A stretch of DNA of 64,000 nt, taken from assembly GCF_003003995.1 (NCBI RefSeq), contig NZ_PVWF01000009.1, positions 1 through 64,000 of the forward strand, written 5' to 3'. Positions 1 through 64,000 of this stretch are shown in pieces. Origin of the DNA: Pleurocapsa sp. CCALA 161. Its GTDB lineage: Bacteria > Cyanobacteriota > Cyanobacteriia > Cyanobacteriales > Xenococcaceae. Positions within the stretch are counted from its first letter, which is position 1. Every line of letters starts with the position of its first letter. A model generated the notes under the pieces. It searched no databases, was not told the DNA's origin, and was given only the letters and a program-made list of their open reading frames with translations. Made by a program: the position numbers and the translations under genes.

Positions 1-75
1 ACTCGATTGTGAAACGCTGTTGCGGCGAAGATACTTGGGGGGTAGCCCCTCGGGAAAATAGCTCAGTGCCAGGTT
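1..75 (+). rRNA. rrf: 5S ribosomal RNA, 3' part only
   Basis: The window opens inside a 5S rRNA gene. The stretch matches the 3' two-thirds of cyanobacterial 5S rRNA as I remember it: a GTGAAAC segment, TGCGGCGA followed by ATACTTGG, the GGGTAGCCCC / CGGGAAAATAGCTC block, and the terminal GTGCCAGGT that pairs with the 5' end. The 5' portion is outside the window. It implies that the 16S-23S-5S operon lies immediately to the left on the + strand. The 3' end is placed at about base 75 because the T-rich terminator follows directly. Confidence 0.92.
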
Positions 76-92
76 CTTCTTTTTTTTTTGAT
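76..92 (+). terminator. T-run after 5S rRNA
   Basis: A run of ten Ts (with nearby CT) directly follows the 5S rRNA 3' end. The terminal helix of 5S rRNA plus this T-run would act as an intrinsic terminator of the rRNA operon. This is inferred from arrangement only. Confidence 0.6.
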
Positions 93-131
93 TGGCTAAA
101 TATTGAATGCCGTAATATATAACAATGGCAA

Positions 132-168
132 AAAACTCATCTTTAACTAATATGTAAAGATGAGTTTT
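132..168. terminator. 14-bp hairpin downstream of rRNA operon
   Basis: Bases 132-145 and 155-168 form a perfect 14-bp inverted repeat around a 9-base loop. The arms begin with AAAA and end with TTTT, so the element could terminate transcription on either strand. It sits 57 bases after the 5S gene and about 180 bases before the next gene, so it is probably a back-up rRNA terminator that insulates the regulator gene downstream. Confidence 0.7.
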
Positions 169-348
169 CTTCTTAGGAATTTTCTTGGTTGTAAATTGTA
201 CTCTGCACAATTAGTATAATTTTAAAAATGATTTATATTCTTGGCATTATCCAGTTATGCATAGATAATTGTCTAGAAGACTGAATGCAAGCTTTGCTCA
301 TTTTTCTGAGCGATTTTTCGCTTTATTTTTTAGTTTACTGTTAAAATT

Positions 349-1062
349 ATGCATACCGCTTCCGCTAAAATTCTAGTTGTAGATGATGACCCAGCAATTC
401 GCAATTTAATATTTCGTTTTCTCAGTCAGAAAGATTATTTACTTGAGTCTGCTGTGGACGGTCAAAGTGCATTAAAGGCTTTTGAACAATTTAACCCTGA
501 TTTAGTAATTTTAGATGTAAATCTTCCAGATGCTTTAGGCTACAACCTGTGCGAAGAGATGCAGAGAAACACTGATGTTTTTATTTTAATGTTAACTAGT
601 AGATCCGATGCTGCTGATAAAAAAGAAGGTTTTCTCAAAGGTGCAGATGATTATTTGACCAAACCTTTTGATCTTCAAGAATTAGAATATCGAGTCAAAG
701 CTATCTTAAAAAGGCAGCGGACAGTCTCTACATCGGAAAAACAGCCTTTAGTTTTTAGCAATATGGTTATTGATCCTGTTCGTCGTGAAGTAAAGATTAA
801 TGATCAGTTTATCCTTTTGACAGCATTAGAATTTGATTTACTACATTTTTTAGCTACTCGCCCAGGAAGAGTATGGCGTAGAGATGAATTAATTCAAAGT
901 GTTTGGGATTATGATTATGTGGGTGATCAAAGAGTTGTTGATGTTCACATTGGTCAAATCCGTAAAAAAATTGAGATTGATTCAGCAGAACCCTCTTTCA
1001 TTCAGACTGTTAGAGGTGTCGGCTACAAATTCGAGGTTGATCCAGTTTCTGAAGATACTTAG
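349..1062 (+). CDS. OmpR/PhoB-family two-component response regulator
   Basis: A 237-residue DNA-binding response regulator. The N-terminal receiver domain (about 6-120) shows the acidic pocket D12-D13-D14, the phospho-acceptor D56 (LVILDVNLPD), T83 and K105 (LTKPFD). The C-terminal winged-helix domain (about 135-232) has the typical LTALEFDLL, RVWRRDELI and VDVHIGQIRKKI segments and ends in TVRGVGYKFE. It therefore should control promoters when phosphorylated by a histidine kinase. No kinase gene is adjacent, so the partner is unknown. It resembles the cyanobacterial RpaA/RpaB/ManR group in layout, but I cannot assign it to one of these by eye. It is transcribed alone, from a promoter in the A+T-rich gap after the rRNA operon. 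Confidence 0.9.
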   Translation: MHTASAKILVVDDDPAIRNLIFRFLSQKDYLLESAVDGQSALKAFEQFNPDLVILDVNLPDALGYNLCEEMQRNTDVFILMLTSRSDAADKKEGFLKGADDYLTKPFDLQELEYRVKAILKRQRTVSTSEKQPLVFSNMVIDPVRREVKINDQFILLTALEFDLLHFLATRPGRVWRRDELIQSVWDYDYVGDQRVVDVHIGQIRKKIEIDSAEPSFIQTVRGVGYKFEVDPVSEDT

Positions 1063-1094
1063 AATAGATGCAACTAGCTCAAACTTAAACTAGA

Positions 1095-1625
1095 TCAAAT
1101 TAAAAATTCAGAAATAGCGTCTTGAATTGCTTTTTTTTGTTTAGAGTTGTAACACCAGCGTTCAATAAACTGTTGATATTCACCTCTACCATTTTTAATC
1201 GTGTTCTGTAATTCTTGCAGCTTTTCATTGACTAATTGCAAGTTTAATTGTCGAATTAAATTGCAGGTACGTCGATAAACTTTTTCAGAGCCAGCAACAT
1301 TGTCTGAATCATTATTGAGACTATGGGCAACAATCATAGCTGAAGACATAGCTAAATTTTTGACTAATAATTCGCAAGACATCTCCTGCGTAGATTTTAA
1401 TCCATTCAGCACTCCTTCAGAAGGATTATCTGCCCAAGCCATGTCGCTGGTCAAATAAGCAACGAAAAATCCCCTTCCACCATTTTTGCTGCTTAGTATA
1501 GACGAAATTTGTTGTTGAGCTTCAAGTTCGCTTAATTGATTAGAGTTAATTTGATCCATTAAAGATTGAGTAGCAGCGATCGCTTGAGGAAAAGATAGAG
1601 ACTCTGGGAAAGCAGAATTGTTCAT
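1095..1625 (-). CDS. conserved cyanobacterial protein of unknown function
   Basis: A 176-residue soluble protein with no signal peptide and no membrane segment. It is predicted to be mostly helical; visible features include a Gln/Glu-rich stretch near residues 30-45, a GGRGFFVAYLTSD segment, and a Trp/Cys-containing ERWCYNSKQKK near the C-terminus. I do not recognise a named domain. It starts with ATG and ends only 24 bases before the TPR gene on the same strand is read (that gene lies upstream), so the two may be cotranscribed. The coding composition is like its neighbours, which supports a real gene. Its function cannot be stated. Confidence 0.7.
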   Translation of the reverse strand: MNNSAFPESLSFPQAIAATQSLMDQINSNQLSELEAQQQISSILSSKNGGRGFFVAYLTSDMAWADNPSEGVLNGLKSTQEMSCELLVKNLAMSSAMIVAHSLNNDSDNVAGSEKVYRRTCNLIRQLNLQLVNEKLQELQNTIKNGRGEYQQFIERWCYNSKQKKAIQDAISEFLI

Positions 1626-1648
1626 TTAAGTAGGAAAATCTAAAAATG

Positions 1649-2467
1649 TTAATTAAGATTTAAAAATCTTGATAGAGCTTGAATCATTGCTGGTGGCCAG
1701 CGACGAATATTTTCAATCCAGTTAAGATCTTGATAGCGATTGTCTAAACCAACTGCTGCAACCCAATTGCTTTCTGCTTCGCCTTGCTTTCCTTCTACCC
1801 ATAAAGTTGCAGCTAGCGCAGCACGCATATCGGAATACATGGGATATTTACGTACTAAGTTACGCATATTACGAATTGCTTCTGAATGATCGCCTAACTG
1901 ATATTGAATCAAAGAAGCATTACCGCGTGCTAAAGGAAAAGTTGGAGCCAGATCGGCAGCCTGTTGATAGTCATCCAATGCATCCTGCCATTGTTGCTGC
2001 CCTGCTTTAGCATTGCCTCGATTATTTAAAGCAACTGGATCTTGAGGAGTAATAGATAACACATGGTTGTAATCGGCGATCGCCTCGGACCAAAGTTTTT
2101 GTCCTTCGTAAGCAATTCCACGATTTAAGTAAGCATCAGGATATTCTGGGGCAATTTCAATTGAGTGGTTGAAGTCAGAGATCGCTTCAGCCAGCTTATA
2201 TTGACCAATACGCACGTTACCTCGATTACTCCAAACCGCAGGATTTTCAGGAAAATTTTCGACCAAAGTTGTCCAATATGTTTCTGCTCGCGCAAAATCC
2301 CCCTGCTGTGCTGCTTGAAAAGCTTTTTTGGCGATTTTTTCACCCTGAGCAATTTGTTGTTCTGTTAGATCTCCAGTCTGGATGTTTGATGCGATCGCTA
2401 CTTGTCTTAACCCGATGACAACATTGAGAAAAAAAATGATCAATAAACTTATTAACCAACGTTTCAT
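1649..2467 (-). CDS. exported tetratricopeptide-repeat protein
   Basis: A 272-residue protein with an N-terminal hydrophobic segment (KRWLISLLIIFFLNVVIGL, residues 2-20) that looks like a signal peptide or membrane anchor. It is followed by about five TPR units between residues 45 and 235, recognisable from repeats such as AVWSNRGNVRIGQYKLAEA, DAYLNRGIAYEGQKLWSEA and VALNNRGNAKAGQQQWQDA. TPR domains are protein-protein docking scaffolds, so it probably helps assembly of a membrane or lumenal complex; the partner is not visible. Related TPR proteins occur across cyanobacteria and in plastids. The 23-base spacing to the unknown gene downstream on the same strand suggests a two-gene unit. Confidence 0.85.
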   Translation of the reverse strand: MKRWLISLLIIFFLNVVIGLRQVAIASNIQTGDLTEQQIAQGEKIAKKAFQAAQQGDFARAETYWTTLVENFPENPAVWSNRGNVRIGQYKLAEAISDFNHSIEIAPEYPDAYLNRGIAYEGQKLWSEAIADYNHVLSITPQDPVALNNRGNAKAGQQQWQDALDDYQQAADLAPTFPLARGNASLIQYQLGDHSEAIRNMRNLVRKYPMYSDMRAALAATLWVEGKQGEAESNWVAAVGLDNRYQDLNWIENIRRWPPAMIQALSRFLNLN

Positions 2468-2682
2468 TATATTTTTTCTATTTAAGCCTTTATACCTAAG
2501 ATATCTGAATATAGAGAGTATTATGTAAAACTACTAAAATATTTTTCAGTTTTCATTTTCAATAAATTAAGTTTAATAAACTTGGTCAATTAAAGCTAAA
2601 AAAAAAGTGACAAAAACGCAAAAATGTGCGATACACGAACAACAAATATAAGTAAGATACGATTAAAATAGTTTTATTGACT

Positions 2683-4113
2683 ATGCAAATACGTTTTTTT
2701 AGTAAACTGACCCTATTTGTAACAATTTTATCCGTGCCACAATTTTTTTCTTCTTCTTCGGTCACGCCAGGGCTTCTCTGCTCTAGAGTGGTGGCAGCAG
2801 AGGTGAAAACTTTAGGAGAAAGTGGAGACACGGGAGAAACTGGAGCAAAAGGAGCGAATGGTCGCAATAGCGATAACTTGACGGTGTTTGCTGATGGAAC
2901 ACCGATGACTCTTGATCTAGCAGGGGGCAATGGTGACAGCGGAGAAGCAGGAGCAAAAGGCTACGATGCTGTTTGTGAGAAGCCAACGGAAGCTGTTGGT
3001 CAAAACCTACAAGGTGCTGATGGTGGCAGTGGCGGAGATGGCGGAGATGGCGGAGTCGGCGGTAATGGCGGTTCTTTGACAGTATACGCCACTAATAAAG
3101 AGTATCTTAAGCAGATTTATGTGATTGCTGCGGGAGGAGAAGGTGGTGAATCTGGAATAGCGGGAGACGGAGGAGCAGGTTGTGACTGCGATCGCCCTTC
3201 TTGGAATGAAAAGACTTGCTTTGGTGAACCTGGAAGTTCAGATTATAGCTGTACTACGCAAGAGTTTCAATGTACTGATGGGTATTCAGGTAGAAAAGGA
3301 AGAGAAGGGCGCAGAGGTATCAACGGTAAGATGGGCAATTTGACCCTAATAAACATGGATAAATCTCTTTCTCCTGATTTTCCTGAAGCCACCGCACCAA
3401 TTAGTGAATTACAAGGTCGAGGTTTTACACTCTCGAAAAATATTTGGCAAAGCAAAAATAATGCCTCATCTTTGTTTGCGCCAGGTTCAATTATTGCTGA
3501 CCAATATCAAGAATTGGTAGCGCGTCATGAACATTCCGTTTTGGTCGTGTGGGATGCTCCCCAGCCAGTAGAAGATTTTGCAGATCAGCAAATTACCCTG
3601 AGTCTCAAAGGAGAAAATGATGCCAATATTGTCTTGCCCAAAGATCTCTGGTTGGAAACTAAAGCTTCCAAGCGAGATAAGCTGACGGAGCTACATGTGT
3701 TTAATGCTGTGCGTACTGAAGATGTAGCTGATTTGAAAATTGATGGCTTATTTGGACAGGGGGCAAATTTAGAGCTAGATATATTTGATGAAGCGGAAAA
3801 GTCAAATTTAATTGCTAGCGAATTTTCTCTGAAATACCGTGTCGGCGAAGAATCGGAGGACAAAAACTTTTTTGGCAGCAGAAGTACGGTTTATCAGACC
3901 AAGTACGAAGGAGCAATTCCGCCACAGGCGATCGCTCAATCGGGAAATTTATTCACTTTAAAGTTGGGGCAACTGCCAATTCCTCCAGAATATCTTCAGC
4001 CTGGATTAAAAGTAGAGTTAGAGGTATCTGCCAAGCGTTCTTTGGGGTCTAACTCTCAAGTCAAAAAGCTATCTACCAGCACAGAGATTGAAGAATCAAA
4101 TTCTCGCTCTTAG
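2683..4113 (+). CDS. secreted collagen-like Gly-rich, Cys-rich protein
   Basis: A protein of about 476 residues starting at ATG 2683; a TTG six bases earlier is a less likely start. An N-terminal signal peptide (hydrophobic FVTILSVPQFF stretch, AxA-like VVAAE end) leads into a region of Gly-x-y-type repeats (about 45-230): GESGDTGETGAKGANG, GGSGGDGGDGGVGGNGG, GGEGGESGIAGDGGAG and GRKGREGRRGINGKMG. About seven cysteines (VCEKP, GCDCD, KTCFG, YSCTTQ, FQCTD) sit between repeat blocks and could form disulphides outside the cytoplasm. The remaining 240 residues are non-repetitive and probably beta-rich. It is likely an extracellular or sheath protein; this is inference. It stands alone, convergent with the phosphorylase gene (2-base gap). 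Confidence 0.75.
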   Translation: MQIRFFSKLTLFVTILSVPQFFSSSSVTPGLLCSRVVAAEVKTLGESGDTGETGAKGANGRNSDNLTVFADGTPMTLDLAGGNGDSGEAGAKGYDAVCEKPTEAVGQNLQGADGGSGGDGGDGGVGGNGGSLTVYATNKEYLKQIYVIAAGGEGGESGIAGDGGAGCDCDRPSWNEKTCFGEPGSSDYSCTTQEFQCTDGYSGRKGREGRRGINGKMGNLTLINMDKSLSPDFPEATAPISELQGRGFTLSKNIWQSKNNASSLFAPGSIIADQYQELVARHEHSVLVVWDAPQPVEDFADQQITLSLKGENDANIVLPKDLWLETKASKRDKLTELHVFNAVRTEDVADLKIDGLFGQGANLELDIFDEAEKSNLIASEFSLKYRVGEESEDKNFFGSRSTVYQTKYEGAIPPQAIAQSGNLFTLKLGQLPIPPEYLQPGLKVELEVSAKRSLGSNSQVKKLSTSTEIEESNSRS

Positions 4114-4115
4114 CA

Positions 4116-4883
4116 TCAGCTTTGCTCTTGAGAAATAGTTTGAATGGCGACTTCGATAGCTCGTTTAACCGCAGCATCTTTATCTGCCATGACGATTGAC
4201 TCGGCTGCGGTGCGTTGAGCGACAACCCCACAGACACAGGCAGCAGTAAAACCATATACCCCAGCCATTTTAAATAAAGTTCCTAATTCCATTTCGTAAT
4301 TTAAAATATTGAGTTGGCGGTATTGAGCCGTAATTCCTTTCAGCCAAGACTGAAGATAGGGATTAGCCGAAGACTCAACTCGCTCCTGTCCTTCATAAAA
4401 ACCGTCTACTGAGGCGGTAATACCCAAATGATAGGGGATATTTAGTCTACGAGCAGTTTCTACTAAGGCGACGGTCAGAAAAGGATCGGCAACGGCAGGA
4501 TACTCTGGGGGAGCGATGTCCAAAGCTGCCCCTTGGCGACATAAACTTGCTTGAGATATAACAATATCACCAATTAAAATAAAAGGCTGAATTGAACCAC
4601 AAGTACCAACTCGAATAAACTGCTTAATTCCAACCTGCACTAGTTCATTGACGACGATACTTAAAGAAGGAGCGCCCATGCCACTAGTAGCGACTAATAT
4701 AGGCTTGCCGTTGGGCAAATTGCCCAGATAACTATGGAGTCCTCGATATTGTGACAGTAATTTAGTGTTTTTTAAGTAAGTTTGGGCAATATAGTGCGAT
4801 CGCTCAGGCTCTCCCGATAATATTACCGATTGAGGGGCATCAGCACCAAGATCTGATTGACTAAAACCAATATGATATTTCAT
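4116..4883 (-). CDS. nucleoside phosphorylase, uridine-phosphorylase type
   Basis: A 255-residue member of the purine/uridine phosphorylase (PNP-UDP) superfamily, which splits nucleosides with phosphate to give a base and ribose 1-phosphate. Visible family marks are the phosphate-binding loop near ILSGEPERSHYIA, the VGTCGSIQP nucleotide-site segment and NYEMELGTLFKMAG, where the EME glutamate binds the ribose. The length and order match bacterial uridine phosphorylase better than MTA nucleosidase, but the exact substrate cannot be fixed by eye. It is a single gene on the minus strand, ending 2 bases from the end of the collagen-like gene, and probably works in pyrimidine salvage. Confidence 0.8.
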   Translation of the reverse strand: MKYHIGFSQSDLGADAPQSVILSGEPERSHYIAQTYLKNTKLLSQYRGLHSYLGNLPNGKPILVATSGMGAPSLSIVVNELVQVGIKQFIRVGTCGSIQPFILIGDIVISQASLCRQGAALDIAPPEYPAVADPFLTVALVETARRLNIPYHLGITASVDGFYEGQERVESSANPYLQSWLKGITAQYRQLNILNYEMELGTLFKMAGVYGFTAACVCGVVAQRTAAESIVMADKDAAVKRAIEVAIQTISQEQS

Positions 4884-5044
4884 TTTTTGACTAGCTATAA
4901 TTGCAAAACGATTAAGTTAAAAAGGCGTGAAATTCTTCGTCCCCACAGGACACAAAATAAATGACTTGTCCGTATGTAATGCTCGTAAAAATGTGTCAGG
5001 TTAACACTGATGATCGATCACCAATAGCAATTGACTGATACTGA

Positions 5045-7036
5045 ATGATGGTAACTCTTGAAAAATTTTCCACAATTGTCTCTTACTGTAAAAACAGCAA
5101 AATAGGCAAGCATTTACCCGATGCTCTCTATGTCCATACTGATGCTTTATCTGACCTCGATCCTATGCTGAAAGAGTATGAGAGTCGAGCCAGAAATCTG
5201 GTCAATAGTCTCGACTGCGCTACTATTGTCAAATTTGGTACTGATCGACCCAAAATTTCTTATTTGTACTATCCAGATTTTGATCGAGATCCTCACCCAC
5301 AACTACATCAGAGCATTGTGGTGGACTTGGCTACAGAACAAGTGTCAGTCAGACAATACCATAACTCACACAATCCACCAATTTTGCATCGTAAAGAAAC
5401 TTTTGTGAATGAAAATTATCCTTTGTATCAAACCTTTGCTGAATTAACTAAAAAAGAAGTAGCTTTAGGTTTGTTGGATAATTCTCGGCATATTGGTACC
5501 TTGCAAGAGTGGACTCGTTTGCTGTTGCAGGAAGGTGTTTCCTTAGTCGATCATCATGTTGCCTGTCCAATTGATTCTCCTGTAGCACAAAAGCAGACTA
5601 TCTTAATCGAGCGACACAAAGCAGCCCTTAAACGTTCAGAGTTATCCCGTCCTGTCAGAATTGCTTTAGAAGCTGACTTATTTAGAGAAGGAACGACCTT
5701 TTTTGATTATGGCTGTGGCTGTGGTGAAGATATTAAACAAATTAAAAATCACGGGTATGCAGCCTCTGGCTGGGATCCGTTTTATCGCCCGAATACTAAT
5801 CTTGAGTCTGCTGATATTGTCAATTTGGGTTATATCATTAACGTCATTGAAGACATAGCCGAAAGAAGACAGGCTCTAATTAAGGCATGGTCACTAACCC
5901 AAAGGGTATTAATCATCTCAGCACAGGTATTAGTAGACGATCGCCGTCGTGGTTTAGTGGCATATGGTGATGGTGTTGTAACTAACCGCAACACTTTTCA
6001 AAAATACTATGAACAGGAAGAGCTAAAACTGTATATCGAGCAGGTATTAGAGGTAGAATCGATTCCTGCTGGCTTAGGAATTTATTTAGTCTTTCGTCAT
6101 GAAACTGAAGCCGAGTTTTTCCGCGCTTCTCGTCTATATTCACGCCTTAGCACTCCGCGTATTCAAGGCAAAGTCAGGAACTTTGAAGACTATCGCGATT
6201 TATTGACTCCTTTAATGGATTTTTATACCAAAAGAGGTCGTTTGCCAGCGAAGGGAGAATTAGCCTCAGAAGCAGCTATTAAAGAAGAGTTTCGCAGTTA
6301 CCAGCGCGCTTTTAAATTAATTCTTCAAGCAACAGATCGCCATGAATGGGATGCGATCGCTGAAAAACGTCGTCAAGATCTTTTAGTCTATTTAGCATTG
6401 GGTAAATTTAGTGGTCGCCCTACCATTAGAAAGCTATCTCCTGAAATCAAAGCCGATGTCAAAGCCTTATTTGGTAGCTATAAACAAGCCTGTACTATTG
6501 CTGATATTCTCCTAATCCATGTTGGAGATCTCAAAAAAATTGCCAATCTTTGTCAAACAAGCAATATTGGTAAACAGCTTGATGGAGCGATCGCCGTACA
6601 CATCAGTGCATTAGAAAAACTACCTCCTCTGTTGAGACTGTATGAAGGTTGTGCTAGCCGTAACTTCTATCGCTTAGAAAATGCTAATATCGTCAAAATT
6701 TATTACAATAAGCCTAAAATAACTTATTTGGTTTATCCAGAGTTTGATACTCAGGCACATCCTACTCTCCAGGCAACTATGGAAGTAGATTTGCACAATC
6801 TCTCTGTCACCTATCATGATATTTCTGACGAAACTAATCCTTTAATCCTGCATCAAAAAGATGCTTTGGTTGCGCCCGATTATCCTAGCTATAAAAAGTT
6901 TGTTCGCTTAACTAAAAAAGAACAAAATTCAGGATTACTCAAAAATCGCGATGCCATTCGTCGTCTTCATGGTTGGTTACGCTGCTTAAGAGAAAATGAG
7001 CTAGTTATTGAAGGACATAAGTTAAGCAGCAAATAA
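5045..7036 (+). CDS. DNA phosphorothioation-associated putative methyltransferase, internally duplicated
   Basis: A 663-residue protein in three parts. The middle (about 190-400) is a Rossmann methyltransferase: motif I reads FFDYGCGCGED near residue 219, followed by an acidic-strand turn ASGWDPFYRP. The N-terminal segment (about 1-185) and the C-terminal segment (about 490-663) are diverged copies of the same domain. Both copies carry a SNIGKxL/SKIGKHL start, a PKIxYLxYPxFD core, NPxILHxKxxxV, PxYxxFxxLTKKE and a final tryptophan-containing helix. This layout matches the family annotated as Dnd-related putative methyltransferase (TIGR04096, from memory). No dndABCDE gene lies in the window, so its role here is unclear. 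It is a lone gene ending at a hairpin shared with the convergent kinase gene. The start is ATG-ATG at 5045/5048. Confidence 0.8.
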   Translation: MMVTLEKFSTIVSYCKNSKIGKHLPDALYVHTDALSDLDPMLKEYESRARNLVNSLDCATIVKFGTDRPKISYLYYPDFDRDPHPQLHQSIVVDLATEQVSVRQYHNSHNPPILHRKETFVNENYPLYQTFAELTKKEVALGLLDNSRHIGTLQEWTRLLLQEGVSLVDHHVACPIDSPVAQKQTILIERHKAALKRSELSRPVRIALEADLFREGTTFFDYGCGCGEDIKQIKNHGYAASGWDPFYRPNTNLESADIVNLGYIINVIEDIAERRQALIKAWSLTQRVLIISAQVLVDDRRRGLVAYGDGVVTNRNTFQKYYEQEELKLYIEQVLEVESIPAGLGIYLVFRHETEAEFFRASRLYSRLSTPRIQGKVRNFEDYRDLLTPLMDFYTKRGRLPAKGELASEAAIKEEFRSYQRAFKLILQATDRHEWDAIAEKRRQDLLVYLALGKFSGRPTIRKLSPEIKADVKALFGSYKQACTIADILLIHVGDLKKIANLCQTSNIGKQLDGAIAVHISALEKLPPLLRLYEGCASRNFYRLENANIVKIYYNKPKITYLVYPEFDTQAHPTLQATMEVDLHNLSVTYHDISDETNPLILHQKDALVAPDYPSYKKFVRLTKKEQNSGLLKNRDAIRRLHGWLRCLRENELVIEGHKLSSK

Positions 7037-7048
7037 ATATCGTATTGA

Positions 7049-7070
7049 GGGGCGAACAACTGTTCGCCCT
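7049..7070. terminator. GGGCGAAC palindrome between convergent genes
   Basis: Bases 7049-7057 pair with 7062-7070 (one G-T pair) around a 4-base loop. It lies between the stop of the methyltransferase gene and the stop of the convergent kinase gene, so it can serve both as a terminator. The same GGGCGAA/TTCGCCC core recurs at 19468-19488 and 47698-47725. Confidence 0.6.
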
Positions 7071-7099
7071 ATTATTCCCAACTCATACTAATAGTCTGA

Positions 7100-8692
7100 C
7101 TATCCCCCTGCATTAACATCAGTCAATTTAGAAGCTTTAACTTTAGTTAAAATTTTGTCTTTGAGCTTTTCTAACTCTTGTTGAAGAACTTTTTTGGCTA
7201 TTTTGGCATCCCCCAAACTTTTAGTCACTTGACTTAAGTTCGCCCACTCCTGGAGCATTTGACAGTTACGGAGGTTAATTATAGAGGTAATAATATGCTG
7301 ACATTGTCGAGGTTCATCTAAACTATAGAAAAGAATTCGATATTTACCTTGATTTGCCATGGTGCGAGCAATTCCTTGTCCTTTATGAGATTTGAGGTCT
7401 AAATAACAGGGAAGCCATTTGACACCATGTTCAGAATTGTAGAGTACGGTAATCCAAAGCAATGTAGGATGGGGATTTGCCAAATATAAAAATTGATTGT
7501 AGCGGGTACAAGAAATTCTTTGATAGATATCTTCTTGTTCCAGCATGACGCAAAGTACAGGGACTTCTCCCAACGGAGTATCGATTATCTGAGCAAAAAC
7601 AATTTTGCTTAACGGTTTATCCTGAGGCCAAGGAGTCTGTAAACAAATTTCCGTTACTGAAGTTTCGGCATTGACAGTACGATTATTAACTGCATTGAGA
7701 GTAGCATGACGAGAAAATGTGGTATTTAAAGTAATATCTAGAGTATTTTTAGCTGTATTTTTACTGAGATGTTCAGGCGTGTTGATGTTTAATCCAGGAT
7801 TAGTTTTGCCAAATTGAGATTGCCGTTCGATCTTTTCTAGAGTTTCCATAATCTCACGGGCGCTTTGAGGTCGTAGATCTCTTTCTTTTTCCAAACAGCG
7901 AAATACTAAATTTTGTAATTCTTCAGGCAAATTTAGCCTGGCGCTGAAAGGCTCTGGCTTGAAATTATGATGAGCCTGATACCAACCACCAAAGGATGAG
8001 TTTTGAGGCAACAAAGGCATATCCATGGTGAGCATTTCGTACATCATGACACCTAAGCTATAGATATCAGAACGACTGTCTAGCTCTTTGCCTTCCATCT
8101 GTTCGGGAGAACAATAGGCTAAAGTTCCCATAAAAGACTGAGTTTGGTTAGCACTTGCCTGAATTAGTTTAGCAATGCCAAAATCAAGAATTTTTGCCAC
8201 TTCCCCTAATGTAGGGTCTTGCAAGACGATTATATTGCTTGGCTTAATATCGCGGTGAATGATTCGACACAATTCGCCATTAAAGGAAATTCCTTGATGA
8301 GCAGCTTCTAATCCCAGACAAACATGACGAGCTAAAATCAGAAATCTTTTAAGGGGTATTGGTTGATAGGAAATTAGCTCGTTGATGCTTTCTCCCGCCA
8401 GAAACTCCATCACATAGAAAGGAGAGTTATGTTCATCTACCCCATAGTCTTTGACCCTGACCACATGAATACTCTTTTCGCCCAAGAGAGCCGAAATGGT
8501 TGCCTCTCGTTCAAAGCGATCGCGCATACTATCATTCATGAGAGCTTGAGCTAAGAATTTAACGGCGACGATCACACCCCCTAATACAGTATCTTTGGCG
8601 CGGTAAACTCTGCCCATTGCACCTTCTCCGACAAGTTCGGATAATTCGTAGCGATTGGCAAGTAAACGACCTTGATTGGTATCTTTATTCAT
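7100..8692 (-). CDS. eukaryotic-type serine/threonine protein kinase
   Basis: A 530-residue protein kinase. The catalytic domain (about 15-290) is complete: the glycine loop VGEGAMGRVY (21-30), the ATP-binding lysine K45, the HRDIKPSN catalytic loop with D148, and DFG with D170, then a GTLAYCSPEQ activation segment. It should phosphorylate Ser/Thr on target proteins in the cytoplasm. The C-terminal 230 residues contain no PASTA or membrane segment; they look like a compact extra domain (IVFAQIIDTPLGEVPVLCVML region) of unknown function, possibly a ligand or substrate sensor. The next gene on the same strand starts upstream after a 58-base gap, so they may be cotranscribed. Confidence 0.92.
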   Translation of the reverse strand: MNKDTNQGRLLANRYELSELVGEGAMGRVYRAKDTVLGGVIVAVKFLAQALMNDSMRDRFEREATISALLGEKSIHVVRVKDYGVDEHNSPFYVMEFLAGESINELISYQPIPLKRFLILARHVCLGLEAAHQGISFNGELCRIIHRDIKPSNIIVLQDPTLGEVAKILDFGIAKLIQASANQTQSFMGTLAYCSPEQMEGKELDSRSDIYSLGVMMYEMLTMDMPLLPQNSSFGGWYQAHHNFKPEPFSARLNLPEELQNLVFRCLEKERDLRPQSAREIMETLEKIERQSQFGKTNPGLNINTPEHLSKNTAKNTLDITLNTTFSRHATLNAVNNRTVNAETSVTEICLQTPWPQDKPLSKIVFAQIIDTPLGEVPVLCVMLEQEDIYQRISCTRYNQFLYLANPHPTLLWITVLYNSEHGVKWLPCYLDLKSHKGQGIARTMANQGKYRILFYSLDEPRQCQHIITSIINLRNCQMLQEWANLSQVTKSLGDAKIAKKVLQQELEKLKDKILTKVKASKLTDVNAGG

Positions 8693-8750
8693 CTTCTATC
8701 GGGGTAAGTTTCTTAAATCAATTTTGGCTGCTAATATCGGTTAAAGTGAG

Positions 8751-9188
8751 CTAACGTCTTAGGGTTGCTTCAATCGTCTGCTTAATACTGTGACCATCTA
8801 AAATATTGCTAGTTAGATAGTAAGTATTTTGATCTAGGCAGACATATGTATCTAATCCTTTATGTTTGCTACCAGTGCCGATAAACCAGTAATACTGAAT
8901 GATTGATTGCTGTCCCAATCTACCCTCTCCCTCAATATTCCCTAAAAGACTATGTTGAGCAACATAAGTATAGTGTTTTGCCTCATAATTCAGATTGCCA
9001 CGGTATTGGTAAATAATTTCCGTCCTTGTTTCATCGTCACAAGTTAGGCTCGTAGTTAGCTTGAACCAGTTGGCTCTTTTCCAATCAATCTTTATTCCTC
9101 CCTCCAGGAGAATTGGGGCTAAATTTGGCTTGAGCCAATAACCAGTTACATGCCAATAACCAGCTTCAATTAGAAAACTATGAGCCAT
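8751..9188 (-). CDS. conserved hypothetical protein, possible beta-barrel fold
   Basis: A 145-residue protein with no signal peptide. It is unusually rich in Trp and Tyr (GYWHVTGYWLKP, YQYRGNLNYEAKHYTYVAQHS, QYYWFIGTGSKHKGLD), with alternating polar and aromatic residues that suggest a small beta-barrel such as a lipocalin-like fold. I do not recognise a named family. It starts with ATG and lies upstream of the kinase gene on the same strand with a 58-base gap, so a shared transcript is plausible, but no function follows from that. Confidence 0.65.
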   Translation of the reverse strand: MAHSFLIEAGYWHVTGYWLKPNLAPILLEGGIKIDWKRANWFKLTTSLTCDDETRTEIIYQYRGNLNYEAKHYTYVAQHSLLGNIEGEGRLGQQSIIQYYWFIGTGSKHKGLDTYVCLDQNTYYLTSNILDGHSIKQTIEATLRR

Positions 9189-9235
9189 AAACCTTTATCC
9201 TCTCAATTTTGCCCTGGTCATAATAGCTATATTTG

Positions 9236-10387
9236 CTATTTACATACATGAATAGATGGGTGAACATCCCCCAATAACACTGGTTTAACTGCTCCTGTAA
9301 CTTGAGGTAAATTGCCAGGAATCGATTTAACTCGCCAATATGCTAAAACGGCAAACGCGATCGCCTCTTTAAAATTTCCATCAATTCCCACTTCATCAGT
9401 TGTACCAATCTGTGCCGATATTAACTCAGCTTGTAGGCGTTGTCTCAGATATAAATTTCTACTCCCTCCACCACAAAGTAAAACCTCGTCAGGCATCTGA
9501 GGTAAAAACTGGCGGTAACTATGAACGATAGAAGCAACCGTGAGTTCGGTTAAAGTCGCCAGGCGATCGCTTGGTCCCAAATCCTGCTCATCCATTTCTT
9601 GCCAACATTGCTCTAAATAATCCTGACTAAATAGTTCTCTCCCTGTAGATTTTGGGGGCGACTGTTGAAAAAAGTCTTGCTGTAACCACTGGGCTACTAG
9701 TTCCTGATTTGGCTTACCTTGAGCTGCCCATTGACCATTTTGATCGTAGGTTTTAGTGCCATTAGTCAAACGAGCTACAGCGAGGTCTAATAAAGCATTT
9801 GCTGGGCCAGTATCCCAGCCAAATATTTGTGTATCCCAGTTAGCTGTTGACTTGGGAGGTAAATAAGTCACGTTGCCAATGCCACCTAGATTTTGAATTG
9901 CTCTAGTTTTAGTCGGGTGAGACAATAAGCAAAGATCGATTTTTGATACCAGTGGTGCGCCTTCTCCTCCTGCTGCAATATCCGCTGCCCGAAAATTACT
10001 AATAGTCTGAATACCTGTGAGGTAAGCAATCACTTCTCCTCTGCCAACTTGATAGCTATAGCCTAGTTGATCTTTAAGAGGTGGTCGATGATAGATAGTT
10101 TGACCATGAGAACCAATTAGGTCTGCTGTTTGATGTTGAGCTTGAATTTGTTGAGCAGCATTAGCAAACTCAATAGCGATCGCATCATCTAATTCTGCCA
10201 ATTCAGCTATGTTTAGGCTTTCTCCCCCACAAATAGCTAATATTCGCTCTCTTAGCTCTTCAGGATAAGCAAAGGTTATCTCTGCTAGTACCTTTACTTC
10301 TAGGTCTTGCTCTGTACCCTTAATTTTCACCAAGGCAGCGTCAATTCCATCCACCGAAGTGCCACTCATTAAACCAATTACTATCAT
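9236..10387 (-). CDS. anmK: anhydro-N-acetylmuramic acid kinase
   Basis: A 383-residue sugar kinase of the hexokinase-like ASKHA fold. It opens with the diagnostic [15 protein letters not shown] motif, followed by [11 protein letters not shown] and [11 protein letters not shown], an [13 protein letters not shown] block and a late LLCGGGSRN, all typical of AnmK. The enzyme converts 1,6-anhydro-MurNAc from recycled peptidoglycan into MurNAc 6-phosphate using ATP, in the cytoplasm. The length is normal (about 370-390). It is a single gene; the 47-base gap to the gene downstream on the same strand permits readthrough. A four-copy heptamer repeat lies upstream of it. Confidence 0.95.
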
Positions 10388-10423
10388 TACTTTGTTTTAT
10401 CAGGTTTACGTTTATGTTGTAGT

Positions 10424-10454
10424 GAGTCAAGAGTCAAGAGTCAAGAGTCAAGAG
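10424..10454. repeat. tandem heptamer repeat, GAGTCAA x4
   Basis: Four perfect copies of the seven-base unit GAGTCAA plus a GAG remnant, in the promoter-side gap of anmK. It belongs to a set of heptamer arrays with different units seen at several intergenic places in this window. Confidence 0.9.
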
Positions 10455-10545
10455 GTAAAACATAGAGACGTAAAATGTTAGGTCTGTAAAAGTTGCATCT
10501 GTACCAGAGTTAATGTTGAGCTTAGAGCAAAATGAGTTTTTTAGT

Positions 10546-10581
10546 GAGCTTTCAAATGAGCTTTCAAGTGAGTTTCATGAG
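10546..10581. repeat. 12-base tandem repeat, three diverged copies
   Basis: Three consecutive 12-base units starting GAGYTTYCA lie at 10546, 10558 and 10570; the first two differ by one base and the third is more diverged. The array is about 75 bases before the start of the haloperoxidase-like gene, so it could lie in its promoter or leader. Confidence 0.7.
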
Positions 10582-10657
10582 ACTTCCCAATATTTAAGCA
10601 ATATAGGATTGCACTAGATACATACAAATAGTGAATATATTTAAGAGGAAGTAACAA

Positions 10658-11953
10658 ATGAATACGGATGCTATCTTAGTTTGGAATAACATCGCTTTAA
10701 ATGCGGTTGCCAATGACCACACTGGTACAGCACAAAAAGTCAATCAGCGTGGTCCAACGCGAACCTCCCGCGCTTTGGCAATTGTCCATGTGGCGATGTT
10801 TGATGCTTTTAATGTGATTGCTCACGCCTTTACTCCTTATTTAAAAAATTTACCTCCCTTTCCTGGTACTGCTTCCAAAGAAGCGGCGATCGCTCAAGCA
10901 GCGTTTATCACCTTAAAAACTTTGTATCCAGGGCAGGAAGCCACATTTACTACAGAAAGAGATAATTTTCTCAATACACTTCCTTCTGGGTCTTCGCTCA
11001 CCGAAGGTATTGCTGTTGGCACAGATATTGGCAAACGGATACTTGATGCGCGTAACAATGATGGTAGCAATGCCCCTATGCTTTATCAACCAGGAGGTTT
11101 GCCAGGGCAGCATGATCTAGACCCCTTAAATACCGATCAAGGATTTAGTACTCCCCGATGGGGACTTGTAAAACCTTTTGTTGTACCCAACATAATTAGC
11201 TTTCGCTCTCCAGCCCCTCCTGAGTTACAAAGTGCTGCCTATGCTGATTCATTCAATGATGTTAAATTGAATGGAGCTAAAAATTCTCCTACTCGCACCC
11301 CAGACCAAACAGAAATCGGCATTTTTTGGGCTTATGATGGCGCTCAAAAAATCGGCACTCCTCCACGTCTTTACAATCAAAATGTCCGAGAAGTTGCGAT
11401 GCTGCAAAAAAATAATTTAGCGCAAAATGCACGCCTGTTTGCTTTGGTAAATCTGGCGATGGCAGATGCAGGTATTCAATGTTGGGATACCAAATATTTT
11501 TATAATATCTGGCGACCTATTTTGGCAGTAAGAAATGCACAACAAGATGGCAATGTTTTGACCACTGGCGATCCTAATTTTGAACCTTTGGGCGCACCTC
11601 GCACTAATGAGCCTGGGCGGGTTAATTTTACTCCCAACTTCCCTTCTTATACATCTGGACACGCTACTTTTGGTGCTGCTATCTTCTGGACTCTCAGACG
11701 TTTTTATGGCAAAGATGATCTATCATTTGCCTTGAGTTCAGATGAGTTTAATGGTGTAAATATTGGTATGGATGGCAAACCACGTCCCAAAAAGCAAAGA
11801 TCTTTCAAAAGTTTCACTGAAGCTTTGCTAGAAAATGCGCGCAGTCGTATTTATTTGGGAATTCACTATCAATTTGATGCTTATGCTGGTTCTGATGCAG
11901 GTATTAGAATTGCTAACTATGTTTACGGTAATATTCTTCGACCTGTAAATTAA
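10658..11953 (+). CDS. vanadium-dependent haloperoxidase / PAP2-superfamily protein
   Basis: A 431-residue protein with the three active-site motifs of the vanadium haloperoxidase/acid phosphatase superfamily: KYFYNIWRP near residue 278, PSYTSGH near residue 330 and SRIYLGIHYQFD near residue 395. These residues bind vanadate or phosphate; the central histidine is the acid-base. Vanadium enzymes use H2O2 to oxidise halides. Bacterial relatives of this length exist that are annotated as haloperoxidases, but phosphatase activity is not excluded. No signal peptide is visible. A Shine-Dalgarno-like AAGAGGAAG ends about 8 bases before the ATG. It is a single gene with a repeat-bearing upstream region. 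Confidence 0.8.
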   Translation: MNTDAILVWNNIALNAVANDHTGTAQKVNQRGPTRTSRALAIVHVAMFDAFNVIAHAFTPYLKNLPPFPGTASKEAAIAQAAFITLKTLYPGQEATFTTERDNFLNTLPSGSSLTEGIAVGTDIGKRILDARNNDGSNAPMLYQPGGLPGQHDLDPLNTDQGFSTPRWGLVKPFVVPNIISFRSPAPPELQSAAYADSFNDVKLNGAKNSPTRTPDQTEIGIFWAYDGAQKIGTPPRLYNQNVREVAMLQKNNLAQNARLFALVNLAMADAGIQCWDTKYFYNIWRPILAVRNAQQDGNVLTTGDPNFEPLGAPRTNEPGRVNFTPNFPSYTSGHATFGAAIFWTLRRFYGKDDLSFALSSDEFNGVNIGMDGKPRPKKQRSFKSFTEALLENARSRIYLGIHYQFDAYAGSDAGIRIANYVYGNILRPVN

Positions 11954-12187
11954 AGTGCATTAAGTAAGTGGACAAAATCACTATTATCTCCCTCAAATGA
12001 AGGATAAGTTAACTGAATTTGCCATTGTTTTTAGTTCATTACCTGTCCTTTTTCTTAGACTTAACTCAAGTTTGTTGGTAAATTCTTAAATTTTTTAGAT
12101 ATTAAAAGTAAAGATACTGAAGAATTGAAAAAATTTATGGTGCTGTAACTTAAAAAACTCTCAATTGATTTTACGCTAGTTTTAGGT

Positions 12188-12199
12188 AGGCGATCGCCT
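12188..12199. promoter_or_regulatory. extended HIP1 palindrome
   Basis: A 12-bp perfect palindrome that contains the GCGATCGC octamer, in the gap 11954-12216. That 263-base gap is otherwise featureless A+T-rich sequence between convergent genes. Many HIP1 octamers occur in the window; this is one of the few in non-coding DNA, and no function is implied. Confidence 0.5.
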
Positions 12200-12216
12200 T
12201 TAAGATAACTTTCCAG

Positions 12217-12651
12217 TTATTCCTGGGATGATGGGGGTGTCAACATGGCAAATAACTCTTCTCCCGTCATGTTTTTAGTTTCATTAGCAAAAGAGTAATA
12301 TGCGGGTTTTTCTTCAATAAATACTTGAAGATCAAAAACAAGATCTAATTTACTATCAAAAATACCTACGGGTATATAGTAATGATGATTTTCTTTTAAT
12401 CTATAAAATAAATGAGTGCCACACTTATTGCAGAAGCCACGTTCGGCCCATTCTGAAGATTGATAGACGCCGATATTTTCTGTCCCCTCAAAACTAACAC
12501 CATTGTCACATTCAACTCCTAATAAAGCGCCTCCTCCCCATTTACGACATATACTACAATGGCACGCTGCTACATGATGATTAATGCTAGCTGTAGCAAT
12601 CTTGACCGCACCGCAGAGACAGCTACCTTTAACCAAGCTTAGTTCTGACAT
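12217..12651 (-). CDS. GFA-family zinc protein
   Basis: A 144-residue protein of the GFA (glutathione-dependent formaldehyde-activating, CENP-V-like) family. The zinc-binding cysteines are all present: GSCLCGAVK, CHCSICRKWGG and FCNKCGTHLFY. Family members are small cytoplasmic proteins; true GFA activity (S-hydroxymethylglutathione formation) has been shown for only a few, so a specific reaction should not be assumed. It starts at ATG and is a single gene on the minus strand with no clear partner. Confidence 0.9.
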   Translation of the reverse strand: MSELSLVKGSCLCGAVKIATASINHHVAACHCSICRKWGGGALLGVECDNGVSFEGTENIGVYQSSEWAERGFCNKCGTHLFYRLKENHHYYIPVGIFDSKLDLVFDLQVFIEEKPAYYSFANETKNMTGEELFAMLTPPSSQE

Positions 12652-12765
12652 ATGCTTTTTTCTAACTTGCTTTGTGTTTGTTTAATAAATTCAAGCATAT
12701 TTAGCTACCGTCTGTGAAGCCCCGTGTTTTGTACTGAGAATAAGTATTTTCAGAAGTAGAAGTAT

Positions 12766-13245
12766 CTACTGGCAATGCTCTTCTAGCAATGACCTAGCTA
12801 ATTCATAACTGTTTGGCTGAGATTGCACTGTATAAGCCTCTCTTTCCAAATTTTGACGCTGGGTATCAACATATCTTTTAAAAAAGGGTAGAGCTTGGGG
12901 AATGGGTTTAAGCTCTAAATTGATTGGCTGAAGCAGACCATTTCCAGCACAATATTGAGCAGCATGAACACTTTCATGGATCAAAGTCGCTTGACTAAAA
13001 CCAAGTTCAAATACAATCGGGTTAATCCAAATTGATTTACTTTTGGGGTGCAGCATACCATAAGGCTTGCTCACTTTTCGCCTGAAACCATTCTGCTGCT
13101 TCGTGAAATTGATATTTGGTGGAACAGCAATATTGACCTGAAAGCCATAACTTTCAAGCTGCGTTTTCAGTTGTTTAAATTTAGGATCGGCGTTGGGCAA
13201 CTGACTAATGAGTATCACGGAACTGACTAACAGAGATTTAAACAC
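12766..13245 (-). CDS. putative secreted metallopeptidase-like protein (HExxH)
   Basis: A 159-residue protein starting at GTG. A short hydrophobic N-terminus (FKSLLVSSVILISQL) suggests export. The central LIHESVHAAQYC contains HExxH, the zinc-site signature of many metallopeptidases, preceded by SIWINPIVFE. The rest is not recognisable, and the downstream third zinc ligand cannot be identified with certainty (candidates are E in NLEREAY). Similar small HExxH proteins are common in cyanobacteria and are unassigned. Proteolytic activity is inferred from the motif only. It is divergent from the O-methyltransferase gene with a gap of 94 bases. Confidence 0.7.
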   Translation of the reverse strand: MFKSLLVSSVILISQLPNADPKFKQLKTQLESYGFQVNIAVPPNINFTKQQNGFRRKVSKPYGMLHPKSKSIWINPIVFELGFSQATLIHESVHAAQYCAGNGLLQPINLELKPIPQALPFFKRYVDTQRQNLEREAYTVQSQPNSYELARSLLEEHCQ

Positions 13246-13339
13246 CAGGTTACTAAAGAAATTGGATTATCTTAATATCTATAGGAATAGAGCATAATAT
13301 GAAAGCAAGTTGTTGATCATTTCGAGAGGGTAAATTATC

Positions 13340-14008
13340 TTGAACCAAAAGACTTGGAATGCAGTAGACAATTATTTTAGCGATGTCCTCATACCTATAG
13401 ATACTGTTTTAGATAATACTTTGCAAAATAGTAATGCTGCTGGACTACCTCAGCATAATGTTGCTCCCAATCAAGGAAAGCTACTTCAATTACTTGTTCA
13501 AATGCAGGGAGCGCGACGAATTCTTGAGATTGGCACTCTTGGGGGTTATAGTACTATTTGGTTGGCAAGAGCTATACCGTCAGATGGATGCGTGGTTACT
13601 TTAGAAGCCGATCCTAAACATGCCGAAGTGGCTGTTAGAAATATTGCCAGAGCTAATTTAACCAATATAGTTGATGTACGAGTCGGCAAGGCTATTGATA
13701 CTTTAGCAAAATTGTATAAGGAAGACAGTCCACCATATGACTTCATTTTTATTGATGCAGATAAACCGAGTAATCCAGATTATCTCAAATGGTCATTAAA
13801 GCTTTCTCGTCCAGGTACGGTAATTATTGCCGATAATGTGGTTCGTAATGGCGAGGTTGCCAATTCCAATAGCTTAGATCCAAAAGTCCAAGGTGTACGT
13901 AAATTTTGCGAACTTATCTCATCAGAGCCTCGATTATCATCAACGGCAATCCAAACAGTTGGTAGCAAAGGATATGATGGTTTTGCAATGGCGATCGTTG
14001 TTAGGTAA
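13340..14008 (+). CDS. SAM-dependent O-methyltransferase, class I catechol type
   Basis: A 222-residue methyltransferase of the family that includes caffeoyl-CoA and catechol O-methyltransferases. Motif I is LEIGTLGGYSTIWLA, followed by the acidic ribose contact LEADPKH, the metal-binding FIFIDADKPSN and later IIADNVVRNG. It transfers methyl from SAM to a hydroxyl, usually in a Mg2+-dependent way. The substrate is unknown. The start codon is TTG at 13340, with a GAGAGGG Shine-Dalgarno about 9 bases upstream. It is a single gene, convergent with the NAD(P)HX repair gene. Confidence 0.88.
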   Translation: MNQKTWNAVDNYFSDVLIPIDTVLDNTLQNSNAAGLPQHNVAPNQGKLLQLLVQMQGARRILEIGTLGGYSTIWLARAIPSDGCVVTLEADPKHAEVAVRNIARANLTNIVDVRVGKAIDTLAKLYKEDSPPYDFIFIDADKPSNPDYLKWSLKLSRPGTVIIADNVVRNGEVANSNSLDPKVQGVRKFCELISSEPRLSSTAIQTVGSKGYDGFAMAIVVR

Positions 14009-14064
14009 CGATGAGATCCTTTGAGGCATTTTAAATGTTGATTATTTGGTTCATTGCAGCTTGT

Positions 14065-15609
14065 TTATTCATTCCACAACTGATTAATTGTTGGCGTTAA
14101 ATATTCGGCTAGAGTTTTCGCATCTACTCCTAATTCAGTCCGTTCTTGCGCTGCTTTAATCCCTGCTTGAGCGTGCCACCAGGCAGCAGCAGCCACGGCA
14201 TTAAACATGCTATCTTCGGTTTGGTTACTTTGGGCAGCTAATCCTGCCGTCAATCCAGTTAACACATCACCACTGCCACCTCTGGCTAGGGCGGGGGTAC
14301 TTTGAGCAACCAGCCAAGTCAATCCTTGAGGATTGGCGATCGCCGTTCTCGCTCCTTTGAGTACGACAATTGCGCTACTTTTTTGGGCTGCGGTTTGGAC
14401 TGCATTGATGCGATCTTCTAGATCGCTGACTTCAGGAAATAAACGTTTAAATTCTCCCAGATGAGGCGTTAGAACCGTTGGTGCAGTGCGTGCATTTAAA
14501 ACTTCACCCACATTATGTTCTGCCAAAATATTTAGTCCATCAGCATCCAAAACTAAACAACAGTCAGACTGTAAAAGTGTATTTACTACCGATGCAGCAC
14601 CAATGGTTAAACCTGGGCCACAAGCAACTACATCAAACTTACTCAGATCGGTATTGGAGAAGGGTAAAGAGGCGATCGCTCCTGTTTTATTTTCAGGACA
14701 GTCAACGATTAAAGCTTCGGGTAAATGGCTAGTAAGCATTGGTTTGAGAGATTCGGGTACAGCTACCGACAACATGCCAACTCCGCTTGCTCGCGCCCCC
14801 AAAGCAGATAAAATAGCTGCTCCTGCATAGGTGCGTGAGCCACAAATTAACAGTAGGTGTCCTTGACGATATTTATAGGTAATGGCAGGGCGAGGTAGGG
14901 GCAAAAAGCTCAGGGCGATCGTTTTGGTAATCTGCTTGAGCGCTATAGGTTGGGGTAATACTGACCAGATATGATGTCGTAGTAAACCAAAATCAATCCT
15001 ACTACTTTGACCCAAATATTCTAGAGCATGATCCTGAAAAAAGGCTCTTTTCCACAACCCTAAACAAAGAGTATGAGTCGCCTTAATACTGTTTCCCATC
15101 ACTACTCCTGTATCAGTATGGATGCCTGAAGGAAGATCGATGCTGACCACTGGTTGCGACCAACTGTTGATAAGCTCAATTGCTTTGATGATGTTGTCTG
15201 GCAAATTGCGGGTTAAACCAAAGCCAAATAAGCCATCAATAATTAATTGACAATGACTTAAGGGCTGAATATCTTCGTAGAACGTAATGCCTAAACTCGC
15301 CACATAGTTAGCATGGTTTGCCGTTAATTCTTTAAGCTTAAAAAACGGACGATATACTTGAACCTGATATCCCGCTAAGTAGAGTTCACGGGCAATTACT
15401 AAGGCATCACCACCGTTATGTCCTGGTCCAGCTAAGACTCCTACTGAGGAAGTAGTTGCCACGGGATACAAACTGATAATTTTGTTAAAACACAACCCCG
15501 CTGCCTTCTCCATCAAAGCCTCCACAGGCATTCCTGCAGCAAAGATTTGTGATTCAATTTCTCTCATCTGATCGGCAGACACGATCGCAGTTTCAACTAT
15601 ATTTTTCAT
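14065..15609 (-). CDS. nnrDE: bifunctional NAD(P)H-hydrate epimerase / ADP-dependent NAD(P)H-hydrate dehydratase
   Basis: A 514-residue two-domain repair enzyme. The N-terminal epimerase domain (about 1-215) has the GPGHNGGDALVIAREL motif; the C-terminal ribokinase-like dehydratase (about 225-510) carries VVACGPGLT, LDADGLN, LTPHLGEFKRL and the ATP-site LARGGSGDVLTG. Together they convert damaged hydrated NAD(P)H (R or S form) back to NAD(P)H in the cytoplasm. The length is that of the usual bacterial fusion. It is a single gene with an ATG start; the next gene on the strand lies 110 bases upstream. Confidence 0.95.
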   Translation of the reverse strand: MKNIVETAIVSADQMREIESQIFAAGMPVEALMEKAAGLCFNKIISLYPVATTSSVGVLAGPGHNGGDALVIARELYLAGYQVQVYRPFFKLKELTANHANYVASLGITFYEDIQPLSHCQLIIDGLFGFGLTRNLPDNIIKAIELINSWSQPVVSIDLPSGIHTDTGVVMGNSIKATHTLCLGLWKRAFFQDHALEYLGQSSRIDFGLLRHHIWSVLPQPIALKQITKTIALSFLPLPRPAITYKYRQGHLLLICGSRTYAGAAILSALGARASGVGMLSVAVPESLKPMLTSHLPEALIVDCPENKTGAIASLPFSNTDLSKFDVVACGPGLTIGAASVVNTLLQSDCCLVLDADGLNILAEHNVGEVLNARTAPTVLTPHLGEFKRLFPEVSDLEDRINAVQTAAQKSSAIVVLKGARTAIANPQGLTWLVAQSTPALARGGSGDVLTGLTAGLAAQSNQTEDSMFNAVAAAAWWHAQAGIKAAQERTELGVDAKTLAEYLTPTINQLWNE

Positions 15610-15719
15610 CGTCTTCGAGATGTCAGCAATGTAATCAGGTTAGCTCAATTTGATCATAGTCATCAGCAGAGAATACAGTCTTGAGAGTGCTATTGGTAAA
15701 ATTGTTTTCTAAACGCCAG

Positions 15720-16538
15720 CTAAACAAAGACTCGATGCTGTAATGATGGCATCTGTTGGCGCACCTGCTGTAAACGTTGGGGATTAATTTCTGCCACGGC
15801 TACTCCAGGCGCGTTTCCTGCATCAGCAAGAATTACCCCCCAAGGATCGATAATCATAGCGTGTCCGTGGGTATAGCGACGTTCATAGTGGTTGCCAGTT
15901 TGAGCAGGAGCAATTACATAGCAGGTGTTTTCGATCGCTCTTGCCTGTAATAATACTTGCCAATGATCTTTACCTGTAAAGGCAGTAAAGGCAGCAGGAA
16001 TAAACAAAATATCTGCACCCTGACGAGAAAGATAGCGATAAAATTCTGGGAAGCGTACATCGTAACAGATGGATAAGCCTAATTTACCTAAATGTTCTGA
16101 TTCATAAATACTGGGGATGACAGTTCCCGCCATCACAGTACTAGATTCTTGATAAGTATTGCCGTCAGGAACATTAACGTCGAAGAGATGGACTTTTTGA
16201 TAGCGAGCTACCTGTTGACCATCGGGAGTAACTAAAGATGCTGTATTGTAAGCTTTCTCTGGATTGTCGCCTACAGGTACGGGAAAGCCACCACCCAAAA
16301 TTGTAATTTGAAATCTCTGCGCCATTTTTTTGAGAAAATGCTCGGTTTTATCGGCAATTTCCTTAGCTTGGGCAACTTTGTCCATTTCCTTGCCCAAAAA
16401 AGCAAAATTCTCGGGTAAACTAACTAATTCTGCTCCTCGGCGTACGGCTAATTCGATTAATTCTTCTGCTTCGACCAAGTTTTGCGTGAGGGCGGGTTTG
16501 CTGGTCATTTGCACAGCAGCGGCGAGATATGACTTCAT
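15720..16538 (-). CDS. carbon-nitrogen hydrolase, Nit1/Nit2-type amidase
   Basis: A 272-residue nitrilase-superfamily enzyme. The Glu-Lys-Cys triad is visible: E in LVSLPENFAFL, K in YQKVHLFD and C in LGLSICYDVRFPE. The VHLFDVNVPDG segment and overall length resemble Nit1-type deaminated glutathione amidases, which hydrolyse the amide of a deaminated glutathione by-product; this subtype assignment is from memory and is tentative. It lies in the cytoplasm. The neighbouring cdd gene is 68 bases upstream on the same strand, so a shared transcript is possible but no pathway link is evident. Confidence 0.9.
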   Translation of the reverse strand: MKSYLAAAVQMTSKPALTQNLVEAEELIELAVRRGAELVSLPENFAFLGKEMDKVAQAKEIADKTEHFLKKMAQRFQITILGGGFPVPVGDNPEKAYNTASLVTPDGQQVARYQKVHLFDVNVPDGNTYQESSTVMAGTVIPSIYESEHLGKLGLSICYDVRFPEFYRYLSRQGADILFIPAAFTAFTGKDHWQVLLQARAIENTCYVIAPAQTGNHYERRYTHGHAMIIDPWGVILADAGNAPGVAVAEINPQRLQQVRQQMPSLQHRVFV

Positions 16539-16606
16539 GGAAAGATTTGAGTTGTGGGTTGAGCTTTTTTAGAATATAACTACAAGATTGGTTTAAGAAA
16601 CCGTAT

Positions 16607-17017
16607 TTACAAAGAGAATCCCTCTGGCAACAAATCTTTAATAGTTGAGGTTTGCCATCCCTGATTTCCTCGAAAAATAACTTGAGCATTTTGTCCAAAT
16701 TCCCAGATAACTTGGCGACAAGCACCACAAGGGGAACAAGAAACATTATGGCTATTGGCTACGGCGATCGCTTTTATAGTTATTGTATCCTGAGCGCTAC
16801 CGATTATGGCGTTGGCGATCGCATTTCTTTCAGCGCACATACTCAAACCATAGGAAGCATTTTCTACGTTACAACCAGCAAAGATTTCCCCTGTGGAGGT
16901 TAACACTGCTGCACCTACTTTAAACTGAGAATAAGGCGCATAGGCACTGTTTATCGCTTGAGTGGCGCTTTCAATTAATCTTTCCTGTCCTGATTTGATT
17001 AATTCTGCTGAGGTCAT
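16607..17017 (-). CDS. cdd: cytidine deaminase
   Basis: A 136-residue enzyme of the short tetrameric cytidine deaminase type. It shows CNVENASYGLSMCAERNAI (zinc ligand Cys plus catalytic Glu of the CAE motif) and CSPCGACRQV (the other two zinc cysteines). It deaminates cytidine and deoxycytidine to uridine forms in pyrimidine salvage. The length is normal. The start is ATG; the gene is followed on the same strand by the Nit-type amidase. Confidence 0.95.
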   Translation of the reverse strand: MTSAELIKSGQERLIESATQAINSAYAPYSQFKVGAAVLTSTGEIFAGCNVENASYGLSMCAERNAIANAIIGSAQDTITIKAIAVANSHNVSCSPCGACRQVIWEFGQNAQVIFRGNQGWQTSTIKDLLPEGFSL

Positions 17018-17078
17018 ACAGTAGTTTTTAATAAGTAACAGTAACTCCTAAGCAACAACTTGCAGCCGTTTTCAATAG

Positions 17079-17099
17079 TCAGCTTTCAGCTTTCAGCTT
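17079..17099. repeat. tandem heptamer repeat, TCAGCTT x3
   Basis: Three perfect copies of TCAGCTT lie in the gap between cdd and the DAHP synthase gene. It is one member of the heptamer-array group in this window. Confidence 0.85.
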
Positions 17100-17142
17100 T
17101 TTGATAATTTCATTTCATTTGAACAGCGCAGTAAAACCCGTT

Positions 17143-18234
17143 TTATGCTTTTGCGATCGAAGCTACGCTATGCTTAATTTCTGCCCTGCCTTTTGCGACA
17201 GCATTTGCCAAATCATGCAGCATAGTTTTAGTTGTATCCCAGTTAACGCAAGCATCAGTGATACTCTGACCATATATAGCAGGCTTGCCATTTTTGGGAA
17301 TAGATTGATTTCCCTCAATTAAATGACTTTCAATCATGACCCCGACAATGTGCGCTGAACCAGCTTCAATTTGTTGGTTAATACTGTTTAAAACCGTGAC
17401 TTGCTTGAGGTAGTCTTTGCAACTATTACCATGACTACAATCAATCATTAGGCAGTAGTTCATTGCCTTTTTTTTCAAAGCCGTGACTGCTGCTGCAACA
17501 TCACCAGCTTCGTAGTTTGGTTTAGCTGCACCACCTCGAAGAACTAGATGTCCATCAGGGTTGCCAGTAGTTGTGACAATACTGGCTAATCCATCTTGAT
17601 TAATACCTAAAAAATGGTGGGAAATCTTGGCGGTGAGCATGGCGTTAATCGCTGCGTTGAAGCTGCCGTCAGTCCCATTTTTATAACCTACGGGCATTGA
17701 TAAACCAGAAGCCATTTGACGATGAATTTGACTTTCCGTAGTTCTAGCACCAATGGCTGTCCAGCAGATGAGATCGGCAATATATTGAGGAGTAATTGGG
17801 TCGAGTAATTCTGTTGCTGCGGGTAAACCGATGTGAGCGAGGTCTAAAAGAAGCTTTCTGGCGGTTCTCAAGCCATTGTTAATATCGTAGCTATTATCTA
17901 GATGGGGGTCGTTAATCAGACCTTTCCAGCCGATGGTAGTACGAGGCTTTTCAAAGTATACGCGCATGACAATTTCTAGCTGATCTTGAAACTGCGATCG
18001 CAACTTAGCTAACTTTTCTCCATACTCTTGGGCTGCTGCTACGTCATGAATTGAACAAGGACCAACCACTACCAGCACTCTTTTGTCCCTACCTTCAAGA
18101 ATATTGCGAATGCGATCCCGAGTTTGAGCTACAAGTTGAGCAACTTTTGAGGCGATCGGTAACTCGCTTTTAATAAATGCAGGACTTAACAAAGGTCTAG
18201 TTTCAATAACGTGCAGGTCGCTAGTAATATCCAT
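17143..18234 (-). CDS. aroG: 3-deoxy-7-phosphoheptulonate synthase (DAHP synthase), class I
   Basis: A 363-residue enzyme of the AroF/AroG/AroH type. It carries VVVGPCSIHD, RVYFEKPRTTIGWKG, ARTTESQIHRQMASG, GYKNGTDG and MIDCSHGNS, which hold the phosphoenolpyruvate and metal sites. It condenses PEP with erythrose 4-phosphate, the first step of the shikimate pathway to aromatic amino acids. The N-terminal extension expected for feedback control is present (about 35 residues before the core). Which aromatic amino acid inhibits it cannot be told from sequence by eye, so the G in the symbol is nominal. It is a single gene, divergent from the epimerase gene. Confidence 0.92.
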   Translation of the reverse strand: MDITSDLHVIETRPLLSPAFIKSELPIASKVAQLVAQTRDRIRNILEGRDKRVLVVVGPCSIHDVAAAQEYGEKLAKLRSQFQDQLEIVMRVYFEKPRTTIGWKGLINDPHLDNSYDINNGLRTARKLLLDLAHIGLPAATELLDPITPQYIADLICWTAIGARTTESQIHRQMASGLSMPVGYKNGTDGSFNAAINAMLTAKISHHFLGINQDGLASIVTTTGNPDGHLVLRGGAAKPNYEAGDVAAAVTALKKKAMNYCLMIDCSHGNSCKDYLKQVTVLNSINQQIEAGSAHIVGVMIESHLIEGNQSIPKNGKPAIYGQSITDACVNWDTTKTMLHDLANAVAKGRAEIKHSVASIAKA

Positions 18235-18350
18235 ATTGGCAATAAATGTTTTTAAATATTTGTCTTAGGCAGAATAGATCGGCAAGGCTCTATAATTATC
18301 GCTGATTATCTCAATTCTGTGGTGCTAAAGATTAGATTTAAATTCCACTA

Positions 18351-18372
18351 ATTTGATTTTTATTTGATTTTT
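18351..18372. repeat. direct repeat of ATTTGATTTTT
   Basis: Two adjacent perfect copies of an 11-base unit lie in the 281-base gap between the divergent DAHP synthase and epimerase genes. They could be part of a promoter or a regulator site; nothing else distinctive was seen in this gap. Confidence 0.6.
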
Positions 18373-18515
18373 AATCTAGTCTATATTCTTTAATCTAAGC
18401 AACCATCGCCAATTTGAATCTCGTAACTTAAATTAAACTATGCTGCAAAATCTCTAAGTCCAGTTATTCTGTTAAAGATCTAACCGATCTCGTACATAAT
18501 TATTCGCAAATCTTT

Positions 18516-19466
18516 ATGAATACCCATATTGTTACTGGTGTTGCAGGATTTATTGGTTCTCATCTAGCTGAAGCTCTTTTGCAGCAAGGAACGGAAGTTA
18601 TTGGTGTGGATCAACTCAACGATTATTATGATCCCCACCTTAAACACAGCAACTTGGTTATTCTCAAGCAGTATGCCAACTTCAAATTCATCAAAGCAGA
18701 TATTCAAGAATTAGACTGGCGAGAGTTATTAGCAGCGGTTGATGTTGTCTATCATCAGGCAGCCCAAGCAGGAGTTAGAGCTAGCTGGGGCGGAGGATTT
18801 AGGAATTATACCGAAAGAAATATTAATGCTACTCAGGTAATTTTGGAAGCAGCCAAACAGACAACATCTTTAACCAGAATTGTTTATGCTTCTAGTTCAT
18901 CAATTTATGGGAATGCAGTGACAATGCCTACCCCAGAAACCCTTTGTCCTGTACCAGTTTCTCCCTACGGCATCACTAAACTTGCAGGGGAGCGTTTGTG
19001 TTGGCTATATCAGCAAAACTTTGATGTTCCCGTGACTGCTTTACGCTACTTTACTGTCTATGGACCAAGACAAAGGCCCGACATGGCTTTTCACAAGTTT
19101 TTTAAAGCAGCAATTGGGGGTGAAGCGATTAGTATTTTCGGTGATGGCAAGCAGACTAGAGACTATACATTCGTGAGGGATATCGTAGCTGCTAACTTAG
19201 CTGCGGGAAAAACACCAGCAGCGATCGGCGAAGTGTTTAATATTGGTGGCGGAAGTCGGGTAACCTTAATTGAGCTATTAGACCTAATGGAACAAGTGAT
19301 GGGATTACCCATCAAGCGCAATTATTTAGAGAATGCTGTAGGTGATGCCCGTCATACTAGTGCTGATATTACCAAGGCACAGAAAATGTTAGGTTATGTC
19401 CCCCAGGTTTCTCTCTTGGAAGGGTTAACCCAACAATGGCAGTGGATACAGTCGTTGTATGTTTGA
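18516..19466 (+). CDS. NAD-dependent sugar-nucleotide epimerase (UDP-glucuronate 4-epimerase type)
   Basis: A 316-residue extended short-chain dehydrogenase. The NAD-binding VTGVAGFIGSHLAEALL, the YASSSSIYGN serine segment, and the SPYGITK catalytic Tyr/Lys motif are all clear, with a YFTVYGPRQRPDMAF substrate segment. The motif wording resembles bacterial UDP-glucuronate 4-epimerases and related nucleotide-sugar epimerases used for surface polysaccharides, but the exact sugar is not decided. It acts in the cytoplasm. It is a single gene; its stop lies 18 bases from the end of the convergent oxidoreductase gene, with a shared palindrome. Confidence 0.88.
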   Translation: MNTHIVTGVAGFIGSHLAEALLQQGTEVIGVDQLNDYYDPHLKHSNLVILKQYANFKFIKADIQELDWRELLAAVDVVYHQAAQAGVRASWGGGFRNYTERNINATQVILEAAKQTTSLTRIVYASSSSIYGNAVTMPTPETLCPVPVSPYGITKLAGERLCWLYQQNFDVPVTALRYFTVYGPRQRPDMAFHKFFKAAIGGEAISIFGDGKQTRDYTFVRDIVAANLAAGKTPAAIGEVFNIGGGSRVTLIELLDLMEQVMGLPIKRNYLENAVGDARHTSADITKAQKMLGYVPQVSLLEGLTQQWQWIQSLYV

Positions 19467-19467
19467 A

Positions 19468-19488
19468 GTAGGTGCGATTCGCCCCTAC
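19468..19488. terminator. compact palindrome in an 18-base convergent gap
   Basis: Bases 19468-19476 pair with 19480-19488 except for one mismatch, around a 3-base loop. It spans the gap between the epimerase and oxidoreductase stop codons, and its core TGCGATTCGCCCC resembles the GGGCGAA palindromes at 7049 and 47698. It likely ends transcription from both sides. Confidence 0.55.
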
Positions 19489-20609
19489 AGATTGACAAAC
19501 TGGTTCATAAACTTGCGGTCAATGTAATCTTTCAGCCACCAGAAAAGAGTAGAATGCCAGCCTAAAGAATCCCAAGAGGCGATCGCCTTAAAATCTCCTG
19601 TACCAATCAAAGCTAGATATTTATCCTGGGGTATATAACTCTGTAGCGGTTGTTGAGTCAAAATATTCTGCCAGTTATTAAACAAGGGTTGTCCTTGACG
19701 CACTGCAAACACTCCTGCTTTGGGACGTGGATAATTAACCATGGTGGCTATATCTCCCGCAGCAAATATGTGAGGATGAGAAATCGACTGAAGAGTATCC
19801 GTCACTAAAATAAAACCCCGATCATCGGTTTTTAACCCAGACTCTTTAATCCACTTTGGTGCAGTAGCTTGAGTTACCCAAAAGATCCGACTGGCTTCAA
19901 TCTCCAATCCTGACTGACAGATAAGCCGATCTGCTAAAACTTCTCTAACATCCTCTTGTAGATATAGCTTGATACCCCGTTGCTGAATAATTTTGGTGAG
20001 CTTATTGCTTACCCAGTTATTGTGTCCTGATAATAACTGCTTACCGCGATGGATTAAATGAATTTCTAGAGTATGCTTACCTTTGAAAATCTCTTGTAAA
20101 CAACTTTGCATATTCAACGCCAACTCCACCCCTCCCGCGCCTCCACCAACGATCGCAATTGATAGAGGTTGTTCTGGATTAGATGCTGCTAACTGCTTTA
20201 ACCGGTACCAAGCCTCAAGAAAATCTGGCACGGGTTTAGCGGGGATAACATATTCTTTAGCACCAGGAACAGTCAGGGTTTGGGGCGTGCTGCCTATATC
20301 TACAGATAAATAATCAAACTTGAACTGCCCAGATACACAAATTACCTTGTTATGCTCTGTATCAATGCCAATAGCGCGATCGCCAATGAATTGCGCCCCC
20401 GCAAACTGAGCTAAACTACATAAGTCGATATGCGTTTCATCGTAGTTATATAACCCCGCCACATGGCCTGGTAGCATCCCCGAATAAGGCGTTTGTTCGA
20501 CATCACTAATTAAAGTTAAATCAACATCTGGGAGAGGATTTAAACCCCATTTTTTTAAGGCGATCGCATGAGAATGACCGCCACCAATTAATACTAGCTT
20601 TTGGCTCAT
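19485..20609 (-). CDS. FAD-dependent oxidoreductase similar to the N-terminal domain of cyanobacterial SelD
   Basis: A 374-residue pyridine-nucleotide-disulphide-type oxidoreductase. It opens with the FAD motif LVLIGGGHSHAIALKKWG and has a second dinucleotide fold IAIVGGGAGGVELALNMQ, then HIFAAGDIATM. The SGMLPGHVAGLY and late YLALIGTGDFKAIASW segments match, as I recall, the NDH-like domain that precedes the selenide,water dikinase domain in many cyanobacterial SelD fusions. Here the frame ends right after that domain and no SelD domain follows. It may be a stand-alone membrane-associated NAD(P)H dehydrogenase-like enzyme; the electron acceptor is unknown. It is a single gene. Confidence 0.8.
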   Translation of the reverse strand: MSQKLVLIGGGHSHAIALKKWGLNPLPDVDLTLISDVEQTPYSGMLPGHVAGLYNYDETHIDLCSLAQFAGAQFIGDRAIGIDTEHNKVICVSGQFKFDYLSVDIGSTPQTLTVPGAKEYVIPAKPVPDFLEAWYRLKQLAASNPEQPLSIAIVGGGAGGVELALNMQSCLQEIFKGKHTLEIHLIHRGKQLLSGHNNWVSNKLTKIIQQRGIKLYLQEDVREVLADRLICQSGLEIEASRIFWVTQATAPKWIKESGLKTDDRGFILVTDTLQSISHPHIFAAGDIATMVNYPRPKAGVFAVRQGQPLFNNWQNILTQQPLQSYIPQDKYLALIGTGDFKAIASWDSLGWHSTLFWWLKDYIDRKFMNQFVNL

Positions 20610-20800
20610 AAATATCTGTCTAGACTTGAAGAATCAGTAAGGTGATTAGCAGCCGTAAATATTACCTAAAACACTTCAAGTATGTACTTTTAGATTGAAA
20701 ACTCTTACTAGTCCTAGTTTTTAATCAATTATTTATTTATTGTACAATGCCAGTTTTCAGCTATGAGCCTTTGGAGCTAAAAATATCTAATCCTGACTTT

Positions 20801-21142
20801 TTAAAGATTTAGTCTGCCTGTAGTAAATAATTGATATCCTCCTGTAAAGCTAGCCAGGGAAATCACAAACTGCCAAAGACTTGTAGGCTGTAAAATGGCT
20901 CGACTACTAAGAAAAACTGCGATAATGCCAATAGCGATCGCAATCACAGCAAATTCTTTGTTGCTTCGTGGCAAAATAAAAAACATCAGCACACCGATAG
21001 TTAAAAATAGGATGGAAGTATCTGCTGCCACTCCTCTCCACCAATAGGGAGAGAGATTATTGGTGAAGTAAATATTTTTTCCGAGAAAATAAATTCCTAG
21101 TAGTAATAACCCTAGTCCGAGTAATCTTGATAATAATCGCAT
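20801..21142 (-). CDS. small membrane protein of unknown function
   Basis: A 113-residue protein with about three or four hydrophobic spans (LLGLGLLLLGIYFLG, TSILFLTIGVLMFFIL, FAVIAIAIGIIAVFLS and LWQFVISLASFTGGYQL), so it is a small integral membrane protein. I recognise no domain. The start is ATG. It is flanked by non-coding gaps of 191 and 160 bases and has no obvious operon partner. Confidence 0.65.
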   Translation of the reverse strand: MRLLSRLLGLGLLLLGIYFLGKNIYFTNNLSPYWWRGVAADTSILFLTIGVLMFFILPRSNKEFAVIAIAIGIIAVFLSSRAILQPTSLWQFVISLASFTGGYQLFTTGRLNL

Positions 21143-21302
21143 ATTTATTCTGGTTGAACAATAACCCTAGAATGCCCAAATAATCTCGATCAAGATGCAG
21201 TAATATCGTTTCAGTTTTTAGTTGAGACAGATTAATTGTAGGGGCCAAACGCGAAGCGAAGCGTAATCGCCTATATTATTGAATAACTCTAAAATAATTG
21301 AG

Positions 21303-21539
21303 ATGCCTACTGTTTTAAGAATAGGTGCATATCGTTTTTACTTTTATAGCCATGAGCCAAACGAACCACCTCATATTCATATAGATAGAGATAATCTGTC
21401 GGTGAAATTTTGGCTAGAGCCTATAGTGTTAGCTAAAAATCATGGATTTAGAGGGAAGGAGCTAAGAAAGTTAGAATTACTAGTAACAGAAAATCAAACG
21501 AAATTTATAGAGGCTTGGTATGGATATTTTGGAAATTAA
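21303..21539 (+). CDS. DUF4160 domain protein, putative toxin-antitoxin partner
   Basis: A 78-residue protein starting at ATG 21303; an in-frame TTG at 21279 is less likely because the family normally starts with MPTVLRIG. The signature segments GAYRFYFYSHEPNEPPHIHIDR and KFWLEP, and a short C-terminal helix ending EAWYGYF, identify DUF4160. It overlaps the next gene by 20 bases, and the two form the common DUF4160-DUF2442 pair, which is proposed to be a toxin-antitoxin-like module. I do not know of a demonstrated activity. The upstream DNA contains a GCGAAGCGAAGCG motif related to the dispersed repeats. Confidence 0.85.
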   Translation: MPTVLRIGAYRFYFYSHEPNEPPHIHIDRDNLSVKFWLEPIVLAKNHGFRGKELRKLELLVTENQTKFIEAWYGYFGN

Positions 21540-21795
21540 AGCAGATGAAAGAGTCCAAAACGTCTATTTTACAGAAGATACTATTAGTGTCGAAATTATG
21601 GATGGTAGAACTATTACTGTTCCCTTAGTTTGGTATCCCAGGCTATTAGCAGCTTCTCCTGAACAAAGAGAAAAATGGTCAATTTGTGGAGGCGGTTATG
21701 GTATTCATTGGTCAGAAATCGACGAAGATTTAAGTACGGAAGGGTTGTTAAGAGGCGCACCAGCACCCCGCAGTCAATTTCAAAGCAAGCTGTAG
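21520..21795 (+). CDS. DUF2442 domain protein, putative antitoxin-like partner
   Basis: A 91-residue protein. The DUF2442 marks are visible: EDTISVEIMDGRTITVPLVWYPRLLAAS and the GIHWSEIDEDLSTEGLLRG block near the C-terminus. Its start overlaps the end of the DUF4160 gene by 20 bases, which suggests translational coupling. Such pairs are usually interpreted as toxin-antitoxin-like by genetic context; which partner would be toxic is not settled as far as I know. It is convergent with coaBC, with only 2 bases between the stop codons. Confidence 0.85.
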   Translation: MDILEIKADERVQNVYFTEDTISVEIMDGRTITVPLVWYPRLLAASPEQREKWSICGGGYGIHWSEIDEDLSTEGLLRGAPAPRSQFQSKL

Positions 21796-21797
21796 AA

Positions 21798-23123
21798 TTA
21801 TGTCTTATGTTGATCGCAAGTTACTTCTAGATAATTGGCGATCGCTTTAGCGATTTCTGGTTTACCTACTACTTTTTGTGGTGCTTCGTCTTTGGTGACT
21901 AGATAAGCTACCTGTGCGCCTGTAGCTTGGTGTTCTTCGCCTCGATTGGCTACCACCATTTGATAACCCTCTTGCAATCGGCTTTTAGCAATATCAATCA
22001 ACTCTTCATGAGAGATATTTTCTTGATACTTAAAAGTAATCATGCCTAAACTAGGAAACTTAGCTCTCACCCCACTAATTACTTTGGTGGTTGGGATTAA
22101 ATCAATTTTGGATAGTTCGCCACTAGGAATTTTACCAGGGAAGACTTGAGCAGGTTGATAGTCGGCTACCGCAGCGGAAAAAATGCCGTAACGATAATTG
22201 TTTTGTAACTCTGTCATTACTTCAGCTAGATACTCGTCGTAGGTAGTAACTATTTTGTGAGGGAGATACTCAGGAGGCGAAAAACTACCCTGTCCATGAA
22301 TTAATTTTACTTTTGCTCCCCGCAGATATAATTCTTCAGCGATACAAGCGCCTAATCTGCCTGTAAAACGATTGGTAAGACGCCGGATATGATCGATCGG
22401 CACAGGGGTAGGCCCTCCTGTAACTAAAATTGGCAGATCCTTGAGAGAAGATTGGCTAACCGCGCGACAGACAGCAAAAGCGATCGCCTTTTCTTCAGGT
22501 AAATTATTTTTACCATTAGCAACTTTAGGAGGAATAATTTTAATTCCCAAGCGATCTAACTTACGTAGAGATTCCGTCAGAATTGAATTATGCAAACTAC
22601 CATGCATCGTTGGCGCAATTAGAATCTGGGTTTTACCCCGCTCCATTCTGCCAATCGCTGAACCTAAACTAGAAGTGATGATCCCATCGGCAATGCCCAA
22701 AGCCATTTTGTTAATCGTGTTATAGGTAGCAGGAGCAACTACATAAGCAGCAAAGGGATAATCATCGCTCAAATGTTCGGCATTAGCCGTGAGCTTAGTA
22801 ATTACAGGATTAGTAGTACTCCACTCCAGAGCATCAACAGTCGTATATCTCAACGCTTCAGGAGAAACAAACGCCACTACCTCTGCACCCTGACGACGAA
22901 GAGTACGGGCAATTAGAGGAGCTTTCATAGCAGCAATACTACCCGTGACCAATAAAGCAATCCGCTTAGATTGTAAATGAGTTGATTCTAAGGTTACTTC
23001 GCGATCCGTAGGATACACAGATGCGCTTCGCGAAGCAATATCCTCATCTTTTAGGAGTTCTTTAGGGTAATCGTAATCGTCTAATGCCAATTCTGGTGAA
23101 GATTCAAAATCCCATTTATTCAT
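21798..23123 (-). CDS. coaBC: bifunctional phosphopantothenoylcysteine decarboxylase / phosphopantothenate-cysteine ligase, divergent form
   Basis: A 441-residue CoaBC-type flavoprotein of coenzyme A synthesis. The decarboxylase half (about 53-235) has LLVTGSIAAMKAPLIARTLRRQGAEV and APATYNTINKMALGIAD, but PTMHGSL replaces the usual PAMN motif. The ligase half (about 240-430) has ILVTGGPTPVPIDHIRRLTNRFTGRLG and AAVADYQPA. It therefore likely makes 4'-phosphopantetheine, although it departs from the common bacterial form. A 50-residue N-terminal extension precedes the core; residues about 29-45 are encoded by a palindromic repeat (23001-23042). The gene is followed upstream on the same strand by rsmG, 13 bases away, so they are likely cotranscribed. 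Confidence 0.8.
   Translation of the reverse strand: MNKWDFESSPELALDDYDYPKELLKDEDIASRSASVYPTDREVTLESTHLQSKRIALLVTGSIAAMKAPLIARTLRRQGAEVVAFVSPEALRYTTVDALEWSTTNPVITKLTANAEHLSDDYPFAAYVVAPATYNTINKMALGIADGIITSSLGSAIGRMERGKTQILIAPTMHGSLHNSILTESLRKLDRLGIKIIPPKVANGKNNLPEEKAIAFAVCRAVSQSSLKDLPILVTGGPTPVPIDHIRRLTNRFTGRLGACIAEELYLRGAKVKLIHGQGSFSPPEYLPHKIVTTYDEYLAEVMTELQNNYRYGIFSAAVADYQPAQVFPGKIPSGELSKIDLIPTTKVISGVRAKFPSLGMITFKYQENISHEELIDIAKSRLQEGYQMVVANRGEEHQATGAQVAYLVTKDEAPQKVVGKPEIAKAIANYLEVTCDQHKT
23001..23042. repeat. palindromic repeat element inside coaBC
   Basis: This stretch contains the perfect 12-bp palindrome GCTTCGCGAAGC (about 23025-23036) and a GATCCGTAGGATACAC part. Similar GCGAAG / GTATCCT..AGGA pieces occur in intergenic DNA at 27064-27107, 29309-29332 and 48318-48368. 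Here it lies in frame and encodes part of the N-terminal extension of CoaBC. Confidence 0.6.
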
Positions 23124-23136
23124 ACAGTTTTACTGC

Positions 23137-23877
23137 TCAAAGTGGTTGCTTTTCAGGAATACCCACAGCGCGAGGAAATTTTTTAGCAGTGGTGGAATCC
23201 TTGCGGAGATAAATACAGTGACGAATTCCTTTGCTTAAGGGAGTTTCCCAACGATGGATTAGTTCAATCTTGCCGCCTAATTGTGTTGCTGCTGCTGCTA
23301 AACCTGCTGTATCTTCATCACTCCAATGCCCGCGATAAAGAATGGCTAATCCGCCTTTTTTCACAAAAGGAAGACTATATTCAGCACAGACAGACGGTTT
23401 ACTCACTGCTCTTACTAATGCTAGATCATAGCTAGCGCGATCGCCTGGAATTCTCCCTAATTCTTCTGCCCTGGCTACTATCCCTGTCGCATTATTAAGC
23501 TGTAGTTTGGCAATTAGATCGTTGACAAAAGTAATTTTCTTGCGGGTTGAATCTAAGAGTGTAATGCGCCAATGAGGAAAAGCGATCGCTAAAGGAATAC
23601 CTGGAAAACCTGCCCCAGTACCCACATCAATAATCTGCAATTGATGGGCTAAGATCTCCTCCAGGGCAATTATTCCCGATAAAGAATCCCAGAGGTGCTT
23701 CTCCCAAAAGTCTTCTGGTGAAGTAATCCGAGTTAAATTTTGCTGGCGATTTCCCTCTAAAACTTCTTGATAAATTTGTTGAAATAGTTGCTCTTGAGCA
23801 TCGCTTGGCTGCCAATTTAGAGTTTGTGACCAAATCTGATTCATTGGGGGCAGTACGTTGGTTTCAATTTTACTCAT
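23137..23877 (-). CDS. rsmG: 16S rRNA (guanine-527-N7)-methyltransferase
   Basis: A 246-residue GidB/RsmG methyltransferase, which adds a methyl to N7 of G527 of 16S rRNA. It shows NLTRITSPEDFWEKHLWDSL, the SAM motif IDVGTGAGFPGIPLAIAFP, LLDSTRKKITFV and ARAEELG, all typical of the family. The length fits. It sits between an ABC ATPase gene (13 bases upstream) and coaBC (13 bases downstream) on the minus strand, so the three probably form one transcription unit. Confidence 0.95.
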   Translation of the reverse strand: MSKIETNVLPPMNQIWSQTLNWQPSDAQEQLFQQIYQEVLEGNRQQNLTRITSPEDFWEKHLWDSLSGIIALEEILAHQLQIIDVGTGAGFPGIPLAIAFPHWRITLLDSTRKKITFVNDLIAKLQLNNATGIVARAEELGRIPGDRASYDLALVRAVSKPSVCAEYSLPFVKKGGLAILYRGHWSDEDTAGLAAAATQLGGKIELIHRWETPLSKGIRHCIYLRKDSTTAKKFPRAVGIPEKQPL

Positions 23878-23890
23878 AGGCTTATAAAAA

Positions 23891-24538
23891 TTATCGATTC
23901 AAGGCAGTTGACTCCATCGGTTGTAAAACGCCATGATTGATCGTCCAACAGCGATCGGCTATATTAATTAGTTCGACTGGATCGTGAGTTACCACCAGTA
24001 GCGTCCAATGCTGCTTTAATTTGGCTAACAGTTTGGCTAGCTGAATTCGCATTGACCAATCTAACCCCGCCGTTGGTTCATCCAGCATCAGGATATTAGG
24101 CTGGCGAATTAGCTGTACCGCCAAGGCTAAACGACGTTGTTGTCCCCCACTGAGAGCGTGAGGTGATACCTGGAGAGATATCTGCTCTAATCCTACCTCG
24201 CTTAAAGCATCTCTGACTCTTTTCAAGTCTAATTCGGGATGACCTAAGCGCAATTCTTCTAAGATTGTTCCGCCACAAAAATGCCGTTCGGGAAACTGAA
24301 AGACTAACCCTGCTAGCTGCTGTAATTCTAAATCGGTTAATTGTTTTGTGCGCCAAGAGATTTTACCTTGAGTCGGTTCGGCTAATCCCGCTAAGATTTC
24401 CAAGAGTGTGGTTTTGCCTGAACCACTTGCCCCGACTATTAATCCTAAATGCTGGGCTGGTAACTCTAGGTTAATATCCTTTAGAATCGGTTGGGGAGTT
24501 GCGGTCGGATGATAAATTAAATTTTGTAGACGCAGCAT
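23891..24538 (-). CDS. ABC transporter ATP-binding protein
   Basis: A 215-residue ABC ATPase with Walker A GASGSGKTTLLE, Q-loop VFQFPERHF, signature LSGGQQRRLALA, Walker B LMLDEPTAGLD and the H-loop THD. It has no permease domain and no permease gene is adjacent. The PERHF wording and short length resemble energy-coupling-type or cobalt-transporter-like ATPases and the plastid ABCI11-type proteins; the substrate cannot be told. It is the first gene of a probable unit with rsmG and coaBC. Confidence 0.88.
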   Translation of the reverse strand: MLRLQNLIYHPTATPQPILKDINLELPAQHLGLIVGASGSGKTTLLEILAGLAEPTQGKISWRTKQLTDLELQQLAGLVFQFPERHFCGGTILEELRLGHPELDLKRVRDALSEVGLEQISLQVSPHALSGGQQRRLALAVQLIRQPNILMLDEPTAGLDWSMRIQLAKLLAKLKQHWTLLVVTHDPVELINIADRCWTINHGVLQPMESTALNR

Positions 24539-24715
24539 AAGCTCATAAATTGAAGTTTCCTTTTGATTATACGCACTAAAATTAGTTTGCTTTTTGATTT
24601 TTCTGGGGAATTATTAATTATATTATCTGCTTTCTTTTGGAACTAAAGTATTATTGTTTACGTCTACAACTATAAAAAATTACAGACAAAATAGATAAAT
24701 TTTATTCGCTATATT

Positions 24716-25648
24716 ATGAACAAAAAAGAATATTTCTTCAGTCTAAAAAAATATTATCAACGAATACTCTTGACTGTACCATTAACAGTTATATTATCGC
24801 TAAATTTCAATACCAGTTCTGCTTGGGCAAAAGACCCGTTTAGAGTAAAAAATGCTCGCGATATTGGTGAACATACCGAAAAAGCTTTTAAAACTATTTT
24901 TATTGAAGGCAATTATCAAACTGTTAAGCAGGAATTGAACCAGGCAGAGGTTAAAGAACCAAATGAACCTTTAGCTCATGCGCTACTAGCTTCTTTAGCC
25001 TATACCGAAAAAGACTGGCAAAAAGTCAAACAGTACGCTGATGAAACCCTATCCTCTGCTCAATTGCTAAGTAAAACCGATCCTGTTAGGGGCAATCTTT
25101 ACTTAGGAGTAGGTCATTTCTTAGCTGGAGCTTATATCTACGAAAAGCAAGGCGCGCTGCCAGCAATTAATAAACTACAGCAGGTATTTAAGTATTTAGA
25201 TCGAGCAGAAGATGCCGATCCTAACGATCCTGAATTAAACTTAATTAAGGGCTATATGGATTTATTATTGGCGGTTAATTTACCATTTTCTAGTCCCGAA
25301 CAGGCGATCGCTCGTTTTAAAGCCCATGCTGCACCAAATTATTTAGTCGAAAGAGGATTAGCTGTAGCCTATCGCGATCTCAATGACTATAACAAGGCGC
25401 TGAAATATGCCGACCTAGCTTTAAAAACTGCTCCAGAAAACCCAGAACACTACTATCTTAAAGGGCAAATTTTAAGACAGCTCGGCAAGCAGCAAAACAG
25501 TGTCACAATCCTCACAGAAGCGATCGCTAATTTTGACCTAGCCTTAGCTAAATCAAAACAGTTGCCTGAATTTGTCTTAGAAACTTTAGAAAGGGAACGT
25601 AATTCAGCTCAAGAAAAAATTGTCGAAATTGAATCAGGAAAAAGTTAG
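24716..25648 (+). CDS. exported TPR protein (Sll0314/Alr1548-like)
   Basis: A 310-residue protein with an N-terminal signal segment (ILLTVPLTVILSLNF, ending SAWAKDPF). The following DPFRVKNARDIGEHTEKAFKTIF is, as I recall, the start motif of the cyanobacterial Sll0314/Alr1548 family. TPR-like helical pairs follow (about 65-280), such as EPLAHALLASLAYTEKDWQK and ALKYADLALKTAPENPEHYYLKGQ. It is probably periplasmic or lumenal and works as a docking protein. The exact job is unknown. It is a single gene. Confidence 0.78.
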   Translation: MNKKEYFFSLKKYYQRILLTVPLTVILSLNFNTSSAWAKDPFRVKNARDIGEHTEKAFKTIFIEGNYQTVKQELNQAEVKEPNEPLAHALLASLAYTEKDWQKVKQYADETLSSAQLLSKTDPVRGNLYLGVGHFLAGAYIYEKQGALPAINKLQQVFKYLDRAEDADPNDPELNLIKGYMDLLLAVNLPFSSPEQAIARFKAHAAPNYLVERGLAVAYRDLNDYNKALKYADLALKTAPENPEHYYLKGQILRQLGKQQNSVTILTEAIANFDLALAKSKQLPEFVLETLERERNSAQEKIVEIESGKS

Positions 25649-25818
25649 TTGGATATAATTAATTAATAAGTATGTCTGCCTACTTGCTTTAATTTTTAAT
25701 TTACATTACTTAACTTATTTGTTTGTCGTTACAAATTATGAGTTAATTGTAATTAATTATTAAAATTGGGTCTAATCTTATCAACACATAGAATAGACAT
25801 TTCATTTATAGATTTTTT

Positions 25819-26919
25819 ATGAGTCCTATCACTTTCTTAATTCTAGTTGCAGGATTAGTGCTACTGGTAATCGGGGCAGAGTTCCTGGTTAAAGGCTCTT
25901 CTAGACTGGCGGCAATGCTGCGGATACCTCCTCTAATTATTGGCTTGACTGTAGTAGCTTACGGCACTAGTGCGCCAGAAATGTCCGTCAGTGTTATGTC
26001 AGCGTTATCGGCACAAGGAGCTGATATTGCGATCGGCAATGTAGTAGGTAGTAATATTTGTAATGTTTTACTGATACTTGGTTTATCTGCGTTAATCGCG
26101 CCATTAGCAGTTACTAAGCAAATGATTCGTTCCGATGTACCGATTATGATCGGCGTATCATTTCTGCTGTTAATGTTTTCCCTTGATGGTCAACTCAGCA
26201 AAGTAGACAGTATTATTTTATTTATTGGTGTACTTACATATACTCTCTCTTTAATCTATCAAAGTAGTAAACAAAGTGTAGAACAAGATGAGTTTACAGA
26301 GGAATACAGTTTATCCGAGCCAATTACGCCAATAGCTTGGGTTAAAAATACGGCATATATTATTGGGGGGTTAATTTTACTAGTCTTAGGTTCTCGTTGG
26401 CTAGTAGCATCAGCGATCACCATTGCCGAATATTTTCAGGTGAGTAAACTCATAGTTGGCTTAACCATTGTCGCTGTGGGTACATCACTGCCAGAATTAT
26501 TTACTTCAGTAATCGCTAGCTTTCGTGGCGAAACAGATATCGCCGTGGGTAATGTTTTAGGGAGTAATATTTTTAATATCTTAGCGGTGCTGGGTGTATC
26601 AGGAATAGTTGCTCCCAATGGCATTAACGTCAGTCCTAGCGTAATTAGCTTTGATCTGCCAGTGATGATTGCCGTAGCATTTTCCTGTTTACCTATTTTC
26701 TATTCGGGAAAACGGATTGAACGCTGGGAAGGAGTATTGTTTATATTTTACTATGTAGCTTATACTGCCTACCTAATCTTGAATTCTACAAATCCTCCCC
26801 ATCCTATTTTGCCTGTGTATGTCAAGATTATGATGCTGGGAGTTATTCCTGTGACTATTATTGCCATAATTACGATCGCAATTATGGAAAAAAGGGCAAA
26901 AAATAAAAACCATGTCTAG
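25819..26919 (+). CDS. calcium/sodium antiporter, CaCA family (YrbG type)
   Basis: A 366-residue membrane antiporter with about ten helices. Two inverted alpha repeats are plain: GLTVVAYGTSAPEMSVSV with VGSNICNVLLILG (about 40-90), and GLTIVAVGTSLPELFTSV with LGSNIFNILAVLG (about 210-265). These hold the Na+/Ca2+-binding acidic residues. The protein exchanges Ca2+ or Na+ across the plasma membrane, with exact ion use not decided by sequence. It ends in a short basic tail (EKRAKNKNHV). It is a single gene with an upstream A+T-rich promoter region and a heptamer repeat block downstream. Confidence 0.93.
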   Translation: MSPITFLILVAGLVLLVIGAEFLVKGSSRLAAMLRIPPLIIGLTVVAYGTSAPEMSVSVMSALSAQGADIAIGNVVGSNICNVLLILGLSALIAPLAVTKQMIRSDVPIMIGVSFLLLMFSLDGQLSKVDSIILFIGVLTYTLSLIYQSSKQSVEQDEFTEEYSLSEPITPIAWVKNTAYIIGGLILLVLGSRWLVASAITIAEYFQVSKLIVGLTIVAVGTSLPELFTSVIASFRGETDIAVGNVLGSNIFNILAVLGVSGIVAPNGINVSPSVISFDLPVMIAVAFSCLPIFYSGKRIERWEGVLFIFYYVAYTAYLILNSTNPPHPILPVYVKIMMLGVIPVTIIAIITIAIMEKRAKNKNHV

Positions 26920-27262
26920 AGCTTTGTCAATTAATTAATAATGGGTGAGCAAGCTTGGAGTAATGAGTAATGAGTAATAAGTAATAAGTAATAAGTAATA
27001 AGTAATAAGTTTTTTACCCACTACCTACTACCTACTACCTACTACCTATTACTTACTACCTATTTGCGAAGCTACATGCGGCAAAGTGCCTTTGTCCTTT
27101 AGGACTACCGACTACCTAACCTCAACCCATCAATTAATATTTGACAGACTACTAGTTTAGACTTGTCTATTGCTAATGATCGGCAAATTTTAAAATTATA
27201 AGTCGAGCTAATTATTTAACAAATATTTACAATGTAGGTAAGGTGTATAGTAAACAATCATT
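26920..27262. repeat. 343-base gap with facing heptamer arrays
   Basis: This gap holds seven full RAGTAAT units (26958-27006) and, 14 bases later, six YTACYTA units (27021-27062). The second array is approximately the reverse complement of the first, so a long imperfect hairpin can form around a TTTTT loop. After it lies a GTCCTTTAGGAC palindrome (27094-27105) and a GCGAAG piece of the dispersed repeat family. The region could terminate transcription from the antiporter gene. Confidence 0.8.
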
Positions 27263-28021
27263 ATGAATCTTACTTATTTTGATAGCAATTCTTGGCTGAT
27301 AGAAATAGATCGCATGAGAATCCTGCTCGATCCTTGGTTAATCGGCAAGTTAACCTTTGGCAATCAGGCTTGGCTTTTTGAAGGGAGCAAAAATAATTCC
27401 CACCCCATCCCTGAAAATATTGATTTGATTCTGCTGTCCCAAGGGTTGGAAGATCACGCTCATCCTCCCACTTTGAAGAAGCTAGACAAGAGTATTCCCG
27501 TGGTAGCATCCCCCAATGCTGCCAAAGTAGTCAAAGAACTAGGGTATACAAACATAACTGCCCTGGAGCATCAAAAAACTTATCAATTAGGACAGGTGAA
27601 AATTAAGGCTGTTCCAGGTTCGCCAGTAGGTCCTACTCTAGTCGAAAATGGCTACATCATTACAGGGTTAGAGTCTGGCAAAAACATCTACTACGAACCT
27701 CACGGATATCATTCTGACTCCCTACAGGAAAGTGCGCCAATTGATGTGATCATCACGCCGATTATCAATCTTAAGTTGCCTTTACTGGGGGCAGTAATAA
27801 GAGGACAGCAAACAGCCCTACAGGTATGCAAGCAGTTAAATCCGCAGGTAATATTAGCTACGGCGGCGGGAGGAGACATTGATTTTAAAGGGGTGATTAC
27901 CTCGATTCTAAAAGCAGAGGGTTCAGTAGATGAGTTCAACCGCCTATTAGAGCAAAATAACCTTTCGACCAAAGCAATTGATCCTCAGTCTGGGGAAATT
28001 ATTGAACTATCATTGGTTTAA
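27263..28021 (+). CDS. MBL-fold protein with altered metal motif
   Basis: A 252-residue protein of the metallo-beta-lactamase fold, UlaG-like group. The N-terminus (LTYFDSNSWLIEIDRMRILLDPW) and the strand order are typical. The usual SHxHxDH metal motif is replaced by SQGLEDHAH, so the first two histidines are missing while Asp-His remain. Related proteins in cyanobacteria and plants, as I recall, share this change. The reaction is unknown and hydrolysis should not be assumed. It is a single gene, convergent with the DUF39 gene. Confidence 0.8.
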   Translation: MNLTYFDSNSWLIEIDRMRILLDPWLIGKLTFGNQAWLFEGSKNNSHPIPENIDLILLSQGLEDHAHPPTLKKLDKSIPVVASPNAAKVVKELGYTNITALEHQKTYQLGQVKIKAVPGSPVGPTLVENGYIITGLESGKNIYYEPHGYHSDSLQESAPIDVIITPIINLKLPLLGAVIRGQQTALQVCKQLNPQVILATAAGGDIDFKGVITSILKAEGSVDEFNRLLEQNNLSTKAIDPQSGEIIELSLV

Positions 28022-28033
28022 ATCGCCTGATAA

Positions 28034-29239
28034 TTATTCCAAAGAAATAATCGATTTGCTGCTGTCTTGAGGCATAAAAGCGCGATCGCTCGGTAGAGGT
28101 GCAACTGGTTCGGTTAAAGTAAATTTACCTGCCTCGATCCATTCCTTTAATTCTTGTGCCACCTTTAAAGAAAGATATTTACTGGCTAGAGGCGCAACCT
28201 TAACCGATCTTCCATCGATGGTCATATGTCCTTTTTGAAGCTGTTCATAGCTCACAAGACCGAAGGTGGGGCGGACTCGGCGAGGAATTGAAAAATCAAT
28301 GACAGGAGCAACAATGTCTCGGTCTACTACAGAGCAGTTGTAAATTACTTTTTCACTAGTAACAGGTAAGGCGACTCCTACTCCCAGCATGATTGAAGGA
28401 CCATAATTCTTGAAATAGCAACCCCTCACCCAGTCAGCACTCATTTGTTTAGCATCACCAATGAGAGCAACCGTGGCAGCCGGCCCAATGGGAGTACGAT
28501 TGGGTAAGCGTTTTTGCAGAGGAAAATGTTGTGTCCCTTCCCAAGCAATATAACCGATTCCGCCACCCAAAAATATTTTGCTGCCAATGCCCACAGAAGT
28601 TAAGTCTGGATCGTTAAGCAGGGGAGAAATTGCTCCAGGATTTGAGTAGACGGCATTGCCTAATCTCGGCTGCAATGCTCCTAAATAAGTGTATAAAGTG
28701 CGATCGCCGCCATTTACGCCCACAATAAAGTTTTGATAAAGATTGCGCGGGTTAAATAAATAAAATTGATTAATATTATCCTTCGTGATGGCATTTTCCC
28801 ACATTGCCCTGGGATAACAATCGGTTTTTTGCCCAATTGCTTTAAGCTGCACTGCTCTGCCTGCAATTAAGTCTTCGATCACATGACCGCCACCTTTCTC
28901 GCCACCGATCCCCTCTCGCAAATTAGGATCGCTTTCTTGCAGATTATAGTCCGCCGTGGCGGTTGCTCCCAAATAGAGATCTACTGCCCCAAAAGCAGCA
29001 TAGGCAGCAATCCCATCCAGCCAGCATTGACGAATTTTGATTGGCGGATCGGTATGCCCCAGGTTGATAATTGCTCCTGTGGACTCCATTGGCTCAAATG
29101 TTCCTGTCGTCACCACATCAACCTGTTCAAAGATTTTGCTGATGCCAAGTTGAGAGACTTTTGCTTTAACTTCTGCTACTGTCCAGACAACGGCCTGACC
29201 ATGACTAATTTTTTGATTAATTTCAGCGATCGTGCGCAT
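28034..29239 (-). CDS. DUF39 family homocysteine biosynthesis protein
   Basis: A 401-residue protein. It begins RTIAEINQKISHGQAVVWTVAEV and contains NLGHTDPPI, GGEKGGGHVIEDLIAG, SNPGAISPLLNDPD, GSKIFLGGGIGYIAWEGTQHF and DADA-like CYFKNYGPSIMLGVGVALP. These fit the DUF39 family, whose methanogen member is linked to making homocysteine from aspartate semialdehyde and sulphide. In methanogens it works with a ferredoxin/NIL partner, which is not seen next to this gene. The start is ATG. It is a single gene in the cytoplasm. Confidence 0.85.
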   Translation of the reverse strand: MRTIAEINQKISHGQAVVWTVAEVKAKVSQLGISKIFEQVDVVTTGTFEPMESTGAIINLGHTDPPIKIRQCWLDGIAAYAAFGAVDLYLGATATADYNLQESDPNLREGIGGEKGGGHVIEDLIAGRAVQLKAIGQKTDCYPRAMWENAITKDNINQFYLFNPRNLYQNFIVGVNGGDRTLYTYLGALQPRLGNAVYSNPGAISPLLNDPDLTSVGIGSKIFLGGGIGYIAWEGTQHFPLQKRLPNRTPIGPAATVALIGDAKQMSADWVRGCYFKNYGPSIMLGVGVALPVTSEKVIYNCSVVDRDIVAPVIDFSIPRRVRPTFGLVSYEQLQKGHMTIDGRSVKVAPLASKYLSLKVAQELKEWIEAGKFTLTEPVAPLPSDRAFMPQDSSKSIISLE

Positions 29240-29308
29240 ATATTAAATACCGATGACTGATTACTGGGCTATATGCAGGTAATCGAGACAATGAATGGAC
29301 TTTTATCC

Positions 29309-29332
29309 TAAAGGATACACTTCGCTATTCTT
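29309..29332. repeat. copy of TATCCTAAAGGATACACTTCGC repeat
   Basis: A short palindrome (TATCC TAAA GGATA) joined to CACTTCGC, just upstream of the AI-2E gene's stop. It belongs to the dispersed element family also seen at 23001-23042, 27064-27107 and 48318-48368, and may act as a terminator for the minus-strand gene. Confidence 0.5.
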
Positions 29333-30416
29333 CTTCTAATCTAGCTGCTTCTTTAATCACTACCTTTTTTTCCAAGTGTGGTTTGCCGATCAAAGAAGAA
29401 TTCCATTGATCTAAAACATCTTTAATAATTACTTCTTTAAACCAAATCTGAGCCACTACCGTTAAAGGTAGAGAAAGAAACAGACCGAGGAAACCAAAGA
29501 AAGTGGCAAAAAATATTTGAGATAGCAAGGTGACAGCAGGAAGTAAAGCAACCTGTTGCGCCATCACAATCGGAGTCAAAACATTACTTTCAATCTGTTG
29601 AATAATTATATATAAAACTAGTACAGTTAAGGATTTCCAGGGAGCTTCAATCAGAGCGATCGCCATGGGCGAAATTACACTTAAAGTTGGGCCTAGATTA
29701 GGAATAAAGGTCATTACTCCCGCGAGCATTGCTTGGGATAGAGCGAGGGGAATACCTAGTAGCAAAAGGACCATAAAGCTTAAAAGAGCAATCACCACCA
29801 TGTTAAACAAGATTCCTACTAGCCACCCTTCTAAACCCTTGGCACATAAATCCAAAATCTCTTCAACTCGGCGACGATAAAAAGCAGGAAATAAACGCTT
29901 AAAACCCTGTCGATAAGTAACAGGATCGGCAAGTAACATTAAAGTGATCGCCAACAGTAGCAAAATACCCAGCAAAACTCCCAGCGAATTGTAGAAAACA
30001 GTTAAACCGCTACCTAAAAATTGCTTGATTAAAGGTTGCAGTTGCTGATTTAATTCTTCGGTGTCTGGCAAGAGCGTAATTATGCGAGGATCGAGACGCT
30101 CTGAAAGCAAATCAATCCAGATGTTTAATTTTTCGATCCCTTGAGGAACTAGTTTGGCTAAATCTTGAAACTGGTCAATAAATGGTGGAATGACAATCCA
30201 AACACAGCTTATGGTTACCAGGATGAGTAACAACATTGACAAAAAAACAGCGTTTACTCGTTTGATGCCTCGTCGTTGAAAAGTTTTAACTAAGATGTTT
30301 AAGGAGGTTGCTAAGACAATCGCCGTAAACAGCAATAACAGTAGCTGTTTGATTTGCCACAATATATATAAGGAGATAAAAAAGACAACTAGACCAATCC
30401 AAGTACCAAAATTCAC
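29325..30416 (-). CDS. AI-2E family transporter (PerM/YdiK-like)
   Basis: A 363-residue membrane protein of the AI-2E exporter family, with about eight hydrophobic spans. The N-terminal pair (IGLVVFFISLYILW, LLLLLFTAIVLATSLN), the FIPNLGPTLSVISP motif near the middle and LLLLAITLMLLADP mark it. The family includes the autoinducer-2 exporter TqsA, but most members transport unknown ligands. The start is GTG with an AGAGGAGTT Shine-Dalgarno ending about 7 bases before it. It lies alone on the minus strand. Confidence 0.9.
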   Translation of the reverse strand: MNFGTWIGLVVFFISLYILWQIKQLLLLLFTAIVLATSLNILVKTFQRRGIKRVNAVFLSMLLLILVTISCVWIVIPPFIDQFQDLAKLVPQGIEKLNIWIDLLSERLDPRIITLLPDTEELNQQLQPLIKQFLGSGLTVFYNSLGVLLGILLLLAITLMLLADPVTYRQGFKRLFPAFYRRRVEEILDLCAKGLEGWLVGILFNMVVIALLSFMVLLLLGIPLALSQAMLAGVMTFIPNLGPTLSVISPMAIALIEAPWKSLTVLVLYIIIQQIESNVLTPIVMAQQVALLPAVTLLSQIFFATFFGFLGLFLSLPLTVVAQIWFKEVIIKDVLDQWNSSLIGKPHLEKKVVIKEAARLEEE

Positions 30417-30532
30417 TTTTTTAACTCCTCTGGTTCAAAATAGCGGACATAAAGTTGGTCTATAGATTAACCTGAAATGATCTGGTTGCCAGCTTATTGT
30501 TGTCTGCTTATTTGTTCAAATCTAGAGCGCAA

Positions 30533-30715
30533 CTAGACCTGCCAGTAGCGCCAACCCAAAATCAACCCAATCGCCAGAGATGGCATTAAGACAATAGTTA
30601 AAACAGTAATTGTGGTGGGCTGAAGCTCTAGATATCTGCCCCCATACTTAACTAACAAAGATAATCCAAGAGAAAGTAGCAGTATTTTAAATACAAAGAT
30701 AGCTTGATTATCCAT
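30533..30715 (-). CDS. small two-span membrane protein, conserved
   Basis: A 60-residue protein made of two hydrophobic segments (VFKILLLSLGLSLLVKYGG and TTITVLTIVLMPSLAIGLILGWRYW). It has an ATG start and a clean frame between two larger genes on the same strand. The composition and the length look like conserved small cyanobacterial membrane proteins. The function is unknown. Confidence 0.55.
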   Translation of the reverse strand: MDNQAIFVFKILLLSLGLSLLVKYGGRYLELQPTTITVLTIVLMPSLAIGLILGWRYWQV

Positions 30716-30854
30716 GTCTATTAAGCTTAATTAATTGATCGCAATAGCAAAAAAAAGTAGTTGCTATCCACAACTTTAGCAGGTGAAAATAGCCGTCTAA
30801 TAATTATTTGTAAAATTAAGCAAAAATTTATTGGTTGGATTATCGCAGACAAAA

Positions 30855-31415
30855 TCATCTTATTTTTTGCTTGATAAAGGTAACAAGTTGATTAAACTGT
30901 TTCTTAATCTGCTCTGACTCTTGTTCTAGACGATAAACTTTGGACTTTAATCGTTCAATTTCAGCATTGAGAGCAGAAATATCAGCAGTAGCTCCAACTG
31001 ATGCTTGAGGCGAAGCTGTGGTGAGTGATTGAGGCTGTTTTTTGGCCTTCATCATCGCATCGCGAATCGCATTAATGAGTTGTTCTTTATCAAAAGGTTT
31101 CTCGACAAAGGAAAAATATTCAAAAGGTTCGGTAATTTTATCGGTGACTTCTTCTTTGCGACCAGACATCAAAACCAAGGGAATTGAGCGATATTGTGAT
31201 TGCTTCTGGATCTCTTGATATACTTCCCACCCACTCATTTTGGGTAACAAAAAGTCTAGCATAATTAAATTGGGATTCTCTGTTCTAATTAAATTGAATC
31301 CCTCAAGACCATCTTTTGCTTCAATAATGTCAAAGTTACCTTCTGGCAACATATCTTTGACTCGCATTCTAATGACCTTACTGTCATCAATTACTAGAAT
31401 TTTGTGGGTTGACAC
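30855..31415 (-). CDS. response regulator with C-terminal coiled coil
   Basis: A 186-residue protein. The CheY-like receiver (about 5-125) has D10/D11, the phospho-acceptor D54 (LIMLDFLLPKMSG), LMSG and the KPFD lysine. A Ser/Gln-rich linker is followed by a helical coiled coil (about 145-186: ISALNAEIERLKSKVYRLEQESEQIKKQ). There is no DNA-binding output domain, so it likely signals through protein contacts. The start is GTG with a TAGGAGT Shine-Dalgarno about 6 bases upstream. No kinase is adjacent; an orphan Hpt protein gene lies about 3 kb away (34322-35212). Confidence 0.85.
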   Translation of the reverse strand: MSTHKILVIDDSKVIRMRVKDMLPEGNFDIIEAKDGLEGFNLIRTENPNLIMLDFLLPKMSGWEVYQEIQKQSQYRSIPLVLMSGRKEEVTDKITEPFEYFSFVEKPFDKEQLINAIRDAMMKAKKQPQSLTTASPQASVGATADISALNAEIERLKSKVYRLEQESEQIKKQFNQLVTFIKQKIR

Positions 31416-31771
31416 GATTTACTCCTAAGCGACTAACTCTTGAGGCCTGATATCGACTAGACTGGTTTTGACAGTTAGTTTTGGGTTACAAGTTTAGAGT
31501 TCCCTTTTGAATTACTAAAATAACAGGAAAAAACAGCTAATAAATAATTATTTTTGTAATCTATGCCTAATGTAGATCCCCACAGCAAAAAGCGCTTTAA
31601 TTAAATGCTTTCTTTAATTTAATTTATGTATGACGTAGCTCAATCAGGCTCTGGTGATGTTTTTTGTCAAAGCTGAAAATTAACAACTAATAGCTTTAAA
31701 AGTAACTAATTTACAATTAACTTGATCTATTTGATCTATATTGCAGTAATATTGCCAATCGTCACGAAATT
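31416..31771. other. 356-base gap before lipA
   Basis: A divergent A+T-rich gap between the response regulator and lipA. The only clear structure is a tandem copy of TTGATCTAT (31722-31730, 31731-31739), 33 bases before the lipA ATG, which may be a regulator site or chance. No small gene or RNA family was recognised. Confidence 0.5.
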
Positions 31772-32683
31772 ATGAATCACTCTGCACATTATTCAACCCA
31801 AAACCATTGGCGTAGAGAAGCAACTTCTTTACCTTCTTGGTTAAAACGACCCATCGGTAAGGCAAGTCAACTGTCTACTGTACAGCAAATTATTAAGCAG
31901 AGAAATATTCATACGATCTGCGAAGAAGGCAGATGCCCTAATCGGGGAGAATGCTACAGCAATGGTACCGCAACTTTTTTATTAATGGGTCAGACCTGTA
32001 CTCGCGCCTGTGCTTTTTGTCAGGTAGAAAAGGGTCATGCACCAATGATTCTCGATCCTGATGAGCCACAAAAGGTAGCCGATGCGGTTCAGCTATTAGG
32101 CTTGCGCTATGTGGTGTTAACCTCGGTCGCTAGAGACGATCTAGATGATGGAGGTGCAGCTTGGTTTGTTAGGGTGATGACAGCTATACGTCAGGAAAAT
32201 CCCCAGACTCAGATTGAAGTATTAACCCCCGATTTTTGGAGTGGTAAATCAGCCGTTACTAACCAGTCGCAGAGAGTAGCAACGGTCGTAACAGCAAAAC
32301 CTGCTTGCTACAATCATAATTTAGAAACTGTTGCTCGCTTACAAGATCCTGTGAGAAGAGGTGCAAAATACGATCGCTCCCTCAATGTTCTACGCTGCGT
32401 TAAAGAGATAGATTCTAGTATCCCCACTAAATCGGGTTTGATGTTGGGGTTAGGAGAGACAGAAGCCGAGGTAATTCAGACTTTAAAGGATTTACGGCAG
32501 ATTAAATGCGATCGCCTTACTCTCGGTCAATATATGCGTCCTTCTTTGGCTCATCTTCCTGTAGCTAAGTATTGGACTCCTGATGAGTTTACCCGTTTAG
32601 GTAAAATAGCACAAGATCTGGGGTTTTCTCATGTTCGTTCTGCACCATTGGTGAGAAGTTCTTATCATGCGGGAGAAGATTAA
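31772..32683 (+). CDS. lipA: lipoyl synthase
   Basis: A 303-residue radical-SAM enzyme that inserts two sulphurs into protein-bound octanoyl groups to make lipoyl cofactor. It has the auxiliary-cluster cysteines [12 protein letters not shown], the radical-SAM [28 protein letters not shown] and the C-terminal RSSYHAGE serine motif that contacts the auxiliary cluster. A short extra stretch (about [15 protein letters not shown]) lies before TVVTAKP. Cyanobacteria often carry two lipA genes; whether this is the only one cannot be seen here. It is a single gene. Confidence 0.93.
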
Positions 32684-32694
32684 AGTAATTTAAA

Positions 32695-32847
32695 TTAGGG
32701 AGATAGCAAAAGTCGCTCTAGAGCGATCGCTAAATCGGAAAAAGCATGAGGAGTGACTATTCCAGCAGTTAAGGTTTGGATTTGGGAGTAGGCATTATTT
32801 ACTGGTTGAGTATGTAGAGATTGGTGATTAATTATCTCCCCATATTT
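32695..32847 (-). pseudogene. possible gene remnant or short ORF, 50 codons
   Basis: On the minus strand the frame from 32847 to the TAA at 32695 is open and reads like protein (segments IQTLTAGIVTPHAF and SDLAIALERLLLSP), but there is no ATG near its upstream end and a stop precedes it. It may be the 3' end of a decayed gene. Part of it (32822-32840) is the exact reverse complement of 62137-62155, so the region may instead be a dispersed repeat that happens to be open. Confidence 0.25.
32713..32726. promoter_or_regulatory. 14-bp perfect palindrome after lipA
   Basis: TCGCTCTAGAGCGA, overlapping an AGCGATCGCT HIP1 palindrome, lies 30 bases after the lipA stop. It has no loop and no T-run, so it is more like a protein site or a HIP1-derived palindrome than a terminator. 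Confidence 0.4.
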
Positions 32848-32977
32848 CTATATCTTTAATCTCCCTAAATAAGAAGTATTACGACGATTAGATCTATCTA
32901 CATTCTATAGTTTTGCTAATGACGGATATATCTTAGATAGTCTTGTTAACAGGGAATCACTTCAATATTAATAGGTA

Positions 32978-33943
32978 ATGAATAATAACTGGGAACCGTC
33001 ACAAATTGAGAACAAGATTGGCATCAATTTTAAATACGATCAAACTCTCCGCCTAGCGTTGATTCATCCGTCCTATGCCAAGCTAATTAAAGAGCCTGAA
33101 ATTAATAATCAGCGTTTGGAACTTTTAGGGGAGAATATTCTCAATTTAGTTTTAGTAGACTATATTTACTGGAATTTTTCTCATTTTCAGGTAGGCAAGC
33201 AAAAGGCATTGGTTAGTAAGTTAACCGAATCAGAAAGATTAACTAACCTTTGGTACGATTTGCAGTTAGGAGAATTCTATCCATTTTTAGATTTAAAAGA
33301 AGAACGTCATCGTTTACGAGTCAAACCAAGTAATCCCTTTGAACAGGCTTGTAAAGCTTTAATTGGCGCAATTTTTATCGATCGTGGTTTTACTCAGACG
33401 CGCAATTGGTTACAAAAACGGCTGATCATACCACTGCTCAAACGTTATCTTAAGCCTGAATTAGAACATACCCCCTCAGATAAACAAATCCAGTTTTTGG
33501 GAAATACTTTACTCCAGGCAATTGTCGTTGATTATTTATATAAACAGGTTCATTTAGCTAGTCCCAGCATCTTAAAATCTTTGGCGCGAAAACTGACGGC
33601 TAAAGAAACTCAAAGCGAGTACTTGAAATTATCTGATGCTGCTTGGTCAGATCTATTGCCTCAACAGACAAAACCCAAACCCTACACAGCTTTACTCGCA
33701 GCAATATATCTACATTTTGACAACGACAACAGTAAATCTAGCTTGCGTAAAACCAGTACTTACTTTGCTCAAAACTGTCTTGATGATGATGAAATTATGG
33801 CACAAGCGATCGCTTTACTGCTTAAAGAGGGTAAACCGCAAAAATGGATTATTCATAAAGTAATGAATTATGCCAACAATCAATATAATGAAGGTCGCGA
33901 AAAATACTACCAGCTAATTGGTGAATCTGAAGCCGATGTTTAA
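32978..33943 (+). CDS. tandem degenerate RNase III domain protein
   Basis: A 321-residue protein built from two RNase III-like folds. The first (about 10-150) keeps the helix QRLELLGENILNLVLVDYIYW and KALIGAIFIDRG, aligned with the catalytic NERLEFLGD and DTxEALIG of RNase III. There the glutamate of NERLE is Q, the aspartate of LGD is E, and both metal ligands around EALIG are Q and K. The second fold (about 165-255) has QIQFLGNTLLQAIVVDYLY and TALLAAIYLHFDND, also lacking the acidic residues. No double-stranded-RNA-binding domain is present. It is therefore probably a non-catalytic RNA-binding or ribosome/intron-related pseudo-nuclease; that role is inference. It is a single gene starting at ATG. 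Confidence 0.8.
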   Translation: MNNNWEPSQIENKIGINFKYDQTLRLALIHPSYAKLIKEPEINNQRLELLGENILNLVLVDYIYWNFSHFQVGKQKALVSKLTESERLTNLWYDLQLGEFYPFLDLKEERHRLRVKPSNPFEQACKALIGAIFIDRGFTQTRNWLQKRLIIPLLKRYLKPELEHTPSDKQIQFLGNTLLQAIVVDYLYKQVHLASPSILKSLARKLTAKETQSEYLKLSDAAWSDLLPQQTKPKPYTALLAAIYLHFDNDNSKSSLRKTSTYFAQNCLDDDEIMAQAIALLLKEGKPQKWIIHKVMNYANNQYNEGREKYYQLIGESEADV

Positions 33944-33962
33944 CTGTATCTGAACCAATAAA

Positions 33963-34235
33963 CTAATTCTGATGGCGATAATCACCACAGCCAATCGCCT
34001 GTTCTGTATTAGCTACCGAAGGATTTACCGTACATTTAAGGTGGTAGTCTCCTGTGAAAAAGCGACACTTAGTACAGGGGATTTGATGCATTCTTTTGGC
34101 TTGAGCGATTACATCCAGGATGCAGCTAATTAGACTCCAAGCACAAAGACTAAAAATAGAAAAAGCTCCAACGATTCGAAGTTGAAGCAGCAATGGTTTG
34201 AATAGACTTGCGGAATTAATAGCGAATTGAAACAC
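33963..34235 (-). CDS. conserved cyanobacterial protein with membrane helix and Cys motif
   Basis: A 90-residue protein starting at GTG. A hydrophobic span (about 19-45) is followed by the cysteine-rich tail MHQIPCTKCRFFTGDYHLKC ending IGCGDYRHQN. The four cysteines (CxxC, then C, then C) could bind a metal or form disulphides. The tail wording is conserved in other cyanobacteria in my memory, where it is unnamed. It is convergent with the RNase III-like gene, with a 19-base gap. Confidence 0.7.
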   Translation of the reverse strand: MFQFAINSASLFKPLLLQLRIVGAFSIFSLCAWSLISCILDVIAQAKRMHQIPCTKCRFFTGDYHLKCTVNPSVANTEQAIGCGDYRHQN

Positions 34236-34321
34236 AGCTTATTATCGGTGATCACATCATAGGTTCTTATTATGACACGCATCAATTTGTCAAATCTATG
34301 TCTCAGGTTCAATATTATTGA

Positions 34322-35212
34322 TTAGATACGGGTCTTAATAATCTGAAATATTTGCATAATTTGCTGCTTGTTAAATGTTTTCAGTAAAGCGATCGCTGCA
34401 CCTTGAGGATCTGTGGGAATACTCACTGTACTAGCAGTAGTACTACCGCCAACAGTGCCACCTGCCGTAGCTGCCAACTGCTGAAGGTTTTTACTAGGAA
34501 CAAGCTGTTGTGCTTGACCAGCGTTTAAATAATCGCCAGCCTGCTTAATTTCTTTAATTACTACCTGAGCGATTGTGTTGTAAGGATATTTTTTATTGGT
34601 AATCGCTGTTTGGGTGGTGGCAATTAGATTTTGCCAATTGGCTTCATTAGGGGCAATTTCTCTCAAGCTTTTGCAGCATAAATGTAGCTTTTGACGACTT
34701 TCTGGACTGTCAGGCTGTTTGAATATCTGAAGCATCTGCTTGAGTATTTTGGTAATTTGCTGACCGATATCTGCTTGACCTGAAGCACTGCCTGAGAGTA
34801 GTTGCTGGAGATACTGATCTAAAAGGGCAAAATTCGATTCTGATTGCTGCAAAATTTCTACTGCATCAGCATCCTTAAAATCAGCAGAGTTTTCTAAACG
34901 TTCAATTAAATCTTGAAGATGATCGTAACCGTTAAGAAATAAAGTTTCTAACTTTTGATCGACATCAACAGGATTGTCTTTCAAGATTTTAAAAGAATCT
35001 TCGAGACGATGAGCAGTTTTTTGAATACTAGTGTAGCCTAACATAGCAGCACCACCCTTGACAGAATGAGCAGCGCGAAACATCTCGTTAACAGTCTCAG
35101 TATCCTGTACCGACGTAGCTAGCTGTAGAATTCCTTGCTCTAATGTTTGCAGATGTTCTTTTGCTTCTTCGATAAAATATCCGAGAATTCTCTGTTGATT
35201 AGCTGTATCCAC
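34322..35212 (-). CDS. Hpt-domain phosphotransfer protein
   Basis: A 296-residue protein. The N-terminal Hpt domain (about 5-110) has the phospho-acceptor H49 in FRAAHSVKGGAAMLG. The remaining 180 residues are helical with no kinase, receiver or CheW domain; they include a Gly/Ser/Thr-rich linker (AATAGGTVGGSTTAST). It may relay phosphate between an unlinked kinase and a receiver such as the one at 30855-31415; this is inferred. The start is GTG. It is a single gene. Confidence 0.85.
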   Translation of the reverse strand: MDTANQQRILGYFIEEAKEHLQTLEQGILQLATSVQDTETVNEMFRAAHSVKGGAAMLGYTSIQKTAHRLEDSFKILKDNPVDVDQKLETLFLNGYDHLQDLIERLENSADFKDADAVEILQQSESNFALLDQYLQQLLSGSASGQADIGQQITKILKQMLQIFKQPDSPESRQKLHLCCKSLREIAPNEANWQNLIATTQTAITNKKYPYNTIAQVVIKEIKQAGDYLNAGQAQQLVPSKNLQQLAATAGGTVGGSTTASTVSIPTDPQGAAIALLKTFNKQQIMQIFQIIKTRI

Positions 35213-35276
35213 CTATATCCCCCGTGTCCTTAAACGCTGTAAAAATGTCTATATGAAGCACTATATATTGACAAGT

Positions 35277-35999
35277 TTATCCCAGACTCCATAAATTGGG
35301 TAGTTGATTTTCAATATTCAATGAATGGGCTTGGCGATTTAACCAGAATGAGCCTAATCCAGCATTCTTTGCTGCTATATAATCTTCAGTTGGACTGTCC
35401 CCAATATGCCATGCATTCATGGCGACTAAATTATGTTTACCTAAAGCAATTTTAAAAATATTTGACTCTGGCTTGGCGAATCCCGCCATTGAAGAAATAG
35501 TAATACTAGTAAAAAACTGGTCTAGATCCAAGAGATTCAGTACTTCTATTAAGCGACTGTCAAAATTTGAAATAACGCCTAATTCAATGTCGCGATCGCG
35601 ACATTGAATTAAGCAATCAACAGTATCAGGAAATACATACCAAGGTTCTTTTGTGCCAAAATAACCATATATTTCTGTAAAAAAAGCATTAAAATCAACA
35701 AAGTTTTCTATCACTTCTAGCTGCTCAAAAGTTGCTGATACTACTTGTTTCCACCAGTCAAATTCCTGTTGCTTAATTACTGCTAGTTGGTTGGGCAAAA
35801 ATCCTAACGGTGGGGCAGATTTAAAGCTGGTTCTAAAAGCTTGTTCTATTTCTTTTGCATCGATCACGACGCCATATTTATGGGCATATTGATGATATAT
35901 TTCGCCGACACTGTTTTTTAGATCGAATAAAGTACCCATGGCATCAAAAAAAATAACCTTGGGTAAAGACTCGCGAGGCAATTGATCTAATATTTGCAT
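35277..35999 (-). CDS. HAD-superfamily protein with altered first motif
   Basis: A 240-residue HAD-IA type protein. Motif I reads FFDAMGTLF: the nucleophilic Asp is present but the usual second Asp (DxD) is Met. Motif II (VISNFDS) and motif IV (AWHIGDSPTEDYIAAKNAG) are normal. The missing second Asp, which is the general acid in phosphatases, suggests a non-phosphatase activity or a weak enzyme; related cyanobacterial proteins with this wording are common. The substrate is unknown. It is followed upstream by the acyltransferase gene, 7 bases away, so the two are likely cotranscribed. Confidence 0.85.
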   Translation of the reverse strand: MQILDQLPRESLPKVIFFDAMGTLFDLKNSVGEIYHQYAHKYGVVIDAKEIEQAFRTSFKSAPPLGFLPNQLAVIKQQEFDWWKQVVSATFEQLEVIENFVDFNAFFTEIYGYFGTKEPWYVFPDTVDCLIQCRDRDIELGVISNFDSRLIEVLNLLDLDQFFTSITISSMAGFAKPESNIFKIALGKHNLVAMNAWHIGDSPTEDYIAAKNAGLGSFWLNRQAHSLNIENQLPNLWSLG

Positions 36000-36006
36000 A
36001 ATTTAT

Positions 36007-37188
36007 TTAGCTAAGATTGGTCTGAACTTCCTGCTGAACCATTTCAGTTAGGTTATTGATGATTTGTATTCGTGAAGCGGTAGGTCGATCGCTTTGATAT
36101 TCTTGCCAATAATCTTTGAGGTTAATTGGCGTACCTATTTTGGCAATGATTTCTCGTCGCCCTTTGAACCTCGGTCGATCACTTGCAAATACTTCTCTTT
36201 CTAAACGATCTATAGTGGCGAAAAATCTTTCGGGGGTGGGTTTTTCGGCTACGTAGCCATCATAGATGGCATCAAAATTGAGTAGCCGAACGGTAGTCAG
36301 GTAGAGGTGTTCATAGTCTATGGCTGCTGTTCTATCTGAAGCGGACAGGTTGCGTAAAACAGACTGTACTCGATAAACTCGTTCGCGATTGGGCAATTGA
36401 TTTTTGGCAGCTATGTCCAATTTTGCTTCACAGTAGCCCAGCATCTGTTTTCTAAGATTTTCCAGGCGTTGATTCCAGTCTGTTTGTTCGACGGTCACAT
36501 GATACTCAGCTTCGAGATTATTGAGAACTTTTTTGGCGATCGCTCTTAAGCGAGTATAAGCATCACTGCGATCAGACTTAACCAACAAAGCAGTTTCCAA
36601 ACGCTCTAAAGCTCGATCAATTTGCTCTTTTGTATTGCTGAGGTAACAGTATTTTAAGCTAACAGGTACTAAATAAAAGTTGGGAACGGTGTTTTCTTGT
36701 TTAACCAACTTCTCTAGCGCTTTTAAAGATAGCTCAATCGCCCCAGTACGAAAAGGAATTACAGTGTCATTTTGATAAGAACACCCCCCTTCGGGAAAAA
36801 TTACTAGCTTACACCGAGGTTGCTGGAGTATGTTTAGAGTTTGCCTGACGCTAGAGCGATCGCCAACTCCCCGATGCAGGGAATAAGCGCCAACAAGCTG
36901 CAATATTTTACCAACCACACCTTGAAAAGCCTCGATCGCTACCACATAATGAAACAATTGTCCGATGCGGGCGGATAACTGAAACACTGCCACGCCATCA
37001 TCTAAATTGGAATGATTGGGCAAATAGACTACTCGACTAGAGGCGATCGCCCTCACTTTTGCTAGATCCTCTTCAGCTACTGTGAGTCTAAATTTAAAGG
37101 CAAAATAAGTTACTAAATAAAATATGCTTTGAACCAAGCGAATTAGCAGGGGATTTTGCCGAGGCGGAATAAATTTGGGATCGCTCAT
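36007..37188 (-). CDS. 1-acyl-sn-glycerol-3-phosphate acyltransferase-like protein
   Basis: A protein of 393 residues from ATG 37188; a TTG start nine codons earlier would overlap the upstream gene and is less likely. The PlsC-type HxxxxD box reads NHSNLDDG, and the second block is FPEGGCSYQ. The family acylates lysophosphatidic acid in membrane lipid synthesis, though this protein is longer than PlsC (about 240) and has a C-terminal region of about 190 residues of unknown function. One N-terminal hydrophobic segment (LIRLVQSIFYLVTYFAF) may anchor it in the membrane. It follows ndbB with a 7-base gap, so they form a pair. Confidence 0.85.
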   Translation of the reverse strand: MSDPKFIPPRQNPLLIRLVQSIFYLVTYFAFKFRLTVAEEDLAKVRAIASSRVVYLPNHSNLDDGVAVFQLSARIGQLFHYVVAIEAFQGVVGKILQLVGAYSLHRGVGDRSSVRQTLNILQQPRCKLVIFPEGGCSYQNDTVIPFRTGAIELSLKALEKLVKQENTVPNFYLVPVSLKYCYLSNTKEQIDRALERLETALLVKSDRSDAYTRLRAIAKKVLNNLEAEYHVTVEQTDWNQRLENLRKQMLGYCEAKLDIAAKNQLPNRERVYRVQSVLRNLSASDRTAAIDYEHLYLTTVRLLNFDAIYDGYVAEKPTPERFFATIDRLEREVFASDRPRFKGRREIIAKIGTPINLKDYWQEYQSDRPTASRIQIINNLTEMVQQEVQTNLS

Positions 37189-37195
37189 CGAGATC

Positions 37196-38383
37196 TTAAG
37201 GCGATAACAGTTCAACTAAAGGCTGAGTGATCCAATTAAACCCCACAGTCAGCTGATGTTTTAAGGTTGGTAAACGGTAAAGATAAATTAAACGTCTGGC
37301 GACATAAGCCATTGGACCATCTAATTTTAAACCTAGACCGCTGATTGTAGCGTTGTCTGTACCCAAAGTCATCATTTCCCCTAGAGGCTGATAACGGAAA
37401 GACAATAAAGGACGGTTAGTTAGGGATGCCCAAATGTTCCAGGCGCAGTAGTCAGACTGTTGAAAAGCAACTTGTGCTGTAGCAGGCAAAGCATTACCAT
37501 CGCTATCGTAATTATTGGCAGCATCTCCCAAGGCAAAAATATCCTCTCTTCCTTTAACTAGTAAAGTAGGCTCAATTTCTAATAATCCTTGCTCATTTTG
37601 TGTTAGCGGAAGCTTGTTGATTAACTCAGAAACTTGGTTGCCAACAGTCCATAAGACTATATCTACAGGAATAGTATCAGCTTGACCTTTATAAATAAGA
37701 GTAATGCTGTCTGAGGTAACCTGCTCCACTTCTGTTTCTAAGTCCTGCCAGATTTGATTTTTCTCCAGTGCTTTAATTGCCGTTTCTCGATTAAATTCCG
37801 AGCTATCTTTGAGGATTTGCGTTCCTCGGTCGATGATGCGAATTCTGCCCTTGTCACCTAAGCGGTCTGCCAGCTTGCAGCTCAACTCCACACCACTATA
37901 GCCACCGCCGACTACAGCAATACGGATTTTATCGCGATCGCTTTCCTCCAATAGTCTTAACTTTTCTTGAAGACTGTAAGCATCGTTGAGAGAACGAAAT
38001 GGTAGAGCGTGTTCTTTTGCTCCTGGAATTAAATCTACAGGAGTTCTGCCCCCTGTAGACAGCACCAGCTTGTCGTAGTCAATTTTGATATCGTCCTGTA
38101 AGGTAACTTGTTGCCCTTCAATATCGATTTCAGTAACGCTACCCTGCCGAAAAATTATACCTGTATTTGCCAATAATTCGGCAAAGGGTGGAGCAATCTC
38201 CCAACTCTGCATCTCTTCGGTAATTAATTCATAAAGCAAAGGAGAAAACAAAAAGCGATCGCTTTTATCAATCAGAGTTATTTCTGGCTTGTCTGCACTT
38301 TGCCAAGGAAGTTCACTTAGGCGTAAAGCAGTGTAAAGACCACCAAAACCACCGCCGACAATACAAATTTTTGTTGCGCTCAT
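37196..38383 (-). CDS. ndbB: type II NAD(P)H dehydrogenase (NdbB/NDC1-like)
   Basis: A 395-residue flavoenzyme. The FAD fold is ICIVGGGFGGLYTALRL, the NAD(P) fold is IAVVGGGYSGVELSCKLADRLG, and the FAD-binding DIFALGDAANNYD follows. The C-terminal QPLGEMMTLG and VARRLIYLYRLPT segments match cyanobacterial NdbB as I remember it, which reduces demethylphylloquinone in vitamin K1 synthesis and is related to plant NDC1. Non-proton-pumping membrane-surface oxidation of NAD(P)H is the general activity. It is translated just before the acyltransferase, with a 7-base gap. Confidence 0.85.
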   Translation of the reverse strand: MSATKICIVGGGFGGLYTALRLSELPWQSADKPEITLIDKSDRFLFSPLLYELITEEMQSWEIAPPFAELLANTGIIFRQGSVTEIDIEGQQVTLQDDIKIDYDKLVLSTGGRTPVDLIPGAKEHALPFRSLNDAYSLQEKLRLLEESDRDKIRIAVVGGGYSGVELSCKLADRLGDKGRIRIIDRGTQILKDSSEFNRETAIKALEKNQIWQDLETEVEQVTSDSITLIYKGQADTIPVDIVLWTVGNQVSELINKLPLTQNEQGLLEIEPTLLVKGREDIFALGDAANNYDSDGNALPATAQVAFQQSDYCAWNIWASLTNRPLLSFRYQPLGEMMTLGTDNATISGLGLKLDGPMAYVARRLIYLYRLPTLKHQLTVGFNWITQPLVELLSP

Positions 38384-38491
38384 AAAAATATCTATCTCTT
38401 ACCAAACAGTTAATACTCAATACACTTCAATATATGTATTGATTCTAGCGGTTTCACCACAATTCTGGATCGCTCCTGGCTTCTGCCTCCT

Positions 38492-39028
38492 TCAAATAAA
38501 CACATAAGACCAGGTGGAATAAATAAATATTGCTACGGCCAAAGCTGCCAGTAAGGCTTCGATCGCGTTACCAATTAAAGAAGCGACTACAATACCTGCA
38601 CTTGCTTTTAATGCCTGCTGCATCCTGACTGAACCTTCAAGATTACTACGATAGAGATATTCCCCTACAAAAGCGCCAATAATTGCACCCAACAATACGC
38701 CAATTAAAGGTCCGCCAAAGGGTAAAGCAGGTAACAAACCGACAAAGCCTAAGACCATTCCGGCGATCGCGCCATATTGACTCCACTTGCTTGCCCCAGA
38801 CTGTTTAGCACCAAAATATAACGCCAGGTATTCTACTACTGCGCTGAGAATTAAGACCACAAAGATCAAAATCATCGGCCAGCCAATGCCTGCAAAGCCA
38901 GTGAAAATACTCCAACCGACAATAGCCGCCAAAATAATACTGCTGCCAGGAAGTCCTGGAATCATTGCCCCGACTACGCCAACCGCCATCACGGCTAGGA
39001 TAATCCAATAAACAGTAGTTATATCCAT
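38492..39028 (-). CDS. DUF456 family membrane protein
   Basis: A protein of 178 residues from ATG 39028; the TTG five codons earlier is less likely. It has about four or five membrane spans, including WIILAVMAVGVVGAMIPGLPG and a glycine-rich VLLGAIIGAFVGEY loop typical of DUF456. The function of this family is unknown. It lies on the minus strand between two single genes, with a 108-base gap downstream. Confidence 0.85.
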   Translation of the reverse strand: MDITTVYWIILAVMAVGVVGAMIPGLPGSSIILAAIVGWSIFTGFAGIGWPMILIFVVLILSAVVEYLALYFGAKQSGASKWSQYGAIAGMVLGFVGLLPALPFGGPLIGVLLGAIIGAFVGEYLYRSNLEGSVRMQQALKASAGIVVASLIGNAIEALLAALAVAIFIYSTWSYVFI

Positions 39029-39144
39029 AAAATTAAAATTCAATTAATAATTAGTTTTTCTTAACTTAAAACACCTATTCAACAAGTTTGAAACCTTCGA
39101 ATTAAAAGACTTTTGATTTTTCCTGTCAAGCAAGACAATGTGAT

Positions 39145-39165
39145 TTTTAACTTTTAACTTTTGAC
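39145..39165. repeat. tandem heptamer repeat, TTTTRAC x3
   Basis: Two perfect TTTTAAC units and one TTTTGAC unit lie just downstream of the M48 protease stop. It is another heptamer array of the type found at 10424, 17079, 26958, 48382 and 55698. Confidence 0.75.
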
Positions 39166-39180
39166 TTCCACAGAGCGAAG

Positions 39181-40032
39181 CTAGAGACGAGGACCAACTA
39201 TTCTGGCAAAACGGTCTTGGTTCTGCTGTAGTTGAGCGGGAACACCATTGGGATAGGTTTGGTTAATAATGCTAATTAATTGCTCAATCCGATTTCCAGG
39301 ATTGGGATGAGTACTCATAAACTCTGGCTGTCCACCTGCGTCACCTCTAGCGGAATCAAGAATTTTCATTAACTCAACAATACCTACAGGGTTATAGCCT
39401 GCTTCGGTCATAAACTTAAACCCCAAGCGATCGCTTTCTAGTTCATCTTCTCGCCCATATTTAAGATTGACCATTTGGTTGACTGCCTGGGCTAAAATTG
39501 CTGCTTGTCTACCGCTTTCAGGGCGATCGCTGGCAGCAACTCCTACCGCATTGACTAAGGCACTACCCAACTGTTGTTTAGCTAAATGTTCTGCACCGTG
39601 TCTGCCAATCACATGACCTACTTCATGACCTAAAACCCCCGCTAGCTGGGCTTCAGAGTTTAACTTACTCAGTAAGGCTGCGGTCACAAATACTTGCCCC
39701 CCAGGTAGGGCAAAAGCATTAATTGTTTGGGGATCGCGCAAGAGATGAAAATCAAAAGGATAAGCTGAATTTTTGGCTATCGAATTTTGGACAACGCGAT
39801 TTCCCACCTCATCCACATAGTCTTGCAAAGTTTGATCGGGATAAAGGTTGCCATGCTGGGCTGCCATCTGTGGCGCTGACTGGCGACCAATCACAATTTC
39901 CTGTTCAGGAGAAAGCTGCACTCTTTGTTGTTCTCCTGTAATGGGATTTTCGCTAACGTTGGTGAAATAGTTGAACATTCCAAAAACTGCGAAGATTGCG
40001 CCTATCGCTAGACGAATTAGTAATCGACTCAC
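39181..40032 (-). CDS. M48-family zinc metalloprotease
   Basis: A 283-residue protease starting at GTG, with one N-terminal membrane or signal segment (LIRLAIGAIFAVFGMFNYF). The zinc motif is VLGHEVGHVIGRH near residue 134, with the third ligand in EDELESDRLG. The order matches exported M48 proteases (Oma1/BepA-like) involved in membrane or periplasmic quality control. No TPR domain is present. It is a single gene. Confidence 0.92.
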   Translation of the reverse strand: MSRLLIRLAIGAIFAVFGMFNYFTNVSENPITGEQQRVQLSPEQEIVIGRQSAPQMAAQHGNLYPDQTLQDYVDEVGNRVVQNSIAKNSAYPFDFHLLRDPQTINAFALPGGQVFVTAALLSKLNSEAQLAGVLGHEVGHVIGRHGAEHLAKQQLGSALVNAVGVAASDRPESGRQAAILAQAVNQMVNLKYGREDELESDRLGFKFMTEAGYNPVGIVELMKILDSARGDAGGQPEFMSTHPNPGNRIEQLISIINQTYPNGVPAQLQQNQDRFARIVGPRL

Positions 40033-40155
40033 TGGTTAAATTCTGACTTTAATTAATTATTGGCAGAATGTTATCACGAGTCTTAATGCTGGTTGATATT
40101 TCTTTGAGGTTGCTTAAGCTAACCAAGACAATTCTTAATACTATTTAATAGGGTA

Positions 40156-40527
40156 TTAATTGTCATTTTTTAACATTATCTGACAATAACTGATTAATTT
40201 AGTCAAACGCTCATTGATACTTTTGAGTCTTTTAAGTTGAGTTGTCTGCTGGCGCGAGGCAGCTAAAAATAAAATATCTGTCGATAACAGTTTAAACTCT
40301 CTCAAGATTTCAGTTTGCACTCCCTGCCACCGAGAGGCGATCGCTGGTGGCAAATCTTGACTGCTAAGTTGGGCAACGTTTTCTGCAAACCAGCTAGATA
40401 ACTCGTGAAAATTTTGCTCGATCTCGGATTGAGGAGATTCTTGCTCTTGCTTTGCAAGTTTTTCTACAAATTTGGTTAACAAAGTCAAGAAATCCTGATA
40501 TGCTCGATTGTGTGATGTAGATAACAT
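40156..40527 (-). CDS. PatD-like protein
   Basis: A protein of about 123 residues from ATG 40527; an in-frame TTG at 40593 gives 145. It is helical with no membrane segment. Segments such as SRWQGVQTEILREFKLLSTDILFLAASRQ and LISYCQIMLK match, as I recall, PatD, a protein that tunes heterocyst frequency in Anabaena, but the match is from memory. Other genes of heterocyst formation are not seen here, so a different role is possible. It is a single gene, divergent from relA. Confidence 0.55.
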   Translation of the reverse strand: MLSTSHNRAYQDFLTLLTKFVEKLAKQEQESPQSEIEQNFHELSSWFAENVAQLSSQDLPPAIASRWQGVQTEILREFKLLSTDILFLAASRQQTTQLKRLKSINERLTKLISYCQIMLKNDN

Positions 40528-40813
40528 TGTTGAGTTAAAATTAAAGTATTGAGCAAAATAAGAGTTTCTTAACCAAGCCTGACTTTTACTCAATGCTGAT
40601 GTTTAAAAACATGTTGTAAACAGTAAGCTTTTATGCTTAATAGTTTGGCAAATTAACTATATTAATAGTGAGGTAAATTTCTTAGCTAAACTATTATTTA
40701 ATTATTAATTTTGACCTATAGCAATGCTATTCAACTAGAGTTAAAGCAGGTCTAATATACACAAGTATAGATAGCATAAATTTAAAATTCTCCTATTTGG
40801 CTCTTATCAGCGG

Positions 40814-40852
40814 ACAGGTAAACTCTGCCATAAAACGACAGGGCTTGCCTGT
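40814..40852 (+). promoter_or_regulatory. stem-loop in relA leader
   Basis: Bases 40814-40821 pair with 40845-40852, and an inner 22-26/39-43 stem (positions 40822-40826 and 40839-40843) continues it with one bulge. It lies 34 bases before the relA/spoT ATG, so it may be a 5' leader structure or an attenuator. No riboswitch family was recognised. Confidence 0.4.
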
Positions 40853-40885
40853 TCTTCCACAATTACCTAAAAATTATTTAAATCT

Positions 40886-43132
40886 ATGACCGCTATCTCC
40901 ATCATAGAAAACCGTAGTAATGAAGTTCAGCTTCCTCAATGGCTACAGGAATGCCTGATCGATCAAGAGTCGTCAGAGTCGACATCGGATGATTTATTAA
41001 TCTGTCGAGCGTTCAATTTTGCCTATCAGCTTCATGAAGGACAAACCCGTAAGTCAGGAGAACCTTACATTGCTCATCCCATCGCGGTGGCTAGTTTATT
41101 GAGGAGTTTGGGCGGAGATAGTGTGACGATCGCGGCTGGTTTTTTACACGACGTGGTTGAAGATACAGACGTTACCCCAGAAGAAATTGAGGAGCGATTT
41201 GGGGTGCAGGTACGTTTGTTGGTAGAGGGAGTAACTAAGTTATCTAAGTTTAATTTCTCCAGCACCACTGAACGTCAAGCAGAGAACTTTCGACGTATGT
41301 TCTTGGCAATGGCGACAGATATCCGCGTGATTGTAGTTAAGCTAGCGGATCGACTGCACAATATGCGGACGCTAGAACACCTCAAGCCAGAAAAGCAAAA
41401 ACGGATTAGTCAAGAAACTAGAGAAATTTTTGCCCCCTTAGCAAATAGATTAGGAATTGGTCGTTTTAAGTGGGAACTAGAAGATCTCTGCTTTAAGTAT
41501 TTAGAGCCTGAAGCTTACGAAGAAATTAAATCTTTAATTGCCGAAAGAAGAGCAGATCGCGAGGCAAGAATAGCTAGAGTTACCGAAACATTGCGATCGG
41601 GTTTAAAAAACCAAAATATCGAAGTGGTGGAGTTAAAAGGTAGACCTAAACATCTCTATGGCATTTATCAGAAAATGCAGCGCCAGCAAAAAGAGTTTAG
41701 TCAGATTTATGACATTGCTGCTTTTAGAATTATCGTTAAAACCAACGAAGAATGTTATCGATCCTTGGCGGTAGTTCATGATGCTTTTACGCCGATCCCT
41801 GGTCGCTTCAAAGACTATATTGGCTTACCTAAACCAAACCGCTATCAATCTTTGCATACCACTGTCGTTGGCACTAACGGTCGTCCGATTGAGATTCAGA
41901 TTCGGACTAAAGAAATGCATCAGGTTGCCGAATATGGCATCGCTGCTCACTGGAAATATAAAGAAACAGGCTCAAGTAACGTTAGCATATCTTCAGACGA
42001 AGATAACAAGTTTACCTGGCTAAGACAGCTATTAGAGTGGCAGAAAGATCTTAGTGACGCTCAAGAGTATATGGAAAGCGTCAGAGACAACCTATTTGAA
42101 GATGATGTATATGTTTTTACTCCTGATGGGGACGTAGTAGCTTTAGCTCATGGTGCAACTCCGGTAGACTTTGCCTATCGCATTCACAGCGAAATCGGTA
42201 ATCACATGAAAGGCGCAAGGGTCAATGGGCGTTGGTCGATGCTCTCAAAACCCTTAGAGAATGGTGATATTGTCGAGATTGTCACCCAGAAAAACAGTCA
42301 TCCTAGCTTGGACTGGCTCAATTTTGTTGTGTCTCCCACGGCTCGTAATCGTATTCGCCAGTGGTATAAACTTTCTCACCGTGAGGAAAATATTGCCCGT
42401 GGGAAAGAACTGCTAGAGAAAGAAATGGGCAAAAGTGGGTTTGACTCCCTGCTCAAATCTGAAGCCATGCAGATTGTGACTCAACGGTGCAATTATCATT
42501 CAGTTGAAGATTTGTTGGCAGCTTTGGGTTATGGCGAAATTACGCAAAATCATGTAGTTAATCGTTTGCGGGATGTAGTTAAAGAACAACAACCAGTAGA
42601 AACTGAATCAGCAAAAGAAGTAGAAATTCCTGCTTATCTAAATAGCAATCAGGAGAAACACAGGGGTGGAAACTCTCCTATTATTGGCGTAGAAGGAATG
42701 TTGTATCATCTGGCAGGTTGTTGTAAACCCTTGCCAGGAGAGTCCATTATTGGTGCAGTTACTCTTAGTTCTAGAGGGATCTCCATTCATGCTCAAGGCT
42801 GTGAGAATATAGACAAAATACCAGGAGAAAGAATTATTCCTGTTAGCTGGAATGATGATGCTGAAGATAATAAGGCCTTTACTTACCCCGTAGATATTCA
42901 GATTGAAGCCATGGATCGCGTGGGGGTATTTAAAGATATTCTCGCACGTCTTAGCGATCGCGGGATTAACGTTCGCAATGCGGGGGTTAAGACTAGTCGT
43001 AATAAACCTGCGCTGATTTCTTTGAGCTTAGATATTCGCGATCGCCAACAGCTAGAATACGTCTTCCAGAGAATTAAAAGCATGAGCGATATTCTTAATA
43101 TTCGTCGGGTGATGAATTCTGGCGAACAATAA
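40886..43132 (+). CDS. relA: bifunctional (p)ppGpp synthetase/hydrolase
   Basis: A 748-residue RelA/SpoT-homologue. In order: the HD hydrolase domain (about 45-200) with YIAHPIAVAS and GFLHDVVEDT; the synthetase domain (about 240-390) with YDIAAFRIIV and YQSLHTTVVG; a TGS domain (about 405-465) with DDVYVFTPDGDVVALAHGATPVDFAY; and a C-terminal ACT domain (about 668-745) with MDRVGVFKDILARLSDRGINV. It makes and degrades (p)ppGpp, the stringent-response alarmone. The length is normal. It is a single gene with a structured leader. Confidence 0.95.
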   Translation: MTAISIIENRSNEVQLPQWLQECLIDQESSESTSDDLLICRAFNFAYQLHEGQTRKSGEPYIAHPIAVASLLRSLGGDSVTIAAGFLHDVVEDTDVTPEEIEERFGVQVRLLVEGVTKLSKFNFSSTTERQAENFRRMFLAMATDIRVIVVKLADRLHNMRTLEHLKPEKQKRISQETREIFAPLANRLGIGRFKWELEDLCFKYLEPEAYEEIKSLIAERRADREARIARVTETLRSGLKNQNIEVVELKGRPKHLYGIYQKMQRQQKEFSQIYDIAAFRIIVKTNEECYRSLAVVHDAFTPIPGRFKDYIGLPKPNRYQSLHTTVVGTNGRPIEIQIRTKEMHQVAEYGIAAHWKYKETGSSNVSISSDEDNKFTWLRQLLEWQKDLSDAQEYMESVRDNLFEDDVYVFTPDGDVVALAHGATPVDFAYRIHSEIGNHMKGARVNGRWSMLSKPLENGDIVEIVTQKNSHPSLDWLNFVVSPTARNRIRQWYKLSHREENIARGKELLEKEMGKSGFDSLLKSEAMQIVTQRCNYHSVEDLLAALGYGEITQNHVVNRLRDVVKEQQPVETESAKEVEIPAYLNSNQEKHRGGNSPIIGVEGMLYHLAGCCKPLPGESIIGAVTLSSRGISIHAQGCENIDKIPGERIIPVSWNDDAEDNKAFTYPVDIQIEAMDRVGVFKDILARLSDRGINVRNAGVKTSRNKPALISLSLDIRDRQQLEYVFQRIKSMSDILNIRRVMNSGEQ

Positions 43133-43143
43133 CTAATAACTAA

Positions 43144-43809
43144 TTAAACGTTAAATAATTTAGTTGTAATTTCTTCTAGCGCTTTTAATCCAGCTAAAGA
43201 GCCTTTGATTAATCTGATGGCTGCAAGAGGTTGTTTAATGAAGGAGATCGCCAGAGGTAGAGTCTTAAGGTTTCCTTGACTATCAATAGCTTGATTTAGA
43301 TTTGGGAGATCTCCACGAAGATCGTCACTGACTACCCGAACCATAGCAACAGATATTCCTTGGCGCTGTAATTCTTTGATATAGCTATATCCTTCCATTT
43401 CCACGATGGTGGTGGGATACTGTTGAGCGAGGATTAGCTTGTCTTTGGCTTGGGTGATAATGCGATCGCTCGTCAAAGCATTAACTAAATCGATTGATAA
43501 TTTCTGTTGAATCTTAGCGGTCAATTCAGCATCAAGATCTATGAGATTATGGTTTAAATCTTGGCAGCTTTTAATTAAAACTGAGTCTTGTACAGTATAA
43601 GAATCAGATAAACTACCGCATAACCCCATAATTAAAACATTTGCCCAACTATCTATTTGCTCAGAATAATTTGCTAAGACTTGGCTGATATGCCTAACGC
43701 CGATGGGAATAGCAATAACTTGAATACCATCTACCTGAGCTTTTAATAAACCGCGACAAACTGCTTGGTATTCTGCTCCTTGAGGCACAACAATAGTATT
43801 AATCAGCAT
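43144..43809 (-). CDS. nucleoside phosphorylase / nucleosidase-like protein
   Basis: A protein of 221 residues from ATG 43809; the TTG start five codons earlier is less likely. It belongs to the PNP/MTA-nucleosidase fold: NVLIMGLCGSLSDSYTVQD is the nucleotide-site segment and IVEMEGYSYIKE contains the EMEG ribose motif, followed by RVVSDD. Activity on a nucleoside, or on adenosyl compounds as in hopanoid-associated members, is possible. The substrate is unknown. It is divergent from lepB, with a 33-base gap. Confidence 0.75.
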   Translation of the reverse strand: MLINTIVVPQGAEYQAVCRGLLKAQVDGIQVIAIPIGVRHISQVLANYSEQIDSWANVLIMGLCGSLSDSYTVQDSVLIKSCQDLNHNLIDLDAELTAKIQQKLSIDLVNALTSDRIITQAKDKLILAQQYPTTIVEMEGYSYIKELQRQGISVAMVRVVSDDLRGDLPNLNQAIDSQGNLKTLPLAISFIKQPLAAIRLIKGSLAGLKALEEITTKLFNV

Positions 43810-43842
43810 CACTACTTTATTCAAATTTATTCAAATGAATGT

Positions 43843-44412
43843 ATGTCCTTAACTAAACCAAAAAAAATAACCAACAAACTTGCTTGGTGGCGCAATTTTA
43901 AAGAAAATAGTCTTACAGTCGTGGTGGCGCTAGCTTTAGCCTTGATTATTCGGCTCTTTATTGCCGAACCTCGCTACATCCCATCCGAGTCCATGTTTCC
44001 CACTTTAGCAACAGGCGATCGCTTAGTAGTTGAAAAAGTAGGGTATAAATTTCACCCACCAAATAAAGGCGATATTATTGTCTTCCAGCCACCAGAAATG
44101 CTAAGAATGATCGGCAATTTCGAGAAAAGCCAAGCCTTTATCAAAAGAGTGATTGCCAAATCTGGTGACAAAGTAGCAGTCAAAGACGGGATAGTATATG
44201 TTAACGAGCAACCTTTAGTTGAAGACTACATAGCTGCACCTCCAGAATACGAACTAATACCCGTCACCGTGCCAGAAAGACAGTTATTTGTCATGGGAGA
44301 CAACCGCAACAATAGTAATGACTCCCATATCTGGGGTTTCCTACCAACAGAAAACGTGATTGGTCATGCAGTGTTTCGCTTTTGGCCTCTAGACCGTATT
44401 GGGACAGTATAG
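43843..44412 (+). CDS. lepB: signal peptidase I
   Basis: A protein of 189 residues from ATG 43843; the open frame extends upstream, but the added residues would overlap the divergent gene. One membrane span (LTVVVALALALIIRLFIAEP) precedes the catalytic serine in RYIPSESMFPTL. The lysine is in FIKRVIAKSGDKV, and the conserved MGDNRNNSNDSHIWGFLP box follows. It cleaves signal peptides from exported proteins on the outer face of the membrane. It is a single gene, convergent with the ferredoxin gene. Confidence 0.93.
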   Translation: MSLTKPKKITNKLAWWRNFKENSLTVVVALALALIIRLFIAEPRYIPSESMFPTLATGDRLVVEKVGYKFHPPNKGDIIVFQPPEMLRMIGNFEKSQAFIKRVIAKSGDKVAVKDGIVYVNEQPLVEDYIAAPPEYELIPVTVPERQLFVMGDNRNNSNDSHIWGFLPTENVIGHAVFRFWPLDRIGTV

Positions 44413-44415
44413 TAA

Positions 44416-44733
44416 TTACTGATTACCGAATTGTCTGGCATAAACAATATCTTCTTTCCCAGATTCAAGTTTAAGATCAGATCTGGGGTAGGCTACACAG
44501 AGTAGGGCATAACCTTCTGCTTGTAATTCGGGAGAAACCCCCATTCCCTCACTTTGTTCGACTTCTCCTAAGAGAATTTGAGCAGCGCAGGTTGTACAAA
44601 CTCCAGCACTACAGGAATAAGGAAGATCGATCCCTGCACTAGTTGCCGCATCTAAAATAGTTTGTGATTCAGCAACTTGTATGGTTTGAATAGTACCCTG
44701 ATGGTTAATTTCAACGCTGTAAATATTAGACAT
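44416..44733 (-). CDS. plant-type [2Fe-2S] ferredoxin, C-terminally extended
   Basis: A 105-residue ferredoxin. Cluster cysteines are C41, C46, C49 and C79 (YSCSAGVCTTC and LLCVAYP). The last residues (KEDIVYARQFGNQ) extend past the usual 97-residue PetF. It resembles the FdC-type extended ferredoxins of cyanobacteria and chloroplasts, whose roles are only partly known; this comparison is from memory. It is a single gene with a 3-base gap to the convergent lepB stop. Confidence 0.9.
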   Translation of the reverse strand: MSNIYSVEINHQGTIQTIQVAESQTILDAATSAGIDLPYSCSAGVCTTCAAQILLGEVEQSEGMGVSPELQAEGYALLCVAYPRSDLKLESGKEDIVYARQFGNQ

Positions 44734-44993
44734 GGCGATCGCAAATTTGTACCAATAAACTTATAAATTTAACTAGATTTATTATCTTCTCATAATCCTA
44801 TCGCTCCATAATAGGTCGAACCATTTGTAGTTGATTTGAATCAAGTTAAGCAAAAATTGGCTCATCTCTCACCGAGAAATTAGAGTTTCTAGTGTATGCT
44901 TTTCGATAAGTCATCGATCATTCCCGATATTTAGATATTTATAGGGTAAAAATCATGATGATTGTTGGTCAGCGTGAGGAGTAGCGAAGAAAG

Positions 44994-45821
44994 ATGAATT
45001 TAAGAGATAGGGCCTTAGAAACTCTAAAGCAAACTAGTAGAACATTTTACATTCCGATCGCCCGTTTACCTGAGCAGCTTCAGGATGCCGTAGCATCAGC
45101 TTATCTTTGTATGCGGGCTATTGATGAAATCGAAGATACTCCTGACCTTGATAACCAGACAAAAGCTCTGCTTTTACGCTCTATTAGTCTAAGATTACAG
45201 GAAATAACCGATCTTGATTCCTATTTCCGTATTGGTGCAGATTTAGAGCAATACAGTGCCGTTTTACCCGATGTCAGTCTGTGTATCGGCGAATGGGCAA
45301 GTCTTGCGCCTAAGACGATCGCTCCGCGAATTTGTGATGCAACCGCAGCCATGGCCGAGCGGATGGCATATTGGGCCGAGCAAAACTGGATGATTGTTAC
45401 TGAAACCGATTTAGATCGCTATACTTTTAGCGTAGCAGGAGCAGTCGGTTTACTGCTGTCAGATCTCTGGAGTTGGTACGATGGTACTATCACCGATCGC
45501 ACTCAAGCGATCGCTTTTGGACGGGGTTTGCAGGCAGTTAATATTGTGCGTAACCAAAAAGAAGATATTCAACGAGGGGTTAGTTTTATACCTGACGAGT
45601 GGACAAACCAAGATGTGCAGGATTATGCTCGCCAACAATTAAAGCAAGCTAATTTATATATTGAATCTTTGCCCAAAGGCAGTCCTGCGCTGAGTTTTTG
45701 CCAAATACCTTACATATTAGCCAAAGGTACGTTAGAGGCGATCGCGATCGGGAAATCAAAGTTAAGTCGTCATGATGTTTTAAGTTTGGTTGAAAAAGTT
45801 ACCAACGTTAAATCTGCTTGA
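44994..45821 (+). CDS. squalene/phytoene-synthase-fold protein with altered second motif
   Basis: A 275-residue trans-isoprenyl-synthase-fold protein. The first acidic motif is present in MRAIDEIEDTPD (DxxxD), but the second reads VNIVRNQKED, where the first Asp of the usual RDxxED is Asn. SRTFYIPI and FGRGLQAVNI mark the family. Squalene or phytoene synthesis needs both motifs, so its head-to-head condensation activity is doubtful. As I recall, close cyanobacterial relatives keep this Asn. No carotenoid gene is next to it. It may be cotranscribed with flv, 106 bases downstream. Confidence 0.75.
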   Translation: MNLRDRALETLKQTSRTFYIPIARLPEQLQDAVASAYLCMRAIDEIEDTPDLDNQTKALLLRSISLRLQEITDLDSYFRIGADLEQYSAVLPDVSLCIGEWASLAPKTIAPRICDATAAMAERMAYWAEQNWMIVTETDLDRYTFSVAGAVGLLLSDLWSWYDGTITDRTQAIAFGRGLQAVNIVRNQKEDIQRGVSFIPDEWTNQDVQDYARQQLKQANLYIESLPKGSPALSFCQIPYILAKGTLEAIAIGKSKLSRHDVLSLVEKVTNVKSA

Positions 45822-45927
45822 ATAATGAGCATTGAGCAGTAATTTAGTAATCAGCAATGAGCAACTAATAAGTCGTGGCACAATAAAGAAGAGTAAAAAA
45901 AATTTAATAAAAGTTAAAAGAGGGGAT

Positions 45928-47655
45928 ATGGTCGCAACACCAATTAAAACCAAACCCAGGTTAAGCATTCAAACGGCTGAGATTGGCTTTGATACTACAG
46001 CAATTCGTTCTCTAGATTGGGATCGCGATCGCTTTGATATTGAGTTTGGGCTACAAAACGGGACTACTTATAATTCTTATTTAATCCGTGGCGATCAAAC
46101 AGCTTTAGTTGATACTTCCCACGCTAAGTTTCGGCAGCTATACCTAGATGCTTTGCAGGGTTTAATTAACCCAAAAGAAATTGATTATCTAATTATTAGC
46201 CATACTGAACCCGATCATAGTGGCTTGGTTAAGGATTTTCTAGAACTTGCCCCCCAGGCGATTGTGGTAGCTTCCAAGATGGCACTCAAATTTTTAGAGG
46301 ATTTAGTTCATCAACCATTTGAGCAAATTATTGCCAAGAATGGTGACACTGTAGATCTAGGTCAGGGTCATATAATTGAGTTTGTCAATGCACCTAATCT
46401 TCACTGGCCAGATACTATTTTTAGCTATGACCAGAAGTCAGGTATTTTGTTCACCTGTGATGCTTTTGGGCTACATTATTGTTCTGATGCTACCTATGAT
46501 GAGGATTTAAAGGCGATCGCCAAAGACTACCGTTTTTATTATGATTGCTTGATGGGTCCTAATGCTCGTTCCGTACTTTCGGCGATGAAACGGATGGATC
46601 AATTAGGAGAAATCAATCTTGTAGCTAATGGACACGGGCCTTTATTGCGTCATAACCTCCAGGAATTGCTGGATCGCTACCGTAACTGGAGTAAGGCTCA
46701 AACTAAAGCAGAAAAAAGTGTTGCCGTCTTTTATGTTGCTGATTATGGTTATAGCGATCGCCTGAGTCAAGCCATTGCTAAAGGGATCACCAAAACTGGT
46801 GTGGAAGTGGAAATGGTAGATTTGCGCTCGGCCGACAGTACTGAAGTCCATGAGATTGTTAATCGTTCGGTGGGTATTGTTTTAGGAATGCCTCCTTTGG
46901 CAAGCAAAAATCAGGAGGATATTGCTGCTAACTTAGGGACAGTCTTGGCAGCAGCTAAGGATAAGCAGCTAATTGGCGCATTTGAATCCTACGGCGATGA
47001 TGACGAACCTATTGACCCTCTGATAACTAAATTCCGTGAAGCTGGGCTCAAACCAGGTTTCCCGCCTATTAAAATCAAAGATATTCCTACCGAAGCAGAT
47101 TATCAGGTGTGTGAAGAGTCAGGAACTGACTTAGGACAACTTCTAACCCTCAAAGATTTAGTCAAGCAGATGAAATCTTTAGACACCGATTTAGATAAAG
47201 CGATCGGACGTTTGAGTGGGGGACTCTATATTATTACCGCCACGAAGGGGAACTTGAGTAGTGCCATGTTGGCTTCCTGGGTATCTCAGGCTAGCTTTGA
47301 GCCGATTGGCTTGACGATCGCAGTAGCGAAAGATCGGGCGATTGAATCCTTCATGCAGGTGGGCGATCGCTTTGTCTTAAACATCCTCGAAGAAGGTAAG
47401 TATCAAGGCTTGATGAAACACTTTCTCAAGCGGTTTAAACCTGGTGCAGACCGTTTTGCGGGGATTAATACCCAAACTGCTGCCAATGGTTCGCCTATTT
47501 TAACTGATGCTTTGGCTTACCTGGAGTGTGAAGTTTCAAGCCGTATGGAATGTAGCGATCATTGGATTGTCTATAGTAAAGTCGAGCTTGGTCGAGTTTC
47601 TAATCCTGATGGTTTAACGGCTATTCATCACCGTAAGGTAGGAAATCACTATTAG
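45928..47655 (+). CDS. flv3: class C flavodiiron protein, type B (Flv3/Flv4-like)
   Basis: A protein of 575 residues from ATG 45928, preceded by an AGAGGGG Shine-Dalgarno; a longer frame starts at 45832 but lacks such a site. The metallo-beta-lactamase domain (about 30-260) has all diiron ligands in HTEPDHSG, LHWPDT, CDAFGLHY and NGHGPLLRH. A flavodoxin domain (about 270-420) and a C-terminal flavin reductase domain (about 430-570) follow. It uses NAD(P)H to reduce O2 to water in photosynthetic alternative electron flow. Canonical ligands suggest Flv3 or Flv4; the choice of flv3 is tentative. Confidence 0.85.
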   Translation: MVATPIKTKPRLSIQTAEIGFDTTAIRSLDWDRDRFDIEFGLQNGTTYNSYLIRGDQTALVDTSHAKFRQLYLDALQGLINPKEIDYLIISHTEPDHSGLVKDFLELAPQAIVVASKMALKFLEDLVHQPFEQIIAKNGDTVDLGQGHIIEFVNAPNLHWPDTIFSYDQKSGILFTCDAFGLHYCSDATYDEDLKAIAKDYRFYYDCLMGPNARSVLSAMKRMDQLGEINLVANGHGPLLRHNLQELLDRYRNWSKAQTKAEKSVAVFYVADYGYSDRLSQAIAKGITKTGVEVEMVDLRSADSTEVHEIVNRSVGIVLGMPPLASKNQEDIAANLGTVLAAAKDKQLIGAFESYGDDDEPIDPLITKFREAGLKPGFPPIKIKDIPTEADYQVCEESGTDLGQLLTLKDLVKQMKSLDTDLDKAIGRLSGGLYIITATKGNLSSAMLASWVSQASFEPIGLTIAVAKDRAIESFMQVGDRFVLNILEEGKYQGLMKHFLKRFKPGADRFAGINTQTAANGSPILTDALAYLECEVSSRMECSDHWIVYSKVELGRVSNPDGLTAIHHRKVGNHY

Positions 47656-47697
47656 AAGTTCTTAGTTCTCGAATTGACAACCCAAGGAACAATTTTT

Positions 47698-47725
47698 ATC
47701 AGGGCGAATAGTTATTCGCCCTGAT
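47698..47725 (+). terminator. 12-bp GGGCGAAT hairpin after flv
   Basis: Bases 47698-47709 and 47714-47725 form a perfect 12-bp stem around AGTT, with a T-rich stretch before and after. It lies 43 bases after the flv stop and probably terminates it. The core matches the palindromes at 7049 and 19468. Confidence 0.75.
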
Positions 47726-47802
47726 ATATTTTTATGGTTTGATTTTTTGACTTATTGCCACGAACATTGATAGGCTGACCGAGAAGAATTCAATAAGTAA
47801 AA

Positions 47803-48207
47803 TTGGTTAATAATTCAGATACCTTCGATCAACAAATTCTCGATTTAGTAAATCAAGAGCGTTTTAAAGTCGGAGCAGATCCTCTAAGTATTAACGAACA
47901 ATTAGATCAAGCTGCCGATCTTCATTCTCAAGATCAAGCTAGTCTGGATAATATGAGTCACACTGGTTCAAATGGTAGCGATTTTGGGACTCGTATCCAA
48001 GAAGAAGGGTATCAATTTTCAACGGCAGCCGAAAACGTCGCAGCTGGTCAAATAGATGCGGCAGATGTAATGGCTAGCTGGATGGGAAGCGATGGTCACC
48101 GAGCAAATATTCTTAATGCTGATTTTGAAGATATAGGCATCGGTTCTGCTACTGGTGATGATGGCAGTATTTACTGGACTCAAAATTTTGGAGCTGAAAT
48201 AGCTTAG
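47803..48207 (+). CDS. CAP (SCP/PR1) domain protein
   Basis: A 134-residue CAP superfamily protein: QQILDLVNQERFKVGADPL, a His-containing DLHSQDQASLDNMSHTGS and a MGSDGHRANILNADFEDIGIG block, ending in YWTQNFG. Relatives are usually secreted and often part of larger surface proteins. Here the start is TTG at 47803 because an in-frame stop lies just upstream (47794), so there is no signal peptide. Either the gene is cytoplasmic or its N-terminus was lost. The function is unknown. Confidence 0.75.
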   Translation: MVNNSDTFDQQILDLVNQERFKVGADPLSINEQLDQAADLHSQDQASLDNMSHTGSNGSDFGTRIQEEGYQFSTAAENVAAGQIDAADVMASWMGSDGHRANILNADFEDIGIGSATGDDGSIYWTQNFGAEIA

Positions 48208-48317
48208 TTTCCTTAAAATTGCTTTTTGAGATAATTCCTTGAAAATCTTCCTCGAATAAACGATTCAGCGCGAACTGGGTGGAGGCTTTTGGGGAAGAAG
48301 ATTCTTACCCAAAATGC

Positions 48318-48368
48318 GCCTTCGGTTTCTGTCGATAAGGCATATCCGAAGGTGTACCCTTTAGGACT
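48318..48368. repeat. dispersed palindromic repeat copy
   Basis: Contains GCGCCTTCGG and CCGAAGGTGTACCCTTTAGGAC parts, related to the elements at 23001, 27064 and 29309. It is in the 231-base gap between the CAP and rhomboid genes, followed by a heptamer array. Confidence 0.5.
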
Positions 48369-48381
48369 GAATCAAAAAGCT

Positions 48382-48406
48382 AAAAGCAAAGAGCAAAGAG
48401 CAAAGC
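48382..48406. repeat. tandem heptamer repeat, AARAGCA x3
   Basis: Units AAAAGCA, AAGAGCA, AAGAGCA and a partial AAGC. It belongs to the same heptamer-array class as the arrays at 10424, 17079, 26958, 39145 and 55698. Confidence 0.75.
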
Positions 48407-48438
48407 GGTTTAATCTTATTTGTAGCAACAAGCTTTGC

Positions 48439-49155
48439 TCAAACCAGATTCTTTTCTGCTGAACTATTAGAAAATAAACCTAATATAGGAGCTAATATAG
48501 CTCCAGCAATAAACCCTCCTGCGTGCGCCCAATAGGCAACTCCACCACTTTCCATCCCTACACTGGCACTAACTTCAAAAGAGGCAACTCCGTTTAGTGC
48601 TTGTTCGACGAACCAAAAACCCAAAAAATACACCGCAGGTATTCTAAACAACGGAAAAAAGAACCCCAGAGGTATTACCGTAACAATCTTAGCTTGCGGA
48701 AATTTAAGAATATATGCTCCCATCACTCCAGCGATCGCCCCACTAGCCCCTAAAGAAGGTACGCTAGACATTGAGGAAAAGAACCATTGAGCCATCACTG
48801 CCAAAACCCCACAAGATAGGTAAAACAGCAAGAATTTAGCTCTACCTAACTGTTCTTCAACATTGTTACCAAAGATATAGAGAAAGAGCATATTAAAGCC
48901 AACATGAGTAAATCCTGCGTGCAAAAACTGCGAGGTGATCGGCGTAACTACTTCGGGAATACTCTGATGGACATCAATGCCACTAAAACTGGCAGTTAAC
49001 TCTTGGGGAACAACGGCAAATAAGTGAAAGAAACGATCTAATTGACTTGAATTCAGACTAAGTTCATATACAAAAACTAAAATATTAGCGGCAATTAAAA
49101 TATAGGTAATATAAGGAGTTATTTGAACTGGATTTTCGTCTTTTAAGGGAACCAT
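48439..49155 (-). CDS. rhomboid-family intramembrane serine protease
   Basis: A 238-residue protein with about six membrane spans. The catalytic serine is in SLGASGAIAGVMGAY, and the histidine is in WAHAGGFIAGA; the N-terminal HAGFTHVGFNMLFLYIFG segment is also typical. Rhomboids cleave membrane proteins within the bilayer. Its substrate is unknown. It starts at ATG and is a single gene on the minus strand, with the UDG-like gene 114 bases upstream. Confidence 0.9.
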   Translation of the reverse strand: MVPLKDENPVQITPYITYILIAANILVFVYELSLNSSQLDRFFHLFAVVPQELTASFSGIDVHQSIPEVVTPITSQFLHAGFTHVGFNMLFLYIFGNNVEEQLGRAKFLLFYLSCGVLAVMAQWFFSSMSSVPSLGASGAIAGVMGAYILKFPQAKIVTVIPLGFFFPLFRIPAVYFLGFWFVEQALNGVASFEVSASVGMESGGVAYWAHAGGFIAGAILAPILGLFSNSSAEKNLV

Positions 49156-49269
49156 ATTGAGAAAATTAAAAAATAATAGGGCAAAAAAGCAACGGGAATT
49201 TAGATTTGAGTTTGTAGATTAGTTTGTGATGCCTGAAACTTGATGAGAACATTATTACTTGTGAGTTCA

Positions 49270-49950
49270 TTAAAACTCCACTTGTGACAGCCTACTCTGC
49301 AACATTTTGGGGAAAGCAGTATAGTATTTCTGATTTAGTGGAGAGGGATGGGGTAATGGTAATAGGGTGATGGCTTTGCTATGGGACATTCCTTGGCTGT
49401 CGGTGGCGCTGAGGTTCACGGTTAACTGATTATCAAAGCGATCGCTACTACGATAAAAATCATCAACTTCTCCTTTTCCACCATAGGGAGCAAACCATTT
49501 AAACGCTTCTGTGCCTAAAGTAATCACTTGATTTCCCTGCCAATGTAATACAAACAATTGTTCTAAAAAAGGACGAAATCTATTTTTTACCTTGGCTAAA
49601 TAAGCTTTATTTCCTGGTGGCTTATAGGGAACTGTGTTAGTTAATAAAACTCGCTCAATTGTTGTATTATCTAAATCTTCCCTAGAAGGAGCTTTAGTTT
49701 TATGTACTGCGTAATAAAATCCTTGTCTAACCATTGTTCCCGAAGCGCCAATTAAAGGTTGCCGAGCATAAACTTCATCCTTGCCTAAGTCACGACCAAA
49801 AAAACACAGAGGACTAGTTAAATTTCCCGCATAAAGAATTGGTTCGGTTGGTTCAATTCCCGCTGATTCATATACAGGCAGATCGAGAGGAAATTCAGAG
49901 CGTTTAGCTTCTTGTTGTACCTGAACAATGAGAGTTTCAAGATCGGACAT
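49270..49950 (-). CDS. uracil-DNA glycosylase superfamily protein, no Fe-S cysteines
   Basis: A 226-residue protein of the UDG fold. Motif A is GRDLGKDEVYARQPLIGASG, and a LTNTVPYKPPGNKAY block and LLPLPHPSPLN motif B follow. Only one cysteine is present, so it cannot carry the four-cysteine Fe-S cluster of family 4 UDGs. Removal of uracil or another damaged base from DNA is plausible but not certain. It is a single gene. Confidence 0.85.
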   Translation of the reverse strand: MSDLETLIVQVQQEAKRSEFPLDLPVYESAGIEPTEPILYAGNLTSPLCFFGRDLGKDEVYARQPLIGASGTMVRQGFYYAVHKTKAPSREDLDNTTIERVLLTNTVPYKPPGNKAYLAKVKNRFRPFLEQLFVLHWQGNQVITLGTEAFKWFAPYGGKGEVDDFYRSSDRFDNQLTVNLSATDSQGMSHSKAITLLPLPHPSPLNQKYYTAFPKMLQSRLSQVEF

Positions 49951-50117
49951 GGATTCAGTTTAAAAGTTAACAGTAAGTTTGATGACAATCAATAAATGTG
50001 TATAGGAAATGATTATCTCATCTTGTCTTAAATCACCAACACAACTATTTATAGATTTATAGATCTATAGATATACAGCCTGATAAAATTAGCTTCGTCT
50101 TTAGTTAATCATCATTT

Positions 50118-50858
50118 ATGACCCTAATCTACCAGTATCCTGATTTAATTCCAGGTCGCCTAATCAAACGCTACAAAAGATTTTTGGCAGATATTGAATT
50201 GGTTACAGGAGAAGTTATTACGGCACACTGTCCGAATACAGGGCCGATGACGGGAATTTGTGTAACCGATAGTTTGGTGCAGGTGTCCAAAAGCAATAAT
50301 CCAAAACGCAAGCTGGCATATACTTGGGAAATGATTCAGCTTGGCTCTACCTGGGTGGGAACGAATACCGCTATGCCTAATCGTGTAATTAAATTAGCAT
50401 TAGAGCAGCAACTATTGCCTGAATTAGTTAGTAAATACAACACTATTCGCTCTGAAGTTGCCTATGGTAAGGATAACAAAAGTCGAATTGATTTCTTGCT
50501 AACAGGAGACAGCAGCCAACCAGCAATATATCTTGAGGTCAAAAGTGTAACTCTAAGTCAGGCTAACTTAGCTTTATTTCCCGATACAGTTACCACACGA
50601 GGACAAAAACATCTCAGGGAGTTAATTGATTTAGTTCCCGAAACGATAGCAATCATGCTCTACTTTATCAATCGAAGCGATTGCGACACCTTTGCTCCTA
50701 GTGATACTTGCGATCCAAAATATGGTGAGCTATTACGCCTGGCGGTGGCTCAAGGAGTAATAGTTTTACCCTACCGCTTTGAAATTACGCCTCAAGGCAT
50801 TAGCTGTTTGGGACTGGCAGATTTTCTAGCTTGTGAACCAATGCTATCTACAAGCTAG
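50118..50858 (+). CDS. sfsA: SfsA family DNA/RNA nuclease
   Basis: A 246-residue SfsA protein. It has FLADIELVTGEVITAHCPNTG, GTWVGTNTAMPN and SRIDFLLTGDSSQPAIYLEVKSVTL, the last carrying the D...E-x-K nuclease-type core. The family, first linked to sugar fermentation in E. coli, is now described as a nuclease; the exact biological substrate is open. The last 9 codon-spanning bases form a 9-bp stem with 50826-50834 (paired with 50850-50858). It is a single gene. Confidence 0.93.
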   Translation: MTLIYQYPDLIPGRLIKRYKRFLADIELVTGEVITAHCPNTGPMTGICVTDSLVQVSKSNNPKRKLAYTWEMIQLGSTWVGTNTAMPNRVIKLALEQQLLPELVSKYNTIRSEVAYGKDNKSRIDFLLTGDSSQPAIYLEVKSVTLSQANLALFPDTVTTRGQKHLRELIDLVPETIAIMLYFINRSDCDTFAPSDTCDPKYGELLRLAVAQGVIVLPYRFEITPQGISCLGLADFLACEPMLSTS

Positions 50859-51062
50859 ATCGCCCAAGTTGCTTGAGGTTGAATTAAAGAGAAAATTAAG
50901 AACAAGTTGTATCGCTTTTTAAAGATTGTGGGTAAGCGATCGCTGCTGATATTTAATTACAACTATCTACTTAAGCAATTTAGCAAAAATTGGCAGTTTC
51001 TAACCAACTCGCCATCCGTTAGAATTAGGGACATATGATGAACATAGTAGGTCGGATTATAA

Positions 51063-52367
51063 ATGGTTGCTTCTCAGATAGAATCCCTCTCTTTAATTGA
51101 AATTGCTCAACAAACCCGTGCAGCAGCACTTAAACTGGGGGGTTTGTCTACCGATGAGCGGAACTCTGCCTTAGAAGCAGTGGCAAAAGCGCTGACATTA
51201 GCTACCCCAGAGATAATTGCTGCTAATCAAGCGGATCTTCAAACAGCAGAATCTGAGCATCTTGCTCCCGCACTATATTCTAGATTAAAGCTGGGAGAGT
51301 CCAAACTACAAGCGGCGATCGCTGGAGTTAGAGATGTGGCTAAACTACCTAACCCCATCGGCGTTAGTCAGATTCACCGTGAGTTAGATGAAGGTTTGAT
51401 TTTAAAGCGCGTAACTTGTCCTTTGGGAGTTTTAGGCATTATTTTTGAGGCGCGTCCTGAAGCTTTGATTCAGATTACTAGCTTGGCAATTAAGTCTGGT
51501 AATGGGGTAATTCTTAAAGGAGGAAAGGAAGCAATTAATTCTTGCCAGATATTAACTAGGGTTATTACTCAAGCATTAGCATCGACCAAAGTTGACCCTG
51601 CTGCGGTGCAGTTATTGACCACCAGGGAAGAAATTAAACAGCTATTAGAACTCGACCAGTATATAGACCTAATTATTCCTCGTGGTTCTAATTCTTTTGT
51701 CCGTTACGTTCAAGACAACACTCGTATTCCCGTCTTGGGTCATGCGGACGGGATCTGTCACCTTTATCTGGACAAAGGAGCGGATTTGGCTAAGTCGATT
51801 AAAATCACTGTTGATGCGAAAACCCATTATCCCGCAGCCTGTAATGCGATCGAAACTTTATTAGTACACAAAGATATCGCCGAAGAGTTTTTACCCCAGA
51901 TTGCCCAAGCACTGCAAGCAGAGGGAGTAGAGTTACGGGGAGATGAAGCAACCAGAGCTATTATTAATGCCAAAGCAACTAGAGAACATGATTGGCAGAC
52001 CGAATATAGTGATTTAATCCTGGCGATTAAAATAGTCGATACTGTGGAAACTGCGATCGCCCATATCAATCACTATGGGTCAAAACATACTGATGCGATC
52101 GTCACAGAAGACCAGCAGACAGCAGATATATTTCAAAATCAAGTGGATGCAGCAGGAGTGTATCATAACTGCTCAACTCGCTTTGCTGATGGTTTTCGCT
52201 ATGGCTTTGGTGCAGAAGTGGGTATTAGTACTCAGCAGATGCCTCCCCGCGGCCCAGTCGGTTTAGAAGGTTTGGTTACTTATAAATATAAGCTGACTGG
52301 TAATGGTCATATTGCTGCAACCTATACAGGTATAAACGCGAAAGCTTATACTCATCGTGACTACTAA
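51063..52367 (+). CDS. proA: glutamate-5-semialdehyde dehydrogenase
   Basis: A 434-residue ProA. Marks include [35 protein letters not shown], the catalytic-cysteine region [16 protein letters not shown] and [18 protein letters not shown]. It reduces glutamyl 5-phosphate with NADPH in proline synthesis. The length is normal. The start ATG lies 24 bases after GGGACATATGATG. It is followed after 27 bases by the epoxide hydrolase-like gene, which may be cotranscribed. Confidence 0.95.
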
Positions 52368-52394
52368 TTACTGCATCAATACTGAGTTAGTTAG

Positions 52395-53267
52395 ATGAAC
52401 AATTGGCAGCACAAGTCGATCAAAACCAACGGAATTAATCTCCATTATGTCAGCCAAGGGTCGGGAAAATTAATGCTGATGCTCCACGGGTTTCCAGAGT
52501 TTTGGTATTCTTGGCGACACCAAATTAAAGAATTTGCCTCGGATTATCATACAGTAGCTTTGGATTTGCGGGGATATAACGATAGTGACAAGCCAGCCGA
52601 ACAGTCCGCTTATCAAATGTCCGAATTTATCCAAGATATCAAAGGTGTGATTACGGGTTTAGGTTATGCAGACTGTATTTTAGTCGCGCATGATTGGGGT
52701 GGCGCGATCGCCTGGAATTTTGCCTATGCTTATCCGACAATGGTGGAAAAACTTATTGTTTTAAATATTCCCCATCCAGCCAAATTTGCTCAAGGTTTAC
52801 GCACCCCAGAACAGTTGCTTAAAAGCTGGTACATCTTGGCGTTTCAGCTTCCTTTCTTGCCCGAATTTTTGCTTCAGTTGAATGACTATCAGGCGATTAA
52901 AGAGGCTTTTTCGGGGATGGCAATTAATAAAACTGCTTTTAGTGAAGCAGACTTAAATGCTTATCGAGATGCAGCAGCCAAACCAGGAGCGCTCAGGGCG
53001 ATGGTGAATTACTATCGGAATGTTTTTCCCTTATTATTCAACAACGAACCCGAATGGCAAATTTTAGCAGTTCCGACTCTAACTATTTGGGGTGAAGCAG
53101 ATACAGCTTTAGGAAAGGAATTAACCTACGGTACAGAAGCTTATGTTAGCAATTGGCAAATTAAATATATTCCCCACTGTAGTCATTGGGTACAGCAAGA
53201 ACAGCCAGCTTTAGTCAATGCTTATATCTGGGAATTTCTCCAACGATCATCAACTCCAGAGTTGTAA
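52395..53267 (+). CDS. alpha/beta hydrolase, epoxide-hydrolase type
   Basis: A 290-residue alpha/beta hydrolase. The oxyanion segment is HGFPEFWYSW, the nucleophile elbow is AHDWGGAIAWNFAY (Asp nucleophile, as in epoxide hydrolases and dehalogenases), an acidic residue lies near GEADTALG, and the catalytic histidine is in HCSHWVQQEQP. It could open epoxides; the physiological substrate is unknown. It may be cotranscribed with proA. Confidence 0.9.
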   Translation: MNNWQHKSIKTNGINLHYVSQGSGKLMLMLHGFPEFWYSWRHQIKEFASDYHTVALDLRGYNDSDKPAEQSAYQMSEFIQDIKGVITGLGYADCILVAHDWGGAIAWNFAYAYPTMVEKLIVLNIPHPAKFAQGLRTPEQLLKSWYILAFQLPFLPEFLLQLNDYQAIKEAFSGMAINKTAFSEADLNAYRDAAAKPGALRAMVNYYRNVFPLLFNNEPEWQILAVPTLTIWGEADTALGKELTYGTEAYVSNWQIKYIPHCSHWVQQEQPALVNAYIWEFLQRSSTPEL

Positions 53268-53361
53268 AAGTTTTTGTCGATTCATATACTGCAACATTCA
53301 ATTCGTAATGCTATGGTAAATCCTGGAGTTAAGAGCTAGGGACTGATAGTTAAATTAAAAT

Positions 53362-55473
53362 ATGGTGAGGAAACCAACGGTATTACCTGGAGCAAGTTTT
53401 CCTTTAGGCGCAACTGTTTATCCTGATGGGGTCAACTTCAGCGTCTTTTCGCAAAATGCATCAGCAATCGAGCTATTGCTGTTTAATACGGCTCAAGCTG
53501 CCAAACCAGCATACGTCATCAAACTCGATCCAATTCGCCACAAAACTTACTACTACTGGCATGTTTTTGTTCCCGATCTTCAGGCCGGGCAAATTTATGC
53601 CTATCGAGTTTACGGAGAATATGCCCCCGAAAGAGGAAATCGCTTTGACAAAACCAAGGTATTGCTAGATCCATACGCCAAAGCAATTGTGGGGGAAGAA
53701 TTCTACGATCGCCATGCGGCTGAAAGTCCAGGTAATAATTGCGCCCAGGCACTCAAGGGGGTGGTAGTAGACACGAGTACTTACGATTGGGAACGCGATC
53801 GCCATCCTCGGATTCCCTATGCTGCTAGCGTGATCTATGAAATGCACGTTGGCGGTTTTACTCGCAATCCTAATTCTGGTGTTGCGCCCAAAAAAAGAGG
53901 CACTTACGCAGGGTTAATTGAAAAAATTCCCTATCTCCAAGAATTGGGCATTACTGCCGTAGAATTATTACCCGTACATCAGTTCGATCCCCAAGATGTC
54001 CGCCCTGGATTAAAAAATTACTGGGGCTATAGTACCATTGGATTCTTTGCCCCCCATCGTGGCTATAGCTCTCAGCGCGATCCTTTAGGGGTAGTGGATG
54101 AGTTTCGCGACATGGTTAAAGCTCTCCACAAAGCAGGAATTGAAGTGATTTTAGACGTGGTATTCAATCACACTGCAGAAGGTAATGAAAATGGGCCAAC
54201 CCTCTGCTTTAAAGGTTTAGACAATCAAATCTACTATATTCTGGAAGAAAATCAGGCACAATATAAAAACTATAGTGGCTGCGGTAATACCTTTAAGGGT
54301 AATCATCCTGTGGTTGCTCGGCTAATTGTCGATTCCCTGCGTTACTGGGTTTCCCAAATGCATGTGGATGGTTTTCGCTTTGATTTAGCTTCTGTCTTGT
54401 CGAGAGACGTATACGGTGAACCGATTGAGGATGCGGGAGCCTTAAAAATTCTCTCAATTATTGAGTCCGATCCTGTCTTAGCTGGAACTAAACTGATTGC
54501 CGAAGCTTGGGATGCTGCTGGACTATATGACGTAGGTAAGTTTGTCGATCAGGCAGATTGGTTTTCTGAGTGGAATGGCCCTTTTCGGGATGATGTCCGT
54601 AGTTTTGTCAAAAGCGATCCCGGTGCAGTTAATCATATGGCTGCCAGAATTTTAGCCAGCCCCGATATTTACTTCCGCCAAGATACAGACATTAACCGCT
54701 GTGTGAATTTTGTCACCTGTCACGATGGATTTACCCTCAACGATCTGGTTTCCTATAACGAAAAACACAACGAGGCAAATAGAGAAGGTAATCGTGATGG
54801 GAGCAATCATAACTTTAGCTGGAACTGTGGTTCTGAAGGCATTACCGATGATCCTGAGATTGAACAGTTACGTTGGCAGCAAATTAAAAACTTCTTAACG
54901 GTGCTGTTTATGTCTCAAGGAACACCAATGTTACTCATGGGAGATGAAATTCGCCATACTCAGCTAGGGAACAACAATGCCTATTGTCAAGATAATGAAT
55001 TAAGTTGGTTTAACTGGGATTTAGTAGAAGAACACCAGAATTTATTGCGCTTTGTCAAAACATTGATTCGTTTTAACCTAGGAACGAAAATTTTTCGCGA
55101 GGAAAAATTCTTACAGGTAGATAAAATTAGCCAGCAACCTCACATTATTTGGCATGGACAGCGCTTAAGAAAACCCGATTGGAGTGACGATGCCCACTGT
55201 CTAGCTTTTTCTCTCTGCCATCCTCCTAGTGATGAACGAGTACATGTAATCTTTAATGCTTACTGGAAACCATTAGAGTTCGAATTGCCACCCCTTAAAT
55301 TAGGTAACTCTTGGCATCGGATTGTTGACACTAGCTTACCTGCCCCAGATGATATTGCAGATCCTGCAACAGCTAAAAAAATATATGATAGTTGCTATCT
55401 AGTGGCAGCGCGATCTTCTGTGGTGCTGTTGGATCAGGGCAGTATTATACCTATTCCCAACTTTAGTCTGTAA
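53362..55473 (+). CDS. glgX: glycogen debranching enzyme / isoamylase (GH13)
   Basis: A 703-residue GlgX-type enzyme. The N-terminal carbohydrate-binding-like domain (about 8-110) includes PLGATVYPDGVNFSVFS; the GH13 barrel carries VIYEMHVGGFTRN, DVVFNHTAEG, DGFRFDLASVLSRD (catalytic Asp), LIAEAWDAAGLY (catalytic Glu) and FVTCHDGFTLNDLVSY (third Asp). It removes alpha-1,6 branches from glycogen. The length is normal for this family. It is a single gene; the following 445-base gap is structured. Confidence 0.95.
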   Translation: MVRKPTVLPGASFPLGATVYPDGVNFSVFSQNASAIELLLFNTAQAAKPAYVIKLDPIRHKTYYYWHVFVPDLQAGQIYAYRVYGEYAPERGNRFDKTKVLLDPYAKAIVGEEFYDRHAAESPGNNCAQALKGVVVDTSTYDWERDRHPRIPYAASVIYEMHVGGFTRNPNSGVAPKKRGTYAGLIEKIPYLQELGITAVELLPVHQFDPQDVRPGLKNYWGYSTIGFFAPHRGYSSQRDPLGVVDEFRDMVKALHKAGIEVILDVVFNHTAEGNENGPTLCFKGLDNQIYYILEENQAQYKNYSGCGNTFKGNHPVVARLIVDSLRYWVSQMHVDGFRFDLASVLSRDVYGEPIEDAGALKILSIIESDPVLAGTKLIAEAWDAAGLYDVGKFVDQADWFSEWNGPFRDDVRSFVKSDPGAVNHMAARILASPDIYFRQDTDINRCVNFVTCHDGFTLNDLVSYNEKHNEANREGNRDGSNHNFSWNCGSEGITDDPEIEQLRWQQIKNFLTVLFMSQGTPMLLMGDEIRHTQLGNNNAYCQDNELSWFNWDLVEEHQNLLRFVKTLIRFNLGTKIFREEKFLQVDKISQQPHIIWHGQRLRKPDWSDDAHCLAFSLCHPPSDERVHVIFNAYWKPLEFELPPLKLGNSWHRIVDTSLPAPDDIADPATAKKIYDSCYLVAARSSVVLLDQGSIIPIPNFSL

Positions 55474-55918
55474 CCTGAGGGTTGAAACAACTTATAGCTA
55501 CTTTCTGTTTATAGATTGTAGAAATTTGGGCGTTGCAGAATCTAGGTATGATTCTACAATTTCTGCAACCAAACAAATCAACTAAAAAGCTAATAACCTG
55601 AGTTTGGGATTAGCTCAAATCCTTATTTTGAAGGTATTTAAAAAATACTATTTTCCGTTCTTCTTTCATAGTAGAGTTGCATCCAAACTATCTCAAAAGC
55701 TATTAGCTATTAGCTATTAGCTTACAGCTATCTCTACCAATTAATCTGCTTAACCCGAACTCAGGTTAATAGCTAATAGCTGACAGCTACGAACAGATTA
55801 CTTTTCAGCTTCATACTTCAAATCAGCAACGCCGAAATTTGTAATTGTTTGACTGTTGTGCCGTTGATAAACTGATACTTGAATTATTGATTTTTGATGA
55901 CTGAAATTGCTGAACTGA
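55474..55918. other. 445-base structured gap after glgX
   Basis: Between convergent glgX and the transporter gene lie three kinds of structure. Four related 9-mers A-B-A'-B' are at 55515-55523, 55532-55540, 55552-55560 and 55561-55569, with A pairing A' and B pairing B'. A 15-bp inverted repeat (one G-T pair) is at 55594-55608 and 55754-55768. Heptamer units AGCTATT (x3) with variants AGCTTAC and AGCTATC run 55698-55732, and 55698-55712 is the exact complement of 55767-55781. No gene or RNA family is recognised; it may hold a terminator or unknown RNA. Confidence 0.7.
55698..55732. repeat. tandem heptamer repeat, AGCTATT type x5
   Basis: Three perfect AGCTATT units are followed by AGCTTAC and AGCTATC. 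The first 15 bases are the inverted complement of 55767-55781, so the array can fold onto the second arm. It is one of six heptamer arrays in the window. Confidence 0.85.
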
Positions 55919-57463
55919 TTAGCTTGCTATTTGTTCTGGAGTTGAAGCAACCTTTGTCAACTCTTTTTTACTGGCACGAAGCGCGGGGTTGAGGCGTTTT
56001 TCTAGCCTGCTAAAGACTCTAGATGCAATAAAAGTCAGAAACAAATAGATCAACGCCACTGCTGCATAGATTTCAAATGCCCGATAGGTAGTTGCTACCA
56101 TAAGCTGTCCTTGACGAAATAGTTCCTCAAAACCAATAATTGCCACCAAGCTAGTGTCTTTAATCATGGTGATAAACTCATTCCCCAAGGGTGGTAACAT
56201 GCGACGAAAAGCCTGAGGAAAAATAACGTGACGCATAGTTTGCACCCATCCCATGCCCATCGATTGAGAAGCTTCCCACTGTCCTTGATCGATTGATTGG
56301 ATGCCACCGCGAATAATCTCCGCCAAGTAGGCAGCAGAATTAAGACTAAGAGCCGTAATCGCAGCAGTAAATTGATTAAAGCTAAAGTCCAAGCCGATTC
56401 CCTTTAACAAAGATGGTAGCCCAAAGTAAATCATAAAGATTTGAACTAGTAAAGGCGTACCGCGAAAGAAATCAATATAGATACGGCACAGCCAGCCTAA
56501 AGGTTTAAAATCAGAAATTGAGGCAGTAGCCAATAAAGTTCCGCCAATAGAGCCAAAAAAGACTGAAAACGCCGTTAATAAAATGGTGATCGTTGCCCCA
56601 TACAAGAGGGTGGGAAAGATTGAAAGAATATTAAAGGCAGCAGCTTCCCCTTCTAAAGCTGGAGCAACCAACGGTAGTTTGGGTGGCTCTCCTGCAAACC
56701 ATTTTTGATATATTGCGCGATATTTGTCAGTTTTGAGTAGTTCATCTAAGGCATCATTCACCTTGGCGACGTTGGGAGAGCCTTTGGGTAAGGCTATTCC
56801 GTAATATTCTTCGGTTAATAGCTCACTTACCACCTCAATGTTATTCAGGTTGCCAATCTTAATGGCATATAGGGTAACAGGGGCATCGTTAACTACAGCA
56901 TCAACCTTGCCATTGCTCAACTCTTGTAAAGCCAGTGCCGAGTTATCAAAGGTAGATAGTTGCACCCCTGGTATTTTTGCTGCCTCCTGTGCGCCTGTTG
57001 TGCCGATCGCCACGGCAACTTTTTTATTTTCTAAATCATCAAAACTTTTGATCTCTCCTTTATTTTCTTTTCGAATCGCGATCGCCAAACCAGACTGGAA
57101 ATAAGGACGGGCAAAATCCACCGTCTGACCACGTTCAGCGGTAATAGTCATTCCGCTAATGGCTGCATCAATAGTTTGAGACTGTAAGGCAGGAATCAAG
57201 CCATCAAAAGGCATACTTTGAAACTGAATTTCTAAACCCGCTTCTTCACCAATTGCCTTAAACAAATCAATATCAAACCCTGTAAAACCTTTGCCATCTG
57301 GTGCCTGCATTTCAAAAGGCGGAAACGCTGGTTCTGTTCCCACCTTTAAAACTGACTGAGCCTTAAGAGGATTAGTCAAATAATAATTAATACTAATTAT
57401 TAATAGTGCGCCAATGATGCCTAATCCTATTCTTTTAAGCCAAAATCGCAATTCTTTATGCAT
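55919..57463 (-). CDS. bgtB: amino-acid ABC transporter, fused substrate-binding and permease subunit
   Basis: A 514-residue fusion. An N-terminal membrane anchor (IGLGIIGALLIISINYYLT) precedes a periplasmic binding domain (about 38-265: VGTEPAFPPFEMQAPDGKGFTGFDIDLF, GTTGAQEA), then a permease domain (about 285-495) with the EAA-type QWEASQSMGMGWVQTMRHVIFPQ loop. It resembles the cyanobacterial BgtB/GlnPH type that imports basic amino acids or glutamine, from memory. The ATPase partner is probably the divergent gene at 57835-58587. It lies on the minus strand, sharing the 371-base gap upstream. Confidence 0.88.
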   Translation of the reverse strand: MHKELRFWLKRIGLGIIGALLIISINYYLTNPLKAQSVLKVGTEPAFPPFEMQAPDGKGFTGFDIDLFKAIGEEAGLEIQFQSMPFDGLIPALQSQTIDAAISGMTITAERGQTVDFARPYFQSGLAIAIRKENKGEIKSFDDLENKKVAVAIGTTGAQEAAKIPGVQLSTFDNSALALQELSNGKVDAVVNDAPVTLYAIKIGNLNNIEVVSELLTEEYYGIALPKGSPNVAKVNDALDELLKTDKYRAIYQKWFAGEPPKLPLVAPALEGEAAAFNILSIFPTLLYGATITILLTAFSVFFGSIGGTLLATASISDFKPLGWLCRIYIDFFRGTPLLVQIFMIYFGLPSLLKGIGLDFSFNQFTAAITALSLNSAAYLAEIIRGGIQSIDQGQWEASQSMGMGWVQTMRHVIFPQAFRRMLPPLGNEFITMIKDTSLVAIIGFEELFRQGQLMVATTYRAFEIYAAVALIYLFLTFIASRVFSRLEKRLNPALRASKKELTKVASTPEQIAS

Positions 57464-57834
57464 AATAATCTATAAACAGCCTTATCTATATCTTTAGCTG
57501 GAGTAACTATTACTATTTCATCATTTAAGAACCAATATTGTTAACTAATCTGATTTTATTGATGATTTTTAACAATTACCGCTGGGCAATAAATTAGTCT
57601 GAAAATAGATTATTATTGCCATAAAAAGCTTGAGTAGCAGCACTTATCTGCCGATCACTCTACCAACAAGGGCTGGAGCTTTACCTGCCCCGAAAAGTTT
57701 AATTTAGATATCTAAATTTTTGGTTGAGTAAATTATGATTGCAAAATTAGATAATTAATGTAATTAATCTAACAGTTATGCAATAAAATTAGACTTATTC
57801 TATTCACGATATGAATTCATAAAATACCAAGATT
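57464..57834. promoter_or_regulatory. 371-base divergent control region of the amino-acid transporter
   Basis: This gap separates the divergent fused binding-permease gene and the ATPase gene. It contains an 18-bp perfect palindrome at 57701-57718 and a GC-richer block at about 57640-57695 that is unlike the rest of the gap. No NtcA-type GTA-N8-TAC site was found by eye. Both promoters must lie here. Confidence 0.55.
57701..57718. promoter_or_regulatory. 18-bp perfect palindrome
   Basis: AATTTAGAT followed directly by ATCTAAATT: a perfect loop-less dyad in the divergent gap, 117 bases before the ATPase start and about 238 bases before the permease start. The symmetry suggests a dimeric regulator site, but A+T content makes chance possible. 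Confidence 0.45.
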
Positions 57835-58587
57835 ATGTCTAGTTTTGCTCCAGTTATTTCCTTTGATAACTTAAGAAAAAGCTATGGTTCTTTAGAAGTA
57901 TTAAGAGGCATTACTGCCTCACTTTACAAAAAAGATGTTGTCTCGATCATTGGGACTTCTGGCTGTGGCAAAAGTACTTTGTTACGCTGTTGTAATCGCT
58001 TGGAAACCATTAATAGTGGCAAGCTAAAGGTAATAGATATTGACCTGTCTGAACCAAAAATTAGTTCCCAAAAGTTGAAGCAGTTACGAACCAAAGTAGG
58101 AATGGTTTTTCAGCAGTTTAATTTGTTTCCTCACCTCAGCGTGTTGCACAATTTGATGTTAGCTCCTGCCCAAGTGTTAAAAGAATCAAAACTAGAATGT
58201 CGCGATCGCGCCTTGCACTATTTAGATAAAGTGGGTTTGAGTAGTAAAGCTGATGCCTATCCCGAACAGCTCTCTGGGGGACAAAAGCAGCGAGTGGCGA
58301 TCGCTAGAAGTCTCTGTATGAAGCCTGAAATAATGCTCTTTGATGAACCCACTAGCGCCCTCGATCCTGAATTAGTTGGGGAAGTCTTAACGGTAATGAA
58401 ACAGCTAGCGGAAGAAGGAATGACCATGGTGGTAGTTACCCATGAGATGCAGTTTGCCCGTGAAGTTGCTAACCGAGTAATTTTTCTTAACCAAGGAGTA
58501 GTAGAAGAAGAAGGTGACGCCAGAGAAGTCTTGACTAATCCTCAATGCGATCGTTTAAAAGGCTTTTTGAGTCGGATGAATAATTAA
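57835..58587 (+). CDS. bgtA: amino-acid ABC transporter ATP-binding protein
   Basis: A 250-residue ABC ATPase of the polar amino-acid uptake (PAAT, GlnQ/HisP) type. Walker A is [14 protein letters not shown], the signature is [12 protein letters not shown], Walker B is [12 protein letters not shown], and [17 protein letters not shown] is the family H-loop segment. It should drive the divergent fused binding-permease subunit at 55919-57463, which matches the same transporter class; in Anabaena the two genes are, as I recall, unlinked. The ATG follows an A+T-rich gap. Confidence 0.9.
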
Positions 58588-58620
58588 AGCTGAATTAAAT
58601 GTAATTATTGTTGAATCTGA

Positions 58621-60096
58621 TTAAATTTTCGGAGTTTTAGGCCGAGTAAACAAAAATTTACAACCTCTGGGCGTATTTTCTACTAGCCAAAGTTTACCCC
58701 CTTCTTGTTCGACGATTTTTTTAACTATCGCCAAGCCAATGCCTGTATTAAGAGTTGAACTATCGCTATCTCCTGTTTGAAAAATTTCAAAAATCCGCTC
58801 TTTTGCAGATTCCATAACTCCTGGTCCATCATCAGCGATCGCAAACTGATAATGTGTCTGGCAATCTTGCGCTGTAATTTCTATTTGTCCTGTATCTCGG
58901 TCGTGATGTTTGATGGCGTTGCTAATTAGATTAGATAAGACCTGAGTTAGAAATAGCCTTTTAGTCGTAATAGTTGGTGGTAAACTGGCATAAGTTATCT
59001 TAAAGTCAGCAGGAGGGGTCAAAGAATCAATCACCTCGGCTATTAATTCTGCTAGATCTATTGTTTCTGTAGCTAACGTTTGTCTCCCTACTCTGGAAAA
59101 CTGCAATAGGCTATTAATCATCGTATCCATTCTTTGGACTCGCCGATCCAACAGATCTAAATGTTGTTTGCTTTCTGGCGAAACTTGCTCGCCTAGATCT
59201 TCGGCAAGCCATTGAGCTAAATTGGCAATCCCCCTTAGTGGTGCTTTGAGATCGTGACTTACGATGTAAGTGAAGCGATTTAACTCATGATTGCGCTGCT
59301 TTAAGGTTTCTTCGGCGGTTTTTCTCGCCGTAATGTCCCGATAAATAGATAAGATTTCCTGTACCTGATTGTTTTCATCGAGCATTGGCGTTACAATCAC
59401 CTCCCACCATTTAGGTGTTCCTTTTGCTGTGGCACAATAGCCATCAAATCTGGCAATTTCTCCCCCATTGGCGATCGCTAACGCCTGAATTGCTTTTTCG
59501 CGATCGCAATCGTGCCAAAAAGTTAACCAAGGTGCGTACTGTACCCGAGCAAAATCATCAATTTCCATGATATTCTGTCCGCCGTCGTTCATATACAGTA
59601 TACGACCCTGAAGATCTAAGACTTTGATACAGTCTGGACTACTTTCAACAATGCGACGCACGAATTCAATATTGCTCTGTAGTTTAAGCTCTTTTTGTTT
59701 ATAATCGGCCAGTTTAGCTTCGGCGATCGCTTGGCCAGTCCTGCTGTATGCCGTACCAATCCATAGCTGAGGATCGCGATCCTCAGTTAATAATTCCAAT
59801 TCTAAATTAAATAAACTATATTTTCCTTGGCTATCTTGAAGATGATAATTATTCTGCCATTTTTTGAGCGGAGAATTTTGCTGCCAGCGATCTTTGGTTA
59901 TTTCTTTTTGCTCTAAAGAAAACAGATCCCATAAAAAGCATGGTTGAGAATTAGATAGCGATCGCCCTGTATAGTTTTCCCACGCAATATTTGCCAGGTA
60001 AATCCGACCTGCGCCATCCATCAACCAGGCTGGAGCACGAATGCGCTCCAGTAATTTTTGATAGCTTGAAGCGAGGTCTGTAGCTATAAATGACAT
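58621..60096 (-). CDS. PAS-domain sensor histidine kinase
   Basis: A 491-residue soluble kinase. A first PAS-like segment (about 15-115: ERIRAPAWLMDGAGRIYLAN) and a second PAS-PAC pair (about 145-265: ESSPDCIKVLDLQGRILYMNDGG, SIYRDITARKTAEE) lead to the H-box FTYIVSHDLKAPLRG near residue 282 and a HATPase_c domain with NLISNAIKHH, AIADDGPGV and NTGIGLAIVKKI. It has no membrane span and no receiver domain. No regulator gene is adjacent. It is a single gene on the minus strand. Confidence 0.92.
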   Translation of the reverse strand: MSFIATDLASSYQKLLERIRAPAWLMDGAGRIYLANIAWENYTGRSLSNSQPCFLWDLFSLEQKEITKDRWQQNSPLKKWQNNYHLQDSQGKYSLFNLELELLTEDRDPQLWIGTAYSRTGQAIAEAKLADYKQKELKLQSNIEFVRRIVESSPDCIKVLDLQGRILYMNDGGQNIMEIDDFARVQYAPWLTFWHDCDREKAIQALAIANGGEIARFDGYCATAKGTPKWWEVIVTPMLDENNQVQEILSIYRDITARKTAEETLKQRNHELNRFTYIVSHDLKAPLRGIANLAQWLAEDLGEQVSPESKQHLDLLDRRVQRMDTMINSLLQFSRVGRQTLATETIDLAELIAEVIDSLTPPADFKITYASLPPTITTKRLFLTQVLSNLISNAIKHHDRDTGQIEITAQDCQTHYQFAIADDGPGVMESAKERIFEIFQTGDSDSSTLNTGIGLAIVKKIVEQEGGKLWLVENTPRGCKFLFTRPKTPKI

Positions 60097-60327
60097 TAAA
60101 TAACCTTAAAGCAAGAATTAAAGATAAAGCATATTTTAATTTTACAATAATACTATATTCATAATTCAAAAGCGTCAATAACAGCCTTTTAAGTTAATTT
60201 TTGCCTAATCTTTAAAATCTGTTGATAATTAAATTTAAATCAAAAATTCCAGCCTTCCTATGTTATCTGTAATCATTTGCAAGCTGGAATAATTGGTAGT
60301 TTAATGAAGTTGTAGCTCTTGAAACAC

Positions 60328-60657
60328 TTAATTTTTATTATCTAAATTTAGAGCATCTTCAATTGCTGGAGGCGCAATTTCCTCTAGGTTAAGTTTTTCA
60401 GCTATACTTTTGTCTTCTACATCTTCCTCAGCTTGTTTAGATCTTTCTGCCTGTATTGCATTACGATTTGCCTTGGCTGATTGATATTCAGCATCATTAA
60501 GAGGGCTTTCTTCGGCGATCCCCACGGCATCTCTTTTTAGTACCTCTGCCAAAACGCGATCGCTATGACCGATCCCCACAGCAGAACCAAAAAATACGAT
60601 TAGAGAAATCAAGCCAATAGTCACAATTCTACGAAGCTGATTTGATAAAAACAACAT
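60328..60657 (-). CDS. small exported protein of unknown function
   Basis: A 109-residue protein. A signal-peptide-like start (RIVTIGLISLIVFFGSAVGIG) ends near DRVLAEVL. The rest is acidic and helical (AKANRNAIQAERSKQAEEDVEDKSIAEKL) without a known domain. It is probably periplasmic. It starts at ATG and lies alone on the minus strand between two single genes. Confidence 0.65.
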   Translation of the reverse strand: MLFLSNQLRRIVTIGLISLIVFFGSAVGIGHSDRVLAEVLKRDAVGIAEESPLNDAEYQSAKANRNAIQAERSKQAEEDVEDKSIAEKLNLEEIAPPAIEDALNLDNKN

Positions 60658-60835
60658 GATTACACATGATTTACTAGCATTTCAACCTATTATTAACTCA
60701 GTATTTAGCTTTTTCTAACATCCTACTCAAGATACACTTGCTGACTACTCGTTTAAATAGCACGATCCAACTATTAATAGATTTTACCTTCAGCGTAGTT
60801 GCGGTAAATTGAAGCAGCTTTAATTTAAAAAAATA

Positions 60836-62080
60836 ATGGATAGTTATATTCTCAGCCTTTTAGTTATTGGAACACTGTTGCTGGGGGTAACTTTAGGTTC
60901 GGGTTGGATTGAACGTTTGCCTCTTTCCTTTTCCTTAATTTATCTAGTAGTTGGTGTTTTATTGGGTTCATATGGCTTTGGCTTGATCGAAATCAGACCA
61001 GATGCTGAGTTTTTGCAAAGACTCAGCGAATTTGTGGTCATTGTTTCGGTATTTGGCTGTGGACTAAAAATGAATCGTCCACTTAAGCTTTGGGCATGGC
61101 AATCTACGATTAGATTAATTGGGTTATTAATGCCGATTTCGATCTTCGCCTTAGCTGCGGTCGCCCATTATATTTTAGGTATGGGTTGGGGTGCTGCGAT
61201 CCTGTTAGGAGCGATCCTGGCTCCCACAGATCCTGTGTTGGCTTCTGAAGTGCAGATGGGCGATCTCGAAGATCGAGATGAGTTGCGCTTTTCCCTGACT
61301 TCTGAAGGAGGTTTAAATGATGCGCTAGCCTTTCCTTTTGTCTATTTTGGCATTTATGCTGTCAAAGATTCTAACTGGGATAATTGGTTGAAAAGCTGGA
61401 TCGGGATAGATTTACTCTGGGCGATCGCTTCGGGGATTGTGATGGGGATTGTGGTGGCCAAAGCCGTAATCTGGATCGACCATCATTTACAAAAACGTCG
61501 CTCAGTCACTGATTTGATGGAAGATTTTGTCGCCCTCAGCATTATCCTACTTACCTACTCGCTAACTGAATTAGTTAACGGCTATGGTTTTTTGGCTGTG
61601 TTTGTGGCTGGAATAGTAGTGCATCGTAGTCATTTGGTTCAGCGTGAAAAGCACATCGCCCAGATGGAGTTTACCGAGCAGATAGAAAAGCTATTAGAAA
61701 TTACGGCGATTGTAATCTTAGGTACTGTTTTGCTATTTGAGCCGATGTTCAAGTACGTAGGACAATCTTTACTGGTTGCCGCATTATTATTTTTAGTTAT
61801 TCGTCCCTTGGGAGTCTGGTTGAGTACGCTAGGAGGCGGTTTACCAAAAAATACTCGCAACCTCATGGGTTGGTTTGGGATCAAAGGTTTAGGCTCAATT
61901 TACTATTTAACTTATGCTTTAGGCGAAGGAGTTACTGGTGAAACTGCCGAGCAAATTGCTTGGATTACCTATACAGTTGTAGTGTTGTCGATCATTATTT
62001 ATGGTATCAGTGCGTATCCTCTGATGGCTTGGTATGAGAATGTTAAAAATAAGTCCCAAAAGAGTGAAAAAGTTATTTAA
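60836..62080 (+). CDS. cation:proton antiporter (Na+/H+ exchanger type)
   Basis: A 414-residue membrane antiporter of the CPA1/NhaP-like fold with about eleven spans. The ion-site segments are GAILAPTDPVLASEVQ and LTSEGGLNDALAFPFVYFG (the Asp of ND). The later WFGIKGLGSIYYLTYAL is typical of such antiporters. It has no cytoplasmic regulatory tail. It exchanges Na+ or K+ for H+ across the plasma membrane; which ion is not shown. It is a single gene. Confidence 0.9.
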   Translation: MDSYILSLLVIGTLLLGVTLGSGWIERLPLSFSLIYLVVGVLLGSYGFGLIEIRPDAEFLQRLSEFVVIVSVFGCGLKMNRPLKLWAWQSTIRLIGLLMPISIFALAAVAHYILGMGWGAAILLGAILAPTDPVLASEVQMGDLEDRDELRFSLTSEGGLNDALAFPFVYFGIYAVKDSNWDNWLKSWIGIDLLWAIASGIVMGIVVAKAVIWIDHHLQKRRSVTDLMEDFVALSIILLTYSLTELVNGYGFLAVFVAGIVVHRSHLVQREKHIAQMEFTEQIEKLLEITAIVILGTVLLFEPMFKYVGQSLLVAALLFLVIRPLGVWLSTLGGGLPKNTRNLMGWFGIKGLGSIYYLTYALGEGVTGETAEQIAWITYTVVVLSIIIYGISAYPLMAWYENVKNKSQKSEKVI

Positions 62081-62136
62081 AAGTTATTTAAAGAGTAGTA
62101 GGGGCAAATGGGCAATACTTCTCACTTAGGGAGATA

Positions 62137-62155
62137 GGGAGATAATTAATCACCA
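62137..62155. repeat. 19-base copy of a dispersed repeat
   Basis: GGGAGATAATTAATCACCA, the exact reverse complement of 32822-32840. Both copies lie in intergenic DNA; this one in the gap between the antiporter and HtrA genes. Confidence 0.55.
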
Positions 62156-62264
62156 GTCCCTTAATTCCCCAATTCCCAATTTTCCAGTTCTCTAATTAAA
62201 CTGTTATTAGTAATCGGGCGATCGCTATCTTGACTGAGGGATCAAACTTAATCCCTCATAAATC

Positions 62265-63569
62265 TTAAGGCATTTGATTTTGTGTGTCAGCTTGAGCTGT
62301 GGGATATGCTCCCGCCTTGACTGCCAAATTCATCGCTTGTCCATTTCGTTTTAATTCAAGCTGAAGATTTTTGCCCACTTGGCTGCTTTCTACTACTTGC
62401 TGTAAGGCATCGGCATCTTTAACGGCTTGACCGTCAATTTGCCAGATCACGTCTCCAGCCCTTAAACCAGCTTTGTCCGCAGGAGAACCTGGTACTACTT
62501 GAATCACTAATACTCCTTGGTTGTCAGATACACTTAAACCACTATTGGGATTAGAGTTGATTTGCTGTTTAACCTCTGGAGTTAGAGTAACCATTTGAAT
62601 ACCCAAAAAAGGATGTTCTACTTTACCCGAAGCAATTAGCTGGTCAGAAATTCCTTGAGCGGTATCGATGGGAATCGCAAACCCAAGCCCCTGCGCCCCT
62701 TGAATAATTGCGGTATTGATCCCCACAACTTCCCCTCGCTGATTGAGCAAAGGACCGCCAGAATTACCAGGATTGATGGCTGCATCAGTCTGAATAAAAT
62801 TGACTCGTTTGTCGGGAATGCCTACCTGTCCTGAAGAACGACCAGTCGCACTGATAATACCTTCGGTGACTGTATTGTCTAATCCCAAAGGATTACCAAT
62901 GGCGATCGCCATTTCTCCTGGCTGAAGAGCTTTGCTATCACCAACTTTTACTACAGGCAAATTTTGGGCATTTACCTTGACCACTGCCACATCGGTAACA
63001 GAATCTCTACCCATTACTCTACCTTCAAAAGTACGTCCATCTTTAAGGGTAACCGTAACTTTTTCTGCACCATCGACAACATGAGCATTAGTTAAAATAG
63101 TGCCATTTTTATTGATGATAAATCCAGAACCCATTCCCTGCTGAACCCGCGTATCTGGAATTTGAGGCCCTTGAGAACCAAAAAAGTTACGGAAAAAAGG
63201 ATCGTTGAACATCTCAGCCTGGGGATTTTTTACCGTGCGAGAAGAATCAATGCGCACTACCGCAGGCCCTACCTGTTGGACGATCGCCGCGATCGGATTA
63301 TTAGCTACCGCAACTGACATTGATTGGTCAGGAACTTGGTTATTGGCTTGTGTAGCTGATTCTGTAGCTGAATTAGATTCAGCCACGGCGGAAGTTCCAG
63401 AAAGCACACTATGATTGGCTAACAGATAGTCTCCCCCTACACCAAGCCCAGCACCTAATAGAACTAAAGCTAAAGCTGTGAATGATTTTGGCAGTATTCG
63501 GCGACGTTGAGGGGAAGAACTATCAATGACGACACTGCGATCGCGGTCATATTTGGGAGAAGTTGACAT
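62265..63569 (-). CDS. HhoA/HtrA (Deg)-family serine protease
   Basis: A protein of 434 residues from ATG 63569; a TTG seven codons earlier is less likely. One N-terminal signal-anchor (FTALALVLLGAGLGVGG, about 29-46) exports it. The trypsin-like triad is H in NAHVVDGA (near 160), D in SVTDVAVVKV (near 190) and S in NPGNSGGPLLN (near 268). A PDZ domain (about 335-425: VLVIQVVPGSPADKAGLRAGDVI) follows. It degrades or refolds damaged exported proteins under stress. HhoA, HhoB or HtrA cannot be separated here. Confidence 0.93.
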   Translation of the reverse strand: MSTSPKYDRDRSVVIDSSSPQRRRILPKSFTALALVLLGAGLGVGGDYLLANHSVLSGTSAVAESNSATESATQANNQVPDQSMSVAVANNPIAAIVQQVGPAVVRIDSSRTVKNPQAEMFNDPFFRNFFGSQGPQIPDTRVQQGMGSGFIINKNGTILTNAHVVDGAEKVTVTLKDGRTFEGRVMGRDSVTDVAVVKVNAQNLPVVKVGDSKALQPGEMAIAIGNPLGLDNTVTEGIISATGRSSGQVGIPDKRVNFIQTDAAINPGNSGGPLLNQRGEVVGINTAIIQGAQGLGFAIPIDTAQGISDQLIASGKVEHPFLGIQMVTLTPEVKQQINSNPNSGLSVSDNQGVLVIQVVPGSPADKAGLRAGDVIWQIDGQAVKDADALQQVVESSQVGKNLQLELKRNGQAMNLAVKAGAYPTAQADTQNQMP

Positions 63570-63918
63570 AAAATTGCACCCTAAATTCAATTAAAAGAAA
63601 CTATAGAATATTCTTTTAAGATAATTAGATCGTATGACTTTGGTGTGTCGTTCAGATGAAAGTTAAATGACTGCCATTTTTATTTTGATTCAGCAAACTG
63701 AATCAATTAGGCGCGATCCCCGTTTTGAGAAGTTTTCAATCAAAAAAAACATTGTCAATCGTAAATTATATTTGTTAAGCTACGACCGAAGCGAAAGTTT
63801 TTTGTCAACTATTCTTCATAAAATTTAATTCTTTTGCTCACGTCTTTACGCTGATTCACCTACTGCACATTATCTTTTCAAACATTACTGCAACCATTAT
63901 TAATTAGAGATTTTTGCT
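63570..63918. other. 349-base divergent gap with a perfect hairpin
   Basis: Lies between the divergent HtrA and SDR genes. It holds a 9-bp perfect stem, 63685-63693 with 63698-63706 around CAAA, and a 10-bp palindrome AGAATATTCT at 63605-63614 near the HtrA start. No gene was seen; the palindromes may be regulator sites for the promoters here. Confidence 0.5.
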
Positions 63919-64000
63919 ATGAAGTTATCACACAAAACGGCTCTAATCACTGGAGCTTCTCGCGGAATTGGACGAGCGATCGCCCTAGCTTTAGCCCAAC
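63919..64000 (+). CDS. short-chain dehydrogenase/reductase, N-terminus only
   Basis: An open frame from ATG 63919 running off the right edge after 27 residues. It reads MKLSHKTALITGASRGIGRA followed by IALALAQ, the NAD(P)-binding TGxxxGIG motif of SDR enzymes, for example a FabG-type 3-oxoacyl reductase. The substrate cannot be told from this fragment. Confidence 0.85.
   Translation, partial: MKLSHKTALITGASRGIGRAIALALAQ

Follow-up and report, generated by a model that had tools for sequence, protein, structure and literature searches.

What does a cyanobacterium do with a protein that carries the fold of ribonuclease III (RNase III) twice in one chain and has lost nearly all acids of its catalytic sites? 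This question is raised by a gene of Pleurocapsa sp. CCALA 161, which is located in the stretch of 64,000 nucleotides analysed here (the window). The open reading frame at 32978-33943 of the forward strand starts with ATG and encodes a catalytically degenerate tandem RNase III-fold protein of 321 amino acids, an assignment based on the frame itself, Pfam matches, an AlphaFold2 model and orthologues. In the class scheme, as outlined in excerpts of PMC7827160, bacterial RNase III and yeast Rnt1 possess one domain and homodimerise, while Drosha and Dicer pair two domains internally. Overall, we somewhat favour as the best explanation that the window protein is a single-chain RNase III pseudo-dimer with a decayed first site, which would grip RNA without cutting it.

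The first-pass annotation of the window had proposed two RNase III folds in this protein, and the proposal was borne out by Pfam searches with the separate halves, by profile comparison and by structural matches. The whole protein reached 79.2 and 54.5 bits with PF14622 and PF00636 (cut-offs 35 and 27), which places it in the RNase III fold superfamily. The first domain (residues 6-157, positions 32993-33448, forward strand) matched PF14622 with E = 7.5e-18 and PF00636 with E = 8.8e-10 when searched alone, both above cut-off. The second domain (residues 158-266, positions 33449-33775, same strand) comes without the first three helices of the fold. Alone, its PF00636 match stayed below cut-off in the window protein (E = 0.0028), and the second halves of two orthologues were found above it (E = 1.2e-10 in L045 and 1.2e-7 in L041). 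Furthermore, hhalign aligned a profile of 23 second halves with a profile of 23 first halves at a probability of 99.3 and E = 1e-20, and in an alignment of the window protein with 23 orthologues from named genomes (A2) all 24 members matched both RNase III models at E ≤ 1e-2. The Pfam scores of the halves together with the match of one half to the other argue, at the level of sequence, that the chain carries two RNase III folds well beyond chance. Searched over 388 genomes, the half-2 profile also picked up the first halves of these proteins, as well as shorter frames resembling ordinary RNase III.

The absence of a dsRNA-binding domain stated in the annotation agrees with the searches. With Pfam, dsrm was matched neither by the whole protein (E ≤ 1) nor by its parts (E ≤ 10, where the HMMER filters hide most matches above 0.1), and as a positive control the same library found dsrm in both ordinary RNase III proteins of the same genome. 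Neither a helicase nor a PAZ domain was among the Pfam matches of the window protein. With TIGR02191, the equivalog model of class I RNase III, it scored 90.4 bits, below the curated cut-off of 166.25, and with two domains in the chain it differs from Mini-III, which is defined by a single RNase III domain and no dsRNA-binding domain. It shares two RNase III domains per chain with class II (Drosha type), while the C-terminal dsRNA-binding domain and the catalytic acids of that class are lacking; the layout of RNC1, i.e. two RNase III domains in one chain without catalytic acids, is present.

The predicted structure supports this layout. The AlphaFold2 model of the whole chain, built from 24 sequences, has a mean pLDDT of 91.9 and a pTM of 0.90, and its best structural matches span both halves together: Drosha 5b16 (Z 21.9, 271 residues aligned over model residues 1-320, 3.9 Å), Dicer 7zpi (Z 20.4, 255 residues, 4.7 Å) and DCL3 7vg2 (Z 20.3, 244 residues, 3.3 Å). 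Half 1, with model helices at residues 7-157, superposes on E. coli RNase III 7r97 (Z 19.2, 146 residues, 2.3 Å) and on Aquifex RNase III 1i4s (Z 17.5, 143 residues, 2.7 Å). Residues 158-321, i.e. half 2 with the C-terminus, were modelled without half 1 at a pLDDT of 88.5 and a pTM of 0.79. Foldseek found no match to this model at E ≤ 1e-3; its top rows were RNase III folds with a best E of 0.011. VIA-align superposed the same model on the yeast mitoribosomal chain 3j6b_5 (Z 9.8, 123 residues, 4.4 Å), on Mini-III 4oun (Z 9.3, 96 residues, 2.6 Å) and on Aquifex 1i4s (Z 8.6, 98 residues, 3.2 Å); on Mini-III bound to the 50S subunit (6tnn_H) it reached Z 9.2 (97 residues, 2.5 Å), and rows within 1 Z of each other count as tied. 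Such Z values are modest for a helical model, hence the claim of an RNase III fold in half 2 rests equally on the sequence profiles. A viral structure library was uninformative, with two rows at E ≤ 1e-3, both annotated as ribonuclease 3. The suggested intramolecular pseudo-dimer is thus backed by prediction, as one model aligns over both halves to Drosha and DCL3, and the halves are predicted to pair internally as in Drosha and Dicer.

The matches of the second half lead to a different explanation, in which the protein would be a ribosome-bound structural or assembly protein like the inactive RNase III folds mL44 and mL57, with a fixed site on 23S rRNA or a precursor stem. Here, the best match of the model of half 2 plus C-terminus is the mitoribosomal chain, tied with Mini-III on the 50S subunit, and the Pfam model of the mL44 endonuclease domain was matched by 18 of the 24 aligned members at E ≤ 1e-2 (best 5.7e-12; mL57 reached only E 0.17). 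However, both ordinary RNase III proteins of the same genome match the mL44 model as well (E about 2e-5), hence the mL44 matches reflect the shared fold, and we dropped them as a hint to the ribosome. Moreover, no match to the gene was found in 330 of the 388 sampled genomes of the order, which argues against a general ribosomal part. mL44 and mL57 carry one RNase III domain per chain. As permanent proteins of the mitochondrial ribosome they differ from the window protein, the likeness being the presence of RNase III folds in a ribosome and the profile and structure matches. We regard such a ribosome-bound structural or assembly protein as unlikely and keep to the single-chain pseudo-dimer that would hold RNA without cutting.

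Beyond the two folds, the annotation had overlooked a conserved C-terminal helical module at residues 267-321 (33776-33940, forward strand), which forms three helices in both the whole-chain model and the model of residues 158-321. Its motif is QKWI-x6-Y-x4-Y-x2-G, and among 57 orthologues I278, L281, Q288, K289, W290, I291, Y298, Y303 and G306 are each at least 95% conserved. QKWI is exact in 54 of the 58 orthologues, reads KEWI in L118 and L119 and QKWL in L116, and is absent in L120. Pfam assigned nothing convincing to the module (best E 0.028 for UIM in two of 22 members, none in the window's copy). When 40 relatives were searched with it, strong matches appeared in the 15 genomes which carry the gene; in genome G028 two weak matches (E 5e-4 and 3e-3) lie in short frames near contig starts. 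With a predicted pI of 4.7 the module is acidic, whereas the halves are basic (9.3 for half 1 and 9.1 for half 2); from this charge difference a protein partner appears at least as likely as RNA to be bound by the module.

For the catalytic sites, E. coli numbering was assigned from the LG[D] and EAL-G motifs in the alignment. In half 1, E38 is replaced by Q45, D45 by E52, D114 by Q123 and E117 by K126 (codon 33353-33355, forward strand), and E41 is kept as E48; in half 2 the five equivalents are K169, Q172, N176, K234 and T237. The claimed loss of the acidic metal ligands therefore applies in full to half 2, with none of five left, and to four positions of half 1, where one of five, E48, survives, a point that the annotation had not made; the intact acids of class I enzymes are missing. 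The family was represented by 58 distinct orthologous sequences, obtained from 105 HMM hits (E ≤ 1e-40) in the frames of 122 loci after removal of identical or contained sequences, a 97% identity filter removing none. The equivalent of E117 is K in 39, R in seven, E in four and another residue in eight of them, and thus lost in 54 of 58. The D45 and D114 positions drift, with ten different residues each. The E41 equivalent is E in 42 and the E38 equivalent in 30 orthologues, and half 2 retains at most two of the five acids in every one of the 58.

The structural matches include entries titled as the Aquifex E110K mutant with dsRNA; we take Aquifex E110 to correspond to E. coli E117. The E. coli replacements E117K, A or Q (rnc70) are listed in Table 1 of PMC8708148 as abolishing cutting in vivo and in vitro while dsRNA binding is kept. 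Judged by its residues, the window protein is most likely unable to cut RNA. Some weak or different activity may persist, with E48 kept and the E41 and E38 equivalents often being E in the family, and a still active nuclease that cuts one strand slowly or uses other ligands has to be weighed. E48 speaks for it, as do L120, whose half 1 has the full set of five acids, and L118 and L119, which keep three acids including the D114 and E117 equivalents. The E117 position speaks against it, lost in all but four orthologues and Lys in the window protein, where the corresponding E. coli mutation abolishes cutting (again Table 1 of PMC8708148), and so does the poor state of half 2 throughout the family. 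An active enzyme appears to us highly improbable, and a non-cutting pseudo-dimer remains the preferred reading.

The loss of catalysis claimed in the annotation thus holds for the window and nearly all orthologues, and fails for L120, one of 58, whose complete set of acids in half 1 had been named beforehand as a finding against the claim. As L120 has this set, 'dead' fits an end state of the sequences and not the whole family.

Purifying selection acts on the gene. Nei-Gojobori dN/dS ranged from 0.064 to 0.207 across 13 hand-chosen pairs, some of which share a sequence, three of which include the window and two of which have a dS above 1; in 12 of the 13, half 2 had a larger dN than half 1. 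Positions conserved in at least 95% of 57 orthologues (L120, which lacks the module, was left out) number 35 of 152 in half 1, three of 109 in half 2 and nine of 47 in the C-terminal module. The fixed residues of half 1 include W92, P102, R110, N119-P120-F121, D135-R136, W144 and K147, and the five catalytic positions are all absent from this list, so that selection on the gene concerns something other than the catalytic acids. The turn D135-R136 (33380-33385) is kept in 56 of 58 orthologues, the rows of ordinary RNase III showing D and then another residue; its conservation suggests a new conserved contact. For the 58 orthologue frames we predicted a median pI of 8.9, with 43 above 8 and five below 6.5. 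dN/dS and basic charge are no proof of RNA binding, and in its acidity the C-terminal module differs from typical modules of this kind.

How the acids were lost can be followed within the family. In L120, from genome G136, half 1 is complete in its five acids, and the protein scores 183.4 bits with TIGR02191, above cut-off, as does L118 with 174.6 bits. L118 (G064) and L119 (G086), which share the family code f12, keep the equivalents of E41, D114 and E117 and have lost those of E38 and D45. L120 lacks the C-terminal module, and by eye no remnant was seen in the three forward frames downstream. This absence raised doubt about its orthology, which was set aside on the gene order: in G136 and G064 the tandem gene lies downstream of the same two genes, encoding a lipoprotein-like protein (60% identical) and a SagB-type protein (75%; the SagB name was assigned for the G136 copy only), and this common pair supports the orthology of L120. 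This arrangement, with a lipoprotein-like and a SagB-type dehydrogenase gene ahead of the tandem gene, lies at L123:345-4816 in G136 and at L124:4095-7842 in G064. In G136 a frame of 178 amino acids on the opposite strand intervenes between these genes. The tandem proteins of G136 and G064 are 48% identical.

A quick tree of the orthologues, in which long branches including L120 were flagged, was rooted on ordinary cyanobacterial RNase III. The base of this tree is a fork of L120 and the cousin proteins without a resolved order; L118 and L119 attach to the remainder at a support of 94, just below the starred level, and the other 55 rows group at 96. Since the syntenic L120 has five acids, the first site apparently decayed inside the family. 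When single domains were placed in a tree, nine cyanobacterial RNase III domains separated from a group of the two halves and the cousin proteins (support 99/97), which fits an internal duplication, with a fusion as the other conceivable origin of half 2; the branching within that group is not settled (AU p about 0.1, one long branch flagged). According to the sequence comparison, the first site of the tandem ancestor was probably functional and its second site already poor, and the first site would then have decayed in most of the sampled family, typically by E117 to K or R. In a wider scenario, to which we give not quite an even chance, cyanobacteria invented a Drosha-type single-chain RNase III separately from eukaryotes by duplication and then stepwise made from it a non-cutting RNA holder that has a C-terminal module of its own and would be the functional counterpart of RNC1 in bacteria. 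As part of this scenario, living orthologues would record the steps, with L120 as intact first site, L118 and L119 as part-decayed forms and the dead majority. The origin separate from eukaryotes may be read from the distribution, the tree having covered the two halves, the cousin proteins and the nine cyanobacterial domains.

Order-wide, 58 of 388 genomes from 24 of 149 genera match at E ≤ 1e-30, 56 near full length and two in part (G136 and G219), and in a phylum-wide sample ten of 386 genomes match, all in the same order. All 13 genomes searched from the window's own genus carry the gene, as compared with 0 of 14 for the other genera of its family. Named carriers (23 loci) include Pleurocapsa, Myxosarcina, Waterburya, Prochloron, Coleofasciculus, Kastovskya, Symplocastrum and Spirulina. 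Tandem proteins of the RNase III fold were also noticed in another, distant group with the family code f2: L029:1165-2928 (G058) encodes 588 amino acids and ends in NACHT C-terminal helical domain 2 (PF22727, E 1.6e-21), and L022:1213-2238 (G027) encodes 342 amino acids, with a first half that by eye on the alignment keeps the E117-type Glu and not the other acids. Similar matches were seen in other f2 genomes, in frames of roughly 340 or 600 codons.

The tandem gene is additional to the standard RNase III set and does not replace it. Synechocystis 6803 and Anabaena 7120 each have two RNase III genes and one Mini-III gene, according to excerpts of PMC10989914. The window's own genome encodes two RNase III proteins of 254 and 248 amino acids above the TIGR02191 cut-off (220.2 and 185 bits), each with a dsRNA-binding domain, and a Mini-III-like single-domain protein of Mini-III size (133 amino acids) without an NCBIfam name. 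At least four PF00636 matches were counted in 36 of 38 carriers versus five of 38 non-carriers, where a carrier may count twice, once per half; the carriers range from three to seven matches, and G149 and G152 have only three. This coexistence with other RNase III genes speaks for a further explanation, in which the protein would regulate ordinary RNase III or Mini-III negatively or act as a partner, through mixed dimers or substrate competition; by binding without cutting it would compete with them for shared stems. Judged from the superposition, the predicted internal pairing of the halves would occupy the RNase III dimer surface, which makes mixed dimers unlikely; competition may still take place. 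We rate such a regulatory role as improbable and continue to prefer the self-paired RNA-gripping protein.

The neighbourhood gives no guidance to a partner. When the proteins of 24 loci (the window and 23 named genomes) were clustered by similarity, no neighbour family occurred in more than seven of 24, that one being a response regulator, and hence none is indicated as partner. The next most frequent families were found in six of 24 loci, those close to the window's locus; the tandem gene itself clustered in 23 of 24, with the L050 copy in its own cluster. One family present in six of the 24 loci comprises the gene adjoining in the window (33963-34235, reverse strand), which encodes a cysteine-containing protein of 90 amino acids with no Pfam or NCBIfam match. 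The 296-amino-acid product of 34322-35212 (reverse strand) resembles CheA over the first 126 positions of the latter (NF007835, E 4e-18, far below cut-off) and is probably a stand-alone Hpt-type protein without a kinase part.

A parallel in layout is found in plastids. RNC1 is described as having two inactive RNase III domains (passages of PMC8708148 and PMC9275481), and, in the parts of PMC9275481 that deal with it, as a protein without endonuclease activity which binds RNA in vitro and promotes splicing of some plastid group II introns. The window protein has the same domain layout, and the annotation had accordingly named intron work as one of its possible tasks, i.e. a group II intron splicing factor as bacterial counterpart of RNC1. 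The genomes disfavour this as sole role. The GIIM maturase domain showed no association with the gene among 42 genomes (14 of 26 carriers, 8 of 16 non-carriers). The window's own genome has no GIIM and a single RF00029 match below the gathering score, and in four single-contig carriers (G198, G207, G241 and G259) there was neither a GIIM nor an RF00029 match at E ≤ 1e-3. That group II introns were not detected in these carriers speaks against a role confined to introns; the RF00029 search covered ten genomes, and G110, with no GIIM yet one clear RF00029 match, indicates that maturase-free introns occur. Such a splicing factor is in our estimation very unlikely. As a separate observation, the 3.8-Mb genome G042 contains at least 99 GIIM matches and at least 150 group II intron matches; one GIIM match falls in an open frame of 24270 codons, probably a run of masked bases.

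RNC1 of maize, Arabidopsis and tomato resembles the window protein in its photosynthetic setting and in a chain with two RNase III domains, whose inactivity is reported in the portions of PMC9275481, PMC11241334 and PMC8708148 concerned with it. RNA binding is reported for RNC1 in the same portions of these sources, a property which the window protein may share. RNC1 is encoded by a nuclear gene, has a divergent N-terminus and works on group II introns together with partners such as WTF1, whereas the window protein is encoded by a bacterial gene, has its own C-terminal module and occurs in carriers without detected introns. No molecule named RNC1 was among the 46 PDB sequences matched; shared ancestry of the two is possible. 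Drosha and Dicer (class II and III) likewise have two domains in the chain, and the model superposes on them over both halves, but the window protein is bacterial, has lost the acids and shows no Pfam match to a dsRNA-binding, helicase or PAZ domain. Bacterial RNase III and Mini-III share the fold, half 1 superposing on the E. coli and Aquifex enzymes; according to excerpts of PMC7827160 and PMC10989914 each of their chains carries a single RNase III domain and the enzymes homodimerise, whereas the window protein combines two unequal domains with degenerate sites and no dsRNA-binding domain was found.

The single-chain pseudo-dimer would thus work as follows. Double-stranded or strongly folded RNA would be held in the valley between the halves, as in E117K-type mutants, and the C-terminal module would replace the dsRNA-binding domain or dock a partner. 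By analogy with these mutants, binding of RNA without cutting is plausible. As its likeliest role, the protein might then chaperone, protect or help to assemble a structured housekeeping RNA without cutting it. Precursor rRNA may come first among the candidates, since such folds serve on rRNA in mitoribosomes and in the form of Mini-III.

The window protein joins a Drosha-like layout with RNC1-like inactivity in a bacterium, and what is new is that an architecture known from eukaryotes is found here in bacterial and mostly dead form; among the top-ranked matches in openly licensed literature we found no paper on a bacterial tandem RNase III. A shift from RNA cutter to RNA binder has been proposed for proteins of plastids and mitoribosomes. 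The cyanobacterial family, in which relatives have reached different stages of catalytic loss, represents a small system for this transition, in which intact and dead orthologues are directly comparable in vitro.
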